From positions 538,001-602,000 of the forward strand of contig NZ_FXAK01000002.1 in NCBI RefSeq assembly GCF_900177515.1: a stretch of 64,000 nt of DNA, given 5' to 3'. Numbering within the stretch: position 1 is the first letter of the stretch; each line of letters starts with the position of its first letter. Made by a program: the position numbers and the translations under genes. The stretch comes from Azospirillum oryzae (lineage in GTDB: Bacteria; Pseudomonadota; Alphaproteobacteria; Azospirillales; Azospirillaceae). Below, in pieces: positions 1 to 64,000 of the stretch. The notes beneath the pieces were generated by a model. It worked only from the letters and a program-made list of their open reading frames with translations. It ran no database searches and was not told the DNA's origin.

Positions 1-401
1 GATTGCCGTTCCGGATTCGCCTGGTCGTTCTCTTGCGCCGGCGACGTCCCAGCCCCCCGGGTCCGTCGCAACCGCCACGCCCTCATCATTACATGGTCGT
101 AAGAAAAGCGGCGGCGACCAATTTGTGCTGAATTGTAGCGCAGTGCGACGGCCTGTCGCACTCGGCAACAGTTCGCATAGCGAGACCGAGCAGTCCATAA
201 GGGTTTTTCCTTGGATTACCTCCGCGACAGCTTGGCCGTCGCCGCAACGCGGCCGGATTTACCCGCGCAACTTTATAATGCGGGCAGGAAATCTCCGTAC
301 GGCCCGAGCCGCCTTCAGCGCCTCGCGACGCCCCTTGCGCTTTGCGCGGCGACGCGACAGTTTGGGCGCAGGTTACACCGCGAACATGGGAGAAGCAGAG
401 G
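1..401. other. Intergenic stretch at the window start
   Basis: I find no convincing gene here. The open frames on both strands are arginine-rich or proline-rich shadows without family features. One perfect hairpin is visible at 143-161 (GTGCGAC, 5-nt loop, GTCGCAC). A GGGAG-like ribosome binding site at the right edge serves the GTG start of the next gene. The promoter of that gene must lie in this stretch, but I cannot place it with confidence. Confidence 0.5.
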
Positions 402-806
402 GTGAGCAACATCGGCATCGTGCTCGGACGGTTCCACCGCAAAGAGGTGGAAGAGATGCTGGACGAGGCGCGCACCGTCGCCGCCCGCCGCGGCCTCGGC
501 ATCGTCGCGGAGGTCTGGGTTCCCGGCTCGATGGAGAAGCCGCTGGCGATCAAGCGCCTCTTGATGCGCGACGACGTCGCCGGCGCCGTGGCGCTGGGCA
601 TCATCGAGCGGGGCGAGACCGAGCACGGCAACGTCATGGGCCATGCCGTCATCTCCAGCCTGATCGACCTGCAGCTGCAGTTCATGAAGCCGGTCGGCGT
701 CGGCATCCTCGGGCCGGGCATCAACCCGTCGCAGATCCCGCCGCGCATCCGCCCCTACGCCGCCGCCGCGGTGGACGCCTGCGCCGACCTGATCGAGCAG
801 GGATAA
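402..806 (+). CDS. ribH: Lumazine synthase family protein, archaeal-like (RibH type)
   Basis: This 134-aa protein belongs to the 6,7-dimethyl-8-ribityllumazine synthase family, which joins a ribityl-aminouracil to dihydroxybutanone phosphate in riboflavin synthesis. Family hallmarks run in order: GIVLGRF near the N-terminus, VPGSMEKPLAIKRLL, the catalytic-loop segment RGETEHGNVMGH, and GVGILGPGIN. By memory, the sequence resembles methanogen lumazine synthases (VPGxxxxPLAxKxLL, GETEHD, GISGPGM) more than the usual proteobacterial RibH. The frame is open upstream to 342, but a GTG at 402 behind a purine-rich GGGAGAAGCAGAG gives the natural N-terminus VSNIGIVLG. No other riboflavin gene is nearby, so the enzyme may be a second copy or may have another role. 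The family call is firm; the physiological role is inferred. Confidence 0.85.
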   Translation: MSNIGIVLGRFHRKEVEEMLDEARTVAARRGLGIVAEVWVPGSMEKPLAIKRLLMRDDVAGAVALGIIERGETEHGNVMGHAVISSLIDLQLQFMKPVGVGILGPGINPSQIPPRIRPYAAAAVDACADLIEQG

Positions 807-824
807 AAATCCTTCGCAGAAGAC

Positions 825-849
825 GGCGGACCGGCCGCTCCGGTCCGCC
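825..849. terminator. Perfect 10-bp hairpin after the ribH-like gene
   Basis: GGCGGACCGG, a 5-nt loop and CCGGTCCGCC form a perfect stem 19 bases after the stop codon. No T-tract follows on the plus strand. It may be a weak or Rho-assisted terminator or a transcript-stabilising hairpin. Confidence 0.5.
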
Positions 850-1030
850 CACTCTGCCGGGCCGAACGCCGTCACCAGCCATTCACACCGCCAATATCGC
901 ACATAACAACTATCGATTTCAGGAATAGGGCAAGGACCTCTACATCAAGGTGCACAACAGCGGGGCGCCGCGCCGAACCGAAAGGCGGCACAGCGGTCCG
1001 CAGAAGAAATCACCGATGTTGGAGACACTT

Positions 1031-1393
1031 ATGTCCATTCGCAAAACCGCCGCCACCGCCCTGTTCTCGGCCGTCCTCCTGGCCTCGGGCGCGTCCTTCG
1101 CGGCGTCCTCCACCGGCAGCGCTTCCTTCGCCGACCAGTTGAGCGAAGCCCGCGCCGCCCTGCAGCAGACCCTGCCCGGCGGCGTCGGCCGCACCGAGGT
1201 CCTGCAGGTGGAGCGTGACCTGTCCATCGCCCAGGATCTGAACCGCCAGGGCAAGACCGCGCAGGCGCAGAGCTATCTGAACCACGCCCGCGGCACGCTC
1301 GACCTGCCCTTCCGCGACGGCGAGGCGCCGGTGGCGTCGAACCAGGGCGGTTTCACCACCGCCAGCGGCGACTACGGCAGCATCTATCGCTGA
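1031..1393 (+). CDS. Small secreted protein, alanine-rich, unknown function
   Basis: This 120-aa protein begins with a Sec signal peptide: SIRKTA, a hydrophobic stretch LFSAVLLASGAS, and a likely cut at FAASS. The mature part has helical, charged segments (QVERDLSIAQDLNRQGKTAQA, a short stretch recalling periplasmic helical proteins) and a Gly/Ser-rich C-terminus ending DYGSIYR. The start at 1031 has TTGGAGAC just upstream; an earlier in-frame start at 950 would add a non-signal N-terminus. I do not recognise a family. The gene ends 11 bp from a convergent LysR gene. Confidence 0.7.
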   Translation: MSIRKTAATALFSAVLLASGASFAASSTGSASFADQLSEARAALQQTLPGGVGRTEVLQVERDLSIAQDLNRQGKTAQAQSYLNHARGTLDLPFRDGEAPVASNQGGFTTASGDYGSIYR

Positions 1394-1404
1394 CCCACCT
1401 GTCG

Positions 1405-2409
1405 CTAACTGGCCAACCGCCCAGGCGACAGGGTCTGTCCGGTCATCCGCTGCGCCGCCTCGGCAACGAGGCGGCGCAGCCATGTGTGGGAGGCACGGGC
1501 CGTCACCTGCCGGTGCCACAGGCCCTGGATTTGAACCGCTTCCAGCGGACATGGCAGGTCGCGCACCGCCACCCCGGCCAGCCGGTGCAGCGATAGAGCC
1601 ACCCGGTGCGGCAGCAGCGTCACCAGATCGGACTGCATGACGATCGGCAGCACCGCCGAATAATAGGGCACCGTCAACGCCACCCGCAGACGCAGGCCTC
1701 GCTCCTCAAGGCTGCGGCGCAGGGCCAGATGGCTGCGCGTCATCACCTGCCGGCGCAACCCGTGGCTCAGCAGATAGCCGTCGGACGATCCGTCATCCTC
1801 CTGGCCGGTCTGGGAAATCAGGATGTGCGGCGCCTCGGCCAGCCGTTCCAGGCTCATCGGCCCGGACGCCAGCGGGTGGTCCCAGCGGGCGACCAGCGAC
1901 ACCGACTCCGCCCACAGCGGCATGGCATCCAGCCGTTCCGGGATGGTATCGAAGAAGCCGATGGCCATGTCGCATTCGCCGTTGTCGAGGAAATGCATCA
2001 GGTCCAGCGTGTTGGCCGGAAGCACACGCAGGCGCACGCCGGGCGCGCGGTCGCGCAGCAACTCGGTCAGCGGCGGCAGCAGGGTCGAGCCGATATAGTC
2101 GCCGGCCGCCAGCGCGAAGGACAGCTCCGCCGTCGCCGGGTCGAACCAGGACGGCTCCAGCGCGTCCTTGATCTGCGCCAGCGCCTGCTGCACCGGGCCG
2201 GCGATCTCCAGCGCGCGGGCGGTCGGCTGCATGCCGGCGGGGGTGCGGATGAACAGCTGGTCCTTCAACAGCAGCCGCAGGCGTGACAGCGCGTTGCTGA
2301 CCGCCGGCTGGGTCAGGCCGACGCGCCGGCCGGCACGGGTGACGTTACGCTCCTCCATCAGGGCGTCGAACACCACCAGCAGGTTCATGTCCAGTGCGGC
2401 CAGATTCAT
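1405..2409 (-). CDS. LysR family transcriptional regulator (NodD/NahR-like)
   Basis: This 334-aa protein has an N-terminal winged helix (residues about 5-65: MNLLVVFDALMEERNVTRAG, then TQPAVSNALSRLR and DQLFIRT), followed by a periplasmic-binding-like effector domain of about 210 residues. The DLNLL-type opening and QPAVSNALSRLR helix resemble the NodD/NahR/LinR branch of LysR proteins. The effector is not predictable. It lies 29 bp downstream of, and on the same strand as, a hybrid sensor kinase gene and may be co-transcribed with it. It converges with the small secreted protein gene. Confidence 0.9.
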   Translation of the reverse strand: MNLAALDMNLLVVFDALMEERNVTRAGRRVGLTQPAVSNALSRLRLLLKDQLFIRTPAGMQPTARALEIAGPVQQALAQIKDALEPSWFDPATAELSFALAAGDYIGSTLLPPLTELLRDRAPGVRLRVLPANTLDLMHFLDNGECDMAIGFFDTIPERLDAMPLWAESVSLVARWDHPLASGPMSLERLAEAPHILISQTGQEDDGSSDGYLLSHGLRRQVMTRSHLALRRSLEERGLRLRVALTVPYYSAVLPIVMQSDLVTLLPHRVALSLHRLAGVAVRDLPCPLEAVQIQGLWHRQVTARASHTWLRRLVAEAAQRMTGQTLSPGRLAS

Positions 2410-2438
2410 GATGCGGCGTTCATCTCACGGCATTCCTG

Positions 2439-4922
2439 TCACTGACCACCCAGCAGCTCACCCAGCGCGTGGCTCAGCTGGCGCGGGGTCACCGGCTTGT
2501 GGATGATGCCCAGCCCATGGGCGGCGGCGTCGCGTTCACAGTCGGGGCCGGTCTCGCCGGTCAGGATCAGGCCGGGAATGGGCCCAGGGGAAGGGGACTT
2601 GCCGGGATCGTCGTACAGCGCGCGGATGCGGGCGACCGCGTCGGTCCCGAACTGCCCTTCGCGCAGGCGGTAGTCGGCGACGATCAGGTCGGGGCGCCGG
2701 CCGGCGCGGCTCAGCCCCTCCACCGCCTTCTGGGCGGAGCCGGCGACCAGCACCTCGTACCCCCATTCGCGGAAGATCGTCTCCAGCCCCAAGAGAACGA
2801 TGGCGTCGTCGTCGACCACCACGGCGAAGCGCCCGCGCCCGGCGGTCGCCGCCTCCGCCGCGGTCACCGGCGCCTCGATGCTGCGGCCCATCGGCAGGGC
2901 GATGACGAAGCTGGTCCCCTGCCCCGGCCTGGACTGGACGTCCACCGGATGGTTCAGCAGCTGCGACAGCCGCCGCACGATGGCCAGCCCCAGCCCCAGG
3001 CCGCGGTTGCGGTCGCGCTCCGGGTTGCCGACCTGATGGAACTCCTCCCAGATGCGCTCCAGATGGTCGGGCGGGATGCCGATGCCGGTGTCGCGCACCT
3101 CGATCAGCAGCCGCCCGCCGGCCCGGCGGCATTCGATGTCGATCCGCCCGCTCTCGGTGTAGCGCAGGGCGTTCTCCACCAGATTGCGCACCATGCGGGT
3201 CAGCAGCGTGCGGTCGGTGCGGGCGGCGGCCTTGCAGGAGGACACATGCAGCTCCAGCCCCTTCGCCGCCGCCACCGGCCGGTACGACGCGGCGATGTGG
3301 TCGAACAGCGGGGTGACCGACACATTCTCGATGTTCGGCTGGACCACGCCGGCATCCAGCCGCGACATGTCGAGCAGGCTGTCCAGCAGCTCTTTCAGCG
3401 CGTCCAGCCCGCGGCCCAGATGCATCAGCGCGTTGGCGCCCTGGCTGCCCTGCACATGCGGCTTCAGCACGTCGACGAACAGCAGCAGCGCCTGCAGCGG
3501 CTGGCGCAGATCGTGGCTGGCCGCGGCCAGGAACTTGCCCTTGGCGAGGTCCGCCGCCTCCGCCGTTTCCTTGGCCTGCAGCAATGCCTGCTGCGCCTGC
3601 CGCCGGGCGGTGATGTCGCGGAAATACACCGAAAGGCCGTCGGGGCTGGGATAGATGTTGACCTCCACCCAATGGCCCAGCACGGGAGACACCACCTCGA
3701 TGGCCATCTCCCGCCCTTCGCGCGCCGCCTGCTTTTGCGCCTCCAGCGACTCGCTCCCCAACGTTTTGGGAAACACTTCCCAGAGGCGGCGACCCAGCAT
3801 CGTGTCGCGCGACCGGCCCCAGAGCTGTTCCGCCTTGCGGTTGATGTAGGTGAAGCGCCAGTCGTGATCGACGGCATAGAAGGCGTCGCTGATGCTCTCC
3901 AGGATCTTCACCGCCCGCTCGTGCGAGGCGCGGGCCTCCTCCTCCGCCCGCTTGCGCGTGGTGATGTCGCGGAAGAAGCAGCCCACCCCCTCCGGCGTCG
4001 GCAGGAAACGGATCTCCAGCCACAGGGTGGTGCCTTCGCCGTCGAAGCGCTTTTCGACGCCGGTCGGCTGGCGCTCCATCATCGTCTTTCGGCACAGCGC
4101 TTCCAGGTCGGAACCGGCGAGCTGCGGCCACACCTCCCACAGGCGGCGGCCGCGCATCGCCGACAGCGACTGGTGGTCGAGCTGCTCGGCGCGGCGGTTC
4201 TGGTAGATGACGCGATAGTCGCAGTCCAGCGCCACCAGCGCCTCGTCGATGCTGTCCAGGATGTCGGTCGCGCGCCGGCGCGCGTCGGCGATGGCCTCCT
4301 CCATCCGCCGCTCGTCGGAGCGGTCGTGCAGGATCCACAGGAAACCCTCCTCGTCGCCCTGCAGCGGCAGGATGGTCAGCGCGCCCCAGACGACGAATCC
4401 GTCCCGGTGGCAAAAGGCACGCTCCTCCTGGATGCGGCCCTCGGCCAGCGCGCGCACCCGCAGCGCGTCGGGCACGCCGGCGGCGACCTCTTCCGGCGGA
4501 AACAGGATATCGACCGGCTGGCCCCGCGCCTCATCCTCCGTCCAGCCCAGGATGCGGACGGCGCCGGGGTTCCAGCTGGTCACCCGGCCGTTCGGCGACA
4601 GGGTCAGGATGGCGTGGCCGATGGCGCTGTCCAGGATCGCGCGCAGCCGCCGTTCGCTGTCGGCATGGGCGGCGCGGCTGTGTTCCAGCGCGTTGAAGGC
4701 GGTGCGCAGGTCCTCGTTCAGCGCGGTGACCGTCAGCAGGTCGTCGCAGCCGCTGCAGGCGGTGGACAGCGCGGTCTGCAGCCGGGCGTTCTCCCGCTCC
4801 AGCTCCTCCAGCCGCGCCAGCAGCGTCGCATCGGGACCCGAATCCGGTTGGCCATGCCGGTCACGCCCGCCTTTTATTCGGTTATCGGCGGACTCGTTCG
4901 GAACGGACTGCTGCTTGGTCAT
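2439..4922 (-). CDS. Cytoplasmic hybrid sensor histidine kinase with three PAS domains and a receiver
   Basis: This 827-aa protein has a short coiled coil at residues 34-60 and no membrane segment or signal, so the sensor is probably cytoplasmic. Three PAS domains follow at about 88-205, 218-325 and 335-445, with PAC-type ends such as FFRDITTRKRAE and YFRDITARRQAQ. The phospho-acceptor His470 sits in ASHDLRQPLQALL, a variant H-box also found in NahK-type kinases. The ATPase domain shows NLVENALRYTESG (N-box), DTGIGIPPD and GLGLGLAIVRR. A C-terminal receiver has VVVDDDA, phospho-acceptor Asp in IVADYRL, and the conserved Lys in IIHKPVTP. A 15-bp palindrome lies just upstream. Signal and target are unknown; the co-oriented LysR gene downstream may be linked. 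Confidence 0.93.
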   Translation of the reverse strand: MTKQQSVPNESADNRIKGGRDRHGQPDSGPDATLLARLEELERENARLQTALSTACSGCDDLLTVTALNEDLRTAFNALEHSRAAHADSERRLRAILDSAIGHAILTLSPNGRVTSWNPGAVRILGWTEDEARGQPVDILFPPEEVAAGVPDALRVRALAEGRIQEERAFCHRDGFVVWGALTILPLQGDEEGFLWILHDRSDERRMEEAIADARRRATDILDSIDEALVALDCDYRVIYQNRRAEQLDHQSLSAMRGRRLWEVWPQLAGSDLEALCRKTMMERQPTGVEKRFDGEGTTLWLEIRFLPTPEGVGCFFRDITTRKRAEEEARASHERAVKILESISDAFYAVDHDWRFTYINRKAEQLWGRSRDTMLGRRLWEVFPKTLGSESLEAQKQAAREGREMAIEVVSPVLGHWVEVNIYPSPDGLSVYFRDITARRQAQQALLQAKETAEAADLAKGKFLAAASHDLRQPLQALLLFVDVLKPHVQGSQGANALMHLGRGLDALKELLDSLLDMSRLDAGVVQPNIENVSVTPLFDHIAASYRPVAAAKGLELHVSSCKAAARTDRTLLTRMVRNLVENALRYTESGRIDIECRRAGGRLLIEVRDTGIGIPPDHLERIWEEFHQVGNPERDRNRGLGLGLAIVRRLSQLLNHPVDVQSRPGQGTSFVIALPMGRSIEAPVTAAEAATAGRGRFAVVVDDDAIVLLGLETIFREWGYEVLVAGSAQKAVEGLSRAGRRPDLIVADYRLREGQFGTDAVARIRALYDDPGKSPSPGPIPGLILTGETGPDCERDAAAHGLGIIHKPVTPRQLSHALGELLGGQ

Positions 4923-4944
4923 AGGCGCCCAAGAAAAACGAAAG

Positions 4945-4959
4945 TCTCATTGAATGAGA
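4945..4959. promoter_or_regulatory. 15-bp perfect palindrome upstream of the PAS hybrid kinase
   Basis: TCTCATTGAATGAGA is perfectly symmetric around its central base and lies 23 bp before the kinase start, in a relatively AT-rich stretch between two minus-strand genes. This is a plausible operator or promoter-proximal site. No binding protein is indicated by the sequence. Confidence 0.35.
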
Positions 4960-5042
4960 GTGCGCAATGACTAAAGCCTCTGTAAACCATCCAAAAGCAA
5001 TATTCCGCATGATGGTCAGAGTGCGAAATTTAATCGATGTTG

Positions 5043-5996
5043 TTACCGCATATCGGTGATCGACTTCACCATCGCCCGCACGCCCGCATCGAGCACTTTA
5101 TCACGCCGCAACACCAACCCCAGCTTGCGGATCAAGGGCGGCATCAGCGGCTGAACTGCGAAGCGGTCGCAATCCTGCGGACTCCCGACGGTGACCGACG
5201 GCAGGATCGACCGGCCCAGCCCGGCGGCGACGAGGTTCTTGATCGCCTCCACATTGCCCAGTTCCATCGCCGGGCGCGGCTGGATGCCGCCCGCCATGAA
5301 CCAGCCGTCGATCACCGCGCGCATGGTCCCGCCGCGCTCGTACAGGATCAGCGTCTGGTCGGCCAGCGCCGCCGGGGCCACTCCCGCTGCCGGATCCTGA
5401 GCGCCGCCGCAAGGGTCGCCGCAGGGGTCGCTATTGGGGCCACCTCTGGGACCGACACAGACCAGCTCCTCGGCACAGACCGCTTCGATGGACAGGCCGG
5501 GGCGGCCGGCCGGCAGCGTGACCAGCGCCAGATCGAGCGATCCGCCCTCCACCGCGTCCAGGATGTCCGGCGTGTTGCCGGTGACGACGATGATCTCCAG
5601 CCCCGGATGGGCGCTGCGCAGCGCCGTCAGGATCGGCGGCAGGCGATAGATGCAGGCGGTGGCGCCTGTGCCGATGCGCACGCGCCCGACCTGCCCGGCG
5701 CGGTGGCGACCCATGGCGACAGTCGCCGCCTCCATCTCCTCTCGGAGGCGGCGGATGAAGGGCAGCAGGTCGCGCCCGGCCGCGGTCGGCAGGGCCCGCT
5801 TGCCCACCCGCTCCACCAGCCGCACGCCGAAGCGCTCCTCCAGATTGCGGATCTGCATGCTGACCGCCGGCTGGGTCAGGCCGAGCCGGCCGGCCGCCTC
5901 GGTGAAGCCGCCATGCTCGACGACGGTGGCGAAGGTGATGAGCTGGTCGAGGTTCAGGCCACGCATACCCACAGTCTTCCTTATGATTCCGATCAA
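5043..5996 (-). CDS. LysR family transcriptional regulator (CysB/CbbR-like branch)
   Basis: This 317-aa protein has an N-terminal helix-turn-helix at about residues 15-75 (LITFATVVEHGGFTEAAGRL, then TQPAVSMQIRNLEERFG), followed by a substrate-binding-like effector domain. The linker around residues 195-215 is a Gly/Asp/Pro-rich insert (NSDPCGDPCGGAQDP) not typical of the family. The gene is divergent from an MFS transporter with only 45 bp between starts, so it most likely controls that transporter and itself. The inducer is unknown. Confidence 0.9.
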   Translation of the reverse strand: MIGIIRKTVGMRGLNLDQLITFATVVEHGGFTEAAGRLGLTQPAVSMQIRNLEERFGVRLVERVGKRALPTAAGRDLLPFIRRLREEMEAATVAMGRHRAGQVGRVRIGTGATACIYRLPPILTALRSAHPGLEIIVVTGNTPDILDAVEGGSLDLALVTLPAGRPGLSIEAVCAEELVCVGPRGGPNSDPCGDPCGGAQDPAAGVAPAALADQTLILYERGGTMRAVIDGWFMAGGIQPRPAMELGNVEAIKNLVAAGLGRSILPSVTVGSPQDCDRFAVQPLMPPLIRKLGLVLRRDKVLDAGVRAMVKSITDMR

Positions 5997-6041
5997 ATCA
6001 ATAAATTTGCCTTTTTATCGGCCCTCCGCGACGGTGTGCCC
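5997..6041. promoter_or_regulatory. Compact divergent promoter region, LysR / MFS
   Basis: These 45 bp between divergent starts are AT-rich (TTATGATTCCGATCAAATCAA) compared with the flanking genes. They must carry overlapping promoters and the LysR binding site. I cannot assign -35/-10 boxes with confidence. Confidence 0.4.
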
Positions 6042-7283
6042 ATGACGACCGCCGCCATTCCCGCTCCCGCCGCCCGCCAAAGCTGGCTTCTGCTGCTGTG
6101 CGCCAGCCGCTTCGCCACCTCGCTGTCCTTCATGGTCTATGCCGGCGCGCTGGGTCCGGCGATGCAGGCCTGGGGCATGTCGGCGGGGGAGGCCGGGTCG
6201 ATCCAGACCGCCTTCAACGTCGGCTATGCCCTGTCGCTGGTCGGGTCCTCCTGGTTCGCCGACAGCCTGGGCGCCAAGCGCGTCTTCCTGTGGGCAGGCT
6301 GGGCGACAGCGCTGACCGGCCTCGCCTTCGCCTTCTTCGCCCGCTCGGCGGAAAGCGGGCTGCTGCTGTTCGCGCTGGTTGGGCTGACCCAGGGCGGCAC
6401 CTACGCCCCCTCCATCATGCTGGTGGCGCAGGGCGTGCCGCCGGCGCGGCGCGGGGCGGCGGTGGGCTGGCTGCTGGCGGCGGGGTCGCTGGGATATTTC
6501 GGCTCCATCGCGCTCGCCGCCGGCCTGTCGGAGCGCTTCGGTTACGAGGCCGCCTTCATCGCCTGCGGGCTTGGGCCGCTGCTGGCGGCACTGCTCGGCA
6601 CGGCGGGACTGCGTGGCCGGGCCAATCTGGTGGCCGGCGGCGGAGCGCGGCGGCTGCGCGGCGCCTTCCGTTTCCTGGCCGACCGCCGCTCCCTGCTGCT
6701 GACCGTGGGCTACACCACCCATTGCTGGGAGCTGCTGGGCATGTGGGCGTGGCTGCCCGCCTTCCTGACCGCCAGCCTCGCCGGTTCCGGCGGCGCCGGG
6801 GTTCGCGGGCTGTGGATCGCCGCGGCCATCCACATCTCCGGCTTCCTGTCCTCGCTGCTGATGGGGCGCGCGTCCGACCGGCTGGGCCGGCGAGCGGTGC
6901 TGATCGCGATGGGCGTGCTGGGCGCGGCCTGTTCCTTCACCATCGGCTGGATGGACGCCATGCCCCTGGCACTGGTGCTGGCGGTGGCGGCGCTCTACGG
7001 CTTTTCGGCGCTGGGCGATTCGCCGGTGCTGTCCACGGCGATGACGGAATCGGTCGAGCCGGGCAGCCTGGGTGCGGCGCTCGCCGTGCGCTCCATCCTC
7101 GGCTTCGGCGCCGGCGGTGCCGCACCGCTGGCGGTCGGTCTGGTGCTCGACCATGCCGGCGGCGCGGCGGAAGCCATGGGCGGTTCCGGCTGGGGCTGGG
7201 GGTTCGCGCTTCTCGGCGTCGGCGGCGGGTTGGCGACCGTCTGCGCCCTTCTTCTTCCCGCCGACCGTCCTCAACGGAGCTGA
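6042..7283 (+). CDS. Major facilitator superfamily transporter
   Basis: This 413-aa protein has alternating hydrophobic segments consistent with 12 membrane helices. The segment GRASDRLGRRAVLI in the middle matches the MFS loop signature (GxxxDRxGRR) at the start of the second half. Two six-helix halves are visible, separated by a charged segment with RRLRGAFRFLADRRS. The frame is open far upstream, but ATG 6042 gives a short cytoplasmic N-terminus and leaves room for the divergent LysR promoter. The substrate cannot be read from sequence. The GNAT acetyltransferase gene starts 5 bp after its stop, so the two are one transcription unit. Confidence 0.9.
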   Translation: MTTAAIPAPAARQSWLLLLCASRFATSLSFMVYAGALGPAMQAWGMSAGEAGSIQTAFNVGYALSLVGSSWFADSLGAKRVFLWAGWATALTGLAFAFFARSAESGLLLFALVGLTQGGTYAPSIMLVAQGVPPARRGAAVGWLLAAGSLGYFGSIALAAGLSERFGYEAAFIACGLGPLLAALLGTAGLRGRANLVAGGGARRLRGAFRFLADRRSLLLTVGYTTHCWELLGMWAWLPAFLTASLAGSGGAGVRGLWIAAAIHISGFLSSLLMGRASDRLGRRAVLIAMGVLGAACSFTIGWMDAMPLALVLAVAALYGFSALGDSPVLSTAMTESVEPGSLGAALAVRSILGFGAGGAAPLAVGLVLDHAGGAAEAMGGSGWGWGFALLGVGGGLATVCALLLPADRPQRS

Positions 7284-7288
7284 GTCCA

Positions 7289-7834
7289 ATGTCTGCCATC
7301 ACGGTGCGGGCGTCCGCCGACGCCGACATTCCCGCCATCACCGCGCTCTATGCCCACCATGTCCTGCACGGCACAGCCTCTTTCGAGGAGGTCCCGCCGG
7401 ACGAGGCGGAGATCGCCCGCCGCCGCGCCGACATCCTGGCCCGCGGCCTGCCCTATCTGGTGGCGGAGTGCGAAGGGCGGCTGGCCGGCTACGCCTATGC
7501 CGGGCCGTACCGCACGCGCAGCGCCTACCGCTTCACGCTGGAGAACTCGGTCTATGTCGCGGACGGCATGGGCCGTCGCGGCATCGGCCGGGCGCTGATG
7601 ATCCCGCTGCTGGAGATGTGCGAGGCGGCGGGCTACCGCCGGATGATCGCGGCGATCGGCGACAGCGCCAACCACGGCTCGATCGGCCTGCACAGCGCCT
7701 GCGGCTTCCGTCACGTCGGCATCCTGCCGTCGGTGGGCTTCAAGTTCGGCCGCTGGCTCGACGGCGTGCTGATGGAGCGCCCGCTGGGCGAGGGAAGCGA
7801 CAGCCTGCCGGTCGAGCGGCCGGCGCAGCCTTGA
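7289..7834 (+). CDS. GNAT N-acetyltransferase, phosphinothricin acetyltransferase-like
   Basis: This 181-aa GNAT enzyme transfers acetyl from acetyl-CoA to an amine. Acetyl-CoA binding is shown by VYVADGMGRRGIGRAL (R/Q-x-x-G-x-G/A loop) at about residues 88-104. The N-terminus ITVRASADADIPAITALYAHHV and the C-terminal HSACGFRHVGILPSVGFKFGRW are characteristic of the Pat/Bar-like subgroup, whose members acetylate phosphinothricin or methionine sulfoximine. A clear ACGGAGC ribosome site lies ahead of ATG 7289, 5 bp after the transporter stop. Pairing with an exporter suggests detoxification of an amino-acid analogue; this is inference. Confidence 0.88.
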   Translation: MSAITVRASADADIPAITALYAHHVLHGTASFEEVPPDEAEIARRRADILARGLPYLVAECEGRLAGYAYAGPYRTRSAYRFTLENSVYVADGMGRRGIGRALMIPLLEMCEAAGYRRMIAAIGDSANHGSIGLHSACGFRHVGILPSVGFKFGRWLDGVLMERPLGEGSDSLPVERPAQP

Positions 7835-7901
7835 TTATAGTGCAGCCGTGCCGCCTCGCTGATCCTGGGCGTCATCCTGATCCGGTTCTGACGCATCGGG
7901 C

Positions 7902-8156
7902 TCAGTCCGCCCCCAACAGCTCGTCCCGGTGCGGCCTGGGCGCCTTCGCCATCGGCACCGTCCGCGGCAGCTCCACCGACGGCAGTTGCCAGTCCATCGG
8001 CGGCGCCGACCCCGGCGTCGGCCGGTATTGGTCCAGCAGCGCCAGCAGGGTCAGCAGCGCCAGGGCCAGCGCCACCAGCAGCAGCCGGCGGTCCACCCCG
8101 GCCATAGGACCTTTGCCGTCGCCGGGTCCGGTGTTGTCGCGATCCAGCAGAGCCAT
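7902..8156 (-). CDS. Small single-pass membrane protein, unknown function
   Basis: This 84-aa ORF has one strongly hydrophobic helix (RRLLLVALALALLTLLALL, about residues 24-42), followed by a Pro-rich tail (PTPGSAPPMDW) and a basic stretch near the C-terminus (PMAKAPRPHRDELL). A strong GGAGGACGGAGC ribosome site precedes the ATG, which supports the gene. No family is recognised. It converges with the acetyltransferase gene and is divergent from the next LysR gene. Confidence 0.6.
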   Translation of the reverse strand: MALLDRDNTGPGDGKGPMAGVDRRLLLVALALALLTLLALLDQYRPTPGSAPPMDWQLPSVELPRTVPMAKAPRPHRDELLGAD

Positions 8157-8234
8157 GCTCCGTCCTCCCGTCCAGTCGGCCTCGTTCTCTGGAACAAGCT
8201 TGATCGATGCGGCGGATGGTCACAATGTGGCTTT

Positions 8235-8275
8235 GCCGCAGCCTGCCTTCGGCTGAGACGAAGGCAGGCTGCGGC
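8235..8275. promoter_or_regulatory. 17-bp perfect inverted repeat in the LysR leader
   Basis: GCCGCAGCCTGCCTTCG and its exact complement flank a 7-nt loop. The hairpin ends 10-22 bases before the two candidate start codons of the LysR gene at 8286/8298. No T-tract follows on either strand, so it is not a textbook terminator. In RNA it would be very stable and could affect ribosome access; in DNA it could be an operator. Confidence 0.6.
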
Positions 8276-8297
8276 TCTTGGGCTTATGAGAATCGCC

Positions 8298-9197
8298 ATG
8301 CGCTTCGACCTGACCGACCTGCGGCTGTTCCTGCACATCGTGGAGACCGGCAGCATCACCGCCGGGGCGGAGCGCAGCGCCATGGCGCTCGCGTCGGCCA
8401 GCGCGCGGGTGCGGGGGATGGAGGAGACGCTGGGGATTCCGTTGCTGGAACGGTTCCGCCGCGGCGTCCGCCCCACCCCGGCGGGCCGCGCGGTGGTCCA
8501 CCATGCCCGCCTCGTCCTGCACCAGCTTGAGCGGATGCGCGGCGAACTTGCGGAATACGCCAAGGGGCTGAAGGGCCATGTCCGGCTGCTGTCCAACACG
8601 GCGGCGATCAGCGAATTCCTGCCCGACGCGCTCGCCGGCTTCCTCGCCGACAATCCCAGCATCGACATCGACCTGGAGGAACGGCCGAGCCACGCCATCG
8701 TCGAGGCGGTGGCCGCCGGGCTGGCCGACCTCGGCGTGGTCGCCGACATGGTCGACCTCGGCGGGCTGGAGACCCGGCCCTTCCGCAGCGACCGGCTGGT
8801 CGCCGTCCTGCCGCTGTCCCACCGGCTGGCGGACCGCGACCGGATCGCCTTCACCGACCTGCTGGACGAGCCCTTCGTCGGCCTCAGCGCCGGCAGCGCC
8901 CTTCAGGAGTATCTGAACAGCCACGCCACCCGCGCCGGGCGTAGCCTGTCCTACCGCGTGCGGGTGCGTGGACCGGTGGCGCTGTGCCGGCTGGTCGAAC
9001 GCGGCGTCGGGGTCGGCATCGTGCCGGAAACGGCGGCGCTGCGGGCGCTCGACAGCGGCGGCCTGCGTGTCGTGCCGCTGACCGACCCGTGGGCGCCCCG
9101 TCTGCTGGTGCTGTGCGCCCGCAATTTTGCCGATCTTTCCGCCCATGCCCGCCGGCTGGTCGATAGCTTGTCGGAAAACACCGCGACGGTGATCTGA
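8298..9197 (+). CDS. LysR family transcriptional regulator
   Basis: This 299-aa protein has an N-terminal HTH (DLTDLRLFLHIVETGSITAG, then SASARVRGMEETLGIPLLER) and an effector-binding domain ending in a CARNFADLSAHARRLVDSL helix. The second HTH helix reads ASASARVRGME instead of the common PAVSRxIxxLE, which is typical of a subgroup of proteobacterial LysR proteins. Two in-frame ATGs exist, at 8286 and 8298; 8298 gives the usual MRFDLTDLRLF opening. No target is evident. A 17-bp-stem hairpin sits in its leader. Confidence 0.88.
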   Translation: MRFDLTDLRLFLHIVETGSITAGAERSAMALASASARVRGMEETLGIPLLERFRRGVRPTPAGRAVVHHARLVLHQLERMRGELAEYAKGLKGHVRLLSNTAAISEFLPDALAGFLADNPSIDIDLEERPSHAIVEAVAAGLADLGVVADMVDLGGLETRPFRSDRLVAVLPLSHRLADRDRIAFTDLLDEPFVGLSAGSALQEYLNSHATRAGRSLSYRVRVRGPVALCRLVERGVGVGIVPETAALRALDSGGLRVVPLTDPWAPRLLVLCARNFADLSAHARRLVDSLSENTATVI

Positions 9198-9588
9198 AAT
9201 ACCATTAAGGCAGTGGTGCTGCCCTATTTTCCGGCCTCTCGCCTGGCTTTCCGCCGTTTCGTCGGCGAAAGAGCGATCCCACCGAATCGAGTCGGTGTTC
9301 CCGCCAAAAGGCCCGCCATCCAACCACCGCCGGATGCGGCGGATGGGCGCTGTGCGCCTTTGCCGCGGCACCGCTCATGCCGGGGATGTGAACGCGCTAT
9401 GGATAAATTTGGCGGACATGTCACTGGATTGTCCGAATCTTTGGAGAAATACCCCCAAAGGGGTGCAAATCGCCGCTTGGTCAGAAATCCTGCCGTTTAT
9501 TTGCCGTCGAAAAGTCGTTTGGGGGGTGGTACTACCAATCCAAAGAAAAACCCGACCAATGAAAACCCAAGAGGAGACATCCACCATC
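9198..9588. other. Upstream region of the NAD-glutamate dehydrogenase gene
   Basis: No gene is seen in this 391-bp stretch. It becomes AT-richer toward the dehydrogenase start. It holds a small dyad near 9450-9463 (ACCCC, 4 nt, GGGGT) and a palindrome TTTCGTCGGCGAAA at 9257-9270, which matches the TTTCG-N4-CGAAA form of the two parS-like sites after parB. The promoter of the dehydrogenase is presumably here, but I cannot place it. Confidence 0.45.
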
Positions 9589-12500
9589 ATGCGGACGGCG
9601 ACGAAGGATCTGGCGGGCGACTTGCGGCAACAGCTGGCCGAGCTGGTGCGCAGCCGGGTTCCGAACGCGCGGGCGGAGCGCTTCGTGAAGCGCTTCTATG
9701 CCAACGTGCCCCCCGACGACCTGCTGCGCGGCACGCCGGAACAGCTTTACGGCGCCGCTCTCGCCATGTGGCAGTGGGGCCAGCAGCGTGTGCCCGGCGT
9801 GCCCAAGGTGCGGGTCTACGCCCCGCGGCTGGACGAGCATGGCTGGCAGACCGAACGCTCGGTGGTGGAGATCGTCAACGACGACATGCCCTTCCTGGTC
9901 GATTCCGTCACGGCGGAGCTGAACCGGCAGGGCGTCACCGTCCACCTCATCATCCATCCCGTCACCCGCGTCGTCCGCGATGCCGAGGGCCGCATCGTCG
10001 AGCTTCTCGAACCGGGCGAGGAGAAGGACGGCGCCCGCGATGAATCCTTCATGCACTGCTCGATCGACCCGCTGTCGGACCCAGCCGCCCAGGCCCGTCT
10101 GCGCGAGGGGATCGAGCGGGTGCTGGCCGATGTCCGCGCCGCGGTTGAGGACTGGACGCCGATGCGCGAGCGGGTGCGCAGCGCCCGCACCGACATCGCC
10201 AACGCCCCCGACGCCGAGGAATCGAAGGAGGCCGCCGACTTCCTGACCTGGGTCGACGACGGCAACATGACCTTGCTGGGCAGCCGCCTCTACATCGCCA
10301 CCATTGGCGGCGAGGGGCAGGAGCCCTGGCTGGAGCTGGTGGACGGCAGCGGTCTCGGCGTGCTGCGCAACCCCGAGATCACCGTGTTCGACGAGCATGG
10401 CCACGCCGCCGTGCTGCCGGAGGAAATCCGCGCCTTCCTGCGCCAGCCGCGCGCGCTGCTGGTGACCAAGGGCACCCGCCACGCCACCGTGCACCGCTCG
10501 GTCCCGCTGGACGCCATCCTGGTCAAGCGGTTCGACGACCAGGGCAACGTGGTCGGCGTCACCCTGGCGGTCGGCCTGTTCACCTCCGTCGCCTACAACC
10601 GCAGCCCGCGCGAGATCCCGTTCCTGCGCCGCAAGGTCGCCCGCGTCATGGCCCGCGCCGGCTTCGACCCGACCGGCCATGACGGCAAGGCGCTGCTGAA
10701 CATCCTGGAGACCTACCCGCGCGACGAGCTGTTCCAGACCCCGTCCGACGAGCTGTTCGAGACGGCGGTCGGCATCCTGCACCTGCAGGAACGCCAGCGG
10801 CTCGCCCTGTTCGTCCGCCGCGACCCGTTCGAACGCTTCGTCTCCGCCCTGGTCTTCGTGCCGCGCGACCGCTATGACACCGCGCTGCGCCGCAAGATCC
10901 AGTCGGTGCTGGAAACCGCCTTCCACGGCACCTGCGCCTCCTACTTCACCCAGCTGTCGGACAGCGCGCTAGCCCGCCTGCACCTGATGGTGAAGACGGA
11001 GCCGGGCAAAATCCCCGCCGTCGACATCAGCGAGATCGAATCCCGGCTGGTCCAGGTCTCCCGCAGCTGGGCCGACCGGCTGCGCGACGCCCTGGTCGAG
11101 GCGCTGGGCGAGGAAACCGGCAACGCCCGCCTGCGCCGCTACGCCGACGCCTTCCCGGCCGGCTACCGCGAGACCTTCACCGCCGAGACCGCCGTCCACG
11201 ACATCGACCGCATCGAACGGGTCCTGACCGAACAGCGCCTCGGCATCGTGCTGTTCCACCCGCTGGAGGCCGATGGCGACGAGCTGCACGTCAAGATTTA
11301 CCACCAGGGCCGGCCGGTGCCGCTGTCCGACGTGCTGCCGATGCTGGAGCACATGGACCTGAAGGTCATCACCGAACAGCCCTACGAGGTGCGCCCCGCC
11401 GGCGGCGCCACCCCGCTCCAGTCGGTCTGGATCCACGACTTCGCCGCCCGCACCCAGAACGGCCTTCCGGTCGACTGCGTCAAGGTCAAGCAGACCTTCC
11501 AGGATGCCTTCGCCGACGTCTGGGACGGCCGGATGGAGGATGACGGCTTCAACCGTCTGGTCCTGCGCGCCGGGCTGACCGGCCGCGAGGTCACGGTGCT
11601 GCGCGCCTATGCCAAGTACCTGAAGCAGGCCCGCTTCGCCTACGCCCAGGACACCATCGAGGCGACGCTGTCGGCCCATCCGCAGACCGCGCGCCTGCTG
11701 GCCCGGCTGTTCGCCGCCCGCTTCGACCCGAAGAACCTGAGCGACGAGACCCCGATCCTGGAGCAGATCGAGGATGCGCTGGACGCCGTCACCAACCTGG
11801 ATGACGACCGCATCCTGCGCCGCTTCGTCAACCTGATCCGCGCCACGCTGCGCACCAACGCCTACCAGACCGCCCCGGACGGCACGCCGAAGCCGCACCT
11901 GTCCTTCAAGCTGGACAGCGGATCGATCGAGGAGCTGCCGCTGCCGCGTCCGTGGGTGGAGGTCTTCGTCTTCAGCCCGCGCATGGAAGGCGTCCATCTG
12001 CGCGGCGGCAAGGTCGCCCGCGGCGGCATCCGCTGGTCCGACCGCCGCGAGGATTTCCGCACCGAGATCCTCGGCCTGATGAAGGCGCAGATGGTGAAGA
12101 ACACCGTCATCGTGCCGGTGGGATCCAAGGGCGGTTTCGTCGTCAAGCGGCCCCCGCCCCCCAGCGCCGGCCGCGAGGCCGCCCTGGCCGAAGGCATCGA
12201 GTGCTACAAGACGCTGATGCGCGGCCTGCTGGACATCACCGACAATCTGGCCGCCGACGGTTCCGTCGTGCCGCCGAAGGATGTCGTCCGCCACGATTCC
12301 GACGATCCCTATCTGGTGGTCGCCGCCGACAAGGGCACGGCCACCTTCTCCGACATCGCCAACGGGGTGTCGGTCGATCACGGCTTCTGGCTGGGCGATG
12401 CCTTCGCCTCCGGCGGTTCGGCCGGCTACGACCACAAGGTGATGGGCATCACCGCCCGCGGCGCCTGGGAATCGGTGAAGCGCCATTTCCGCGAGATGGG

Positions 12501-14412
12501 CACCGACATCCAGACCACCGACTTCACCGTGGTCGGCGTCGGCGACATGTCGGGCGACGTGTTCGGCAACGGCATGCTGCTGTCGAAGCACATCCGCCTG
12601 CTGGCCGCCTTCGACCACCGCCACATCTTCCTCGATCCCGCCCCCGACGCCGCGGTCAGCTGGGAGGAGCGCAACCGGCTGTTCGCCCTGCCCCGCTCCT
12701 CCTGGGCCGACTACGACCGCTCCAAGCTGTCGCAGGGCGCCATGATCGTGGAGCGCAGCGCCAAGACGGTGGAACTGACGCCGGAGGTCCGCGCCTGCTT
12801 CGGCATCGAGCAGGCCCACCTGTCGCCGGCCGAGCTGATGCGCCGCCTGCTGACGGCCCCGGTCGACCTTCTGTGGTTCGGCGGCATCGGCACCTACATC
12901 AAGGCGTCGGCCGAGACGAATGCCGAGGCCGGTGACAAGGCCAACGACGCGCTGCGCGTCGACGGCGGCCAGATCCGCGCCAAGGTGATCGGCGAGGGCG
13001 CCAACCTGGGCGTCACCCAGCGCGGCCGCATCGAGGCCGCCGCGGCGGGTGTCAAGCTGAACACCGACGCCATCGACAACTCCGCCGGCGTCGACACCTC
13101 CGACCATGAGGTGAACATCAAGATCCTGCTGGGCGACGTCATGGCGCGGGGCGACATGACGCTGAAGCAGCGCGACACCCTGCTGGCCGCCATGACCGAC
13201 GAGGTGGCGGGGCTGGTGCTGGCCGACAACTACCGCCAGACCCAGGCCCTGACCATCGCCGAGGCGCAAGGGCCGGCCCTGCTGGAGGCGCAGTCGCGCT
13301 TCATCCGCAACCTGGAGCGCAGCGGACGCCTAAACCGCGCCATCGAGTATCTGCCGACCGACGAGGAGCTGGCCCAGCGCATGGCCGAGCGGCGCGGCCT
13401 GACCCGGCCGGAGCTGGCGGTGCTGCTGGCCTACGCCAAGATCACGCTCTATGACGAGCTGCTGGCCTCGGAGCTGCCGGACGACCCGGCGACGGTCGAG
13501 GATCTGCTGCGTTACTTCCCGCAGCCGTTGCGCGAGGGCCAGCGCGAGGCGATCTTCCGCCACCGCCTGCGCCGCGAGATCGTGGCATCGGCGGTCACCA
13601 ACAGCCTGGTCAACCGCGTCGGCGCCACCTTCGTCCGCGACATGGTGGAAAAGACCGGCCTCGGCCCGGCGGACGTCGCCCGCGCCTATGCCATCGCGCG
13701 GGACGTGTTCCAGCTGCGCCCGCTGTGGGACGCCATCGACGCGCTCGACAACGTCGTGCCGGCGGCGCTGCAGACGGCGCTGATGCTGGAAACCGTCCAT
13801 CTGCTCGACCGCACCGTGGCGTGGTTCCTGGCGCACAGCCCGCACCCGCTGGATCTGGGCCGCGAATCCGCCGCCTTCCGTCCGGGGGTGGAGGCTCTGG
13901 CCGCCGGTCTGGACCGCTTCCTCGACGAGGAGGAATCCTCCCGCCTCGCCGCCCGCATCGCCGATGCCATCGCCCAGGGCGTTCCGGAGGATCTGGCCCG
14001 CCGGATCGCAGCATTGCCGGTGCTGGCCGCCGCCCCCGATCTGGTGCGCATCGCCGAACGCACCGGCCGCGCGGTGGAAGGCGTCGCCTCGGTCTATTTC
14101 GGGCTGGGCCGCCGCTTCGGCCTGGAATGGCTGCGCGACCGCGCCGCCGGCGCCAAGGTCGACAACCACTGGCAGCGTCAGGCGGTCGCCGCCATCGTCG
14201 ACGACCTGTTCGCCCACCAGAGCGCGCTCACCGTGCGCGTTCTGGAAAGCGAGGGCGACGAGTCCGCCGCGGTCGATGCCTGGATCGCCAGCCGCAATCT
14301 GGTGGTGGATCGCGTCGAACAGCTTCTGGCCGAACTGCGCGCCCAGCCGGCGGTCGATCTCGCCATGCTGGCTGTCGCAAATCGGCAGCTGCGCGGCCTG
14401 ATTGCGGGGTAA
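9589..14412 (+). CDS. gdhB: Large NAD-specific glutamate dehydrogenase
   Basis: This 1,607-aa enzyme is the bacterial 180-kDa-class NAD-GDH, which oxidises glutamate to 2-oxoglutarate and ammonium, mainly in catabolism. The length matches the family. An N-terminal regulatory part includes the conserved stretch MPFLVDSVTAELNRQG. The catalytic core lies around residues 790-1180, with KVARGGIRWSDRREDFRTE, LMKAQMVKNTVIVPVGSKGG (substrate-binding lysines) and FGGIGTYIKAS. Two in-frame ATGs exist; 9589 has GAGGAG twelve bases upstream, while 9559 has no clear ribosome site. The gene is monocistronic and ends at a strong terminator. Regulation by nitrogen or carbon status is likely but not visible. 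Confidence 0.95.
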   Translation: MRTATKDLAGDLRQQLAELVRSRVPNARAERFVKRFYANVPPDDLLRGTPEQLYGAALAMWQWGQQRVPGVPKVRVYAPRLDEHGWQTERSVVEIVNDDMPFLVDSVTAELNRQGVTVHLIIHPVTRVVRDAEGRIVELLEPGEEKDGARDESFMHCSIDPLSDPAAQARLREGIERVLADVRAAVEDWTPMRERVRSARTDIANAPDAEESKEAADFLTWVDDGNMTLLGSRLYIATIGGEGQEPWLELVDGSGLGVLRNPEITVFDEHGHAAVLPEEIRAFLRQPRALLVTKGTRHATVHRSVPLDAILVKRFDDQGNVVGVTLAVGLFTSVAYNRSPREIPFLRRKVARVMARAGFDPTGHDGKALLNILETYPRDELFQTPSDELFETAVGILHLQERQRLALFVRRDPFERFVSALVFVPRDRYDTALRRKIQSVLETAFHGTCASYFTQLSDSALARLHLMVKTEPGKIPAVDISEIESRLVQVSRSWADRLRDALVEALGEETGNARLRRYADAFPAGYRETFTAETAVHDIDRIERVLTEQRLGIVLFHPLEADGDELHVKIYHQGRPVPLSDVLPMLEHMDLKVITEQPYEVRPAGGATPLQSVWIHDFAARTQNGLPVDCVKVKQTFQDAFADVWDGRMEDDGFNRLVLRAGLTGREVTVLRAYAKYLKQARFAYAQDTIEATLSAHPQTARLLARLFAARFDPKNLSDETPILEQIEDALDAVTNLDDDRILRRFVNLIRATLRTNAYQTAPDGTPKPHLSFKLDSGSIEELPLPRPWVEVFVFSPRMEGVHLRGGKVARGGIRWSDRREDFRTEILGLMKAQMVKNTVIVPVGSKGGFVVKRPPPPSAGREAALAEGIECYKTLMRGLLDITDNLAADGSVVPPKDVVRHDSDDPYLVVAADKGTATFSDIANGVSVDHGFWLGDAFASGGSAGYDHKVMGITARGAWESVKRHFREMGTDIQTTDFTVVGVGDMSGDVFGNGMLLSKHIRLLAAFDHRHIFLDPAPDAAVSWEERNRLFALPRSSWADYDRSKLSQGAMIVERSAKTVELTPEVRACFGIEQAHLSPAELMRRLLTAPVDLLWFGGIGTYIKASAETNAEAGDKANDALRVDGGQIRAKVIGEGANLGVTQRGRIEAAAAGVKLNTDAIDNSAGVDTSDHEVNIKILLGDVMARGDMTLKQRDTLLAAMTDEVAGLVLADNYRQTQALTIAEAQGPALLEAQSRFIRNLERSGRLNRAIEYLPTDEELAQRMAERRGLTRPELAVLLAYAKITLYDELLASELPDDPATVEDLLRYFPQPLREGQREAIFRHRLRREIVASAVTNSLVNRVGATFVRDMVEKTGLGPADVARAYAIARDVFQLRPLWDAIDALDNVVPAALQTALMLETVHLLDRTVAWFLAHSPHPLDLGRESAAFRPGVEALAAGLDRFLDEEESSRLAARIADAIAQGVPEDLARRIAALPVLAAAPDLVRIAERTGRAVEGVASVYFGLGRRFGLEWLRDRAAGAKVDNHWQRQAVAAIVDDLFAHQSALTVRVLESEGDESAAVDAWIASRNLVVDRVEQLLAELRAQPAVDLAMLAVANRQLRGLIAG

Positions 14413-14539
14413 CGGTGTCACAGGGATAGGAGACCCTCGGTTCGGACGGTTCGGCTGCCCTGTCCTGCGCAGCCGGGCCTCCGGAACGCCGGTGCCTTTT
14501 CAGGCACGTTCGGGCACCGGCATTCAGTCTCCTCGCCTT

Positions 14540-14580
14540 GGGCGGATCCACGACCCCGTGGATCCGCCCACTTTCTTTTT
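14540..14580 (+). terminator. Strong intrinsic terminator of the NAD-GDH gene
   Basis: GGGCGGATCCAC, a 6-nt loop and GTGGATCCGCCC form a perfect 12-bp stem (14540-14569), followed by a T-rich tract (CTTTCTTTTT). A second hairpin, GCCGGTGCC with its complement GGCACCGGC, lies just upstream at about 14489-14521. Confidence 0.9.
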
Positions 14581-14631
14581 CGAAAGCAACTTCTGCGATT
14601 TGTGGTCCGGGGAAGGACTCAACCATACTCG

Positions 14632-14654
14632 CCCTCTCCCGCCCCGGGAGAGGG
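14632..14654. repeat. Dispersed 23-bp palindromic repeat, copy 1
   Basis: The element is CCCTCTCCC, a 5-nt GCCCC spacer and GGGAGAGGG. The identical 23-bp sequence occurs at 23883-23905, also in an intergenic space, and a related arrangement occurs between urtA and urtB. It behaves like a REP-type intergenic palindrome. Confidence 0.7.
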
Positions 14655-14665
14655 AGCCACTTTCG

Positions 14666-15799
14666 TTAGCTCACCCTTCCCCCGGTCGCGTCCACCAGGG
14701 CCAGGATGCGCCGGGCAGCCTCACCCGGTTCGATGGCGCCGATGCAATGCGCCTCGGCCGCCAGACAGGACACGGTGCAGGGCGGCACCGCCGCCTCGGG
14801 CCGCAGCACCAGCGCCCGCTCCTCCCGTCCGCCGGTCCAAGGCCGGAAGCGTTCCGGCGCGTGGAAATGGTTGGGATCGCCGCCGATGGGATGGCAGGAG
14901 AACACCGCCACCGGCACCCCCATCGCCGCCGCCAGATGGGCCGGGGCGGAGTCCATGGTGATCGCCAGCGCCGCCTCCGCCATCACCGCGGCGGCGACGC
15001 GCAGCGGCGTGGCGCCGGTCATGTCGATGGTCCTCCCCGGCAGCGCCGCCGCGATCACGCCGGCCGCCGGCCGCTCATCCGCGGTGCCCAGTACGGCGAC
15101 CCGCGCATCCAGCGTCGCGGCCACGGCGGACACCACTGCAGCCAGTTGGTCGGCCGGGTACATCCGGCGCGGGCTGGCCGCCCCCGGCGCCACCGCGATC
15201 AGCGGCCTGCCCTCGCCGCTCCCGAGCAGCCGTCGCGCCTGTTCGCGATCCTCCGCCGTCAGCGTCAGCTCCAGCGGACCCAGATCCGGCCGCGCCCCCA
15301 GCGCCTCCAGCAGGGCGGCGTTCTGCTCCACCTCGTGCCGCCCCGGCGGCGGGTGCAGCGCCAGCCCATAGGCGCGGTCGAAGCCCTGGTTTCCCTCCGC
15401 CTTCCACGGCGTCACCCGCTCGGAAAAGCCGGCGACCAGCCGCGCCCGGCTGTTGGCGGCGAGCGTCGTCGCGCCATGGCGGTCGAAGTCGTAGCGCGGC
15501 ACCAGCGCCAGATCGAAGCCGGCGCGATAACACTCGGCGAACAGTTTCAGTCCGCCGGGGGTGATGCCGCGGAAATCGATGCCGCCGCCCTCCTTCGGCC
15601 GCGGGGCGATCACCCCATCGACCCAGGGGCAGGTCAGGGCCAGATCCGCCACCGCCTCGCGCACCGCCAGCAGGATGCGCGCCTGGGGCGCGGCAGCCCT
15701 CAGCCCGCGCAGGAAGGGGGTGGACATCACGAAGTCGCCGGCCTCGTCCAGCTTGATGACCAGGATGCTGCGGACGGTCGCCAGATCGCAGACACTCAT
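14666..15799 (-). CDS. Glycosyltransferase family 9 (heptosyltransferase-like)
   Basis: This 377-aa protein has the ADP-heptose:LPS heptosyltransferase fold: an N-terminal LVIKLDEAGDFVMSTPFLRGLR and a C-terminal nucleotide-sugar site with ITMDSAPAHLAAAMGVPVAVF. The DS.PAHLA motif is diagnostic of GT9. The start codon overlaps the stop of the upstream TPR glycosyltransferase gene as ATGA, so the two are translationally coupled. The likely role is surface polysaccharide or protein glycosylation; the sugar and acceptor are unknown. Similar GT9 domains occur outside LPS-core synthesis, so heptose specificity should not be assumed. Confidence 0.9.
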   Translation of the reverse strand: MSVCDLATVRSILVIKLDEAGDFVMSTPFLRGLRAAAPQARILLAVREAVADLALTCPWVDGVIAPRPKEGGGIDFRGITPGGLKLFAECYRAGFDLALVPRYDFDRHGATTLAANSRARLVAGFSERVTPWKAEGNQGFDRAYGLALHPPPGRHEVEQNAALLEALGARPDLGPLELTLTAEDREQARRLLGSGEGRPLIAVAPGAASPRRMYPADQLAAVVSAVAATLDARVAVLGTADERPAAGVIAAALPGRTIDMTGATPLRVAAAVMAEAALAITMDSAPAHLAAAMGVPVAVFSCHPIGGDPNHFHAPERFRPWTGGREERALVLRPEAAVPPCTVSCLAAEAHCIGAIEPGEAARRILALVDATGGRVS

Positions 15800-18435
15800 G
15801 CCCGCCCCTCCCCTTCCACAACATCAATGGCCACCGGCGGCAGCCCGGCGCACCAGCGGCGCCATGCGCTGCGATAGCCGGCCTCCACCGCACGGGCATA
15901 GCCGGGCTCGTCCATCAGCGCCGACCGCCGCATCCGCTCGCGCAAATCCTTGCGCTGGGCGTCGAGGAAGCCACGGTCGGTCGCCAGCCGCACGCCCTGC
16001 GCCAGATAGCCGTCATCGTCCCGCGTCACCAGCTCCCCCATCCCGACGGCATCGAGCATGGTCGCGCCCCAACGGCCGATCTTGGTCGGCCCGCTCTGGT
16101 TCAGCACCGGCACGCCCATCCACAGCGCGTCGCAGATCGTCGTCCCGCCATTGGCGAAGACGGGGTCCAGCGCCACGTCGATGGTGACGTAATCCTGATA
16201 AGGATCCGGGGTGATGCCGCGCAACTCCAGCCGCTCCGCCGCGATGCCGTGCCGGGCGAAGGCGGCCAGCAGCCGCCGGTCGGCGCCGCCGCCGCTGCCC
16301 AGCCCCCGCCATTTCAGCACCAGCTTCGCCGTCGGCACCGCCGCCAGCAGCCGCGCCCACAGCGCGATGGTGGCGGCATTCACCTTGGTGATGTTGTTGA
16401 AGGACCCGAAGGTGACATGGCCGTTGCGCTCCAGCGGCGGCCGGTCCGGCGGTGCGAAGCCGGACTCCGCCGGGCGGTAGCACAGCACGCATCCCGGCAG
16501 CCGGATCAGCGTCTCCGCATGCAGCCCATCCGCCCCCGGCGGCGCCACGCGGGGATCGGCGATCTGGTAATCGACGGCGCTCAGCCCCGTCGTGTTGGGA
16601 TAGAGCGGCAGGCTGACCTGCAGCGGCGCCGGGCGGCGCGCCACCAGCGGCATGCGGTTGCGCGACATGTGGCCGCCGGCATCGACGAGGATGTCGATGC
16701 GGTCCTGCCGGATCCGGCGGTCGAGTTCCTCGTCCGACAGGGCCGCGACATCGCGCCAGCGGTCGGCCGCCGCCTGGAAACGCTCCGTCGTTGCGTCGCG
16801 GCTGCGGTCGTTGTGATAGCAGGTGACCTCCACCGCCCGGCGGTCGTGCCCCTCGATCAGCGGCAGCAGGAAATGGTAGCCCGGCCCCGGATAGCGCTGG
16901 AAATCCGGCGACAGGTAGCCGACGCGCAAGGTTCGCTCCGGATCGCGGTTCTCCACCGCATGCGGAGCCGCCGGGACGGCGGGCAGATGCCGCTCGAAGG
17001 CGCGGTGTTCGCGGAAGACCTCCACCGGATCGGCCCGGTCGTCGAAGCACAGGCAGAACAGCATGTTGGAGCGGATCGCCGCATCGTCCGGCGTCCGGTC
17101 CAGCGCGGCGCGGAAAGCCGCCACCGCCTCGCCATGCAGCCCGAGCGCCATCCAGGCGACGCCCAGGTTGGAGTTGGCCAATGCCAATTGTCCCGGATCG
17201 CCCAGCCTCCTTGCGCGCTCCAGCGGTGGGATCGCCTCCTCCGCCGCGTTGGCATCCAGCAGGAGCGTGCCGATGTTGACCCAGGCCGCCGCGTCGCCGG
17301 GCATCAGCGCCAGCGCCCGCCGGTGCCAGGACAGCGCCGCCTCCGGCTGCAAGGCCAGCTGGAAGGCTGATCCGGCATTGGCCGCCGGCGCCGCGTCGCC
17401 GGGCGCCACGCGCACCGCGCGCAGGCTCCACCGCGTCGCCCCTTCCATCCCCAACGTCGCCCGCGCCAGCCCAAGCCCCGACAGCGCCAGCCCCGAGGCC
17501 GGCGACAGCGCCAGCGCATGGCGGTAAGCCCGCTCCGCCTCCGCGGTCCGCCGGCCATAGAGCCGCCCGGCCAGCGCCAGCACCGCCTCCTCGGCCAGCG
17601 GCTCCAGCCTCACCAGCCGCGCCAGCCAGACCGGATCGCTTGCCGAGCCCCCCAGGCTCCGCACCGCCGCCGGACGCCCCGGATCCAGCGCCAGCAGCCG
17701 GCGCGCCGCCGCCAGGGCCCCCGCCCCGTCGCCGGACTGCTGCCGGATCTGCAGGCATTGCTCCAGCGGCTCCACCATCAGCGGCGCCAGCCCGGCCAGC
17801 GCCCGGAAGGCCGCTTCCGCCAGATCCGTCCGGCCGGCGTCGCGCAGCGCCGCCCCCCGGTTGAAGGCGGCCAGCACCCGGTGCGGCTCCAGCCTCGCCG
17901 CCCGCCCATACCAGTCGGCGGCATGCAGGAAGCGCCCGCAGTCGTACAGCGCGTCGCCCAGATCCGCCGCGCTGCCGGCATCCACCGGTTCCAGCGCCAT
18001 CGCCCGCAGCAGCGCCTGCGCCGCCGGCCCCTGCCGGCCCAGCCGCGTCCACACCGCCGCCTCCATCCGCGCCAGCGTCGGGTCGAGCGGCGCCAGACGG
18101 GCCGCACTGCGGAAGGCCGTCGCCGCGTCCTCCCAGCGTTCCGCCGCCTCCAGCAGCCGGCCCAGATTGGCATGGAAGACCGGCTGCTTCGGGTCGGCCT
18201 TCATCGCCTGCCGGATCCGCTCGATCCCCTCCGCCGGCGCACCGGTCTGCGCCTTGATCAGGCCCGACAGGTGCAGCGCGTCCGCCTGCTTCGGCAGCCG
18301 CTTCAGCACCTGCTCGTAGAGCGTCGCCGCCTCGGCCAGCTGCCCGTTCTGGTGATGGGTGACGGCACGGGTCAGCAGCACCTGTGCGTCGGCGGTGCCC
18401 GGCGGGCGTTGCGGCGGGCGATGGTTCGGTTTCAT
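15796..18435 (-). CDS. TPR repeat O-GlcNAc-transferase-like glycosyltransferase (SPINDLY family)
   Basis: This 879-aa protein has about 480 residues of tetratricopeptide repeats (for example LAEAATLYEQVLKRLPKQAD and GEAVAAFRAALDRTPDD), then a family 41 glycosyltransferase region at about 520-860. The latter carries RVGYLSPDFQRYPGPGYHFL, LVDAGGHMSRNRM, VTFGSFNNITKVN and the donor-site region NGGTTICDALWMGVPVL. Bacterial members often glycosylate flagellin or other surface proteins. The GT9 gene is coupled downstream (ATGA). The gene begins inside an upstream ORF on the same strand that has no stop of its own. A TGA overlapping this ATG exists only in the third frame. Confidence 0.9.
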   Translation of the reverse strand: MKPNHRPPQRPPGTADAQVLLTRAVTHHQNGQLAEAATLYEQVLKRLPKQADALHLSGLIKAQTGAPAEGIERIRQAMKADPKQPVFHANLGRLLEAAERWEDAATAFRSAARLAPLDPTLARMEAAVWTRLGRQGPAAQALLRAMALEPVDAGSAADLGDALYDCGRFLHAADWYGRAARLEPHRVLAAFNRGAALRDAGRTDLAEAAFRALAGLAPLMVEPLEQCLQIRQQSGDGAGALAAARRLLALDPGRPAAVRSLGGSASDPVWLARLVRLEPLAEEAVLALAGRLYGRRTAEAERAYRHALALSPASGLALSGLGLARATLGMEGATRWSLRAVRVAPGDAAPAANAGSAFQLALQPEAALSWHRRALALMPGDAAAWVNIGTLLLDANAAEEAIPPLERARRLGDPGQLALANSNLGVAWMALGLHGEAVAAFRAALDRTPDDAAIRSNMLFCLCFDDRADPVEVFREHRAFERHLPAVPAAPHAVENRDPERTLRVGYLSPDFQRYPGPGYHFLLPLIEGHDRRAVEVTCYHNDRSRDATTERFQAAADRWRDVAALSDEELDRRIRQDRIDILVDAGGHMSRNRMPLVARRPAPLQVSLPLYPNTTGLSAVDYQIADPRVAPPGADGLHAETLIRLPGCVLCYRPAESGFAPPDRPPLERNGHVTFGSFNNITKVNAATIALWARLLAAVPTAKLVLKWRGLGSGGGADRRLLAAFARHGIAAERLELRGITPDPYQDYVTIDVALDPVFANGGTTICDALWMGVPVLNQSGPTKIGRWGATMLDAVGMGELVTRDDDGYLAQGVRLATDRGFLDAQRKDLRERMRRSALMDEPGYARAVEAGYRSAWRRWCAGLPPVAIDVVEGEGRA

Positions 18436-19075
18436 CCGCTGTCGGCACTCTCTGGTGGTCCGGCGGATAATGCGGGTCGCCCGGCGGCGGAACAAGCGCC
18501 AGTTGGCGCTGCCGCTCGGCCAGGGCCGCTTCACGAGCGCGGGTGCGGCGCCGCTGCTCTTCGGTGCGGGCGCGCAACCGCTGTTCCTGGCGCAGCCGGC
18601 CGGCCAGCCGGCGCAGATCGTCGGCGGCGCGGCTTTCCGCCGCCGGCGGCAGGGCGCCCAGCGCCTCGCGGAAGTCGCCCAGCGTCGGAAAGCGGCTCCA
18701 GCCGCTGCGGAACCCCGCCCACACCGCCTCGAAGGCCGCCATCCAGCGGTCGGCCGGCCACGCCGCCATCGCCCGCACGTCGGCCTCCAGCAGGTCGGCG
18801 TCCGGCAGTTCCAGCGCGAAGCGCTCGGCCAGCTTCTCCAGCCCGATCAGCACATTCTCGATGCCGATCGCCGGGGTCAGCGCGCCGATGGCCTGCTCCA
18901 CCCGGTTGGCGAGCGCGCCGATCTCCTCCGGCGACAGATCCTGCGTCTCGAACCGCAGATCCGCCGCCTCAAGCCTGGCCAGCGAGGCGAAGGCGCAGGG
19001 CTGCAAGGGTTTCGCGGTTGCGGCCGGCGGCATCGGCGACAGGTCCGGCACGCAAGGAAGATGAGCGGCGGTCAT
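18435..19075 (-). CDS. Replication-associated protein, helicase-loader-like, 3' end unresolved
   Basis: About 213 codons read convincingly from ATG 19075 (alternative ATG 19033). They give a helical protein with AIGIENVLIGLEKLAERFAL, DVRAMAAWPADRWMAAFEAVW and FRSGWSRFPTLGDFREALG, then a basic coiled coil RRLAGRLRQEQRLRARTEEQ. The W-x-F-P-T-x-x-x-F pattern resembles phage-type helicase loaders; I rate this as suggestive only. The frame has no stop before 16013, so formally it is a 1,020-codon ORF lying over the TPR glycosyltransferase gene in another frame. The part beyond 18435 is low-complexity Gly/Ala/Arg, a shadow of that gene. The start overlaps the preceding gene by 107 bp. Either a stop or frame has been lost or the annotation end is uncertain; I give the coding-like part. 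Confidence 0.6.
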
Positions 19076-19772
19076 GGCGGGGCTCCCGGCGGAACTGAGG
19101 GGCGGAGGGCTGGGCAGGTGCGGCGATTGGCCGTTCGGCGGTCGGTTCGGCCGGCGCCACCAGCTCGCGGGCGATCCAGCGGCGCCAGGCCGCTCCCGGA
19201 TCCGGCGGACGGTAGCCGTTGCGGCGGTGGGCCTTGCGGCACCAGGACACGAACTTGGCGGTTACCCGGCTGGCATCGACCTCCGGCCGCTCCACCGCCG
19301 CCCAGGCCAGATCGGCGGCATCCGGCTGCCAGTCCGCCGCCAAAGCCTCCTCCCGCCGATCCATCCCCCCGCCCGAGGGGGAGGAGGAGGATTCAGGATT
19401 CTGGGATTCCAAGGAGATGCCGGCCGGCGAACCGCTGCTGTCAGCCGGCTGACAGGACAGGCCGGCGGTAACCCCCTCCATCCCCGCCAGCTGATAGGCG
19501 AACCCGCGCAGTCCCCGCCGCGGCTTGGCGCAGACCAGCGCCGCCGCAGAGTCCGAAGGAGCGTCCTGCGACGCCTTCTCCTGCAGGCCCTTCAGCACGG
19601 CGTTGAACCAGGCGCGGCTTTGCCCCAGCTCCTCGGCCAGCTCCCCTTGCGTGGCGGTGCAGACACCGTCGCGGTCGGCATGGGCGTAGAGCGCGGACAA
19701 CACCGCGATGTCGGCGGCCTGGATGCCGGGCACGGCGATCCAGCGCCTGTACATGTCGATGTATGGCTTCAT
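18969..19772 (-). CDS. Helix-turn-helix replisome-organizer-like protein
   Basis: This 267-aa protein opens with a winged-helix segment: IAVLSALYAHADRDG, then TATQGELAEELGQSRAWFN. In the middle it has a Ser/Pro-rich spacer, and at about residues 168-200 a segment SRVTAKFVSWCRKAHRRNG followed by DPGAAWRRWIARE. The HTH plus the C-terminal AAW-x-x-WI motif is the layout of phage and plasmid replisome organizers (lambda O / DnaD-like). This is inference from pattern, not a confirmed family. It points away from the iteron origin and is followed by the loader-like gene, which it overlaps. The pair would make sense as helpers of origin opening. Confidence 0.65.
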   Translation of the reverse strand: MKPYIDMYRRWIAVPGIQAADIAVLSALYAHADRDGVCTATQGELAEELGQSRAWFNAVLKGLQEKASQDAPSDSAAALVCAKPRRGLRGFAYQLAGMEGVTAGLSCQPADSSGSPAGISLESQNPESSSSPSGGGMDRREEALAADWQPDAADLAWAAVERPEVDASRVTAKFVSWCRKAHRRNGYRPPDPGAAWRRWIARELVAPAEPTAERPIAAPAQPSAPQFRREPRHDRRSSSLRAGPVADAAGRNRETLAALRLRLAGQA

Positions 19773-19945
19773 TGCGTCACCCGTCTGTCGGTCGATCCGT
19801 GGACGGGCGGAGACAAGGGGGCAGCGTCAACGGACTCGCTCTGAATCCGCTTGGCTTTGCGGGCCTGCCCTGCCATCATGGAGTCGCCAAACCGCCAGAT
19901 GTGGGGTGCCCGGGTTTCCCTCGGTCTCCTCCGTCCGACACGAAG

Positions 19946-19975
19946 GGCCCGGAGCAATCCGGGCCTTTTGTGTTT
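19946..19975 (+). terminator. Orphan intrinsic terminator in the origin region (possible small RNA end)
   Basis: GGCCCGGA, a GCAA tetraloop and TCCGGGCC form a perfect 8-bp stem followed by TTTTGTGTTT on the plus strand. No plus-strand gene ends here, as the nearest upstream genes are all on the minus strand. A short untranslated RNA starting between about 19775 and 19900, antisense to or divergent from the organizer-like gene, is the simplest explanation. Confidence 0.65.
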
Positions 19976-20250
19976 GCGGAGGTCGGTTGTCCGTTACCTC
20001 ATGCTGCTCGTTCCTTCAGAAAGCACGGGATGCAAGCACCCGTGGCGCCGGCCAGCATCTGGCAGGGGCGCATGTCGATGCGCGTCAGGGCGGTTTTCGC
20101 CCGTTTTTTGAAATGTGTACGTGCCGTCGCGCATCTGTCCACGGTCTTGGAAAAATCGCCCATGGGCGGCATTTCGCGGACACCCGGCGGGATTCTCACG
20201 GAGGAATCAACCACTTGGGCTGGAGCCGCCACGCCCGGCCGCCGGCAAGT

Positions 20251-20473
20251 GTCGCCGTTGTGCCGAAAGATTCGGGTCCAAACGTCGCCGTTGTGCCGAA
20301 AGATTCTTGGACATCGGCAGCGTGCGACGGCCGGATCGTGCCGTCGAACGTCGCCGTTCTGCCGAATGATGGAGCGGATCCCTCCCCTCCCCCACCCTCC
20401 CCAGGATGGAATCGGCGGGGAATCGGGCGGGAATCGGCCCTCCGGCATATCGTCCGAATGTCGCCGTTCTGCC
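20251..20473 (+). repeat. Iterons, direct set of four copies
   Basis: Four copies share the core GTCGCCGTTNTGCC. Copies 1 (20251-20273) and 2 (20284-20306) are identical over 23 bp, ending GCCGAAAGATTC, and start 33 bp apart. Copy 3 (20350-20370) starts 66 bp after copy 2. Copy 4 (20460-20473, preceded by CCGAAT) starts 110 bp further on. Spacings of 33, 66 and 110 are multiples of 11 bp, so the copies lie on one face of the DNA, as expected for initiator binding sites. Confidence 0.88.
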
Positions 20474-20589
20474 AGTCAAAGGCCATCCAAGGGGGCATTC
20501 AGCCGTCACAGCAGGGGAGAGGGCCCACAATAACCCAATGAAAACAGCCTCTTGCCTCCCAACCCCCTGCCCTCGCCACCCTCCGGCAC

Positions 20590-20752
20590 GGCAGAACGCA
20601 GACGTTGGCCCCGCCATCCAGTCGGCGGCAGCCTGTCCGTCGCCACCCATTCGCCGCCGTCCGCCGCCGGCCGGCAAAACTGGCAGAACGGCGACATTCG
20701 GAGCCCCAATCCGCCCCGGTCCCGGGAATCTTTCGGCAGAACGGCGACGTTT
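20590..20752 (-). repeat. Iterons, inverted set of three copies ahead of rep
   Basis: These copies run opposite to the direct set. A degenerate copy lies at 20590-20607 (GGCAGAACGCAGACGTTG), an exact copy at 20682-20695 (GGCAGAACGGCGAC), and an extended copy at about 20727-20752 (GAATCTTTCGGCAGAACGGC then GACGTT). The segment 20682-20701 is the perfect 20-bp inverse of 20454-20473. The pair nearest rep overlaps its promoter region, which fits autorepression by the initiator or origin handcuffing. Confidence 0.82.
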
Positions 20753-20783
20753 GAGCCGGCAGTGTGGAACAGGGCGGCAGGCT

Positions 20784-20792
20784 TGTGGATTA
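20784..20792 (-). promoter_or_regulatory. DnaA-box-like site
   Basis: TGTGGATTA differs by one base from the complement of the DnaA box TTATCCACA. It lies between the inverted iterons and the rep start. A single box with one mismatch is suggestive only. Confidence 0.4.
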
Positions 20793-20837
20793 TGGCTAGG
20801 ACCCCTTCAAGCCGCACGGGACCCGCGGAGAGATCGC

Positions 20838-21785
20838 ATGACCCAGACCACCAACGCCGAGCTGCTCGACCGGCCGCTGCAATTGGCTCTGCGGCTCGAT
20901 TCCCCGCTGACCGGCGATGTCCAGAACGACCGCCACATGATGGTCTACAGCCTGTTCGGCCTGTCGAAGGACAAGGCGGAATCGCTGCCGACCTATGATG
21001 ACGGCAAGGTGCGGATCGAGGTGCGGGCGCCGAAGAATGTCGGCGTTGCGACGATCTGGGACAAGGCGGTGCTGCTCTACGCCATCTCGCTGCTGCGCGA
21101 GAAGATGGACTCCGGCAAGGGCCCCTCCAAGCTGGGCGAGTTGCACTTCACCACCAGCGACCTCCAGCGCATCGTCGGCAAGACCGCCGGCGGCAGCGCC
21201 TACGACAAGATCGAAGGCGCGCTGGAGCGGCTGCAGGGCACCCAGATCAAGACCAACCTGGAAACCGGCGGGGAGGGCGAGAGCGGCGCCTTCTCGTGGA
21301 TTTCCGACTACAAGCTGCTCTACCAGCGCAAGAAGGACGGCGAGCGGGCGGTGCGCGGTCTGAAGCTGACGCTGTCGGGCTGGGTCACCCGCGCGGCGCT
21401 GGGCCACAATCTGCTGAGCTACGACGACCAGTATTTCGCACTGAAGCCGGTGGAAAAGCGCCTGTACGAGATCGCCCGCGCCCACCTCGCCCGCGGCCAT
21501 GCCTTCTGGATGGCGCTGGAGCCGCTGCGCAAGCGCGTCGGCTCCGACAACGACCTGCGCAAGTTCAAGAACGCGCTCGGCCCCGTCCTCGCCGCCGACC
21601 GCATCCCCGGCTATGGCGTCCGCATCGTCGAGACGGCGGAATACAAGGAAACCATGAAGGCGCGCGGCGCCGTTCAGGGCCGCGTGCTGAACGCCGAGTT
21701 GCCGGTCCTGTTCTGGAAGAAGGACCAGGGCCAGCCGGAAAACTGGATCGACGTTCCCAAGGTGGAATACGACGAAACGGTCTGA
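20838..21785 (+). CDS. Plasmid-type replication initiator, RPA (replication initiator protein A) family
   Basis: This 315-aa protein resembles the RPA initiator family of alphaproteobacterial plasmids and chromids. It has an N-terminal segment PLQLALRLDSPLTGDVQNDR, a central DNA-binding part (LHFTTSDLQRIVGKTAGGS, YDKIEGALERLQGTQIKTN) and a second winged-helix-like part ending FLW-type KKDQGQPENWIDVPK. The start at 20838 follows GGAGAG by 5 bases; the frame is open farther upstream but runs through the iterons. It would bind the adjacent iterons and recruit the replication machinery. parA follows by 104 bp. Confidence 0.85.
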   Translation: MTQTTNAELLDRPLQLALRLDSPLTGDVQNDRHMMVYSLFGLSKDKAESLPTYDDGKVRIEVRAPKNVGVATIWDKAVLLYAISLLREKMDSGKGPSKLGELHFTTSDLQRIVGKTAGGSAYDKIEGALERLQGTQIKTNLETGGEGESGAFSWISDYKLLYQRKKDGERAVRGLKLTLSGWVTRAALGHNLLSYDDQYFALKPVEKRLYEIARAHLARGHAFWMALEPLRKRVGSDNDLRKFKNALGPVLAADRIPGYGVRIVETAEYKETMKARGAVQGRVLNAELPVLFWKKDQGQPENWIDVPKVEYDETV

Positions 21786-21889
21786 TCCCCTGCCCCTCCG
21801 GCCACACCCGTTTGGTAGACACCCGTTGCCGGAGTCGCGACAACTTGCTAGGGTCGCTGCCAACCGGTGCCGGGGCAGGAGGACGGGGC

Positions 21890-22912
21890 GTGACAGGGGA
21901 ACAGTTGAAGGCGTTGCGGGAACGGCGCGGCCTGACCCAGACGCAGATGGCGGCTTATGTCAATGAATTGACCGGCCGCAAATATGACAAGCAGCGGCTC
22001 AGCAAGTGGGAAACCGGCAAGGAGGCCCTGCCCCGCGACCTGCTGGGCCGGCTTCTGCTGCTGGATCTGGAACGGCCGGAAAGCGCCCTGCCCCGCCGCG
22101 GCACCACCGTCGCCGTCGGCCTGCAGAAGGGCGGCACCGCCAAGACCGCGACCTCCATCAACCTTGCCTTCATCCTGGCGCGTGCCGGCAACCGCGTCCT
22201 GCTGGTCGATGCCGACCCGCAGGGCAACGCCACCGTCCATGTCGGCGTGCCGCAGACCGACGTGGTGGCGCTGACCGAGGCGGGCAAGGTCCTCTACCAC
22301 GCGCTGATGGGCAAGACCCCGCTCGACGCGGTGATCCTTCCCACCAGTGTGGAGGGGCTGGACGTCGTCCCCTCCAGCATCGCGCTGGCCAGTGCCGACA
22401 CCGAGCTGCCGGGCAACCTGACCAACGCCCAGACGGCCCTTGCCGAGATGCTGGACGGCGTGCGCGAGCGCTATGATGTGATCGTCATCGACTGCGCCCC
22501 CAACCTCGGCGCCGTCACCATCAACGCGCTGACCGCCGCCGATTACGTCCTGGTGCCCTGTCAGGCGGAACCGCACGCCATCCTCGGCGTCAGCGCCTTC
22601 CTCGACACCGTCGCCAAGATCCAGCGTCGCCTCAACCCGCGGCTGGAGGTGCTGGGCATCCTGCCCACCATGGTCAACCCGCGCCAGACCCAGGACCGCT
22701 CGTCGCTCGACGACATCCAGCGCCTGTGGGGCGACAGCCGCCGCGTGTTCCCGCCGGTGCCGCGCGCCACCATCTACGCCCAGGCGGCGGGCGCCAACGT
22801 CATCACGCTGGACGCCGACATCGGCGCCCCCGGTGTGGAGAGCTATGCCGCCATCGCCTCCGCTCTGCTGACCGCCATGGGCCGCCTGCAGGAGACCGTC
22901 GATGCCGCCTAA
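21890..22912 (+). CDS. parA: ParA partition ATPase with N-terminal HTH (type Ia)
   Basis: This 340-aa protein begins with an XRE-like helix-turn-helix (residues 1-60: LKALRERRGLTQTQMAAY, QRLSKWETGKEALPRDL). The ATPase domain follows, with deviant Walker A LQKGGTAKTATSINLAF, DADPQGNAT, and Walker B-like VIVIDCAPNLG. The GTG start at 21890 has AGGAGG 5 bases upstream. The HTH form is typical of ParA proteins that repress their own operon and move ParB-bound DNA. It overlaps parB by 11 bp. Confidence 0.93.
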   Translation: MTGEQLKALRERRGLTQTQMAAYVNELTGRKYDKQRLSKWETGKEALPRDLLGRLLLLDLERPESALPRRGTTVAVGLQKGGTAKTATSINLAFILARAGNRVLLVDADPQGNATVHVGVPQTDVVALTEAGKVLYHALMGKTPLDAVILPTSVEGLDVVPSSIALASADTELPGNLTNAQTALAEMLDGVRERYDVIVIDCAPNLGAVTINALTAADYVLVPCQAEPHAILGVSAFLDTVAKIQRRLNPRLEVLGILPTMVNPRQTQDRSSLDDIQRLWGDSRRVFPPVPRATIYAQAAGANVITLDADIGAPGVESYAAIASALLTAMGRLQETVDAA

Positions 22913-23756
22913 GAAGCTGACCCGGCAGACCGCCGCCACCGTTCTTCAGGCCAAGGAGGCCGGCTTCGCCGCCGAGACCGACCGCATGTTCGGGCTGAGC
23001 GGCGTGCTGCCCCGGCTGGTCGAGGTCGATCTGGACGCCGTCGAGACCAACCCCGGCCAGCCGCGCACGGTGTTCGACGACGAGTCCCTGCGCTCGCTGG
23101 CCGACTCCATCGCCCGCCACGGGTTGCAGCAACCCGTGCTGGTGCAGGAGGGGACGGAGAAGGGCCGCTATCGGCTGGTGGCCGGCGAACGGCGGTTGCG
23201 CGCCCACCGGCTGCTCGGCCGCGGCACCATCGCCGCCATCATCACCAAGGGCCGGCCGGAAGAGATCGCGCTGATCGAGAATGTCCAGCGCGTGGACCTC
23301 GACGCCATCGACCTCGCCCGCGGCCTGTCGCAGCTGATCGAGGCGCATGGCTACACCCAGACGGAGGTGGCGGCGGCCGTCGGCTGCTCGGAGGCCGAGG
23401 TGTCGAAGCGCCTGAAGGTGCTGCGCCTGCCCGACGACATCCTCGCCGACTACCGCGCCAACCCCGACGCGGTGTCGCGCTCCGCCCTGGTCGAGCTGGC
23501 CTTCGTCGAGGACGAGGCGGAACTGCGCCGGCTGTGGCAGACGGCGCGGACCGGCGGGCTGACGGTCGGCGCGGTGCGGGCGGCCCGTCCGGCGGCCTCC
23601 AGCACGGCGGAGCCGCTGCGGGTGCTGGGCAAGGCGATCAACCGGATGGACAAGGACCTCGCCGCCATCGACACCGTCGCCCAGGCCCTCCAGCGCGAAC
23701 ACCGCGAACGGCTGCAGGCCCTGCGCGACCGCATCGACGCCCTGTTGAACGGCTGA
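22902..23756 (+). CDS. parB: ParB centromere-binding partition protein
   Basis: This 284-aa protein has the ParB/Spo0J N-terminal domain (NPGQPRTVFDDESLRSLADS, the CTP-binding motif region LVAGERRLRAHRLLG, IENVQRVDLDAIDLARGLSQ) and the HTH (YTQTEVAAAVGCSEAEVSKR). A C-terminal helix would mediate dimerisation. It overlaps parA and is followed within 100 bp by two similar palindromes that are good parS candidates. Confidence 0.94.
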   Translation: MPPKKLTRQTAATVLQAKEAGFAAETDRMFGLSGVLPRLVEVDLDAVETNPGQPRTVFDDESLRSLADSIARHGLQQPVLVQEGTEKGRYRLVAGERRLRAHRLLGRGTIAAIITKGRPEEIALIENVQRVDLDAIDLARGLSQLIEAHGYTQTEVAAAVGCSEAEVSKRLKVLRLPDDILADYRANPDAVSRSALVELAFVEDEAELRRLWQTARTGGLTVGAVRAARPAASSTAEPLRVLGKAINRMDKDLAAIDTVAQALQREHRERLQALRDRIDALLNG

Positions 23757-23770
23757 CCACGCCAGCCGCA

Positions 23771-23788
23771 GCTTTCGAATGCGAAAGC
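23771..23788. promoter_or_regulatory. parS-like palindrome 1
   Basis: GCTTTCGAATGCGAAAGC is a perfect dyad (7-bp arms, 4-nt centre) 15 bp after the parB stop. It shares TTTCG-N4-CGAAA with the next site. Position and similarity suggest a ParB-binding centromere; a terminator is unlikely because no T-tract follows. Confidence 0.6.
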
Positions 23789-23828
23789 TCGCGATAATTG
23801 TACCGGGACGACGCAGCACCCCAGAGTT

Positions 23829-23846
23829 GCTTTCGATCGCGAAACC
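23829..23846. promoter_or_regulatory. parS-like palindrome 2
   Basis: The core TTTCGATCGCGAAA (23831-23844) is a second copy of the TTTCG-N4-CGAAA form, 58 bp after the first. Confidence 0.55.
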
Positions 23847-23882
23847 CCCTGACGCCAACCCAGAGGCTAAACGCCTGTGGTT

Positions 23883-23905
23883 CCCTCTCCCGCCCCGGGA
23901 GAGGG
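23883..23905. repeat. Dispersed 23-bp palindromic repeat, copy 2
   Basis: This is identical over 23 bp to 14632-14654: arms CCCTCTCCC and GGGAGAGGG around GCCCC. It lies between the parS-like sites and the solute-binding protein gene. Confidence 0.7.
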
Positions 23906-24010
23906 CTATTGCCTCCAAACCCGAAAGCCTCTGCCGCTCGCTCAGCGTGACCGCCTGCCCTGCCCCGTGGTAAGGATCAGTGACGAGACCATCGACCTTA
24001 CGGAACAGCA

Positions 24011-25564
24011 ATGCCGGCGGTGCAAAGACGACAGTTCCTGCGATTGCTCGGCAGCCTCCTTGGGGTGGCCGGTCTGGCCGGCGCGCTGCCGCGTCCGGCG
24101 ATGGCCGCCGCCCCTGCCCTGCGGATCGGGCTGAAATCCCTGCCCGGCGCGATCAACCCGCTGACCGTCAATGATCTGGTCGCACGTCAGGTCCTCGGCT
24201 CGATGTATGAGAGCCTGACCACGGTCGATCCGGAGGGCCGCATTCTTCCCGGCCTCGCCACCGCCTGGGAAGGGTCGGAGGACGCCCGCCACTGGCGGCT
24301 GACCATCCGCGACAACGTCACCTTCCACACCGGCCGGCCGCTGACCGCCGCCGACGTCAAGCGCAGCTTCGAGGCGGCGCTCGCCGGCGACGGCGCCAAC
24401 TTCGCAGTGCTGGCCCTGTCCAAGGTGCGGGGCTTCCGCGAATTGCGGGCAAAGACCACGACCGAACTGTCGGGCATCACCGTCATCGACGACCGGACGC
24501 TGGAGGTGGTCTGCGACGAACCCTGCGCCGTCTTCCCCTTCGCCCGGCTGAACATCGTCGATGTGGATGCGGCGGAAAAGGCCGGCCCCGACTGGTTCCG
24601 CACCATGTCGGCCGGAACCGGCCCCTACCGGCTGGTGCGGTCGAACGACGGCATCCGCATGGATGTGGAGGCCATTCCCGGCTGGCGCGGCGGTGCGGTG
24701 CCGTTCGAGCGGGTGTCCTTCCTCGCCACCGGCATCGGCAACGACGGCATCACCCTGTTCAACGACAGCCAGATCGACTTCACCTTCGTCGACACCGACG
24801 CGCTGCGCGGGGTGATGGACGATCCCGGCTTCAAACGCTGGCTGTCCAATGTGCCGCGCATGCAGATGCGGGTGGTCGCGCTCGATCCCCGGCGGGTGAA
24901 GGCCTTCGCCGATCTGCGGGTGCGCCGGGCGATGTCGCTGCTGATCGACCGCGCGGCGATGGCGGAACGCTTCTTCCGCGGGGTGGCGACCGTTCACAAC
25001 GGCATCGTTCCCCCGGCGCTGCTGTCGAACGAGAAGCTCCAGCCGCTGGCCTACGATCCGATGCTGGCGAAGCAACTGCTGGAGGAGGCGGGCTATCCGG
25101 AAGGCCGCGGCATGGATCCCTTCCAGGTCGCGGTCATTCCGGAATACCGGCGGGAGTTCGTCTATTACGTCTCGCAATGGAACAATGCGGGCATTCCGGC
25201 GAAGCTGGTGATCTCTCCGCGGCAGGAGTTCATCTCGCGATCCCGCCGGCGCGACTATGATTCCTTCCTGTTCGGCTGGACCGCCACCTATCCCGATCCG
25301 ATGAATTTCCTCGACGAGCTGTTCAGCAGCCGCAGCCGCTTCAACCCGGTCGGCTGGTCGAATGCGCAGTTCGACGCCCTGATCGAGCAGGCGATGGCCA
25401 TCCCCGATTCCGGCCGTCGTGCCGAGGTCTACAAGGACGCCGAATGTCTGGTGATGAACGACCTGCCCGTGATTCCGCTGGTCGTGCCGGACTATGTCGC
25501 ACTGCGCGGCAATGTGCTGAGCGAGAATTTCATCACCCCGTTCGGCGGCCTGAACTTCGGCTGA
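24011..25564 (+). CDS. Tat-exported ABC transporter substrate-binding protein, family 5 (peptide/nickel type)
   Basis: This 517-aa protein has a twin-arginine signal (RRQFLRLLGSLLGVAGLAG, cut near AMAAAP), so it is exported folded. The mature part is a family 5 solute-binding protein: LVARQVLGSMYESLTTVD near the N-terminus, ATAWEGSEDARHWRLTIRDN, FHTGRPLTAADVKRSFEAAL, and a C-terminal domain with FGWTATYPDPMNFLDELFSS. Such proteins feed oligopeptides, opines or metals to ABC importers. No permease or ATPase gene is adjacent, so it is an orphan or serves a distant transporter. It ends at a bidirectional terminator. Confidence 0.9.
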   Translation: MPAVQRRQFLRLLGSLLGVAGLAGALPRPAMAAAPALRIGLKSLPGAINPLTVNDLVARQVLGSMYESLTTVDPEGRILPGLATAWEGSEDARHWRLTIRDNVTFHTGRPLTAADVKRSFEAALAGDGANFAVLALSKVRGFRELRAKTTTELSGITVIDDRTLEVVCDEPCAVFPFARLNIVDVDAAEKAGPDWFRTMSAGTGPYRLVRSNDGIRMDVEAIPGWRGGAVPFERVSFLATGIGNDGITLFNDSQIDFTFVDTDALRGVMDDPGFKRWLSNVPRMQMRVVALDPRRVKAFADLRVRRAMSLLIDRAAMAERFFRGVATVHNGIVPPALLSNEKLQPLAYDPMLAKQLLEEAGYPEGRGMDPFQVAVIPEYRREFVYYVSQWNNAGIPAKLVISPRQEFISRSRRRDYDSFLFGWTATYPDPMNFLDELFSSRSRFNPVGWSNAQFDALIEQAMAIPDSGRRAEVYKDAECLVMNDLPVIPLVVPDYVALRGNVLSENFITPFGGLNFG

Positions 25565-25597
25565 GCCGGCGCGGGGGCAGGGCAGGGTGACCGCATG

Positions 25598-25634
25598 AAA
25601 AAAGCCCCTGTCCGCTGCCGGACAGGGGCTTTTT
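25598..25634. terminator. Bidirectional intrinsic terminator
   Basis: An A6 run, GCCCCTGTCCG, a 4-nt loop, CGGACAGGGGC and a T5 run form an 11-bp perfect stem. It sits between the solute-binding protein gene and the convergent repeat-protein gene and can serve both. Confidence 0.93.
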
Positions 25635-25652
25635 GCCGAAGCCTCTGACGGG

Positions 25653-26429
25653 TCAGACGGCGCCCTGCGACCGCGCTTCGCGCAGACAGTCGGCCGGCTT
25701 GGCCTCACGGAGACAGTCAGCCTTCGCGGCCTCACGGAGGCAATCGGCAGTCTTCGCTTCGCGCAGGCAATCGGCCTTCGCGGCCTCACGGAGGCAGTCG
25801 GCAGTCTTCGCTTCGCGCAGGCAATCGGCCTTCGCGGCCTCACGGAGGCAGTCGGCGGTCTTCGCCTCACGCAGGCAATCGGCCTTCACGGCCTCACGGA
25901 GGCAGTCGGCCGGCTTGGCTTCACGCAGGCAATCGGCTTGCGCGGCTTCGCGCAGACAATCCGCGGCCTTCGCTTCGCGCAGGCAATCGGCCTTCGCGGC
26001 CTCACGCAGGCAGTCGGCAGTCTTCGCTTCCCGCAGGCAGTCCGCCTTTGCGGCCTCGCGCAGGCAATCGGCCCCGGCGAACAGGCGGGCGCTGTCGGTG
26101 CGGGCGGCGGCCATGCGCTCGGCCGGAACGGCGACGCCGTTGTGATGCAGGTATTCGCCATAGACCGCCTCGCAGAAGCGGAAATAGGCGCGGGTGTCGG
26201 CGACGATGAACTCGTGCCACAGATCGTCGCAGGCGGCGGATTGCGGGACGATGTCGCGATCCGGATGCTCGGCGCAGGCCAGCAGGAAGTCCTTCAGCTG
26301 GGCCAGGGCGATCCCGGACGTGCTGCGGGTCATGCCTGCGGCGACGGCGCGTTCGACCACATAGCCGAAGTCGAAGCCGGCGATGATGTCACGGGCACGG
26401 GTGGTGTCGGTCGGGGTGGCGCCGCGCAT
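25653..26429 (-). CDS. Protein with fifteen tandem 9-residue Cys-containing repeats
   Basis: This 258-aa protein has two parts. Residues 1-119 form a globular-looking domain (IIAGFDFGYVVERAVAAG, ALAQLKDFLLACAEHPDRD, CDDLWHEFIVADTRAYFRF), similar to small proteins related to the glycine-rich-domain-protein family. Residues 120-254 are fifteen copies of ADCLREA followed by two variable residues, alternating AAK-type and AKT/AKP-type units to give an 18-residue super-repeat, then QGAV. Frame-open starts exist at 26513 (GTG) and 26483, but ATG 26429 has GGAGG eight bases upstream and is chosen. Every repeat carries one Cys, one Asp, Arg and Glu at fixed positions. The repeats look helical. Function is unknown. 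Confidence 0.8.
   Translation of the reverse strand: MRGATPTDTTRARDIIAGFDFGYVVERAVAAGMTRSTSGIALAQLKDFLLACAEHPDRDIVPQSAACDDLWHEFIVADTRAYFRFCEAVYGEYLHHNGVAVPAERMAAARTDSARLFAGADCLREAAKADCLREAKTADCLREAAKADCLREAKAADCLREAAQADCLREAKPADCLREAVKADCLREAKTADCLREAAKADCLREAKTADCLREAAKADCLREAKTADCLREAAKADCLREAKPADCLREARSQGAV
25668..26072 (-). repeat. Fifteen tandem 27-bp coding repeats
   Basis: The array is 405 bp, fifteen exact-length 27-bp units encoding A-D-C-L-R-E-A-x-x. Neighbouring units alternate in the last two codons, giving a 54-bp higher-order period. Units differ mainly by synonymous changes (for example TCACGG versus TCGCGC in the plus reading), which suggests expansion by duplication with some later drift. 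There are no spacers, so this is not a CRISPR array. Confidence 0.95.
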
Positions 26430-26576
26430 GAAATCCTCCGAGGTTGCTTTTTCGCCCTTGGACGGGGTTGCAGGAATGTCCATGGGCACCGCCCGATTGT
26501 TGTGCCACAGCACAGCCGGATATGTGAGATAATTTTGGTACTAAATATCCGCTGCCCGGAGGATGTCCGCAATTGG

Positions 26577-28514
26577 TCAGGTCTTATGCGGAGAGGCGGT
26601 GTCGAGCGGAAGCGCTGCCGCCGGCCGTCCGGCCGTCATCTGCTCCACCAGAACCGACAGCCGGTCCGGCATGATCGGCTTGGCGGCCACGGTGACGCCC
26701 ATCGCCGCCGCGCGCGCCGTCACCGCGCCGTCCAACCGGCCGGAGATCAGCACCGCCGGGATGCGCAGCCCCAGCCGCCGCCAAACCGTCTCGATGAAGT
26801 CCAGGCCGTTCTCGCTGGCCGACAGGTGGTAATCGGCGATCACCGCGTCGGGGCGGACGGTGCCGTCCTCCACCGCGCGCAGCCCTTGCGCAACCGTGGA
26901 GGCGCCGACGACGCGGTGTCCCGCCGTGGTGAGGAACATCGAAATGGCCGACAGCACGAACTGGTCGTCGTCGATCACCAGGATCGCGATCTCGCCGTCC
27001 TTCGCCGGCGCATCGGCCAGCGTCGCGACCGCCGCACGCTCGGCAGGAGCGGGGGCAGGGGCAGGAGCGGGGGCAGGAAATGGGGCAGCCGCAAGGGGTG
27101 CCGGCTCGTCCACCGCCCCTCCGGCAAGCTCCACCGGCGCCAGCGGCACGGTGACCGAGAAGACCGACCCCTTGCCCGGCGTGGAGCGCACCTTGACCGG
27201 ATGGTCCAGCACCGTGGCCAGCCGCTGGACGATCGACAGGCCGAGCCCGATGCCGTTGTCGCGGTTGCGTTCCGGGTTGCCGATCTGGTGGAACTCCTCC
27301 CAGATGGCATCCAGCCGGTCCTCGGGGATGCCGATGCCGGTGTCCCGCACCTCGACGATCAGGCTGCCGCCCGATTCCAGGCAGGCGACCTGAACCTGAC
27401 CGGAATTCGTGTAGCGGATCGCGTTGTCGATCAGGTTGCCCAGCAGCCGCAGCAACAGCACCCGGTCGGTCAGCACCGCCGCGCGATGCTGCGGCACGGC
27501 GAAGACCAGCCCCTTGCCGCGGGCGACCGGGCCATACTGCGAATCCAGCGCCTCGAACAGGTCGGCGACCTCATGCACCGCCTTGTTGGCGGTGACGCCG
27601 CCGGCATCCAGCCGCGACACCTCCAGCAGTTCGTCCAGCAGCTGCTTCAGCGTCATCACCACCTGTTCGATCTTGCGCGCGGAGTCCGCCACCTTCGGAT
27701 TGGGGGCGGTGGCGCGCAGCATGGCGGTCAGCATCAGCAGCGATTGGGCCGGCTGGCGCAGGTCGTGGCTGGCGGCGGCCATGAACTTGGCCTTCGACGC
27801 CACCGCCTGCTCCGCCCGCTCCTTGGCGGCGCGCAGGTCGATGGCGTTCTGGCGGAAGGTGCCGAGCGCTTTCGCCATCCGTCCGATCTCGTCGTCGCGG
27901 TGGCGCACCGGCACGGTCACCGTCACGTCGCCGGCCGCCAGATCGTCCATGGCGCGGGTCATGCCGGCGATGGGCAGCGTCACGCCGCGCGTCGCCCAGA
28001 TCACGCCCAGCACCACCAGCAGAAGCGCCGCGATGCCGATCCCGCCCAGCACCAGCACATGGTGGCGGATGGCGTCGTCGGTCGGCCCGGTGTCCAGCCT
28101 GACCAGCAGGGTGCCGATGCTGCGGGCGGCGCCGCTGCGGTCCTGGTGGGTCAGCGGCACCGCCGCCACCGTGGCGGTATCCTCCGCGCCGATGCTGGTG
28201 CCCGGCTTGCGGTAGACGGCGAAGCGTTCGCCGTGCGTGCCCATGATCACCGCTTCGGCGAAGCTGTCGATCGAGCGCAGCGGGCTCAGCGCCGTCGCCG
28301 CCTCTTCGGGGTCGAGGTCCCACAGCGCGTTCGTCACGTCGTCCAGCACGATGCGGGTCGCCATCTCCGCCCGGATGGCCAGCTCGGCCCGGGTGTTCCG
28401 CACATCGGCCTGGATCAGCACGATCATCGGCACGGCGACCAGCACCGACACCAGCAACACCGCCGATGCCGTCGTTCGGGCGACCAGGCTCCGTGAGAAG
28501 ATCTTCAAGAACAT
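26577..28514 (-). CDS. Membrane-bound hybrid sensor histidine kinase with HAMP and receiver
   Basis: This 645-aa protein has a transmembrane helix at about 13-35, a periplasmic sensor region at about 36-150, and a second helix at about 153-175. A HAMP domain follows (DLAAGDVTVTVPVRHRDDEIG), then a kinase with His250 in ASHDLRQPAQSLL, an ATPase domain (GNLIDNAIRYTNSG, DTGIGIPED, GIGLGLSIVQRL), a Pro/Ala-rich linker, and a receiver with VIDDDQF, VIADYHLS and AAKPIMP. The start at 28514 gives a short basic N-terminus before the first helix. It is divergent from another hybrid kinase with about 220 bp between them. Its HDLRQP H-box matches the kinase at 2439-4922. Confidence 0.92.
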   Translation of the reverse strand: MFLKIFSRSLVARTTASAVLLVSVLVAVPMIVLIQADVRNTRAELAIRAEMATRIVLDDVTNALWDLDPEEAATALSPLRSIDSFAEAVIMGTHGERFAVYRKPGTSIGAEDTATVAAVPLTHQDRSGAARSIGTLLVRLDTGPTDDAIRHHVLVLGGIGIAALLLVVLGVIWATRGVTLPIAGMTRAMDDLAAGDVTVTVPVRHRDDEIGRMAKALGTFRQNAIDLRAAKERAEQAVASKAKFMAAASHDLRQPAQSLLMLTAMLRATAPNPKVADSARKIEQVVMTLKQLLDELLEVSRLDAGGVTANKAVHEVADLFEALDSQYGPVARGKGLVFAVPQHRAAVLTDRVLLLRLLGNLIDNAIRYTNSGQVQVACLESGGSLIVEVRDTGIGIPEDRLDAIWEEFHQIGNPERNRDNGIGLGLSIVQRLATVLDHPVKVRSTPGKGSVFSVTVPLAPVELAGGAVDEPAPLAAAPFPAPAPAPAPAPAERAAVATLADAPAKDGEIAILVIDDDQFVLSAISMFLTTAGHRVVGASTVAQGLRAVEDGTVRPDAVIADYHLSASENGLDFIETVWRRLGLRIPAVLISGRLDGAVTARAAAMGVTVAAKPIMPDRLSVLVEQMTAGRPAAALPLDTASPHKT

Positions 28515-28735
28515 GCCGAAGCCACCGAGAACAAGACGACCACGAACAACTCGCCGCGCCATCCTAGCCGAACCGCCGGGCAAACACGACAGCCACGTAA
28601 CGCCGCCGGTCAAGCCGCCATCATCGGTAGTAGTAGGAAAAAAGGCGGTATGACTGTTTCGAATCGTTTCTTCTTCTTGTTCGATTGCCTGTGTAGAAAT
28701 TCGCGTCGAGCCGGGGGAGCGGGGAGGGCGGAGGA
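28515..28735. other. Divergent intergenic region between two hybrid kinases
   Basis: No gene is seen. The half nearest the plus-strand kinase is AT-rich (around 28630-28690) and probably contains both promoters. I see no convincing repeat. Confidence 0.5.
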
Positions 28736-31700
28736 ATGGGAACAGGCATCGTCATCGCCCTGACGCACGGCATCGGCCTGCTGGCGCTGGTCCTGCTGGC
28801 CTACCGCCATGTGCTGCGGCGCTTCGGAGCCCGCCGCCGGCCCTTCGCGCTGCTCTCCGGCCTGCTGTTCGGGGCCGCCGCCGCCATCTCCATGCTGGAC
28901 GCCTACCCGGTGGCGGGCGGGGTGCTGATCGACCTGCGCAACGCGATGATCGGGCTGGCCGGGCTGTTCGGCGGCCTGCCGGCGGCGCTGCTGTCGGCCG
29001 CCATCGCCGGCGCGGTGCGGCTGTGGCTGGGCGGTGTCGGCCTGCCGACCGGCCTCGCCGGCATCCTGCTGACCGCCCTGGTCGCGCCGCTGCTGGCAAA
29101 GCCGATGGAGCGCCGCGCCGCCGCACAAGACCGCAACGGCAAGGGGAGCGGCAAAGGCGCCTTCGGCTTCGGCCTGCTGTCGCTGTTCGGCTTGGCGATC
29201 ACGCCGCTGACCCTGCTGGCCTTCCTGCTGCTGCCCGACCTCGACCTCGCCCTGCGGGTGATGGAGGAGGCGGCGCTGCCGCTGATCGCCTTCACCACGC
29301 TGGGCATCGGCCTGCTCGGCACCATGCTGGCGCGGGAGCACCGCCGCATCACCGACGAAGCCGCGCTGGACGAGAGCGCCGCCCTGTTCCGCGCCGTCTT
29401 CGACAGCTCCGCCGACTGCCTCGCCGTCCTGCGCGTCACCGCCGACGGCGGCTTCACCCTGCACTGCGCCAACGCCGCCGCCCTGCGCCTGATGGGCGAC
29501 CGCGCCCAGCAGGCGGAGGGCCAGCCGCTCGACCGCCTGCTGCCGCCGGACCTCGCCGCCAAGGCGATGGCCGACCTGCAATCCTGCATCGACGCCGGCG
29601 CCCCCACCCGCTTCGAGGAGCAGCACACCCACAACGGCGTCACCCGCTGGTGGGAGGTGTCGCAGGTGCCGATCCGCGACGACAGCGGCGCCATCGTCAT
29701 GCTGTCGGTCGGCGCCCGCGACATCACCCGCCGGCACGAGGCCGAACGCGCGATCCGCGCCAGCGAGGCGCGCTATCGCCTTCTCGCCCGCAGCGTCACC
29801 GACATCATCGGCCGCATCGGCCTGGACGGCGTGCGCCGCTTCTGTTCGGAGGCGACGCGCGACAGCCTGGGCAGCCCGCCGGCCGAGCTGATCGGCCGCC
29901 CGCTGGTCGAGCGCGTCCACCCCGACGACCGCGACGCCCTTGCCGCCGGCCTTGCCCGCCTGACCCCCGACCGCCCGACCCTGAAGACCACCTATCGCCT
30001 GCGCCATGCCGACGGCCGCTGGATCTGGATCGAAGCGGCGGTGCGGCTGGTCACCGACGACTGGGGCGCCCCGCAGGATTACGTCAGCGTCGAGCGCGAC
30101 GTCACCGCCCGCAAGATCATGGAGGCGGAGCTGCAGGACGCCCGCCACGCCGCCGAATCGGCCAGCCGCAGCAAGACCGAGTTCCTGGCGAGCCTGAGCC
30201 ACGAGCTGCGCACGCCGATGAACGCCGTGATCGGCTTCGCCGACCTGATCGCGCGGGAGTCGGAGGGGCCGGTCGGCACCGCCCATTACCGCGACTTCGC
30301 CGTCAACATCCGCGACAGCGGCCAGCATCTGCTGGAGCTGATCAACGAGATCCTCGACAATGTCCGCGCCGAATCCGGCCAGCTGACCCTCGACGACGAC
30401 CCGGTCGACCTCGACGCCGCCGCCACCTTCGCCATCCGCCTGCTGACCCCGCGCGCCGCCCGCGCCGGCATCGCCCTCTCGGCAAGTGTGGAGCCCGCCG
30501 CCCGCCACATGCGCGGCGACGAGCGGCGCATCCGCCAGATCCTGCTGAACCTGCTGTCGAACGCGGTGAAATACACCCCCTCCGGCGGCACGGTGTCGCT
30601 GACCGCCGCACCCGCCCCGGACGGCGGCCTGCTGCTGGAGGTGCGCGACAACGGCGTCGGCATCCCCGAACAGGATCTGGGCCGCGTCCTGCAGGCCTAT
30701 ACCCGCGTCGACAGCCCGGAGAACCGCCAGACCGAGGGCGCCGGCCTCGGCCTGCCGCTGACCCGCCGTCTGGTGGAACTGCATGGCGGCACGCTGACCC
30801 TGGCCAGCCGGGTGGGGCAGGGCACCACCGTCACCATCCATTTCCCGCCCGACCGCGCGGCCCCCGAGGGCGCCCCCCCGCCCGCCGGCACCCATCTGCC
30901 CGCCGCGCAGCGCCCCGCCCCCCGGCCCACCCTGTCGATCCTGATGGTGGAGGACGACCACAACATCCGGGAGCATGGCTGCGCCCTGCTGCGCAGCTGG
31001 GGCCACCGGGTGACCGCCGCGTCGGGGGCCGGCGAGGCCCTGCTGGTGCTGCGCGGTCCGGAGCCGCTGGACCTGCTGTTCAGCGACATCGTGATGCCGC
31101 CGGGCATGAACGGGGCGGAGCTGGCGCGCGAGGCGCGTCGCCTGCGCCCCGACCTGCCGGTCCTGCTGGCCTCCGGCTTCGCCGCCCATGCGGTGGTGGC
31201 CGACGACGTGGCGATGGGCGGCTACGACCTGATCGCCAAGCCCTATGACGCGGTGGAGCTGCGCGAGCGCCTGGACCGCCTGCGCCCGCCACCCCCGCCC
31301 GCCACCCTCCCGTCCTCCGCCCCGGCCCCGGTGCCGCCCCCGGAGTTGCCGGCGGAGCCGCCCGCCGGGTCGGCCCCCCGCTCGGCCCCCCAGTCGGCAG
31401 CCGAGCCGCCCCCGCCCCCCGTCGCCGCACTGCCTCCCCCGCCGCCCGCCGAGCCCGCCCCGCCCGCGTCGTCACCCGCGCTCCCGGCGACCCCGGCGAC
31501 GGAGTCCCTGCGCATCCTGGTGGTGGAGGATGTGGAGATGAACCGCCTTCTGGCCGTCACCCTGCTGAAGCAGGCCGGCCACAGCGTCGCGGCGGTGGCG
31601 GACGGCGCCCAGGCGGTGGAGGCGGTTGGCCGCGAGCGGTTCGACGCCATCCTGATGGACATCAACATGCCGGTGATGGACGGCCTGGAGGCGACGCGCG

Positions 31701-31897
31701 CCATCCGCGCCATGCCCGGCCCGGAATCCCGCGTCGCCATCGTGGCGTTGACCGCCAACACCTTCCCGGACGACATCGCCCAATGCTACGAGGCCGGCAT
31801 GGACTGCCATGTGCCGAAGCCGATCGACCGCGTGCAACTGCTGACCGAAGTCACCCGCTGCGTCGCGTCGCGGAGGGCGGTGGAGGCGATGGGGTAG
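28736..31897 (+). CDS. Membrane hybrid histidine kinase: 5TM sensor, two PAS, kinase, two receivers
   Basis: This 1,053-aa protein begins with about 200 hydrophobic residues in five or more helices, including NAMIGLAGLFGGLPAALLSA, resembling the LytS-type 5TM receptor. PAS domains follow at about 215-340 and 345-465 (the second ends YVSVERDVTARK). His489 lies in FLASLSHELRTPMNAVIGFA, and the ATPase domain has LLNLLSNAVKYTPSGG, DNGVGIPEQD and GAGLGLPLTRRL. Receiver 1 (about 730-850: LMVEDDHNIRE, LLFSDIVMPPG, IAKPYDAVE) is joined by a roughly 65-residue Pro/Ala linker to receiver 2 (about 925-1045: LVVEDVEMNR, ILMDINMPVMDG, VPKPID). GGAGG precedes the start. The AT-rich island follows its stop. 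Confidence 0.93.
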   Translation: MGTGIVIALTHGIGLLALVLLAYRHVLRRFGARRRPFALLSGLLFGAAAAISMLDAYPVAGGVLIDLRNAMIGLAGLFGGLPAALLSAAIAGAVRLWLGGVGLPTGLAGILLTALVAPLLAKPMERRAAAQDRNGKGSGKGAFGFGLLSLFGLAITPLTLLAFLLLPDLDLALRVMEEAALPLIAFTTLGIGLLGTMLAREHRRITDEAALDESAALFRAVFDSSADCLAVLRVTADGGFTLHCANAAALRLMGDRAQQAEGQPLDRLLPPDLAAKAMADLQSCIDAGAPTRFEEQHTHNGVTRWWEVSQVPIRDDSGAIVMLSVGARDITRRHEAERAIRASEARYRLLARSVTDIIGRIGLDGVRRFCSEATRDSLGSPPAELIGRPLVERVHPDDRDALAAGLARLTPDRPTLKTTYRLRHADGRWIWIEAAVRLVTDDWGAPQDYVSVERDVTARKIMEAELQDARHAAESASRSKTEFLASLSHELRTPMNAVIGFADLIARESEGPVGTAHYRDFAVNIRDSGQHLLELINEILDNVRAESGQLTLDDDPVDLDAAATFAIRLLTPRAARAGIALSASVEPAARHMRGDERRIRQILLNLLSNAVKYTPSGGTVSLTAAPAPDGGLLLEVRDNGVGIPEQDLGRVLQAYTRVDSPENRQTEGAGLGLPLTRRLVELHGGTLTLASRVGQGTTVTIHFPPDRAAPEGAPPPAGTHLPAAQRPAPRPTLSILMVEDDHNIREHGCALLRSWGHRVTAASGAGEALLVLRGPEPLDLLFSDIVMPPGMNGAELAREARRLRPDLPVLLASGFAAHAVVADDVAMGGYDLIAKPYDAVELRERLDRLRPPPPPATLPSSAPAPVPPPELPAEPPAGSAPRSAPQSAAEPPPPPVAALPPPPPAEPAPPASSPALPATPATESLRILVVEDVEMNRLLAVTLLKQAGHSVAAVADGAQAVEAVGRERFDAILMDINMPVMDGLEATRAIRAMPGPESRVAIVALTANTFPDDIAQCYEAGMDCHVPKPIDRVQLLTEVTRCVASRRAVEAMG

Positions 31898-31942
31898 GGG
31901 GCGGTGACGTCTGCTCGGGGTCGGAAGCTGCAACTCACCTCG

Positions 31943-32008
31943 CTGACATAAGGCCGTTGGGAATCTGTCAATGTCAGATTAATCGCAGCAATGTGTTGAC
32001 AATGTCAG
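31943..32008. promoter_or_regulatory. Three ATGTCAG half-sites and a TTGACA box before the island operon
   Basis: CTGACAT at 31943-31949 is the inverse of ATGTCAG at 31971-31977 and 32002-32008. The last two sit in near-identical contexts (CTGTCAATGTCAG and TTGACAATGTCAG) 31 bp apart, about three helical turns. TTGACA at 31996-32001 directly abuts the last half-site and could be a -35 box, though no good -10 is seen. The arrangement suggests autorepression, plausibly by the XRE domain protein of the operon. Confidence 0.55.
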
Positions 32009-32043
32009 GATCTTTCCCCATCCTTCTGTCATGGGAGGTTGCC

Positions 32044-32619
32044 ATGACCGATGGACCGTTCAGAAATTCGGAGTTGAGCCGTCAATGGAAACGGTATGGC
32101 GAGGACCTTGTCAGCGACGCTGCAAGTCCAGACGAGCGGGCCAAGAAGGCACTTCACAGTATGTTCGGCGACGTAGATTTGGAAGAATTTAGCAATCTGC
32201 TGCGAGAACTCAATCATTATGCGCAGAGTCAGCAAATGGATTTATATCCATCCAGCGGAGTTGAAGATATATTCGAAAGAAATCCCAATTCAACATTGAT
32301 CAATTATTTCTATAGGGAGCTATTTTCAGAGTTAAAAGAGCAAAGCAACCTTCAAATAGCTTTGGACAAGGCGCTCGTCAGCACCGCTAAGGATTGGATC
32401 AAAATCGCCAAAGATCGAATAGACGATGAGTGCATTTGCGCACGCGATCTCGGCAACATGACGCGCGAAGATTACCGTAAAGCAATTTTGCGTAATCAAG
32501 AGGCTTTCTCCCAAATCAATCCAAATGATTTTTGCGGCGCTTTGATTGCGGGAAATAAGCGAACGATCTCGCATGCATTGAAAAAGAAGAGTGGCGTAGA
32601 CGAAGGACCGGATGAATGA
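32044..32619 (+). CDS. Unknown protein, first gene of the foreign QueC/ImmA/PIN operon
   Basis: This 191-aa protein is not recognised. It is hydrophilic and mostly helical by appearance (RAKKALHSMFGDVDLEEFSN, TLINYFYRELFSELKEQSN, KDWIKIAKDRIDDECICAR), with a basic, Ser-rich C-terminal end (AGNKRTISHALKKKSG). GGGAGG lies 5 bases before ATG 32044, which is preferred over ATG 32002, which overlaps the operator-like repeats. Base composition drops sharply here compared with flanking genes, with many A/T third positions. The stop overlaps the next start as ATGA, so it is coupled to the QueC-like gene. It could be a substrate carrier, adaptor or effector of the system; there is no direct evidence. 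Confidence 0.8.
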   Translation: MTDGPFRNSELSRQWKRYGEDLVSDAASPDERAKKALHSMFGDVDLEEFSNLLRELNHYAQSQQMDLYPSSGVEDIFERNPNSTLINYFYRELFSELKEQSNLQIALDKALVSTAKDWIKIAKDRIDDECICARDLGNMTREDYRKAILRNQEAFSQINPNDFCGALIAGNKRTISHALKKKSGVDEGPDE

Positions 32620-33992
32620 ATATCGATATGAAATTGCAAGGAGCGCACGTCAAGAATTTGCGCGTTATAGAAAGTGGGCAAAAGTTAGGGTCTTCGTCTT
32701 TAAAAGATACCGCAATAGCTGAAATAGGTAGAGAAATTTCATTTGATACCGAAGCGTTGAATGCCTTTGATATAAGGGGGTGTCAGCCGCACCACTATGA
32801 TTTACTAGTACTCAGTGCTGCTATTGAGTTCGCTGACCGTAAATGGAAAAGGCCGAAAAGTTGGGTTCGTAACTTCCACGTGACAATTCCGGTAGTTGAC
32901 TTGGCAAATTGGCGGCGACCACTCGTAATTAATACCCTTGAGAGGGTATTAAAGCACCTGACTTGTGACTTGTGGCAATTTAACTTCGTGCAGGCAAAGA
33001 GTCTTTCGCCTATCGGTTCGCGCCAAATTCATTTCGACTTCGGAAAAAATAAGGCCTTAGCTATTGCCTACAGTGATGGTCTGGATTCTAGAGCTGTCTC
33101 GGCTCTCTGTGGCGATATAAATGAAGTCCTTTGTATTCGAGTCGCTAAAAAGCGCCAACGCCGTAAAGAAGGTGATAGTCCTTTCTCTCAGCTCCCGTTC
33201 GAGGTCAAAGGTCATCGGGGCGAGGAAAGCAGTTTTCGGTCGCGCGGATTCCAGTTCGCAGCGGTAACGGCGATAGCATCACAGCTTGCGAACGTGGAAC
33301 GCATCGTAGTTCCTGAGAGTGGCCAAGGCGCACTTAGTCCGGTGTTGGCGCCTCTGTATGTAACTTACCCGGATTATCGCAACCATCCCACCTTCTTTCG
33401 TAAGATGGAGCAGTTCATCGCTGCGGTGCTGGGGCACCGGGTTAAGTTTGAGCAGCCGCGCTTGTGGTTTACAAAAGGTCAGACGCTGCGCGAGTTTTTG
33501 GGTCTTCAGGGGAAAACCTCGAAGCATCTGGAGAGCACCCGTTCTTGTTGGCAGAAGCGCAGAGTGGTCAATGTGCCTGGCAAAAAACAATGTGGGCTTT
33601 GCGCAGCCTGCTTGCTAAGACGGCTTAGCCTTCACGCCGCTGGTGTCAACGACGCACCTAACAATTATGTAGTGTCGAACCTTGGCGCTTCCGACGTGAT
33701 CAAGGCTCTAGATTCAGTTTCCCGGAAGGCTGATAGAGAACTCATGATCAATTATGGAAGTGTGGGTGCGCGCCATTTCCAGAAACTCGCTAACATGGCA
33801 AACTGGACTGATGATGATCTTCGAGTACATGTCTCAGAAATATCGACGGCTCTGGGGGCTGATTACAAGGAAACTCTAAAGAACCTAAGATCTCTGTTGG
33901 CAACGCATGCGGAAGAATGGCACTCATTTGTCGCTGTGCAGGGAAGGGACAGCTTTTTGATGAGTTGGACGCAGGGGGAGCGTTATGGCTGA
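32616..33992 (+). CDS. QueC-like PP-loop ATPase (7-cyano-7-deazaguanine-synthase-like)
   Basis: This 458-aa protein has a PP-loop at residues 151-160 (AYSDGLDSRA; SxGxDS form) and, 150 residues later, a four-Cys zinc-type site: Cys311 in STRSC, then Cys326, Cys329 and Cys332 in CGLCAACLLRR. This is the layout of QueC, which makes preQ0 from carboxy-deazaguanine, but QueC is about 230 aa. Here there are extra N-terminal (about 145 aa) and C-terminal (about 110 aa) parts. QueC-like proteins of this larger kind occur in defence systems such as Qat and some CBASS. No other deazaguanine gene is nearby. Codon use is AT-rich. It overlaps both neighbours (4 and 8 bp). Confidence 0.85.
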   Translation: MNIDMKLQGAHVKNLRVIESGQKLGSSSLKDTAIAEIGREISFDTEALNAFDIRGCQPHHYDLLVLSAAIEFADRKWKRPKSWVRNFHVTIPVVDLANWRRPLVINTLERVLKHLTCDLWQFNFVQAKSLSPIGSRQIHFDFGKNKALAIAYSDGLDSRAVSALCGDINEVLCIRVAKKRQRRKEGDSPFSQLPFEVKGHRGEESSFRSRGFQFAAVTAIASQLANVERIVVPESGQGALSPVLAPLYVTYPDYRNHPTFFRKMEQFIAAVLGHRVKFEQPRLWFTKGQTLREFLGLQGKTSKHLESTRSCWQKRRVVNVPGKKQCGLCAACLLRRLSLHAAGVNDAPNNYVVSNLGASDVIKALDSVSRKADRELMINYGSVGARHFQKLANMANWTDDDLRVHVSEISTALGADYKETLKNLRSLLATHAEEWHSFVAVQGRDSFLMSWTQGERYG

Positions 33993-35175
33993 TTTGAACG
34001 AGCTAAGCGCACAAGAAATTGGCCGACGCCTTAAACTCGCACGCGAGAATGCAGGTATTCGACAGGAAGATGCCGCGCAAATCATCGGAATGTCACGACC
34101 GACCCTTGTGTCTATTGAGAAGGGCATGCGCCGAGTGCGCATCCAAGAAATCCAGATACTTGCCCGCCATTATGGAATATCGGTGAACGCCCTTCTGCGT
34201 CGTGAGGCAGTTCACACCGACTTAATGCCTCGCTTCCGTAAATTGCAGGATGCGGAAGACAAAGATTCAACTGAAGCCATTCGGCAATTCAACGATTTGA
34301 TCAAAGCGGACGTCGAATTGGAGAATACGCTTGGCATCGAGCGCCGGAGAAACTACCCACCGGAACGCGGTATTAACGAGGGCGACGTTATATCTCTTGC
34401 TGAGAAGCATGCCAAGGAACTCCGTGACTGGATAGGAATTGGTGTGGGACCAATTGCAGATATATTTTCTGTTATCGATTCGGGGCTTGGTATTAGATTG
34501 TACCAGCGCCGTCTTTCCCCAAATTCAAAGATCGCAGGGCTATTCACTTATGATGAAGCGGTTGGAGCATGCATTTTCTTGAATGCTAACCATCCGTTGC
34601 CACGACGAGTTCAGTCAGCTGCGCACGAACTCGGCCACTTTTATGGCACTCGCCATAACCCGGAAGTTCTTGAAGAGCATGAAAATTTTCTGTCGCGTGA
34701 TGAACGCTATGCAAACGCATTCGGCCGCGCATTCCTGGCGCCGGCGGAGAGCTTCGCCGATAGCTTCCGTCAACTGAAGGCGATTACCGGGAAAATAACC
34801 CGGCGGCTAATCGTTCTCCTATCTCAGCAGTACAATATCTCTCGGCAAGCGTGTACTCTTCGTTTGGAAGATTTGGGGCTTGCTAAGAAAGGAACCTGGG
34901 CATGGTTCGAAAACAACGGCGGCATCACTGAAGAGCATGTTCGAGAGGTGTTGGGTGAAATGGCAAACCGCCCCGATCCTGCAAAACACGATGCGGATCG
35001 CGTTATATCCCAACGCATGAGCCTAATGGCGCACGCTGCCTGGAAGAGAGAGCTTCTGTCCGAAGGCCAGTTAGCGGAACTGCTGAGGGTCGGGAGAGTC
35101 GAAATGCGTCGCATTATCGACCAAATCGAGCTTGAGGAAAGAGAAACGGATGGGTTACTCAAGCTTCCTGAATGA
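33985..35175 (+). CDS. XRE-family HTH protein fused to ImmA/IrrE metallopeptidase
   Basis: This 396-aa protein has an N-terminal HTH at about residues 10-70 (IGRRLKLARENAGIRQEDA, MSRPTLVSIEKG). Its peptidase domain carries the zinc motif HELGH at 214-218, with the downstream acidic/AxAF segment RDERYANAFGRAFLAPAE. ImmA/IrrE proteases cleave repressors in response to DNA damage or stress; fused to HTH they often regulate their own operon, toxin-antitoxin modules or mobile elements. A C-terminal helical part (about 300-396) is unassigned. GGGGGAGCG precedes the ATG, which overlaps the QueC-like gene by 8 bp. Its HTH is the natural candidate to bind the upstream ATGTCAG sites. Confidence 0.9.
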   Translation: MADLNELSAQEIGRRLKLARENAGIRQEDAAQIIGMSRPTLVSIEKGMRRVRIQEIQILARHYGISVNALLRREAVHTDLMPRFRKLQDAEDKDSTEAIRQFNDLIKADVELENTLGIERRRNYPPERGINEGDVISLAEKHAKELRDWIGIGVGPIADIFSVIDSGLGIRLYQRRLSPNSKIAGLFTYDEAVGACIFLNANHPLPRRVQSAAHELGHFYGTRHNPEVLEEHENFLSRDERYANAFGRAFLAPAESFADSFRQLKAITGKITRRLIVLLSQQYNISRQACTLRLEDLGLAKKGTWAWFENNGGITEEHVREVLGEMANRPDPAKHDADRVISQRMSLMAHAAWKRELLSEGQLAELLRVGRVEMRRIIDQIELEERETDGLLKLPE

Positions 35176-35812
35176 TAACCGAGAGTCGCTCGTGCTGGAT
35201 ACCAGCGTTCTCATTAACCTACGCGCCTGCACGCAAGGCGGGCGCGTTCTTGCATCGTTACCCAACAACATTCTCGTACCACAGATCGTGGCTGGCGAAT
35301 TGGAGCACGAGTCGAGCGTTAGAAATGGGGACATTTCCTTTCTGCATGAAGTTGCAGAAAGAGGCATTGTAGAGATTACCGAATTAACTGATGAAGAGTA
35401 CGATATATTTTATAATTTAACTTCTTTATCTCCGTCCTTAGATGATGGCGAGGCTGCCACTATTGCCGTTGCAATGTCGAGAAACAATCTTCCGGTAATC
35501 GACGAGCGAAAAGGGCGATCCCGTGCTAGTTGCCTTATGAATGGACGAGAGCCAATATGGTCTCTAGATCTGTTCCGCCATCCATTTTTCATAGATTCTC
35601 TTGGTGATCAAGCAGTTGAAGTGCTTTACCTTGCATTGCGTGATGGCCGAATGAGAATCCCATCTGCAAGCGCAGACATGGTCATTGCGTTATTAGGAAT
35701 TGAGCGTTCGATTGACTGCACTTCCCTTCCGGGTTACCGGGAACGATTTTCTGTAAGTGAGCGGCGCCCAGACGTCAATGAAGCGCGACTTTCTATTCGA
35801 CGGGATGATTAG
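35150..35812 (+). CDS. PIN-domain nuclease-like protein
   Basis: This 220-aa protein has the acidic pattern of PIN ribonucleases: Asp17 in LVLDTSVLINL, Glu50 or Glu52 in VAGELEHE, the pair in SLDDGEAATIAVA (98-106), and Asp118 in LPVIDERKGR. The C-terminal part (about 135-220) is an extra helical region. PIN proteins are commonly toxins that cut RNA. GAGGAAAG precedes ATG 35150, which overlaps the metallopeptidase gene by 26 bp. This ends the AT-rich operon. A protease-regulated nuclease beside a QueC-like enzyme suggests a defence or abortive-infection role; this is inference. Confidence 0.85.
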   Translation: MGYSSFLNDNRESLVLDTSVLINLRACTQGGRVLASLPNNILVPQIVAGELEHESSVRNGDISFLHEVAERGIVEITELTDEEYDIFYNLTSLSPSLDDGEAATIAVAMSRNNLPVIDERKGRSRASCLMNGREPIWSLDLFRHPFFIDSLGDQAVEVLYLALRDGRMRIPSASADMVIALLGIERSIDCTSLPGYRERFSVSERRPDVNEARLSIRRDD

Positions 35813-36029
35813 TAGGGTGCATGGGGTAAACTTGCCGTAAAAGATAATAATGTGTCTTTTCCATAGTGGCTCCCATCTCTAGAAAGACGCGCCATAGCGA
35901 CTGGGCTGCATTGGAATACCACCGCACGTTACGAACCTGTTTGCGCCCCCCATTTCCCAAAACCTCCCCACCACAGGACCAAAATCCCATACCCTCTCCG
36001 CAATGCCCACTCATTCGCGGAGCCGCCCC
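35813..36029. other. Right border of the AT-rich island
   Basis: No gene is seen in these 217 bp. Composition returns to GC-rich within about 150 bp of the PIN stop. I found no integrase, tRNA or obvious direct repeat marking an insertion site. Confidence 0.5.
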
Positions 36030-36773
36030 ATGCCCCTCGACAGCCGCACCCTCGCCCCCGACGCTCTTGGCGACCGTTTCCCCTGCTGGGCGGAGGAGCC
36101 GCCGGTGCCCGCCGAAGGCTCGCTGGTGCCTGGATCGCAGTTCCACGAGGAGCAATGGATCATGGCCGCCGGCATGCTGGCGCGCGGCAGCAGCTTCCTC
36201 CATGTCTCCCGCGCCATGGGCTGCAGCCGCACCACGCTCTGGCGCGCCTATTACGGATCACAGGATTTCCGTCACAGGGTGTGGTGGGAACGGCAGGCGC
36301 TGAACCGCGAGGCCGAGCTGCGCCTGTCCTCGCTGCGCATCCTCGTCGCCGAGCAGATCGAGCGGCTGGTCTCCTCCGGCGATCCGGCGACGGTGCGCTG
36401 GCTGGCCGAGCGGCTCGGCCTCTTCGCCGGCCTCGACATGGCCGCACCCAAGCGGCAAGCCCCGCAAGCCGACCGCCGGCTCGATCCTCAGCCCGCCCCC
36501 AAGGACGCGGCCGAACCCGCCCCCAAGCCTGCCCCAAAACCTGAAGATTCCCCCGCCGTCACCGTCCCCGAACTGGACGACGACCTCCCCGGCGCGTTGC
36601 GCGAGCGCATGCCGCCCGACCCGCGCGCCGTCGCCGCCATCCTGGCCCGGCCGGAGGGCGAGGGGCCCCAGGGCGTCTTCCCCTGGACCGTCAACCGGCA
36701 CGAGCCTTACCCCAACCTCACCCCCGGCCCGGTCAGCCGCCGCGCCGCCGGTCCCGTCTCCCCGTGCCGGTAG
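36030..36773 (+). CDS. HTH protein resembling phage terminase small subunits
   Basis: This 247-aa protein has an HTH-like segment at about residues 48-80 (QWIMAAGMLARGSSFLHVSR, MGCSRTTLWRAYYGSQDFRH), a helical middle (LRILVAEQIERLVSSGDPAT) and a Pro/Ala/Lys-rich low-complexity region at about 145-185. A large HTH followed by a short helix is seen in phage small terminases and related DNA-binding proteins, but I do not claim the family. GGAG lies eight bases before ATG 36030. No other phage gene is present. It is GC-rich like the host, so it does not belong to the AT-rich island by composition. Confidence 0.65.
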   Translation: MPLDSRTLAPDALGDRFPCWAEEPPVPAEGSLVPGSQFHEEQWIMAAGMLARGSSFLHVSRAMGCSRTTLWRAYYGSQDFRHRVWWERQALNREAELRLSSLRILVAEQIERLVSSGDPATVRWLAERLGLFAGLDMAAPKRQAPQADRRLDPQPAPKDAAEPAPKPAPKPEDSPAVTVPELDDDLPGALRERMPPDPRAVAAILARPEGEGPQGVFPWTVNRHEPYPNLTPGPVSRRAAGPVSPCR

Positions 36774-36924
36774 CGGCCCCGCCGGCCGATGGAACATCCG
36801 CCGGATCCTGTTCCACCCTGTTCCATCCTCCGCCGGCCCCCACCGGATCGCCCCACCGGCGGGCTTGATCGGGCGGCCGATCTGTCCGACCCTGCGGGTC
36901 CGTTGGAACAGTGAGGATCACGCG

Positions 36925-37809
36925 ATGACCGCCTTCACCTGCGTGCTCGACGCCCGTGCCAAGCTGGGGGAGGGGCCGGTCTGGTCGGTGGACGAACAGG
37001 CGCTCTATTGGGTCGACATCAAGGGCCGGGCGCTGAACCGCTTCGATCCCGCCACCGGCGCCAACCGCGTCACCCAGTTGCCGGAGGAGATCGGCTGCGT
37101 CGCCCCGCGCAAGGGCGGCGGCTTCATCGCCGGCCTGCGCTCCGGCCTGTGGCAGCTGGACGGGGAGGGGGGATTGGTCGCCTGTCTCGCCGCCAATCCG
37201 GAGGACCAGGGCGCCAGCCGCTTCAACGACGGCAAGACCGATCCCGCCGGCCGCTATCTCGCCGGCACGCTGGACGAGCCGAAGGCCGGCGGCAAGGCGC
37301 ATCTCTACCGTTATGACCGGCGCGGGCTGGCGGTGCTGGCCGGCGGGCTGCTGACCTCCAACGGCCTCGCTTTCAGCCCGGACGGGCGGACGCTCTATCA
37401 CGCCGACACGCCGACCTTCACCGTCCGCCGCTACCGCTACGACCCGGCCACCGGCGCGATCTCCGACGGCGAGGTCTTCATCCGGCTGGAGCCGAAGGAG
37501 GGCGACCGCGGCCGGCCGGACGGCGCGGCGGTGGATGCGGAGGGCTGCTATTGGACGGCGCTCTATGAGGGCGGGCGGGTCGCGCGCTTCTCCCCCGATG
37601 GCCGCCTGCTGTCGGAACACCCGCTGCCGGCGCGCTGCCCGACCATGGTGGCCTTCGGCGGTCCCGACCTGCGCACCCTCTACGTCACCACCGCCAGCGC
37701 CGGCCGCCCGGCCGAGGAGCTGGAGCGCTTCCCGCAGTCCGGCGGCCTGTTCGCCATGCCGGTGGAGGTGCCGGGCCTGCCGGTGCCGCCCTTCGACCCG
37801 GCGGCCTGA
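36925..37809 (+). CDS. SMP-30/gluconolactonase/LRE family hydrolase
   Basis: This 294-aa six-bladed beta-propeller lactonase has the family's metal ligands in context: Glu in KLGEGPVWSVDE, Asn in LTSNGLAFSPDG and Asp in RPDGAAVDAEGCYWTAL. Members open sugar lactones such as gluconolactone or arabinolactone. GAGG precedes ATG 36925. The LysR gene begins 2 bp after its stop, so the two are probably co-transcribed, although a sugar lactonase has no obvious link to formate oxidation. Confidence 0.9.
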   Translation: MTAFTCVLDARAKLGEGPVWSVDEQALYWVDIKGRALNRFDPATGANRVTQLPEEIGCVAPRKGGGFIAGLRSGLWQLDGEGGLVACLAANPEDQGASRFNDGKTDPAGRYLAGTLDEPKAGGKAHLYRYDRRGLAVLAGGLLTSNGLAFSPDGRTLYHADTPTFTVRRYRYDPATGAISDGEVFIRLEPKEGDRGRPDGAAVDAEGCYWTALYEGGRVARFSPDGRLLSEHPLPARCPTMVAFGGPDLRTLYVTTASAGRPAEELERFPQSGGLFAMPVEVPGLPVPPFDPAA

Positions 37810-37811
37810 GC

Positions 37812-38762
37812 ATGTTCCGCAAGTTCGTCTATCTGCTGGCTCTGTCCCGCGAAAAGCATTTCGGCCGCGCGGCGGAGAGCTGCCACGTCTCGCAGCCCAC
37901 CCTCTCCAACGCCATCCGCCAGCTGGAGGAGGAGCTTCAGGTCCCCATCGTCGAGCGCGGCCAGAAGTTCGAAGGCTTCACGCCGGAGGGGCTGAAGGTG
38001 CTGGAATACGCCCGCCGCATCGTCGGCGAGCGCGACAACCTGCGCCACGAGCTGCTGGCTCTCGCCCAGGGCGTCACCGGCCATCTGCGGCTCGGCGCCA
38101 TTCCCACCGCCCTGCCGGCGGTGCCGCATGTGCTGGCGCCCTTCGCCACGCGATACCCGCACATCCGTTCCAGCATCGTCTCGCTCAGTTCGCGCGAGAT
38201 TCAGCGCGGCCTCGACGAATTCGAACTCGACGCCGCCATCACCTATCTCGACAACGAGCCGCTGAACAACGTCCGCACCCTGCCGCTCTACACCGAGCGC
38301 TATTACCTGCTGGCGCGGCGCGACGAGTTGCCGGAGGAACTGGTCGCCCAGGGGGCGGCGCAGTGGGAGAAGGCGGCCGAGCTGCGGCTCTGCCTGCTGA
38401 CCCCAGACATGCAGAACCGCCGCATCGCCGACACCGCCTTCCGCATGACCGGCCGGACGGTGCAGGCGGCGACGGAGACCAACTCCATCGTCACCCTCTA
38501 CACCATCGTCCGCACCGGCAGCTGCGCCAGCATCGTCCCCGGCCAGCTGCTGACCTTCGTGCCGCCCCACCCGGACATCGTCGCCCTGCCGCTGGTCGAT
38601 CCGGAGCTGAGCCACGTCGTCGGCCTCGCCTACGCCGACCGCGACCCGCCGCCGCCGCTGGCAAGGGCGCTGGCGGTGGCGGCATCCGACGCCGACATCG
38701 CCCAGCGCATGGCGATCAGCGTCGCCGAAGCGATGATCCCCTGGCGGGTGGCGATCCGCTGA
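37812..38762 (+). CDS. fdsR: LysR family regulator, probable FdsR of the formate dehydrogenase operon
   Basis: This 316-aa protein has the HTH KHFGRAAESCHVSQPTLSNAIRQLEEELQ (residues 15-45 region) and an OxyR-like effector domain (HLRLGAIPTALPAVPHVL, ETNSIVTLYTIVRTG, CASIVPGQL). It lies directly upstream of fdsGBACD in the same direction, as fdsR does in Cupriavidus. A dyad ATAG-N7-CTAT just after its stop fits a LysR box. The inducer is presumably formate. The gene symbol rests on position plus family. Confidence 0.85.
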   Translation: MFRKFVYLLALSREKHFGRAAESCHVSQPTLSNAIRQLEEELQVPIVERGQKFEGFTPEGLKVLEYARRIVGERDNLRHELLALAQGVTGHLRLGAIPTALPAVPHVLAPFATRYPHIRSSIVSLSSREIQRGLDEFELDAAITYLDNEPLNNVRTLPLYTERYYLLARRDELPEELVAQGAAQWEKAAELRLCLLTPDMQNRRIADTAFRMTGRTVQAATETNSIVTLYTIVRTGSCASIVPGQLLTFVPPHPDIVALPLVDPELSHVVGLAYADRDPPPPLARALAVAASDADIAQRMAISVAEAMIPWRVAIR

Positions 38763-38772
38763 CGGGCCGTTC

Positions 38773-38793
38773 CTGATAGCCAAAAGCTATCAG
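38773..38793. promoter_or_regulatory. LysR-type dyad in the fds promoter
   Basis: CTGATAGC, a CAAAA spacer and GCTATCAG form a perfect 8-bp dyad 10 bp after the fdsR stop. It contains ATAG-N7-CTAT and the T-N11-A form of LysR boxes. It is the likely FdsR site. Confidence 0.65.
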
Positions 38794-38848
38794 CCCATCG
38801 GAAAATACAATTTGCTGGCATACCGTATCCTCCGACACTCTGACGGTG

Positions 38849-38870
38849 CCGGGCGCTGAGAGACGCCCGG
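38849..38870 (+). promoter_or_regulatory. Hairpin in the fdsG leader
   Basis: CCGGGCG, an 8-nt loop CTGAGAGA and CGCCCGG, followed by AAAAA, lies about 75 bp before the fdsG start. It may stabilise or regulate the leader. It does not have the other conserved parts of any riboswitch I know. Confidence 0.45.
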
Positions 38871-38944
38871 AAAAAGCCAACAGAGCCAAGCCAGAACGAC
38901 GCCGACCCCAAGCGCGGCGCGGACGATCGCAAGGAGGGACACCC

Positions 38945-39477
38945 GTGAACGCAAGCCATCCGTGGAGCGCTGAGCGCGCCATGACGATTGTCGAAGACAA
39001 TCGGCATCTGCGCGGCGCCCTGCTGCCGATCCTTCACGCGCTGCAGGAGGAATTCGGCTATATCGACGAACAGGCCATCCCCCTGCTGGCGACGGAGCTG
39101 AACCTCTCGCGCGCCGACGTGCATGGCGTCGTCTCCTTCTATCACGAATTCCGCCGCGAAAAGCCCGGCCGCCACATCATCAAGGTCTGCCGGGCCGAGG
39201 CCTGCCAGTCGATGGGCGCCAACGCGCTGGTCGACCACATCAAGAAGCGCCTGCAGGTCGATTTTCACGGCACCACCGCCGACGGCGCCTTCACCCTGGA
39301 ACCGGTCTTCTGCCTCGGCAACTGCGCCCTGTCCCCCGCCGTCATGATCGACGAGAACCTGCACGGCCGCGTCTCCCCCGACCGCTTCGACGAACTGGCC
39401 ACCGAAACCCGGACCAACCCGACTGCCCACCAGCAAATCCCCCGCGCCCCCAGCCATTCCCATAAGGGTCACGCGCA

Positions 39478-39481
<4 letters not shown>
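38945..39481 (+). CDS. fdsG: NAD-dependent formate dehydrogenase gamma subunit
   Basis: This 178-aa NuoE-like subunit carries a [2Fe-2S] cluster bound by four Cys: [10 protein letters not shown] (two) and CLGNCALSP (two). It passes electrons within the soluble FdsGBA complex from formate oxidation to NAD. The GTG start at 38945 has AAGGAGGG 6 bases upstream. The stop overlaps fdsB as ATGA, giving coupled translation. Confidence 0.93.
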
Positions 39482-41058
<1,577 letters not shown>

Positions 41059-41081
41059 CGAGCGACCCAGGAGCACCCGAG

Positions 41082-43937
41082 ATGACCCTCATCCACGAGA
41101 CCGACTACGGCACCCCCGCCCGCGTCTCCGAGACCCTGGTGACGCTGGAGATCGACGGCCGCAGCATCACCGTTCCCGAAGGCACCTCCGTGATGCGCGC
41201 CGCGATGGACGCCGGCATCACCGTGCCGAAGCTGTGCGCCACCGACAGCCTGGAGCCCTTCGGCTCCTGCCGCCTCTGCGCGGTGGAGATCGAGGGGCGC
41301 CGCGGCACCCCGGCCTCCTGCACCACCCCCGTCGCCCCCGGCATGAAGGTCCACACACAGACCGACAAGCTGGCCAAGCTGCGCCGTGGCGTGATGGAGC
41401 TGTACATCTCCGACCACCCGCTGGACTGCCTGACCTGCGCCGCCAACGGCGATTGCGAGTTGCAGGACATGGCGGGTGCCGTCGGCCTGCGCAACGTCCG
41501 GTACGGTTTCGACGGCGAAAACCATCGCGCCGCCGCGAAGGACGAGAGCAACCCCTATTTCACCTTCGACGCGTCGAAGTGCATCGTCTGCTCGCGCTGC
41601 GTCCGCGCCTGCCAGGAGACCCAGGGCACCTTCGCACTGACCATCGACAGCCGCGGCTTCGCCTCGTCGGTGTCGGCGGGTGCGAAGGAAAGCTTCATGG
41701 ACAGCGAGTGCGTGTCCTGCGGCGCCTGCGTCCAGGCCTGCCCGACCGCGACCCTGACCGAAAAGTCGATCATCGAGCACGGCCAGCCCGAGCACAGCGT
41801 CATCACCACCTGCGCCTATTGCGGCGTCGGCTGCTCCTTCAAGGCGGAGATGCAGGGCACCACGGTGGTCCGCATGACCCCCTGGAAGAATGGCGGCGCC
41901 AACGAGGGCCATAGCTGCGTCAAGGGCCGCTTCGCCTGGGGCTACGCCACCCACAAGGACCGCATCATGAAGCCGATGGTGCGCGAGAAGATCACCGACC
42001 CGTGGCGTGAGGTGTCGTGGGAGGAGGCGATCGCCTATGCCGCCGAGCGGCTGAAGGCGGTGCAGGCCAAGTACGGCCGGGGCTCCATCGGCGGCATCAC
42101 CTCGTCGCGCTGCACCAACGAGGAGGTCTATGTCGTCCAGAAGATGATCCGGGCCGCCTTCGGCACCAACAACATCGACACTTGCGCCCGCGTCTGCCAT
42201 TCGCCGACCGGCTACGGCCTGTCGCAGACCTTCGGCACCTCGGCCGGCACCCAGGATTTCCGCAGCGTCGACAAGTCCGACGTCATCCTGGTCATCGGCG
42301 CCAACCCGACCGACGGCCACCCGGTGTTCGGTTCGCGCATGAAGAAGCGGCTGCGCGCCGGCGCCAAGCTGATCGTCATCGACCCGCGCCGCATCGATCT
42401 GGTGCGCAGCCCGCACGTCCAGGCCGAATACCATCTCCAGCTCCAGCCCGGCACCAACGTCGCCGTGGTCAACGCCATCGCCCACACCATCGTCACCGAG
42501 GGGCTGGTGAACCGCTCTTTCGTCGAGGAGCGCTGCGACCCGAAGGAGTTCGCGAAGTGGGAGGCGTTCATCGCCGAGCACCGCAACTCGCCGGAATATC
42601 TGGAATCGCGCACCGGCGTTCCGGCCGATCAGGTCCGTGCCGCCGCCCGCCTCTACGCCACCGGCGGCAACGCCGCGATCTATTACGGCCTGGGCGTGAC
42701 CGAGCACAGCCAGGGCTCCAGCACGGTGATGGCGATCGCCAACCTCGCGATGGCGACCGGCAACATCGGCCGCGAGGGCGTCGGCGTGAACCCGCTGCGC
42801 GGCCAGAACAACGTGCAGGGCTCCTGCGACATGGGCTCCTTCCCGCACGAGCTGCCGGGCTACCGCCACGTGTCGGACGACCTCGTCCGCCAGGAGTTCG
42901 AAGCCGCCTGGGGCGTCACGCTGGATCCGGAACCGGGCCTGCGCATCCCCAACATGTTCGACAGCGCCCATGACGGCAGCTTCCGCGGCCTGTTCGTGCA
43001 GGGCGAGGACATCGTCCAGTCCGACCCCAACACCACCCACGTCACCTCGGCGCTGGAATCGCTGGACATCGTCATCGTCCAGGACCTGTTCCTGAACGAG
43101 ACCGCGGCCTTCGCCCACGTCTTCTTCCCCGGCACCTCCTTCCTGGAAAAGGACGGCACCTTCACCAACGCCGAGCGCCGCATCAACCGCGTCCGCAAGG
43201 CGATGCCGTCCAAGGTGGGCAAGGACGAGCATTGGGTCGCCTGCGCCCTGGCGACGGCGATGGGCTACCCGATGCATTACGAGACCACGTCGGAGATCAT
43301 GGACGAGATCGCCCGGCTGACCCCGACCTTCCGCGGCGTCAGCTTCGAGAAGCTCGACCGCGTCGGCAGCGTCCAGTGGCCCTGCACCGGCTTCGAGGAT
43401 GACGACACCGGCATGGCGATCATGCATGGCGAGACCTTCGCCCGCGGTCTCGGCCGCTTCATGATCACCGAATATGTGCCGACCGATGAGCGGACCACGC
43501 GGATGTATCCGCTGGTGCTGACCACCGGCCGCATCCTCGCCCACTACAATGTCGGCGCCCAGACCCGGCGCACCGCCAACGTGGCTTGGCATCCTGAGGA
43601 TGTGCTGGAGATCAACGCGGTGGATGCCGAGATCCGCGGCGTCAAGGACGGCGACATGGTCTCTCTCGCTAGCCGCATGGGGGCGACCACGCTGCGCGCG
43701 GTCATCTCCGACCGCATGCCGGCCGGCGTCGTCTACACCACCTTCCACCATCCGGTGACCGGCGCCAACGTCATCACCACGGAGAATTCGGACTGGGCGA
43801 CCAACTGCCCCGAATACAAGGTGACGGCGGTGCAGGTCACCCGCAGCAACCAGCCGTCCGACTGGCAGGTCGACTACGCGAAGAACGACGTCGAGCGCAA
43901 GCGCATCGCCGCCGCCGACGTCCTCGCTGCCGAATGA
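41082..43937 (+). CDS. fdsA: NAD-dependent formate dehydrogenase alpha (catalytic) subunit
   Basis: This 951-aa molybdo-bis-MGD enzyme oxidises formate to CO2. In order it has a [2Fe-2S] domain (FGSCRLCAVEIEG), a His/Cys3 cluster (HPLDCLTCAANGDCE), two ferredoxin-type [4Fe-4S] motifs (CIVCSRCVRAC, CVSCGACVQACPT), the catalytic-domain cluster CAYCGVGCSFKAEM with SCVKGRF, and the active-site Cys in TCARVCHSPTGYG. A C-terminal cofactor-binding domain follows (LTTGRILAHYNVGAQTRRT). Selenocysteine is not used, as the residue is a normal Cys codon. CAGGAG precedes the ATG. Confidence 0.96.
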   Translation: MTLIHETDYGTPARVSETLVTLEIDGRSITVPEGTSVMRAAMDAGITVPKLCATDSLEPFGSCRLCAVEIEGRRGTPASCTTPVAPGMKVHTQTDKLAKLRRGVMELYISDHPLDCLTCAANGDCELQDMAGAVGLRNVRYGFDGENHRAAAKDESNPYFTFDASKCIVCSRCVRACQETQGTFALTIDSRGFASSVSAGAKESFMDSECVSCGACVQACPTATLTEKSIIEHGQPEHSVITTCAYCGVGCSFKAEMQGTTVVRMTPWKNGGANEGHSCVKGRFAWGYATHKDRIMKPMVREKITDPWREVSWEEAIAYAAERLKAVQAKYGRGSIGGITSSRCTNEEVYVVQKMIRAAFGTNNIDTCARVCHSPTGYGLSQTFGTSAGTQDFRSVDKSDVILVIGANPTDGHPVFGSRMKKRLRAGAKLIVIDPRRIDLVRSPHVQAEYHLQLQPGTNVAVVNAIAHTIVTEGLVNRSFVEERCDPKEFAKWEAFIAEHRNSPEYLESRTGVPADQVRAAARLYATGGNAAIYYGLGVTEHSQGSSTVMAIANLAMATGNIGREGVGVNPLRGQNNVQGSCDMGSFPHELPGYRHVSDDLVRQEFEAAWGVTLDPEPGLRIPNMFDSAHDGSFRGLFVQGEDIVQSDPNTTHVTSALESLDIVIVQDLFLNETAAFAHVFFPGTSFLEKDGTFTNAERRINRVRKAMPSKVGKDEHWVACALATAMGYPMHYETTSEIMDEIARLTPTFRGVSFEKLDRVGSVQWPCTGFEDDDTGMAIMHGETFARGLGRFMITEYVPTDERTTRMYPLVLTTGRILAHYNVGAQTRRTANVAWHPEDVLEINAVDAEIRGVKDGDMVSLASRMGATTLRAVISDRMPAGVVYTTFHHPVTGANVITTENSDWATNCPEYKVTAVQVTRSNQPSDWQVDYAKNDVERKRIAAADVLAAE

Positions 43938-43957
43938 CGCCCTGAGGAGTGGAAAGC

Positions 43958-44785
43958 ATGACCGCGATGCCTTCGGGTTCCATCCGTCCTGACGACAGCC
44001 TCATGTGCTCCATCGCCGTCACCGGCACCGGCTTTCCCGCCGGTGCCGGGGTGGAGGAGGGGGCGGACGTCGAATGGCAGGTGCCGGAGGAAACCGCGGT
44101 CGCTTTCGAATACAACGGCCGGTCCCATGCCGTGATGATGGCGACCCCCGCCGATCTGGAGGATTTCGCGCTGGGCTTCAGCCTGGCCGAGGAGATCGTC
44201 GGGACCGCCGCCGATATCGAGAACATCGCCGTGCGGGAAACGCCGCTGGGCTTCGTCGTCAACATGACGGTCGACCCGCTGCGTCTCCTGCGCGGTAGCC
44301 TTCGCAGCCGCTCCATGGAGGGGCGGAGCGGCTGTGGCCTGTGCGGCGTGGACAGTCTTGTCCACGCCGTTCGGGAGCCCCGCAAGATCGAAACCTGGCT
44401 GGAGGTCGATCCGGCCGCCGTGGCCGCCGCCTTCCGCGCCCTGCCGGATCACCAGCCGATGAACCGGGCCAACCGCTCGGTCCACGCCGCCGCCTGGTGC
44501 GCGCCCGACGGCGGCATCCGGCTGGCCCGCGAGGATGTCGGCCGCCACAATGCGCTCGACAAGCTGATCGGCGCCATCGCCGCTTCGGGCGCCGACCCGG
44601 CCGGCGGCTTCGTGGTGATGACCAGCCGCTGCAGCTTCGAACTGGTGCAGAAGACCGCCGCGGTGGGCATCCCGCTGCTGGCGACCATCTCGGCGCCGAC
44701 GGCGCTGGCGCTGGAACTGGCGCGCAACGCCAACCTGACCCTGGGTGCGCTGTCGCGCCGCGATACCGTCATCCTGTTCCGCTGA
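43958..44785 (+). CDS. fdsC: FdhD/FdsC sulfurtransferase-type formate dehydrogenase accessory protein
   Basis: This 275-aa FdhD-family protein is needed to sulfurate the Mo cofactor before insertion into FdsA. The signature SGCGLCGVDSL carries the two catalytic Cys. Other family motifs are DLEDFALGFSLAEEI, REDVGRHNALDKLIGA and TSRCSFELVQKTA. GAGGAG precedes ATG 43958; a GTG at 43949 is possible but overlaps that site. It sits in the operon between fdsA and fdsD. Confidence 0.93.
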   Translation: MTAMPSGSIRPDDSLMCSIAVTGTGFPAGAGVEEGADVEWQVPEETAVAFEYNGRSHAVMMATPADLEDFALGFSLAEEIVGTAADIENIAVRETPLGFVVNMTVDPLRLLRGSLRSRSMEGRSGCGLCGVDSLVHAVREPRKIETWLEVDPAAVAAAFRALPDHQPMNRANRSVHAAAWCAPDGGIRLAREDVGRHNALDKLIGAIAASGADPAGGFVVMTSRCSFELVQKTAAVGIPLLATISAPTALALELARNANLTLGALSRRDTVILFR

Positions 44786-44816
44786 ACCCAACATCGCTTC
44801 GTCAATGGAGACACCG

Positions 44817-45044
44817 ATGAGCCACACGAACCATGCCAAGGATCTGGTCCGGATGGCGAACCAGATCGCCGTCCACTTCGCTTCCTACCCGCGGGAAGAG
44901 GCGGTGACCGAGACGGCGACCCACATCCGCAAATTCTGGGATCCGCGCATGCGCGCCGGCCTGTTCGCCCATGTCCAGGCCGGCGGCGAGGCCGACCTGC
45001 ACGAGGTCGCGCGCGGCGCGGTTGGGGTGCTGCAGGCTCGCTGA
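44817..45044 (+). CDS. fdsD: Formate dehydrogenase delta subunit
   Basis: This 75-aa protein matches the short FdsD subunit: DLVRMANQIAVHFASYPREE, then HIRKFWDPRMRAGLF. It assists maturation or stability of the formate dehydrogenase. GGAG lies six bases before ATG 44817. It is the last gene of the fds operon. Confidence 0.9.
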   Translation: MSHTNHAKDLVRMANQIAVHFASYPREEAVTETATHIRKFWDPRMRAGLFAHVQAGGEADLHEVARGAVGVLQAR

Positions 45045-45070
45045 GGCGAAGCGGTCGCGACCGGGTTTCG

Positions 45071-45832
45071 TCAGACCTTGCGGAAGGCGAACATGACCGT
45101 TTCGTAGGGGAAGGCGATCTCGGGGCGATCAGCCAGTTCCGGCGTCCGGGCGATCAGCGCGCGGGTTGCGCGCTCGACGTCCGCCTGCCGTTCCGGCGGC
45201 AACGCCGCAATGAAGCTGACCGAAAGCGTGCGCTTGACGATGACGTCCTCCGGACTTCCGACATGGGCATGCCGGACATGGCGCTCGCCGGCGGCTTCAA
45301 ATCCAGGAGCGGGAAAGACCCGGCGCCAGTTGCCGGTCCGATAGCGCGGGGTATCGCCCTCCCAGTGGTCAGTGATGTCGGTCAATGCCGCCACCCAGGG
45401 TACGCTCTCGTCGCGCGCGTTCCAGATCAACCCCAGCCTGCCGCCCGGAGTCAGGACCCTGCGGAACTCCTCCAGGGCGGCCGTTGTGGCGAACCAATGA
45501 AAGGCTTGCGCGCAGACCACGGCATCGACGGAGCCGTCCGGCAGGGGAATGGACTCCGCGGTTCCCGCTAGGACGGTGATTTCGGGAAAAGCCCGGACCA
45601 GCTGCTCGCGCATGCCGGCAACCGGCTCGACGGCGGTGATCTCGCCGCCGCAGTCCTTCAGCACCGCGATGAATTTGCCGGTGCCGGCGCCGACCTCCAG
45701 AACCTTTCGCCCCGGACCGACCCCCAGATCGTCGCGCAGCCATTCGGCGGCTTCAGGCGGGTAGCTCGGCCGGCCTTTGACATAGGTCGCGGCTCCCGTC
45801 TCGTAGCCTCTGGAGGAGTGATGAATCGGCAT
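45071..45832 (-). CDS. Class I SAM-dependent methyltransferase
   Basis: This 253-aa protein has the SAM-binding motif I KVLEVGAGTGKFIAVL (about residues 42-58), motif II acidic residue in ITAVEPV, and VDAVVCAQAFHWFATTAAL with LTPGGRLGLIWN. The N-terminus (GYETGAATYVKGRPSYPPEA) matches a group of UbiE/Coq5-like methyltransferases of unknown substrate. It converges with fdsD. The neighbouring VOC gene lies upstream on the same strand. Confidence 0.9.
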   Translation of the reverse strand: MPIHHSSRGYETGAATYVKGRPSYPPEAAEWLRDDLGVGPGRKVLEVGAGTGKFIAVLKDCGGEITAVEPVAGMREQLVRAFPEITVLAGTAESIPLPDGSVDAVVCAQAFHWFATTAALEEFRRVLTPGGRLGLIWNARDESVPWVAALTDITDHWEGDTPRYRTGNWRRVFPAPGFEAAGERHVRHAHVGSPEDVIVKRTLSVSFIAALPPERQADVERATRALIARTPELADRPEIAFPYETVMFAFRKV

Positions 45833-45871
45833 GTCGACCTCGATCCTTCCAGTGTGCCTCGAACCGGACCC

Positions 45872-47753
<1,882 letters not shown>

Positions 47754-48109
47754 GGCGATGGGACCGGAACGTGAACGGAAAGGATCGTGCGCTGTATCCT
47801 TCGATGAGCCTTCCGCAATCCGCAAGCGACATTTGGTGTCGGCAGCTCTGCTGTTCACACTGTTGCTCCCGTGCATCGCCCTGTCACTCGGGGACGGCCA
47901 TGGCCGTTACACGCCCTGATTACGACTGTTGGACGCCACGGCGCCGGTTTTATTCCGAACCTCCGACCGATATAGGGCCGGGAAGGCCGGAGCCTGGCCG
48001 TATGTGTCATTTGACGTAGATACCGCCTTTCGCAGGCGCGGTAGCTTTTCCCCCGACGATGTGGCGAAGCCCCGGAGCAACCGGGGCGCCAAAGGAAGGG
48101 GGCAACTTC
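47754..48109. promoter_or_regulatory. urtA leader and promoter region with two hairpins
   Basis: These 356 bp lie between the divergent L,D-transpeptidase gene and urtA and contain no gene. A hairpin TACCGC...GCGGTA (48021-48043) is followed by GCTTTTCCCCC, which is attenuator-like. A second hairpin, GCCCCGG, AGCAA loop, CCGGGGC (48069-48087), ends just before the urtA ribosome site. TTGACG at 48011-48016 could be a -35 box. I do not see the conserved blocks of the ykkC guanidine riboswitch. Confidence 0.5.
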
Positions 48110-49420
48110 ATGCGGACCAAGCAACTGACGTCGAGCTTCGGGATCAGCGCGCTGGCCGGTCTGGCCATGGGCGCGATGGCGTCCTTCGCGATGCCGGCCC
48201 AGGCCGCGGACGACACCATCAAGGTGGGCATCCTGCATTCCCTGTCCGGCACGATGGCCATCAGCGAGACGACGCTGAAGGACGTCATGCTGATGCTGAT
48301 CGACGAGCAGAACAAGAAGGGCGGCCTGCTGGGCAAGAAGCTGGAGCCGGTGGTGGTCGATCCGGCCTCCAACTGGCCGCTGTTCGCCGAGAAGGCGCGC
48401 GAGCTGATCAGCAAGGACAAGGTGTCGGCCGTGTTCGGCTGCTGGACCTCGGTCAGCCGCAAGTCGGTGCTGCCGGTGTTCGAGGAGCTGAACAACATCC
48501 TCTTCTACCCGGTCCAGTATGAGGGCGAGGAGTCCTCCCGCAACGTCTTCTACACCGGCGCCGCCCCGAACCAGCAGGCGATCCCGGCCGTCGACTACCT
48601 GATGCAGAAGGAAAAGGTCCAGCGCTGGGTGCTGGCCGGCACCGACTACGTCTATCCGCGCACGACCAACAAGATCCTCGAAGCCTACCTGAAGAGCAAG
48701 GGCGTCAAGCCCGAGGACATCATGATCAACTACACGCCGTTCGGTCATTCCGACTGGCAGTCGATCGTGGCGGACATCAAGAAGTTCGGATCGGCCGGCA
48801 AGAAGACCGCCGTCGTCTCCACCATCAACGGCGACGCCAACGTTCCCTTCTACAAGGAACTGGGCAACCAGGGCGTGAAGGCCGAGGACATCCCGGTCGT
48901 CGCCTTCTCCGTCGGCGAGGAAGAGCTGGCCGGCATCGACACCAAGCCGCTGCTCGGCCATCTGGCCGCCTGGAACTACTTCCAGTCGGTCGAAACCCCG
49001 GCCAATTCCGCCTTCATCAAGGAATGGAAGGCCTTCACCAAGAACGACAAGCGCGTCACCAACGACCCGATGGAAGCCCATTACATCGGCTTCAACATGT
49101 GGGTGAAGGCGGTCGAGGCGGCCGGCACCACCGAGCCGGACAAGGTCATCGACGCCATGGTCGGCGTGTCGGTCCCGAACCTGACCGGCGGCTATTCGGC
49201 GATGCTGCCGAACCACCACATCACCAAGCCGGTGCTGATCGGCGAAGTGCAGGAGAACGGCCAGTTCGACGTCGTCTCCAAGACCTCGGGCCTGGTCCCG
49301 GGCGACGAGTGGTCGGATTACCTGCCGGACAGCAAGGACCTGATCGCCGACTGGCGCAAGCCGATGTCCTGCGGAAACTTCAACGTGAAGACCGGCAAGT
49401 GCGGCGGCAAGGGGTCGTGA
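48110..49420 (+). CDS. urtA: Urea ABC transporter substrate-binding protein
   Basis: This 436-aa periplasmic binding protein has a signal peptide (SFGISALAGLAMGAMASFAM, cut near AQAADD). The mature start TIKVGILHSLSGTMAISETT and the segments FGCWTSVSRKSVLPVFEELN and GSDYVYPRTTN-like GTDYVYPRTTN are characteristic of UrtA rather than branched-chain amino acid binders. AAGGAAGGGGG precedes the ATG. It is first in urtABCDE, separated from urtB by a hairpin-containing gap. Confidence 0.95.
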   Translation: MRTKQLTSSFGISALAGLAMGAMASFAMPAQAADDTIKVGILHSLSGTMAISETTLKDVMLMLIDEQNKKGGLLGKKLEPVVVDPASNWPLFAEKARELISKDKVSAVFGCWTSVSRKSVLPVFEELNNILFYPVQYEGEESSRNVFYTGAAPNQQAIPAVDYLMQKEKVQRWVLAGTDYVYPRTTNKILEAYLKSKGVKPEDIMINYTPFGHSDWQSIVADIKKFGSAGKKTAVVSTINGDANVPFYKELGNQGVKAEDIPVVAFSVGEEELAGIDTKPLLGHLAAWNYFQSVETPANSAFIKEWKAFTKNDKRVTNDPMEAHYIGFNMWVKAVEAAGTTEPDKVIDAMVGVSVPNLTGGYSAMLPNHHITKPVLIGEVQENGQFDVVSKTSGLVPGDEWSDYLPDSKDLIADWRKPMSCGNFNVKTGKCGGKGS

Positions 49421-49457
49421 GGGTAGCGTTCGCTCCCTGAGCTTTAAGTGGTTGCGA

Positions 49458-49508
49458 CGCTTGTCCTTTCCCCAATCCCGCTGGACGGGGGAGGGGAGAG
49501 GGCAAGCG
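49458..49508 (+). promoter_or_regulatory. Intercistronic hairpin between urtA and urtB
   Basis: CGCTTGTCCTTTCCCC (49458-49473) pairs with GGGGAGAGGGCAAGCG (49493-49508) with two G-U pairs, and an inner CCCG/CGGG stem fits inside. Such a structure can stabilise the upstream mRNA and raise binding-protein yield over permease. Its GGGGAGAGGG arm resembles the dispersed palindrome at 14632 and 23883. Confidence 0.6.
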
Positions 49509-49547
49509 TTTCGCGTTGTTAGACACCCCCGCACCGAAGGACCCGCG

Positions 49548-51170
49548 ATGCGACGCGCTCTCCGCTGGCTGATGGCGCTCTGTGTGGTGGTCGCCACATC
49601 GACCGCCGCCCATGCCGCCGATCTCCGCCCGCTTGTCCAGGCCCTGGGCAGCGGCGGCTATTCCGGAACCGAAAAGGCGCTGGAGCAACTGTCCGAGACC
49701 GGCGACACGGCCGCCGTGCCGGTGATCGAGGCGCTCCAGGCAGGCGATCTCCATGTCCGCAAGTCCGACAATGCCGTGGTGATCGCCCGCAAGTCCGGCG
49801 ACGCCTTCGCCCTGAGCGACCCGCTGAGCGGTCAGGCGCTGGGGCAGGCCACCGCGGCGGACGTCACCCGGATCCGCATCAACAATTCGCTGCGTCGCGC
49901 CATCAGCGCCTCGCTGGGCGCCCTGACCCTGATGAGTCCCGATGCCGGCGTCCGCCGCTCCGCCGCCGATGCGGTGTTCAAGAGCCGCGACGCCAACGCG
50001 CTGCCGACGCTGCAGAAGGCCATCGACAAGGAACAGGACAAGGCCGTCCGCGCCGCCATGGAGCAGGCGCGCGCCGCCATCCTGCTGACCGGCGAGGCCG
50101 CGTCGAAGATGACCGATGCCGACATCCAGTCGGCGGTCGACACGCTGGCCGCCCGCGGCGACCGCGATGCACTGGTGCTGCTGAACATGGTCGCCGGCTC
50201 CGGCGCGTCGGACGTCACCAAGAAGTCCGCGGCGGCCGCCATCTCCACCGTCGAACAGAAGCTGGCCTTCTGGGCCGCGCTGCAAAATCTCTGGTACGGG
50301 CTGTCGCTGGGCTCGGTGCTGCTGCTGGCCGCCATCGGCCTTGCCGTCACCTTCGGCGTGATGGGCGTCATCAACATGGCCCATGGCGAGATGGTGATGA
50401 TCGGCGCCTACACCACCTTCCTGGTGCAGGAGTTCTTCCGCGCCCATGCCCCCGGCCTGTTCGACCTGTCGATCCTGGTGGCGCTGCCCGCCGCCTTCAT
50501 CGTGTCCGGCGGCGTCGGCATCATCATCGAGCGTAGCGTGATCCGCTGGCTCTACGGCCGTCCGCTGGAAACGCTGCTCGCCACCTGGGGCCTGTCGCTG
50601 GCGCTCCAGCAGGCGGTGCGCAGCATCTTCGGCCCGACCAACCGCGAGGTCGGCGCGCCCAGCTGGATGTCCGGCGCCTTCGAACTGGGCGGCCTGACCA
50701 TCACTTACGGCCGGCTGTGGATCGTCATCTTCGCCTTCGCCGTCTTCGCGGCCCTGCTGGTGGCGCTGAAGCGCACCTGGTTTGGCCTGTCCATCCGCGC
50801 GGTGACGCAGAACCGGCCGATGGCCAACGCCATGGGCATCCGCACCGCGCGGGTGGACGCGCTGACCTTCGGTCTCGGTTCCGGCATCGCCGGGCTGGCC
50901 GGGGTGGCGCTGAGCCAGATCGACAATGTCAGTCCGAACCTCGGCCAGGGCTACATCATCGACAGTTTCATGGTCGTGGTGTTCGGCGGGGTGGGCAACC
51001 TGTGGGGCACGCTGGTCGGCGCGCTGACGCTGGGGTCCATCAACAAGTTCCTGGAGCCTTACGCCGGTGCGGTGCTGGGCAAGATCCTGGTGCTGATCTT
51101 CATCATCCTGTTCATCCAACGGCGTCCGCGCGGCCTGTTCGCGCTGAAGGGCCGCGCGGTGGAGGCCTGA
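49548..51170 (+). CDS. urtB: Urea ABC transporter permease UrtB
   Basis: This 540-aa protein has a signal-like N-terminus (RWLMALCVVVATSTAAHA) and a periplasmic helical region of about 220 residues that distinguishes UrtB from LivH permeases. About eight membrane helices follow, with LAVTFGVMGVINMAHGEMVM and the C-terminal FMVVVFGGVGNLWGTLVGAL. It forms the channel with UrtC. urtC begins 4 bp after its stop. Confidence 0.94.
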   Translation: MRRALRWLMALCVVVATSTAAHAADLRPLVQALGSGGYSGTEKALEQLSETGDTAAVPVIEALQAGDLHVRKSDNAVVIARKSGDAFALSDPLSGQALGQATAADVTRIRINNSLRRAISASLGALTLMSPDAGVRRSAADAVFKSRDANALPTLQKAIDKEQDKAVRAAMEQARAAILLTGEAASKMTDADIQSAVDTLAARGDRDALVLLNMVAGSGASDVTKKSAAAAISTVEQKLAFWAALQNLWYGLSLGSVLLLAAIGLAVTFGVMGVINMAHGEMVMIGAYTTFLVQEFFRAHAPGLFDLSILVALPAAFIVSGGVGIIIERSVIRWLYGRPLETLLATWGLSLALQQAVRSIFGPTNREVGAPSWMSGAFELGGLTITYGRLWIVIFAFAVFAALLVALKRTWFGLSIRAVTQNRPMANAMGIRTARVDALTFGLGSGIAGLAGVALSQIDNVSPNLGQGYIIDSFMVVVFGGVGNLWGTLVGALTLGSINKFLEPYAGAVLGKILVLIFIILFIQRRPRGLFALKGRAVEA

Positions 51171-51174
51171 TCCG

Positions 51175-52326
51175 ATGCTGCTGCGCTTTTTCCTGATGGG
51201 GCTGGACCGCAAGGCCGGGATCGTCCTGACGATCCTCGCCATTCTCGCGGTGGCGGTCCCGGTGATGACGCTGTGGGTACCGGCGGACTCGCCCTTCCAC
51301 CTGTCGGTCTTCACCGTCTCGCTGCTGGGCAAATACCTGTGCTTCGCGCTGCTGGCGCTGGCGCTGGACCTCGTCTGGGGTTATTGCGGCATCCTGTCGC
51401 TCGGCCATGCCGCCTTCTTCGCGCTCGGCGGCTACGCCATGGGCATGTACCTGATGCGGCAGATCGGCCCGCGCGGCGTCTACGGCAACCCGGTGCTGCC
51501 CGACTTCATGGTCTTCCTGAACTGGAAGGAGCTGCCCTGGTACTGGCTCGGCTTCGACCAGTTCTGGTTCGCCGCGATCATGGTGCTGGTGGTGCCGGGT
51601 GCGCTGGCCTTCGCCTTCGGCTGGTTTGCCTTCCGCAGCCGCGTCACCGGCGTCTACCTGTCAATCATCACCCAGGCTCTGACCTTCGCCCTGCTGCTGG
51701 CCTTCTTCCGCAACGACATGGGCTTCGGCGGCAACAACGGCCTGACCGACTTCAAGGATATCCTCGGCTACGACATCCAGGCCGACACCACCCGCGTCGC
51801 CCTGTTCGTGGCGACGGTGGCCGCCCTGGCGCTCTCCTACATGATCGCGTCCGGCGTCATCGCGTCGAAGCTTGGCAAGGTGCTGGTGGCGCTGCGCGAC
51901 GCCGAAAGCCGCGTCCGTTTCATGGGTTACGACACCGAAAGCTACAAGCTGTTCGCCTGGACCCTGTCGGCCTGCATGGCCGGCGTCGCCGGCGCCCTCT
52001 ATGTCCCTCAGGTCGGCATCATCAACCCGTCGGAGTTCGCCCCGGCCAGCTCGATCGAGGCGGTGATCTGGGTCGCCGTCGGCGGGCGCGGCACGCTGGC
52101 CGGCGGCATCCTCGGCGCGGTGCTGGTCAACATGGGCAAGAGCTATTTCACCGGCGCCCTGCCGGAGCTGTGGCTGTTCGCGCTTGGCGGCCTGTTCGTG
52201 GCGGTCACCCTGTTCCTGCCCAAGGGCCTGCTCGGCCTGTGGGGCCAGCTGACCGCGAAGCTGCCCCGCCGCAACAAGCCGTCCGCCCTCCCCAACGCCC
52301 ACCCTGCCGACCAGAAGGGAGCCTGA
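51175..52326 (+). CDS. urtC: Urea ABC transporter permease UrtC
   Basis: This 383-aa LivM-type inner membrane permease has LDLVWGYCGILSLGHAAFFALGG-type helices, a periplasmic loop with PDFMVFLNWKELPWYWLGFD typical of UrtC, and ASSIEAVIWVAVGGRGTLAG near the C-terminus. It pairs with UrtB. The stop is 3 bp before urtD. Confidence 0.94.
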   Translation: MLLRFFLMGLDRKAGIVLTILAILAVAVPVMTLWVPADSPFHLSVFTVSLLGKYLCFALLALALDLVWGYCGILSLGHAAFFALGGYAMGMYLMRQIGPRGVYGNPVLPDFMVFLNWKELPWYWLGFDQFWFAAIMVLVVPGALAFAFGWFAFRSRVTGVYLSIITQALTFALLLAFFRNDMGFGGNNGLTDFKDILGYDIQADTTRVALFVATVAALALSYMIASGVIASKLGKVLVALRDAESRVRFMGYDTESYKLFAWTLSACMAGVAGALYVPQVGIINPSEFAPASSIEAVIWVAVGGRGTLAGGILGAVLVNMGKSYFTGALPELWLFALGGLFVAVTLFLPKGLLGLWGQLTAKLPRRNKPSALPNAHPADQKGA

Positions 52327-52329
52327 CCC

Positions 52330-53076
52330 ATGAGCGCGGAATCGACCCTTCTCTATCTTGACGGCGTGTCGGTCAGCTTCGACGGCTTCAAGGCGCTGAA
52401 CAGCCTATCGCTGGTGATGATGCCTGGCGAGATGCGGGCGATCATCGGCCCCAACGGCGCCGGCAAGACGACGATGATGGACGTCATCACCGGCAAGACC
52501 CGCCCCGATACCGGCACCATCCTGTTCGAGGGCGACACCGACCTGACCCGCCTGCGCGAGGCGGCCATCGCCAATCTCGGCATCGGTCGCAAGTTCCAGC
52601 GCCCGACCGTCTTCGAACCGCACACGGTGTGGGACAACCTGGAACTGGCGCTGAAGGCACCGCGCCGGCCGCTGAAGACGCTGACCTACGCCATCAGCCG
52701 CGACGACCGCTCGCGGATCGAGGAAATCCTCGACATCACCCGCCTGTCCGCCCTGCGCAACCGTCAGGCCGGCAGCCTGTCGCACGGCCAGAAGCAGTGG
52801 CTGGAGATCGGCATGCTGCTGGCCCAGGACCCCAAGCTTCTGCTGGTCGACGAGCCGGTCGCCGGCATGACCGACGCCGAGACCGAACAGACCGCCGAAC
52901 TGCTGTGCAGCATCGCCGGCAAGCATTCGGTGATCGTGGTGGAGCATGACATGAGCTTCGTCCGCGCGCTCGGCGTCAAGGTGACGGTGCTGGCCGAAGG
53001 CTCCGTCCTGGCCGAAGGCTCGCTGGATGCGGTGAGTTCGAATCAACAGGTCATTGACACCTATCTCGGCCGCTGA
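52330..53076 (+). CDS. urtD: Urea ABC transporter ATPase UrtD
   Basis: This 248-aa LivG-type ATPase has Walker A GPNGAGKTTMMDVI, the signature LSHGQKQWLEIGMLL and Walker B LLLVDEPVAGM, with the switch His in VIVVEHDMSFV. The LSHGQKQWLEIG form of the signature is usual in UrtD. It powers the UrtBC channel. Confidence 0.95.
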   Translation: MSAESTLLYLDGVSVSFDGFKALNSLSLVMMPGEMRAIIGPNGAGKTTMMDVITGKTRPDTGTILFEGDTDLTRLREAAIANLGIGRKFQRPTVFEPHTVWDNLELALKAPRRPLKTLTYAISRDDRSRIEEILDITRLSALRNRQAGSLSHGQKQWLEIGMLLAQDPKLLLVDEPVAGMTDAETEQTAELLCSIAGKHSVIVVEHDMSFVRALGVKVTVLAEGSVLAEGSLDAVSSNQQVIDTYLGR

Positions 53077-53090
53077 CGGGAGATCCCAGG

Positions 53091-53786
53091 ATGCTGGACG
53101 TTCGTTCCCTCGATCTGCATTACGGCGCCGCCCAGGCCCTGCGCAGTGTTTCCATGAAGGCCGAAATCGGCAAGGTCACCTGTCTGGTCGGCCGCAACGG
53201 CGTCGGCAAGTCCAGCCTGCTGCGCGCCATCGTCGGGCTGAAGCCGGTGTCGGGCGGCTCCATCGGCTGGGACGGCGCCGACGTGACCAGGATGGCGCCG
53301 GCCGACCGGGCGCGCCGCGGCATCGCCTACGTGCCGCAGGGACGCGAGATCTTCCCGCTGCTGACCGTGCGGGAAAATCTGCTGACCGGCTACGCCCCGC
53401 TGCCGCGCTCGCAACGCTCCATTCCCGACGAGGTGTTCGAGCTGTTCCCGGTGCTGAAATCCATGCTGGAGCGCCGCGGCGGCGACCTGTCCGGCGGGCA
53501 GCAGCAGCAGCTCGCCATCGGCCGCGCTTTGGTGACGCGCCCGCGCCTGCTGGTGCTCGACGAGCCGACCGAGGGCATCCAGCCCTCCATCATCAAGGAT
53601 ATCGGCCGCGCCATCTCCTACCTGCGCGACAAGGGCACCATGGCGATCCTGCTGGTGGAGCAGTATTTCGATTTCGCCCGCGACCTTGCCGACGACTGGG
53701 TGGTGATGGAACGCGGCGAGGTGATGCTGTCCGGCCCCCGCAGCGGCCTGGACGAGCAGGAGGTGCGCAAGTACCTGACGGTGTGA
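53091..53786 (+). CDS. urtE: Urea ABC transporter ATPase UrtE
   Basis: This 231-aa LivF-type ATPase has Walker A GRNGVGKSSLLRAI, the signature LSGGQQQQLAIGRAL, Walker B LLVLDEPTEGI, and LLVEQYFDFA with Gln/Glu at the switch region typical of UrtE. It is last in the urt operon, 14 bp after urtD. No urease gene follows in this window. Confidence 0.95.
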   Translation: MLDVRSLDLHYGAAQALRSVSMKAEIGKVTCLVGRNGVGKSSLLRAIVGLKPVSGGSIGWDGADVTRMAPADRARRGIAYVPQGREIFPLLTVRENLLTGYAPLPRSQRSIPDEVFELFPVLKSMLERRGGDLSGGQQQQLAIGRALVTRPRLLVLDEPTEGIQPSIIKDIGRAISYLRDKGTMAILLVEQYFDFARDLADDWVVMERGEVMLSGPRSGLDEQEVRKYLTV

Positions 53787-53900
53787 TGCCGATGGCGGTG
53801 ATTTTCGGCCGGTGACCTACGGAATAACCGCGTTTCCATTGCGTCCTTCATCCATCGGGTCCGCCGTCCGGCGGACCGGTTTTTGGGGAGCAACCACGCA

Positions 53901-54296
53901 ATGATGTCCGCACTCCGTGTCACCGCCGCCGCCATCGGTCTGGGCGCCGTCCTGTTCGGCGCGCCCGCCTTCGCTCAGGACAAGGAGCCGGCCATGACGG
54001 GGAAGACCGCGATGGGTCCCGTCCTGACCGACGCGAAGGGCATGACGCTCTATGTCTTCGACAAGGACAGCGCCGGCAAGTCGGCCTGCAACGGGCCTTG
54101 CGCGACCAACTGGCCGCCGCTGATGGCTCCCGCCTCCGCCAAGCCGATGGGCAAATACACCGTGGTCACCCGCGACGACGGCAGCCACCAGTGGGCCTAC
54201 AACGGCAAGCCGCTCTATACCTGGGCCAAGGACATGAAGCCCGGCGACACCACCGGTGACGGCGTGAACAATGTCTGGCATGTGGCGAAGCCGTAA
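53901..54296 (+). CDS. Periplasmic COG4315-type repeat protein
   Basis: This 131-aa exported protein (signal MSALRVTAAAIGLGAVLFGA, cut near AFA) contains the paired Y-x-[FWY]-x-x-D motifs of this family: MTLYVFDKDSAGKSACNGPC and KPLYTWAKDMKPGD. Two Cys in CNGPC may form a disulfide. The family is often called a predicted lipoprotein, but no lipobox Cys is seen here. GGGGAG lies ten bases before the start. Function is unknown. Confidence 0.88.
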   Translation: MMSALRVTAAAIGLGAVLFGAPAFAQDKEPAMTGKTAMGPVLTDAKGMTLYVFDKDSAGKSACNGPCATNWPPLMAPASAKPMGKYTVVTRDDGSHQWAYNGKPLYTWAKDMKPGDTTGDGVNNVWHVAKP

Positions 54297-54433
54297 GGCC
54301 CCGCCACGCGGTGCCGTGGTGGTGAATCCGCCCCACGGTGCCGCGCAATTTCGGAGTATACTTCGCCTGTCGAGGTAATTCGCAAACATCGGCTTCGCAG
54401 CCGGCGCTCTTTAATGGTCGTTAAGGATCGAAG

Positions 54434-54631
54434 ATGCAAGATGTCCTCACCGTCATCTTGCTCATGGAGCAGCAGGCCATGTCGATCTACAACGCCGCCT
54501 CGTTCGAAGCCACCCCCTCCGCCGAACCGAAGGTCCGCAAGATGAGCGGCCTGCCGCGACTGGCGGTGTGGGCCGTGATGATCGGCGCGCCCTGGGTGGT
54601 GATCGTGCAGGCGGTGCGCCTGATCTTTTGA
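54434..54631 (+). CDS. Small membrane protein, unknown
   Basis: This 65-aa ORF has one C-terminal membrane helix (LAVWAVMIGAPWVVIVQAV, about residues 43-61) and a hydrophobic start (DVLTVILLMEQQAM). AAGGATCG precedes the ATG. Codon use is consistent with coding. No family is recognised. Confidence 0.55.
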   Translation: MQDVLTVILLMEQQAMSIYNAASFEATPSAEPKVRKMSGLPRLAVWAVMIGAPWVVIVQAVRLIF

Positions 54632-54670
54632 GGTTTTATCCTTCAGGCCTGGCGCACCTCCTTCGCATCG

Positions 54671-55564
54671 TTACTGGGCCGTCGGCACCCAGGGTTCCAG
54701 CGCGCCGATCTTCTTGGCCCGCTTCTCGTCCGCCGACAGTTTGAAATTGTGCCCATAGGGCGCGCTCTCGAACGAGCCGTATCCGGGATTGGCCAGCATC
54801 AGCCAGTCGCGCCCGAAATGCTCCTTCACCGTCTCATAGGCCTTCATCCGCTCCGCCTCGCTGCCGTTGGCGGCGTCGGTGAAGTCGCCGAAATTGTCGC
54901 CGAACAGCAGAACGATCCGGTAATCCTTGGCGATATAGGCGCGGCGCGCGCTCTTCGCCGAACCCCATTCCGGCTTTTCCTTCGACATCAGGAAGGTATC
55001 GACGTTCCCGCCCATCGGGAAGCCCAGCGCCTGCGCGTTGCGGCGGGTCGGCTCCTCCTGGTCGGCACTGCGGTTGGTGACATAGAAGACCTTGACGCCC
55101 TTCGACTCGGCGTACTGGGTGAACTCCACCGCGCCCGGCACCGCCGTCGCCTTCTCCGCCTTCACCCAGGCGTCCCAGGTCTTCGGCGAGAAGTCGGTGC
55201 CGCTGGTCACCAGACCGGTCTGGTAGGCGGAGTTGTCCATCGCCGTCTCGTCCAGGTCCAGCACCACGGCCGGCGGCAGCTCCTGGTAACTGCCGGTCTG
55301 CTCGGTCGCCGAGGTCCAGTTCTTGTCGGCCAGCGCCTTGTCCAGCTGGATCCTGCCCAGCGCATAGACCGCCAGCGCGTTGGCCTTGTATTCGACCGAC
55401 CGCTGCATCCACAGCTCGGCGTTCAGCAGGTCGTTCTGGGGCACCGGACCTTGGGGCGCCGGATCTGCCGCCAGGGCGGGGCCGGCGAGAAGGGAGAGGA
55501 CAACCGCACCGGACAGCAACGACCAGCGCCCGGAACAGGCGGAATTGCGCATCGACACACCCAT
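54671..55564 (-). CDS. Class C-like acid phosphatase / 5'-nucleotidase, lipoprotein e(P4) family
   Basis: This 297-aa exported HAD phosphatase has signal WSLLSGAVVLSLLAGPALA and catalytic DxDxT in VVLDLDETAMDNSAYQ. Motif II is in FYVTNRSADQEEPTRRN, and motif III/IV acidic residues are in LLFGDNFGDFTDA. Related enzymes release phosphate from nucleotides in the periplasm or outer membrane. There is no lipobox Cys at the signal end, so it is probably soluble. An alternative ATG lies at 55552. Confidence 0.9.
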   Translation of the reverse strand: MGVSMRNSACSGRWSLLSGAVVLSLLAGPALAADPAPQGPVPQNDLLNAELWMQRSVEYKANALAVYALGRIQLDKALADKNWTSATEQTGSYQELPPAVVLDLDETAMDNSAYQTGLVTSGTDFSPKTWDAWVKAEKATAVPGAVEFTQYAESKGVKVFYVTNRSADQEEPTRRNAQALGFPMGGNVDTFLMSKEKPEWGSAKSARRAYIAKDYRIVLLFGDNFGDFTDAANGSEAERMKAYETVKEHFGRDWLMLANPGYGSFESAPYGHNFKLSADEKRAKKIGALEPWVPTAQ

Positions 55565-55921
55565 CCATCAAGTGTCATGGAACCGTCATCGAAGCACAGA
55601 TCCGGGCGCTTGGCGACGGTCGCGTGACGCTTGCGTCACGGTATCTCGGTACGCTCCTCCGGTTCGTTCCCCGGTTCCGTCCGACGCAGTGGGATCGCGG
55701 CCTTCCGCCGCCATCCGCGCTCCACCTGCAGGCTCCAGCTCCGTTGGGCGTTGGGCAGGGCATGGTCGGGCTCCCGATCGATGCCGACCGCCCCGGTCAT
55801 CACCGTCGACCCGGATGAAACCCGCCGGCCCGCACCTGCGCCTCCCGCTCTCCGGGATGGAAGGGGTCGGGGATGCGGTCCTGGTCCATGGCCGTGCTCC
55901 TGCCATCAAGGGTGAAAGCAT
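55565..55921. other. Intergenic stretch with a 16-bp dyad
   Basis: No gene is seen in 357 bp. A perfect dyad GTGACGC-TT-GCGTCAC lies at 55624-55639, about 60 bp upstream of the acid phosphatase gene, and is a plausible operator for it. The regulator is unknown. Confidence 0.5.
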
Positions 55922-56554
55922 TCAGGCGGTCTGCGGAATCGCACTCTGGGGCATCGGGGTCAGCGCCGGGATCGCCTCCACCCGCTCCAGCCAGCGGCGG
56001 ACCGCCGGGTAGGGATCGAGCGGGATGTGGCCTTCCGGCGCGCGGGCGACATAGGCGTAGCAGGCGATGTCGGCGATGGTCGGCCGTTCCGCCGCCAGCC
56101 AGTCGCGGCTTGCCAGATGGCCGTCCATGAAGCGCAGCACGCGCCCGGCGACCGCCTGCGCGTCGGTCAGCGACGCGGCCCCGCCCCACAGCGTCAGGAT
56201 GCGCGCCAACGCCGGCCCGAAGCGCAGGTCGCCCGCCGCGACCGACAGCCAGCGCTGCACCCGCGCCGCGTCCTCCGGCGCCTTCGGATTCCACAGGCCG
56301 GAGGCGTCATAGCGGTCGGCGAGATAGACCAGGATGGCGACCGAGTCCGGCAGCACGAGGTCGCCGTCGACCAGCACCGGGATCTGCCCGAAGGGGTTGA
56401 GGGCAAGGAAGCTCTCCGACCGCCGCAGCTCGGCGCCGGCCTCGACGAAGCGGTAAGGCAGGCCGAGGATGTTCAGAAACGCTTCCGCCCGGTGGCTGTG
56501 CCCCGACAGCGGCGTGCCGTAGAGCGTGATCGCGGGTTCGGCGGTGGTGCTCAT
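55922..56554 (-). CDS. Glutathione S-transferase family protein
   Basis: This 210-aa protein has an N-terminal thioredoxin-like domain (ITLYGTPLSGHSHRAEAFLN, NPFGQIPVLVDGDLVLPDS with the Glu/Asp-Ser glutathione site) and a C-terminal helical domain with ERPTIADIACYAYVARAPEG. It probably detoxifies an electrophile. ATG 56554 follows AAGGGACC. The gene is divergent from a LysR gene 125 bp away, which probably regulates it. Confidence 0.9.
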   Translation of the reverse strand: MSTTAEPAITLYGTPLSGHSHRAEAFLNILGLPYRFVEAGAELRRSESFLALNPFGQIPVLVDGDLVLPDSVAILVYLADRYDASGLWNPKAPEDAARVQRWLSVAAGDLRFGPALARILTLWGGAASLTDAQAVAGRVLRFMDGHLASRDWLAAERPTIADIACYAYVARAPEGHIPLDPYPAVRRWLERVEAIPALTPMPQSAIPQTA

Positions 56555-56679
56555 CGGACAGGTCCCTTTTGGCGGTGTTTGGCGATGTCTGTTTCGCGGA
56601 TGCGCCCATCCAACCACTTGCGCGCTTCCGCAGGAATGCGCTTTCATCACAAGGAACTCTTTCAGAAAACGGAACAATC

Positions 56680-57579
56680 GTGGACCGGCTCGACGAATTG
56701 GCGATCTTCGTCGCGATCCTGGAGGCCGGCAGCCTCGCCGGCGCGGCGAAGCGGCTGCGGCGGTCGGCGCCCGCCGTCACCCGCGCGTTGTCCGGGCTGG
56801 AGGAGCGGCTGGGCCTGCGGCTGATCGAGCGGACCACCCGCAACCTCGCACCCACCGATGCCGGCCGTCGGCTGGCCGAGCAGGCGCGCCGGCTTCTCGC
56901 CGACTATGACGAGGCGCTGGCCGCCACCGGCACCGACCGGCCGTTGCGCGGGCGTCTGCGCGTCACCGCGCCGGTGATGTTCGGGCGCAAGCATGTGACG
57001 CCTCTGGTCCTCGACTTCATGCGGGCCTTCCCAGACATCCGGGTCGAGCTGGTGCTGTCCGACGGCAACCTCGACCTGATCGAGGAGGAATTGGACGTGG
57101 CGATCCGCATCGGCCCCTTGCCCGATTCCGGCCTCGTCGCCCGGCGGGTGGGGCAGGTCGGGCGCTATCTGGTCGCCAGCCCCGCATATCTGGCGCGATG
57201 CGGCAGGCCCTTGATGCCGGAGGATCTGGCCGGCCACGACCTCATCCTGTCGACCGCCCGGCCCCGGCCGCCCGACTGGCGCTTCCTGGTCGACGGGCGG
57301 GAGCGGGTGGTCCGGGTCACCCCGCGCCTGTCGGTCAGCCACATCGAGCCGGCGCTGCTCGCCGCCCGCGATGGGCATGGCATCGCCCGGCCGCTGTCCT
57401 ATCAGGCGGCCGACGATCTCGCCGCCGGCACCCTGGTGCGCCTGATGCCGCACACCGAACCGGCGCCGCTGCCGGTCCATGTCGTGGTGCCGACGGCACG
57501 GCTGATGCCGGGCCGGGTTCGCGCCTTCCTCGACCATGCGGTGGACGGGCTGTCGGCGCTGGCCGTCCTGCGTGGCTGA
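56680..57579 (+). CDS. LysR family transcriptional regulator
   Basis: This 299-aa protein has an N-terminal HTH (LDELAIFVAILEAGSLAGAA, SAPAVTRALSGLEERLG) and an effector domain with IRVELVLSDGNLDLIEEELD and DVAIRIGPLPDSGLVARRVG. This is the large CrgA/YafC-like branch of LysR proteins. The GTG start at 56680 gives VDRLDELAIF. It is divergent from the GST gene, its likely target. Confidence 0.88.
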   Translation: MDRLDELAIFVAILEAGSLAGAAKRLRRSAPAVTRALSGLEERLGLRLIERTTRNLAPTDAGRRLAEQARRLLADYDEALAATGTDRPLRGRLRVTAPVMFGRKHVTPLVLDFMRAFPDIRVELVLSDGNLDLIEEELDVAIRIGPLPDSGLVARRVGQVGRYLVASPAYLARCGRPLMPEDLAGHDLILSTARPRPPDWRFLVDGRERVVRVTPRLSVSHIEPALLAARDGHGIARPLSYQAADDLAAGTLVRLMPHTEPAPLPVHVVVPTARLMPGRVRAFLDHAVDGLSALAVLRG

Positions 57580-57597
57580 TTGACCCCGAGCGGGGCC

Positions 57598-58548
57598 TCA
57601 GGGGTCGCGGGCGACACGGATGCCGTAGGCGGCATAGCCGATCTCCGCCCCGTCGATCCGGCGGACGGCCGAGCGGACATAGCGTGGATGGCTGTGCCAT
57701 GACCCGCCGCGCATCACCCGCTGCGTGCATTTCCCGGCGCCATCCGCCGCGCAGTCCTCCACCCACTGCCAGACATTGCCGAGCATGTCGTAGAGGCCGA
57801 AGCCGTTGGGCCGGTAGCTGCCGACCGGCGCGGTGAACAGGGCGCCGTCGCGGCAGTTCGCGACCTCCCAGTCGGTGAAGCGGTCCTTGGCGCTCAGGTC
57901 GGCACCGTTCGCGGCGTCGCACCCCTTGGCCGGATCGTCGCCCCACCAGCGGGCGGTCCGGGTGCCGGCGCGGGCGGCATATTCCCACTCCGCGTCCGTC
58001 GGCAGGCGGTAGGGCTTGCCGGTCCGCCGGCTGAGCCAGTCCACATAGGCCCGGGCGTCGTACCAGCTGATGCAGACAGCCGGGTCGCGGTTCGTCTGGT
58101 CGAAGCCCGGCCGGCGCCAGGAGAAATGCCAGCGCGGCAGCAGTTCCGTCTCGCCGGCATAGCCGCGGCAGGTCGTCCGCGATTTGTAACCGCTGTCCTG
58201 GATGAACCGGGCGTACTCGCCGCGGGTGACCGGATATTTGCCGATGGCGACGGGATGCCGGATCGACACCGGGTGTTGCAGCGGTTCGTCGGGAAAGCGC
58301 TCCCGTTCCGAGTCGGGCGAACCCTGGAGATCGCTGCCGGCGGGAATCGCCACCAGGACCGGGGCGTCGGGATGGTCCCAGATCTCGCCGTTCGGACTAC
58401 CCGCCTGCCAGTGCTGGAAGGCCGCCAGCCGTTCGGCGCGCCAGCCGGACAGGTCCTCCGGCTCCGTCCGGCGCCAGCCGGCAAGCGCCGCCAGCACGAG
58501 AATAAGGACGACCACCGCGCCCACGGAGCCGGGCAGGGTGACAGACAT
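57598..58548 (-). CDS. Membrane-anchored formylglycine-generating-enzyme-like (SUMF1 domain) protein
   Basis: This 316-aa protein has one N-terminal membrane helix (VGAVVVLILVLAALAGW, residues 9-25), placing the rest in the periplasm. The FGE-sulfatase domain spans about 70-315: HPVAIGKYPVTRGEYARFI, PVCISWYDARAYVDWLS (as PAVC), YRLPTDAEWEYAARAGT, LYDMLGNVWQWVEDC and MRGGSW. Many such proteins are not sulfatase activators but related enzymes or structural proteins. The frame extends to 58803, but the longer N-terminus lacks features. ATG 58602 is an alternative. Confidence 0.85.
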   Translation of the reverse strand: MSVTLPGSVGAVVVLILVLAALAGWRRTEPEDLSGWRAERLAAFQHWQAGSPNGEIWDHPDAPVLVAIPAGSDLQGSPDSERERFPDEPLQHPVSIRHPVAIGKYPVTRGEYARFIQDSGYKSRTTCRGYAGETELLPRWHFSWRRPGFDQTNRDPAVCISWYDARAYVDWLSRRTGKPYRLPTDAEWEYAARAGTRTARWWGDDPAKGCDAANGADLSAKDRFTDWEVANCRDGALFTAPVGSYRPNGFGLYDMLGNVWQWVEDCAADGAGKCTQRVMRGGSWHSHPRYVRSAVRRIDGAEIGYAAYGIRVARDP

Positions 58549-58805
58549 GGCGGGGAGCCCTCTTGCAGGGGTGGCTTCGGCGGGAATGCGGGTGCGGATC
58601 ATGCCCACCATTTCCCCGCGATGCCGCGCATCGGGCAACCGCGCGTCCGTGTCCCGGTCGTGGCACTTCCCCGCCGGTGCGGGACACGGGTGGCCGACGC
58701 TCTGCCCCTTTGAATTATGGCGGAAGCGGTAAGCGTCGAAGACGGTGTCCTGCTGTTGGTGCGGGCAGACGTTCAACGGAGCGTTGACACCACAGGAGCA
58801 CACAC

Positions 58806-59327
58806 ATGGCTGCCTATCCCGCGGACCTCACGCGCGCGCTGTTCGTCGCCGGCCTGCGCAACGCCCATGCGCTGGAACAGCAGGCGCTTGCCCTGATGGA
58901 CCGCCAGCTCGACCGCCTCGTGAATTATCCGGAGGTCTCCGACCATCTGCGCATGCACCGTGGCGAGACCGAGTCCCAGATCACCCGCATCGAGCAGATC
59001 CTGGACCAGCTGCAGGAAAGCCATTCCGGGCTGAAGGACACCGCCATGTCGATCATGGGCAATCTGGCGGCGCTCGGCCATACCTTCGCCGAGGACGAGA
59101 TCCTCAAGAACTCCTTCGCCAACTACGCCTTCGAAAATTTCGAGGTGGCGAGCTACCGCTCGCTGCTGACGGTGGCGGATGCCGGCAACTTCGCCTTCGC
59201 CACGCCGTTGCTGCAGACCTCGCTGCGCGAGGAGGAGGCGATGGCCTCCTGGGTGATCGAGAATGTGCCGAAGCTGACGCTGAAGTACCTGTCGCTGAAG
59301 GCCGGCGATCACACCGCCGGCCGCTGA
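58806..59327 (+). CDS. DUF892 ferritin-like protein (YciE/YciF family)
   Basis: This 173-aa four-helix protein has Glu/His positions in LRNAHALEQQALALMDRQLD, VSDHLRMHRGETESQITRIE, FENFEVASYRSLLTVAD and SLREEEAMASWVIENV, matching the DUF892 stress-protein family. These ferritin-like proteins are induced by osmotic or general stress. GGAG lies before the ATG. A terminator follows. Confidence 0.9.
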   Translation: MAAYPADLTRALFVAGLRNAHALEQQALALMDRQLDRLVNYPEVSDHLRMHRGETESQITRIEQILDQLQESHSGLKDTAMSIMGNLAALGHTFAEDEILKNSFANYAFENFEVASYRSLLTVADAGNFAFATPLLQTSLREEEAMASWVIENVPKLTLKYLSLKAGDHTAGR

Positions 59328-59349
59328 CGCCGAGATTGAGGGTATGAGA

Positions 59350-59386
59350 AAGGCCGGGGAGGACAGGCTCTTCCCCGGCCTTTTCC
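59350..59386 (+). terminator. Intrinsic terminator after the DUF892 gene
   Basis: AAGGCCGGGGA, an 11-nt loop and TCCCCGGCCTT form an 11-bp stem followed by TTCC. It could also act for the opposite strand through its A-rich left side. Confidence 0.75.
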
Positions 59387-59416
59387 GTGCGGCACCTTTC
59401 CAGCGCCTGACGGCGG

Positions 59417-59629
59417 TCAGACGTCGTAAATCGGGCCGGGGGTCTTCCTGTTGGCGCCGCCGGCCTTTTCCTCGGACTTTTCGGTCAGGGTCTTGTCGCG
59501 GTCCTGGTCGGTGCCGGCGGTGGATGGCTTGCCGCCTCCGGCGGCGGTGGACGGCTTGCCGCCCTTGGCCTTGTCGGCCTGCGCCGTTTCGGTCTGCGGT
59601 TTCTCATGCTTGGACGCATCGTTCATCAT
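59417..59629 (-). CDS. Small hydrophilic Lys/Gly/Thr-rich protein
   Basis: This 70-aa ORF encodes a highly charged, probably disordered protein with GGKPSTA repeated (KGGKPSTAAGGGKPSTAG) and an acidic/basic middle (DQDRDKTLTEKSEEKAGG). GGGAG lies five to six bases before ATG 59629. Such small hydrophilic proteins are often stress-related. No family is recognised. Confidence 0.6.
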   Translation of the reverse strand: MMNDASKHEKPQTETAQADKAKGGKPSTAAGGGKPSTAGTDQDRDKTLTEKSEEKAGGANRKTPGPIYDV

Positions 59630-59824
59630 GGGTGCTCCCGCTTGTGGCGATGCTTTCCCAACAGCGTGAACCGGCTGCCGTTGCCGACAATCCGCTGTCG
59701 GCCCCCGGCCCGCCATCGCTGCACTGCAACGCAGCCCTCCGGCCTTGTCCGGATTTTGCCCGGTGACGAGCCGGGGGGCTTTGCCGTAAGAAACTGGGCG
59801 GGTTTCAAAACGGATGGCTCCCCC

Positions 59825-60583
59825 GTGTTCCGATCGGTCTCACTCTGCCTGTTCATCGCCGCGGCCGGCGGTCTTGCGGGCTGCACCTCCGACTATTCTC
59901 CCAACACCTACGCCTCCAGCGCGGTCCAGCAGGCCAACAAGGTGGAGCCGGGCGTCGTCGTCGGATTCCGTCAGGTGGCGATCAGCGCCAACGGCACGGT
60001 CGGCGCGGTCAGCGGCGGGGCGGCCGGCGGCATCCTCGGCGCGCAGGTGGGGTCGGGCGGCATGAACGCCGCGTTGGGCACCGTCGGCGGCACGGCGATC
60101 GGCGGCCTGCTGGGCACGGCGATGGAGCATATCGCCGGCGACACCACCGGCTGGGAATACATCGTCCGCAAATCTAACGGCGATCTGCTGTCGCTGACCC
60201 AGAAGGAGCCGCAGCCGCTGCCCATCGGCCAGAAGGTTCTGGTCATCACCGGCAGCCAGGCCCGCATCGTCCCCGACTATTCCAGCCCGGCCGATCCCGC
60301 GCCCGCCAAGCCCGACTCGCCCAAGCCCGAAGCCCCCAAGCCCGATTCGCCGCGTTCGGAAGCGCCGAAATCGGACATCAAGGCGATCCCGCTCGCCCCG
60401 CCGACCGAATCGGCCGCGCCGGCGGCACCCGCTCCGGCGGAGCAGTCCGCCACCGAACCGGCATCGCCCGCCAGCGGCGGCGGCCCGATCCGCCTGACCG
60501 CCCCCACCGACTCCGCTCCCGCGTCCGCGGCGACCCCGGAGCCGGCAAGCCCGCCCCCCGCAGAGCCGAAGCCGGCCGAATAG
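59825..60583 (+). CDS. Outer membrane lipoprotein, SlyB-like glycine-zipper, Pro-rich tail
   Basis: This 252-aa protein starts at GTG 59825 (VFRSVSLCLFIAAAGGLAGC), which gives a clean lipobox LAGC for lipid attachment. A SlyB/Pcp-like glycine-zipper domain follows: VSGGAAGGILGAQVGSGG, GTVGGTAIGGLLGTAMEH, then WEYIVRKSNGDLLSLTQKEP and a conserved QKVLVITGSQARIVPDY. The last roughly 105 residues are Pro/Ala/Ser/Glu-rich with KPDSPKPEAP-type repeats and probably span the periplasm. The usual family length is about 150, so the tail is an extension. Confidence 0.85.
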   Translation: MFRSVSLCLFIAAAGGLAGCTSDYSPNTYASSAVQQANKVEPGVVVGFRQVAISANGTVGAVSGGAAGGILGAQVGSGGMNAALGTVGGTAIGGLLGTAMEHIAGDTTGWEYIVRKSNGDLLSLTQKEPQPLPIGQKVLVITGSQARIVPDYSSPADPAPAKPDSPKPEAPKPDSPRSEAPKSDIKAIPLAPPTESAAPAAPAPAEQSATEPASPASGGGPIRLTAPTDSAPASAATPEPASPPPAEPKPAE

Positions 60584-60658
60584 CAGCACCATACTTGTCC
60601 GAATGGCCGGGATGGCGCACAGTCCGTTGGTCCAACAGAGATCACCGGCCGAGGGTCC

Positions 60659-61171
60659 ATGTCCGCCGTCGATACCGCACAGAACGCCGCTCCCGCTCCG
60701 GCCCCCACTCCCGCCATGACCAGGGAGGAGCTGGAGGAGTTGATCCGCGAGGGGGTTCCCCTGGTCGGGAACTTCGGCATCGTCGTGGAAAGCCTGGGCG
60801 CCGGGACGATTCGCCTGCGCCTGCCCTACAAGGACGATTTCGTCCGGCCCGGCGGCACCGTCACCGGCCCGGCGATGTTCGGGCTGGCCGACGTGGCGCT
60901 CTATGGCGCGGTACTGAGCCTGATCGGCCGGGTCGAGCTGGCGGTGACCACCAGCATGACCATCAACTTCCTGCGCCGCCCGCCGCCCGTCGCCATCATC
61001 GCCGAGGCGCGCGTCCTGAAACTGGGCAAGCGGCTGGCCTATGGCGAGATCCTGCTGTTCTCCGAAGGCGATCCGGAGCCGGTCGCCCACGTCACCGGAA
61101 CCTACTCCATCCCGCCGCATGCCCCCGTCACTGTTGCGGTATCTCATTACCGCGTGGATGAGGTGCCATAA
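60659..61171 (+). CDS. PaaI-family hotdog thioesterase
   Basis: This 170-aa protein has a hotdog fold with FVRPGGTVTGPAMFGLADVA (active-site helix), LAVTTSMTINFLRRPPP and AEARVLKLGKRLAYGE, typical of acyl-CoA thioesterases of the PaaI/YbgC type. The substrate is unknown. It lies directly before rplM, an arrangement I recall from related Rhodospirillales genomes. Confidence 0.85.
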   Translation: MSAVDTAQNAAPAPAPTPAMTREELEELIREGVPLVGNFGIVVESLGAGTIRLRLPYKDDFVRPGGTVTGPAMFGLADVALYGAVLSLIGRVELAVTTSMTINFLRRPPPVAIIAEARVLKLGKRLAYGEILLFSEGDPEPVAHVTGTYSIPPHAPVTVAVSHYRVDEVP

Positions 61172-61257
61172 AAAGTCGTTTCGAATCAACGGGTTTGCTT
61201 GACCGGTATCTGAATACCGCGCTCGCAAGGCCTTGAAAGTAAACGGAAATTTTTCCG

Positions 61258-61286
61258 TTGACAGAGGTGTGCTCCGGCCCGTAGAA
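61258..61286 (+). promoter_or_regulatory. Probable promoter of rplM-rpsI
   Basis: TTGACA at 61258-61263, then 17 bp, then GTAGAA at about 61281-61286. The -35 is perfect and the -10 only partial, which is common in GC-rich alphaproteobacteria. It lies about 70 bp before rplM, leaving room for a leader. Confidence 0.5.
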
Positions 61287-61353
61287 AGCCGTCCGCTTCG
61301 GCGCCCCGGTATCGGCGGCCTGCCGATCCGTATTCGAAGAAACGAGTGTGGCG

Positions 61354-61818
61354 ATGAAGACCTTCAATCTGAAGCCGACCGAAATCGAGAAGAAGTGGTA
61401 CGTCGTCGACGCCGACGGCCTCGTTCTCGGCCGGCTCGCCAGCATCCTGGCGAACATCCTGCGTGGCAAGAACAAGCCGACCTACACCCCGCACATGGAT
61501 TGCGGCGACCATGTCGTCGTGATCAATGCCGAGAAGGTGAAGCTGACCGGCAACAAGCGCGACGCGGACATCTTCTACTGGCACACCGGTTATCCGGGCG
61601 GGATCAAGGGCCGTTCCAAGGGCCAGATCCTGGACGGCAAGTATCCGGAGCGTGTGATCGAGAAGGCCGTGGAGCGCATGGTTCCGCGTGGTCCGCTCGG
61701 CCGCAAGCAGATGACCCATCTGAAGGTCTACAAGGGCGCCGCCCACCCGCACGACGCCCAGCAGCCGGTCGCTCTCGACATCGGCGCGATGAACCCGAAG
61801 AATAAGCGGAGCGCGTAA
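61354..61818 (+). CDS. rplM: 50S ribosomal protein L13
   Basis: This 154-aa protein is L13, an early assembly protein of the 50S subunit. The characteristic opening [20 protein letters not shown] is followed by [30 protein letters not shown] and [22 protein letters not shown] 61348 is possible, but ATG 61354 gives the standard N-terminus. The rpsI start follows by 2 bp. Confidence 0.97.
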
Positions 61819-61820
61819 GC

Positions 61821-62309
61821 ATGGCTCAGGTCACCACCACCCTCTCCAGCCTGAAGGATCTGACGGGCGCCGCCGCGACCGCGACCGTCACCGAAGAGCT
61901 GGCCGCTCCGAAGCTGGACGCCCAGGGCCGCGCCTACGCCACCGGCAAGCGCAAGGACGCCGTCGCCCGCGTGTGGATCAAGCCGGGCTCCGGCAAGGTC
62001 ACCGTGAACGGCCGCGACCAGTCGGTCTACTTCGCCCGTCCGGTGCTGCGCATGATGATCGCCCAGCCGTTCGGCGTGACCGAGCGTCTGGACCAGTTCG
62101 ACGTCGTCGCCACCGTCGCCGGCGGCGGTCTGTCGGGCCAGGCCGGTGCCGTCCGTCACGGCATCTCCAAGGCGCTGACCTACTTCGAGCCGGCCCTGCG
62201 CCCGCCGCTGAAGGCCGCCGGCTTCCTGACCCGCGACGCCCGTACGGTCGAGCGTAAGAAGTACGGCCGCGCCAAGGCCCGCCGCAGCTTCCAGTTCTCG
62301 AAGCGCTAA
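61821..62309 (+). CDS. rpsI: 30S ribosomal protein S9
   Basis: This 162-aa protein is S9: [40 protein letters not shown], and the basic C-terminus ending RRSFQFSKR that reaches the P-site tRNA. An N-terminal extension of about 30 residues before YATGKRK is common in alphaproteobacteria. It is in an operon with rplM and ends before a terminator. Confidence 0.97.
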
Positions 62310-62344
62310 TCCCTACACGGGCCCGCGGCTTTACGGTACAAGCG

Positions 62345-62378
62345 AGGGGCGTCCCGAAAGGGGCGCCCCTTTCTTTTT
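62345..62378 (+). terminator. Intrinsic terminator after rpsI
   Basis: AGGGGCGTCCC, a GAAA tetraloop and GGGGCGCCCCT (one G-U pair) form the stem, followed by TTCTTTTT. Confidence 0.92.
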
Positions 62379-62442
62379 GCCTTTACCCTCACGCCTACCC
62401 AAGCCTCAACGTTCCTCCCGTCAAGCGAAGGACAACGCTTTC

Positions 62443-63507
62443 ATGGCCTCGATCAGCACTTCCGGCGGTTCGAAGATCCGCGTCGGCATCCTGGGCGCTT
62501 CCGGTTACACCGGCGCCGAACTGGTGCGCATGCTGCTGCGCCACCCGAACGTGGAGATCGCCGCGCTGACCGCCGAACGACAGGCCGGCAAGCCGATGGC
62601 GGAGGTGTTCCCGCATCTGGGCGGCTATGGCCTGCCCGATCTGGTGAAGATCGAAGAGCTGAAGTGGGACAACCTGGACTTCATCTTCTGCGCCCTGCCG
62701 CACGGCACCACGCAGGAGGTGGTCGCCGGCCTGCCCAGCGGCCTCAAGGTGGTCGACCTGTCCGCCGATTTCCGCCTGAGCGACCCGGCCGAATACGCCA
62801 CCTGGTACGGGCATGAGCACCGTGCCGTCGACCTGCAGAAGGAGGTCGCCTACGGCCTGACCGAGTTCAACCGCCAGGGCGTGCGCAAGGCGCGGGTGGT
62901 GGCGAATCCGGGCTGCTATCCGACCTGCTCGCTGCTGCCGCTGCTGCCGCTGCTGATGGAAAACCAGATCGAGCCGGGCGGCATCATCATCGACGCCAAG
63001 TCCGGCGTGTCGGGCGCCGGCCGCGACGCCAAGCAGGCCAACCTGTTCACCGAGGTGTCGGAGGGCTTCAACGCCTATGGCGTCGGCCACCACCGCCACA
63101 TGCCGGAGATCGAGCAGGAGCTGCGGCTGGCCGCCGGCCGTCCGGTCACCGTCTCCTTCACCCCGCATCTGGTGCCGATGAACCGCGGCATGATGGCGAC
63201 CATCTATGTCCGCATGGCCGACGGCGTCACCGCCGACGACCTGCGCGCGACGCTGGCGGCCCGCTATGCCGACGAACCTTTCGTCGGCGTGACCCCGGCC
63301 GGCGTGGTGCCGGCGACGCGCCATGTCCGCGCCTCCAACCACAACCTGATCGGCGTTGTCGCCGACCGTGCGCCGCGCAGCGCCATCATCGTGTCGGTGA
63401 TCGACAATCTGGTGAAGGGCGCCTCGGGGCAGGCCATCCAGAACATGAACGTCATGATGGGGCTGGGCGAGACGACCGGCATCGATCAGGCGCCGCTTTT
63501 CCCGTAA
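62443..63507 (+). CDS. argC: N-acetyl-gamma-glutamyl-phosphate reductase
   Basis: This 354-aa ArgC, the third enzyme of arginine synthesis, reduces N-acetylglutamyl phosphate with NADPH. Features are the Rossmann start VGILGASGYTGAELVRML, catalytic Cys in VANPGCYPTCSLLPL, and DAKSGVSGAGR with HHRHMPEIEQEL. GAAGGA precedes ATG 62443; the frame extends to 62377, but the shorter form fits the family. Confidence 0.96.
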   Translation: MASISTSGGSKIRVGILGASGYTGAELVRMLLRHPNVEIAALTAERQAGKPMAEVFPHLGGYGLPDLVKIEELKWDNLDFIFCALPHGTTQEVVAGLPSGLKVVDLSADFRLSDPAEYATWYGHEHRAVDLQKEVAYGLTEFNRQGVRKARVVANPGCYPTCSLLPLLPLLMENQIEPGGIIIDAKSGVSGAGRDAKQANLFTEVSEGFNAYGVGHHRHMPEIEQELRLAAGRPVTVSFTPHLVPMNRGMMATIYVRMADGVTADDLRATLAARYADEPFVGVTPAGVVPATRHVRASNHNLIGVVADRAPRSAIIVSVIDNLVKGASGQAIQNMNVMMGLGETTGIDQAPLFP

Positions 63508-63684
63508 TCGGCTACCGCGATCGGAGCGGGCGGGGGCTGTGACAGCGTTGTGGCCCCCTGTCCGCACTGTTGCACAGAGGCACCAATCGGGATTTGCTTT
63601 GGCCTGTCAATGCGAAATCAGGTGGTGCCTTAAGCCTTACGGTGTTTCAATCCCGCCCGTCATGCACGACTTCGGTACGACCTG
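63508..63684. other. Intergenic gap before the carbonic-anhydrase-like gene
   Basis: No gene or clear terminator is seen in these 177 bp. Confidence 0.4.
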
Positions 63685-64000
63685 ATGACCGGCCTTGTCC
63701 GCGCCTTCAACGGCATCCTGCCCACCGTCGACCCGACCGCGTTCATCGCGGAAACGGCGGCGGTGATCGGTGATGTCGTGATCGGGGCGAACAGCAGCAT
63801 CTGGTACGGCTGCACCGTGCGTGGAGACGTCAACGAGGTCCGAATCGGCGCTCGCACCAACATTCAGGACGGCACCGTGATCCACGTGGCCTCCGAAGGG
63901 CAGGGCACCTACATCGGCGACGACATCACCGTCGGCCACATGGCGTTGCTGCACGCCTGTACGCTGGAAGACGGCTGCTTCATTGGCATGAAGGCCTGCA
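63685..64000 (+). CDS. Gamma-carbonic-anhydrase-like protein (partial, cut by window end)
   Basis: About 105 codons are visible. They show the left-handed beta-helix hexapeptide repeats of the gamma-CA/YrdA/CaiE family: AAVIGDVVIGANSSIWYGCT, VRGDVNEVRIGARTNIQDG, VIHVASEGQGTYIGDDITVGH and CTLEDGCFIGMKA. These proteins bind zinc through His residues and may hydrate CO2 or have other roles. The 3' end lies outside the window. Confidence 0.88.
   Translation, partial: MTGLVRAFNGILPTVDPTAFIAETAAVIGDVVIGANSSIWYGCTVRGDVNEVRIGARTNIQDGTVIHVASEGQGTYIGDDITVGHMALLHACTLEDGCFIGMKAC

Follow-up and report, generated by a model that had tools for sequence, protein, structure and literature searches.

A fifteen-unit cysteine array fused to a predicted GRDP-like domain in Azospirillum oryzae: a possible multi-core RiPP-type precursor

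A gene in a 64,000-nucleotide stretch of Azospirillum oryzae DNA (the window; contig NZ_FXAK01000002.1, positions 538,001 to 602,000) encodes a 258-residue protein in which a predicted GRDP-like domain is joined to fifteen tandem units of the form ADCLREAxx. Our preferred reading, to which we give about even credence, is that this protein is a fused multi-core precursor of the RiPP type with a GRDP-like domain that acts on the Cys units, by handling or modifying them. Each nine-residue unit would be one core built around an invariant D-C-L-R, with its last two residues as a free spacer. The GRDP-like domain would bind or chemically modify the Cys of each unit in cis, and elsewhere separately encoded GRDP-like proteins would act in trans on short Cys peptides. 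Copy number would set the dose of one product and not the variety of products. The computed support for this reading consists of the array itself, selection on the core but not on the spacer, the recurrence of this domain with other amplified cores of one Cys each, and the presence of GRDP-like genes beside separate small Cys-peptide genes with export or uptake machinery. From these observations we infer that the Cys is modified, that the GRDP-like domain is the agent, and that the peptide is cleaved or released and leaves the cell.

The coding sequence lies at 25653-26429 on the minus strand. The longest open reading frame (25653-26513) starts at a GTG at 26513 and specifies 286 residues. The ATG at 26429 is the likely start codon, since it is preceded by a GGAGG Shine-Dalgarno sequence (26435-26439, minus strand) and both are conserved in most orthologues. 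An alignment of orthologue upstream regions revealed a conserved block, ACCAAAATTATCTCACATATCCGGCTGTGCTGTGGCACAACAA (26497-26541, minus strand), which is a probable promoter or operator; no sigma-70 consensus was found upstream of the gene. An intrinsic terminator hairpin at 25598-25634, missed by a simple scan, is common to both convergent genes (16-bp stem, -32.1 kcal/mol, z -5.3 on the minus strand). The convergent gene (24011-25564, plus strand) encodes an oligopeptide-type solute-binding protein (SBP_bac_5, Pfam 1.6e-64) whose nearest solved structures are OppA and DppA. Upstream on the same strand (26577-28613) is a hybrid sensor kinase with the order CHASE8-HAMP-HisKA-HATPase-REC, its CHASE8 match being below threshold (26.4 bits against a Pfam cut-off of 27). 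Synteny with both neighbors is kept in orthologues. No protease, exporter or known maturase adjoins the window gene, which counts against a RiPP-type precursor. Additionally, ParA- and ParB-like genes lie at 21296-23756 of the window, about 2.3 kb from the repeat gene, and an A. ramasamyi plasmid carries the annotated order RepA-ParA-ParB-SBP-GRDP. The repeat gene therefore appears to lie next to the partition locus that serves a secondary replicon.

The array forms the C-terminal half of the protein (residues 120-254; 25668-26072, minus strand) and consists of fifteen ADCLREAxx units set back to back with zero gaps, exactly as a sequence-only reading of this DNA had described it. A multi-core precursor carries at least two core copies per polypeptide, and fifteen are present here. 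Each nine residues hold one Cys, with none closer, and no CxC or CxxC clusters of the kind that mark metallothioneins were found in the window array or others of the CLREA group. Tandem Repeats Finder assigned the array a 27-bp period (14.6 copies, 70% match) and, with a better score, a 54-bp period (7.1 copies, 85% match). Because the 54-bp period scores better, the alternation of two unit types and the 18-residue super-period proposed in that reading are real within the window array. Elsewhere they do not hold and are lineage-specific: the A. picis array is made of 11 identical ADCLREAKA units, and alternation is absent from the arrays at three other loci (L016, L018 and L019).

Orthologues with the same repeats occur across many Azospirillum species, with 3-17 units each; one search returned 13 Azospirillum records and another search added further species. 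In a pooled set of 165 units from 19 sequences, selected by the pattern xDCLR so that decayed units might escape, the D, C, L and R residues are invariant in all 165, and A1, E6 and A7 vary. The spacing between units is nine residues in every case. Because this spacing is unbroken, no unit was skipped inside the arrays, although units at array ends could still have been missed. The codons of the invariant core are mixed, with GAC and GAT in a ratio of 87:78, Leu encoded by CTG, CTC, TTG and CTT, and Arg by CGC, CGT, CGG and others. For the pooled core pS was 0.65 and pN 0.026 (pN/pS 0.04), as opposed to 0.53 and 0.55 for the spacer (pN/pS about 1.0). The window array alone gave the same contrast (core pS 0.64, pN 0.000; spacer pS 0.44, pN 0.54). 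Each CLREA core is under selection and the spacer is free. This core/spacer contrast, seen in the CLREA group and in other arrays, is the pattern of a RiPP precursor whose core is under its own selection. The occurrence of orthologues in independent assemblies, together with the almost purely synonymous change in the core, rules out an assembly artefact or an untranslated repeat, and the turnover of codons while residues persist rules out a role at the DNA level. The same evidence bears out the earlier view of a translated, regular Cys array joined to a non-repetitive N-terminal domain.

The N-terminal domain (residues 1-119; 26073-26429, minus strand), with the sequence pattern DDLWHEF...Y..FC...YG.YLHH, is best described as a small, helical, divergent GRDP-like domain (PF07173, formerly DUF1399), judged by its relatives' profile matches and its modeled fold. 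The window domain alone matched no Pfam or NCBIfam model, PF07173 included; that profile was matched by five of ten relatives in one alignment (best 9.8e-7). Modeled alone with AlphaFold2, the domain reached a pLDDT of 80 and a pTM of 0.74, and the top Foldseek match of the model was a Harvfovirus GRDP-like protein (probability 1.00, TM 0.61/0.55, E only 0.09), with an Orpheovirus GRDP also listed (probability 0.80). Foldseek thus placed the model with the GRDP-like fold. No relative of solved structure was found in the PDB, nor any match in PHROGs. Matches to Pfam DUF3991 and Vanabin-2 and to NCBIfam EntC/SMc04171 were below cut-off and driven by composition, and were rejected. In the non-redundant family alignment, which follows the pattern D..WH...Y...C....G...HH, residues W66, H67, Y76, G85 and H90 are 97-100% conserved, D63 95%, C80 92% and H89 86%. 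Conservation of W66, H67, Y76, G85 and H90 at this level is as would be expected for an active or metal site. The domain is larger and better conserved than the usual leaders, which argues against a RiPP-type precursor. Giant viruses also encode GRDP-like proteins, as the Foldseek matches indicate, and a 595-kb uncultured huge phage (L255, 2959-3573) encodes one with a His/Cys/Gly-rich tail.

As the sequence-only reading had suggested looking for, the domain occurs in other species apart from the ADCLREAxx repeats, with other Cys tails or with none. The domain is also present in distant paralogues, both within Azospirillum and outside it, whose tails end in different Cys motifs, single (such as AGCYLTVEAA and ASCLRPLPRAA) or repeated. 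At least eight other cores have been amplified on GRDP-like domains. One genome (G594) holds both AYCAGPHIG in nine copies and AFCAGPH in eight, AYCAR is present five times in two Cupriavidus and AWCSL three times in Variovorax, and the further amplified cores include GAGCF (six copies), GAACYLS (four), LCVPS (five) and AMCGG (six). The one-Cys-per-unit arrays of these relatives have periods of 10, 15, 16-19, 17 and 23 residues. The cores of these arrays are conserved and their spacers more diverged, strongly so for GAGCF, AFCAGPH and AYCAR; the core pN is a lower bound for some of them, AFCAGPH included, because the whole core had been prescribed in the search. In the domain tree, which has few columns and many open forks, one CLREA clade is supported and arrays are scattered over the tree, in agreement with their unrelated core sequences. 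A tail Cys was found in 102 of 127 non-redundant GRDP-like domains, 39 of these 102 being Gly-rich, and Cys makes up 7.4% of the last 40 residues as compared with 1.9% of the domain. Larger family members with Gly/Cys-rich tails are numerous, and some tails are zinc-ribbon-like (RCPNCGRR). The A. oryzae genome itself has two further GRDP-Cys genes (C8:23847-24176 and C6:180587-180913), each adjoining a PAS-LuxR gene and ending in a single Cys tail, ASCLRPLPRAA and AANCLVMPTL, respectively.

Several GRDP-like genes without a tail have a small separate Cys-peptide gene (42-58 residues) beside them, often near peptide-export machinery; around several others, a point against the RiPP-type reading, no clear Cys peptide was seen. 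A basic ORF-calling script supplied the genes in contigs that had no annotation, and several of the cases that follow come from closely related genomes and are not independent. In P. savastanoi (two plasmids) and Halomonas, a 42-44-residue peptide ending in GGGHCQGGG[GS]W is encoded just upstream of the GRDP gene. The gene downstream encodes a polytopic protein, for which the Halomonas copy gave a weak MATE-like match. A related set of seven gammaproteobacterial genomes, from four families, carries a short ORF directly upstream of the GRDP gene with a three-Cys end such as AACNGKCSGGVC, one copy having an apparent frameshift. The neighbors in several of these seven are a TonB-dependent receptor and TonB, an ABC ATPase with an ABC-2 permease, or an S10 carboxypeptidase. 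Stanieria encodes a 43-residue peptide containing AAFCFLMPEAGFCFL, followed by a methyltransferase. In one genome (G590), consecutive genes encode three double-glycine-leader peptides (for example ...NISGG|REESFCLELCLEFCLSLCFE), two GRDP-like proteins, HlyD and a C39-peptidase ABC exporter; besides the GRDP-like genes, nothing in this cassette is a candidate for a modifying enzyme. Candidate genes for leader removal or export occur in some relatives (C39-ABC with HlyD; ABC; S10 peptidase; MATE-like) and not at the window gene. The association of GRDP-like proteins with ribosomally made Cys peptides is most strongly supported by the gene adjacency at these separate-peptide loci. Several kilobases from the G590 GRDP operon lies a gene for a further double-glycine-leader-like peptide (L270, 1049-1231, minus strand; ...DSVSGG|QLADDGICTGHQFCEMPPDRNNN). 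The Halomonas cassette (L251, 2972-4529) adjoins genes for a LuxR-type autoinducer receptor and an annotated acyl-homoserine-lactone synthase.

We considered several proteins as common partners of the GRDP-like genes. Two genomes (G233 and G136) carry arrays with no match to MNIO, YcaO or SPASM, indicating that none of the known Cys-modifying RiPP enzymes tested is general. At four of four loci in three small alphaproteobacterial genomes, the GRDP-Cys gene converges tail-to-tail on a gene for an HTH-methyltransferase fusion; these fusion genes are missing at the Azospirillum paralogues, and the Stanieria methyltransferase differs from them, so this fusion is not a universal partner. Nor is the peptide-binding SBP5 protein, which is present in the CLREA group but otherwise at only a few paralogue loci. 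No known class of modifying enzyme adjoins the window gene, and the candidate for a dedicated one is the GRDP-like domain itself. Regulatory genes recur as neighbors. A PAS-LuxR-type regulator gene, whose HTH part is recognized, adjoins 19 of 21 non-CLREA Azospirillum loci, and in the window genome both full-length members of this family adjoin the other two GRDP genes. Downstream of an A. brasilense relative come a regulator, an SBP and two permeases. The gene immediately upstream codes for a CHASE-domain sensor in G594, Variovorax and Cupriavidus, cases of possibly common origin; the output of the sensor differs (kinase; GGDEF-EAL). CHASE genes total four in G594 and one on each plasmid. Since Cys-peptide GRDP genes repeatedly adjoin sensors or regulators, a signal role for the product is a reasonable guess only, weaker than the proposals of modification or release.

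Other explanations of the array have to be weighed against a multi-core precursor. The main one, which we consider unlikely, is a metal or redox buffer or sensor, in which a flexible multi-thiol tail held by a His-rich metal domain would bind Cu(I), Zn or Ni or cycle through disulfides while the neighboring genes sense the metal or redox state. The invariant Cys and the conserved WH.H...HH of the domain would suit such a role, as would the relatives next to TonB receptors and Opp/Nik-type transporters and those with Gly/Cys-rich or zinc-ribbon-like tails, the latter fitting metal binding and speaking against a RiPP-type precursor. However, D, L and R are kept as strictly as C, and other cores retain aromatic or hydrophobic partners (AYC, AWC, GAGCF) that metal binding does not need. 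Furthermore, the arrays have one Cys per 9-23 residues without CxC or CxxC, and many relatives have a single tail Cys. A metal or redox role is therefore possible but not the best fit, because selection covers the whole D-C-L-R core and not Cys alone. Next in order, and a little less probable still, the units could be short linear motifs of a docking tail that recruits a partner such as the neighboring kinase or regulator, with repetition raising avidity. A conserved core with a free spacer, the conserved neighboring sensors and regulators and the absence of a maturase beside the window gene are all compatible with docking, but docking would not account for a Cys that is strictly invariant in every lineage's cores, or for the loci where the peptides are separate, carry double-glycine leaders and adjoin a C39 exporter.

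The earlier proposal, a redox or metal scaffold built as a single long and rigid alpha helix whose Cys residues alternate between faces, now seems very improbable. Nine residues equal 2.5 helical turns, the spacing in the CLREA group is always nine, and units rich in Ala, Arg, Glu and Lys favor helix. In the full-length AlphaFold2 prediction, made with 14 close orthologues only as input, the repeats nevertheless had pLDDT values of about 28-48, with broken helices and no confident fold. The striped Cys faces drawn from the 18-residue phase are not supported either, as that phase is not conserved between species and the equivalent arrays with periods of 10-23 residues share no helical phase. 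Nor is the regular Arg/Glu/Lys spacing on which the proposal relied kept: E6 is V in A. ramasamyi, and the K position is without detectable constraint. The array thus shows no continuous confident helix of conserved phase. Local helix within CLREA units, where the spacing is strictly nine, is possible.

Returning to a fused multi-core precursor, its relatives suggest an undescribed family of ribosomally made Cys peptides. A more tentative proposal is that GRDP-like (PF07173) domains represent a novel type of peptide-maturation protein, modifying the Cys of short A-x-C-type cores that are either fused to the domain in arrays or borne on separate precursors, whether double-glycine-leader peptides or other small ones. 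If so, they would define a new RiPP class across alpha-, beta- and gammaproteobacteria and cyanobacteria and give the first lead on the role of PF07173 in plants and giant viruses. The recurrent pairing with Cys peptides in cis or in trans, sometimes in a complete export cassette, means that PF07173 can be tested directly for a new activity, in modifying or in carrying peptides. A genome-mining rule also follows, a GRDP-like gene plus a Cys peptide, for finding peptides that would probably escape current RiPP tools, which start from known maturases.

Our literature searches on PF07173/DUF1399 returned plant papers and association studies, with no biochemical function and no link to bacterial peptides. 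In the plant proteins AtGRDP1 and AtGRDP2, PF07173 is accompanied by an RNP motif and a Gly-rich domain (PMC4299439). The window protein appears to share their domain type, by its relatives' profile matches and its predicted fold, but its tail is a discrete Cys-core array and its domain alone falls below Pfam detection. The microviridin precursor AMdnA is a multi-core RiPP precursor with several cores per polypeptide and short spacers (PMC5934393). The window protein is alike in core repetition, whereas it has a folded, conserved N-terminal domain and near-identical Cys cores, and its gene has no known ligase or cyclase beside it. The G590 cassette shares the C39-peptidase ABC exporter and HlyD of bacteriocin and microcin cassettes with double-glycine leaders, which are absent beside the window gene; we found no paper placing GRDP-like genes in such cassettes. 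Metallothioneins likewise have several Cys per chain and a possible capacity for metal binding, but the window array differs in its lack of CxC/CxxC clusters, its low Cys density and its equally conserved non-Cys residues. Finally, borosins include fused enzyme-core precursors (PMC7878506) and the split type IV (PMC8429565). The GRDP-like systems resemble them in layout, since in some genomes the domain and the C-terminal cores form one protein and in others the small precursor has its own gene, and differ in that the GRDP-like domain is no methyltransferase and only a putative enzyme, and that the cores center on Cys.
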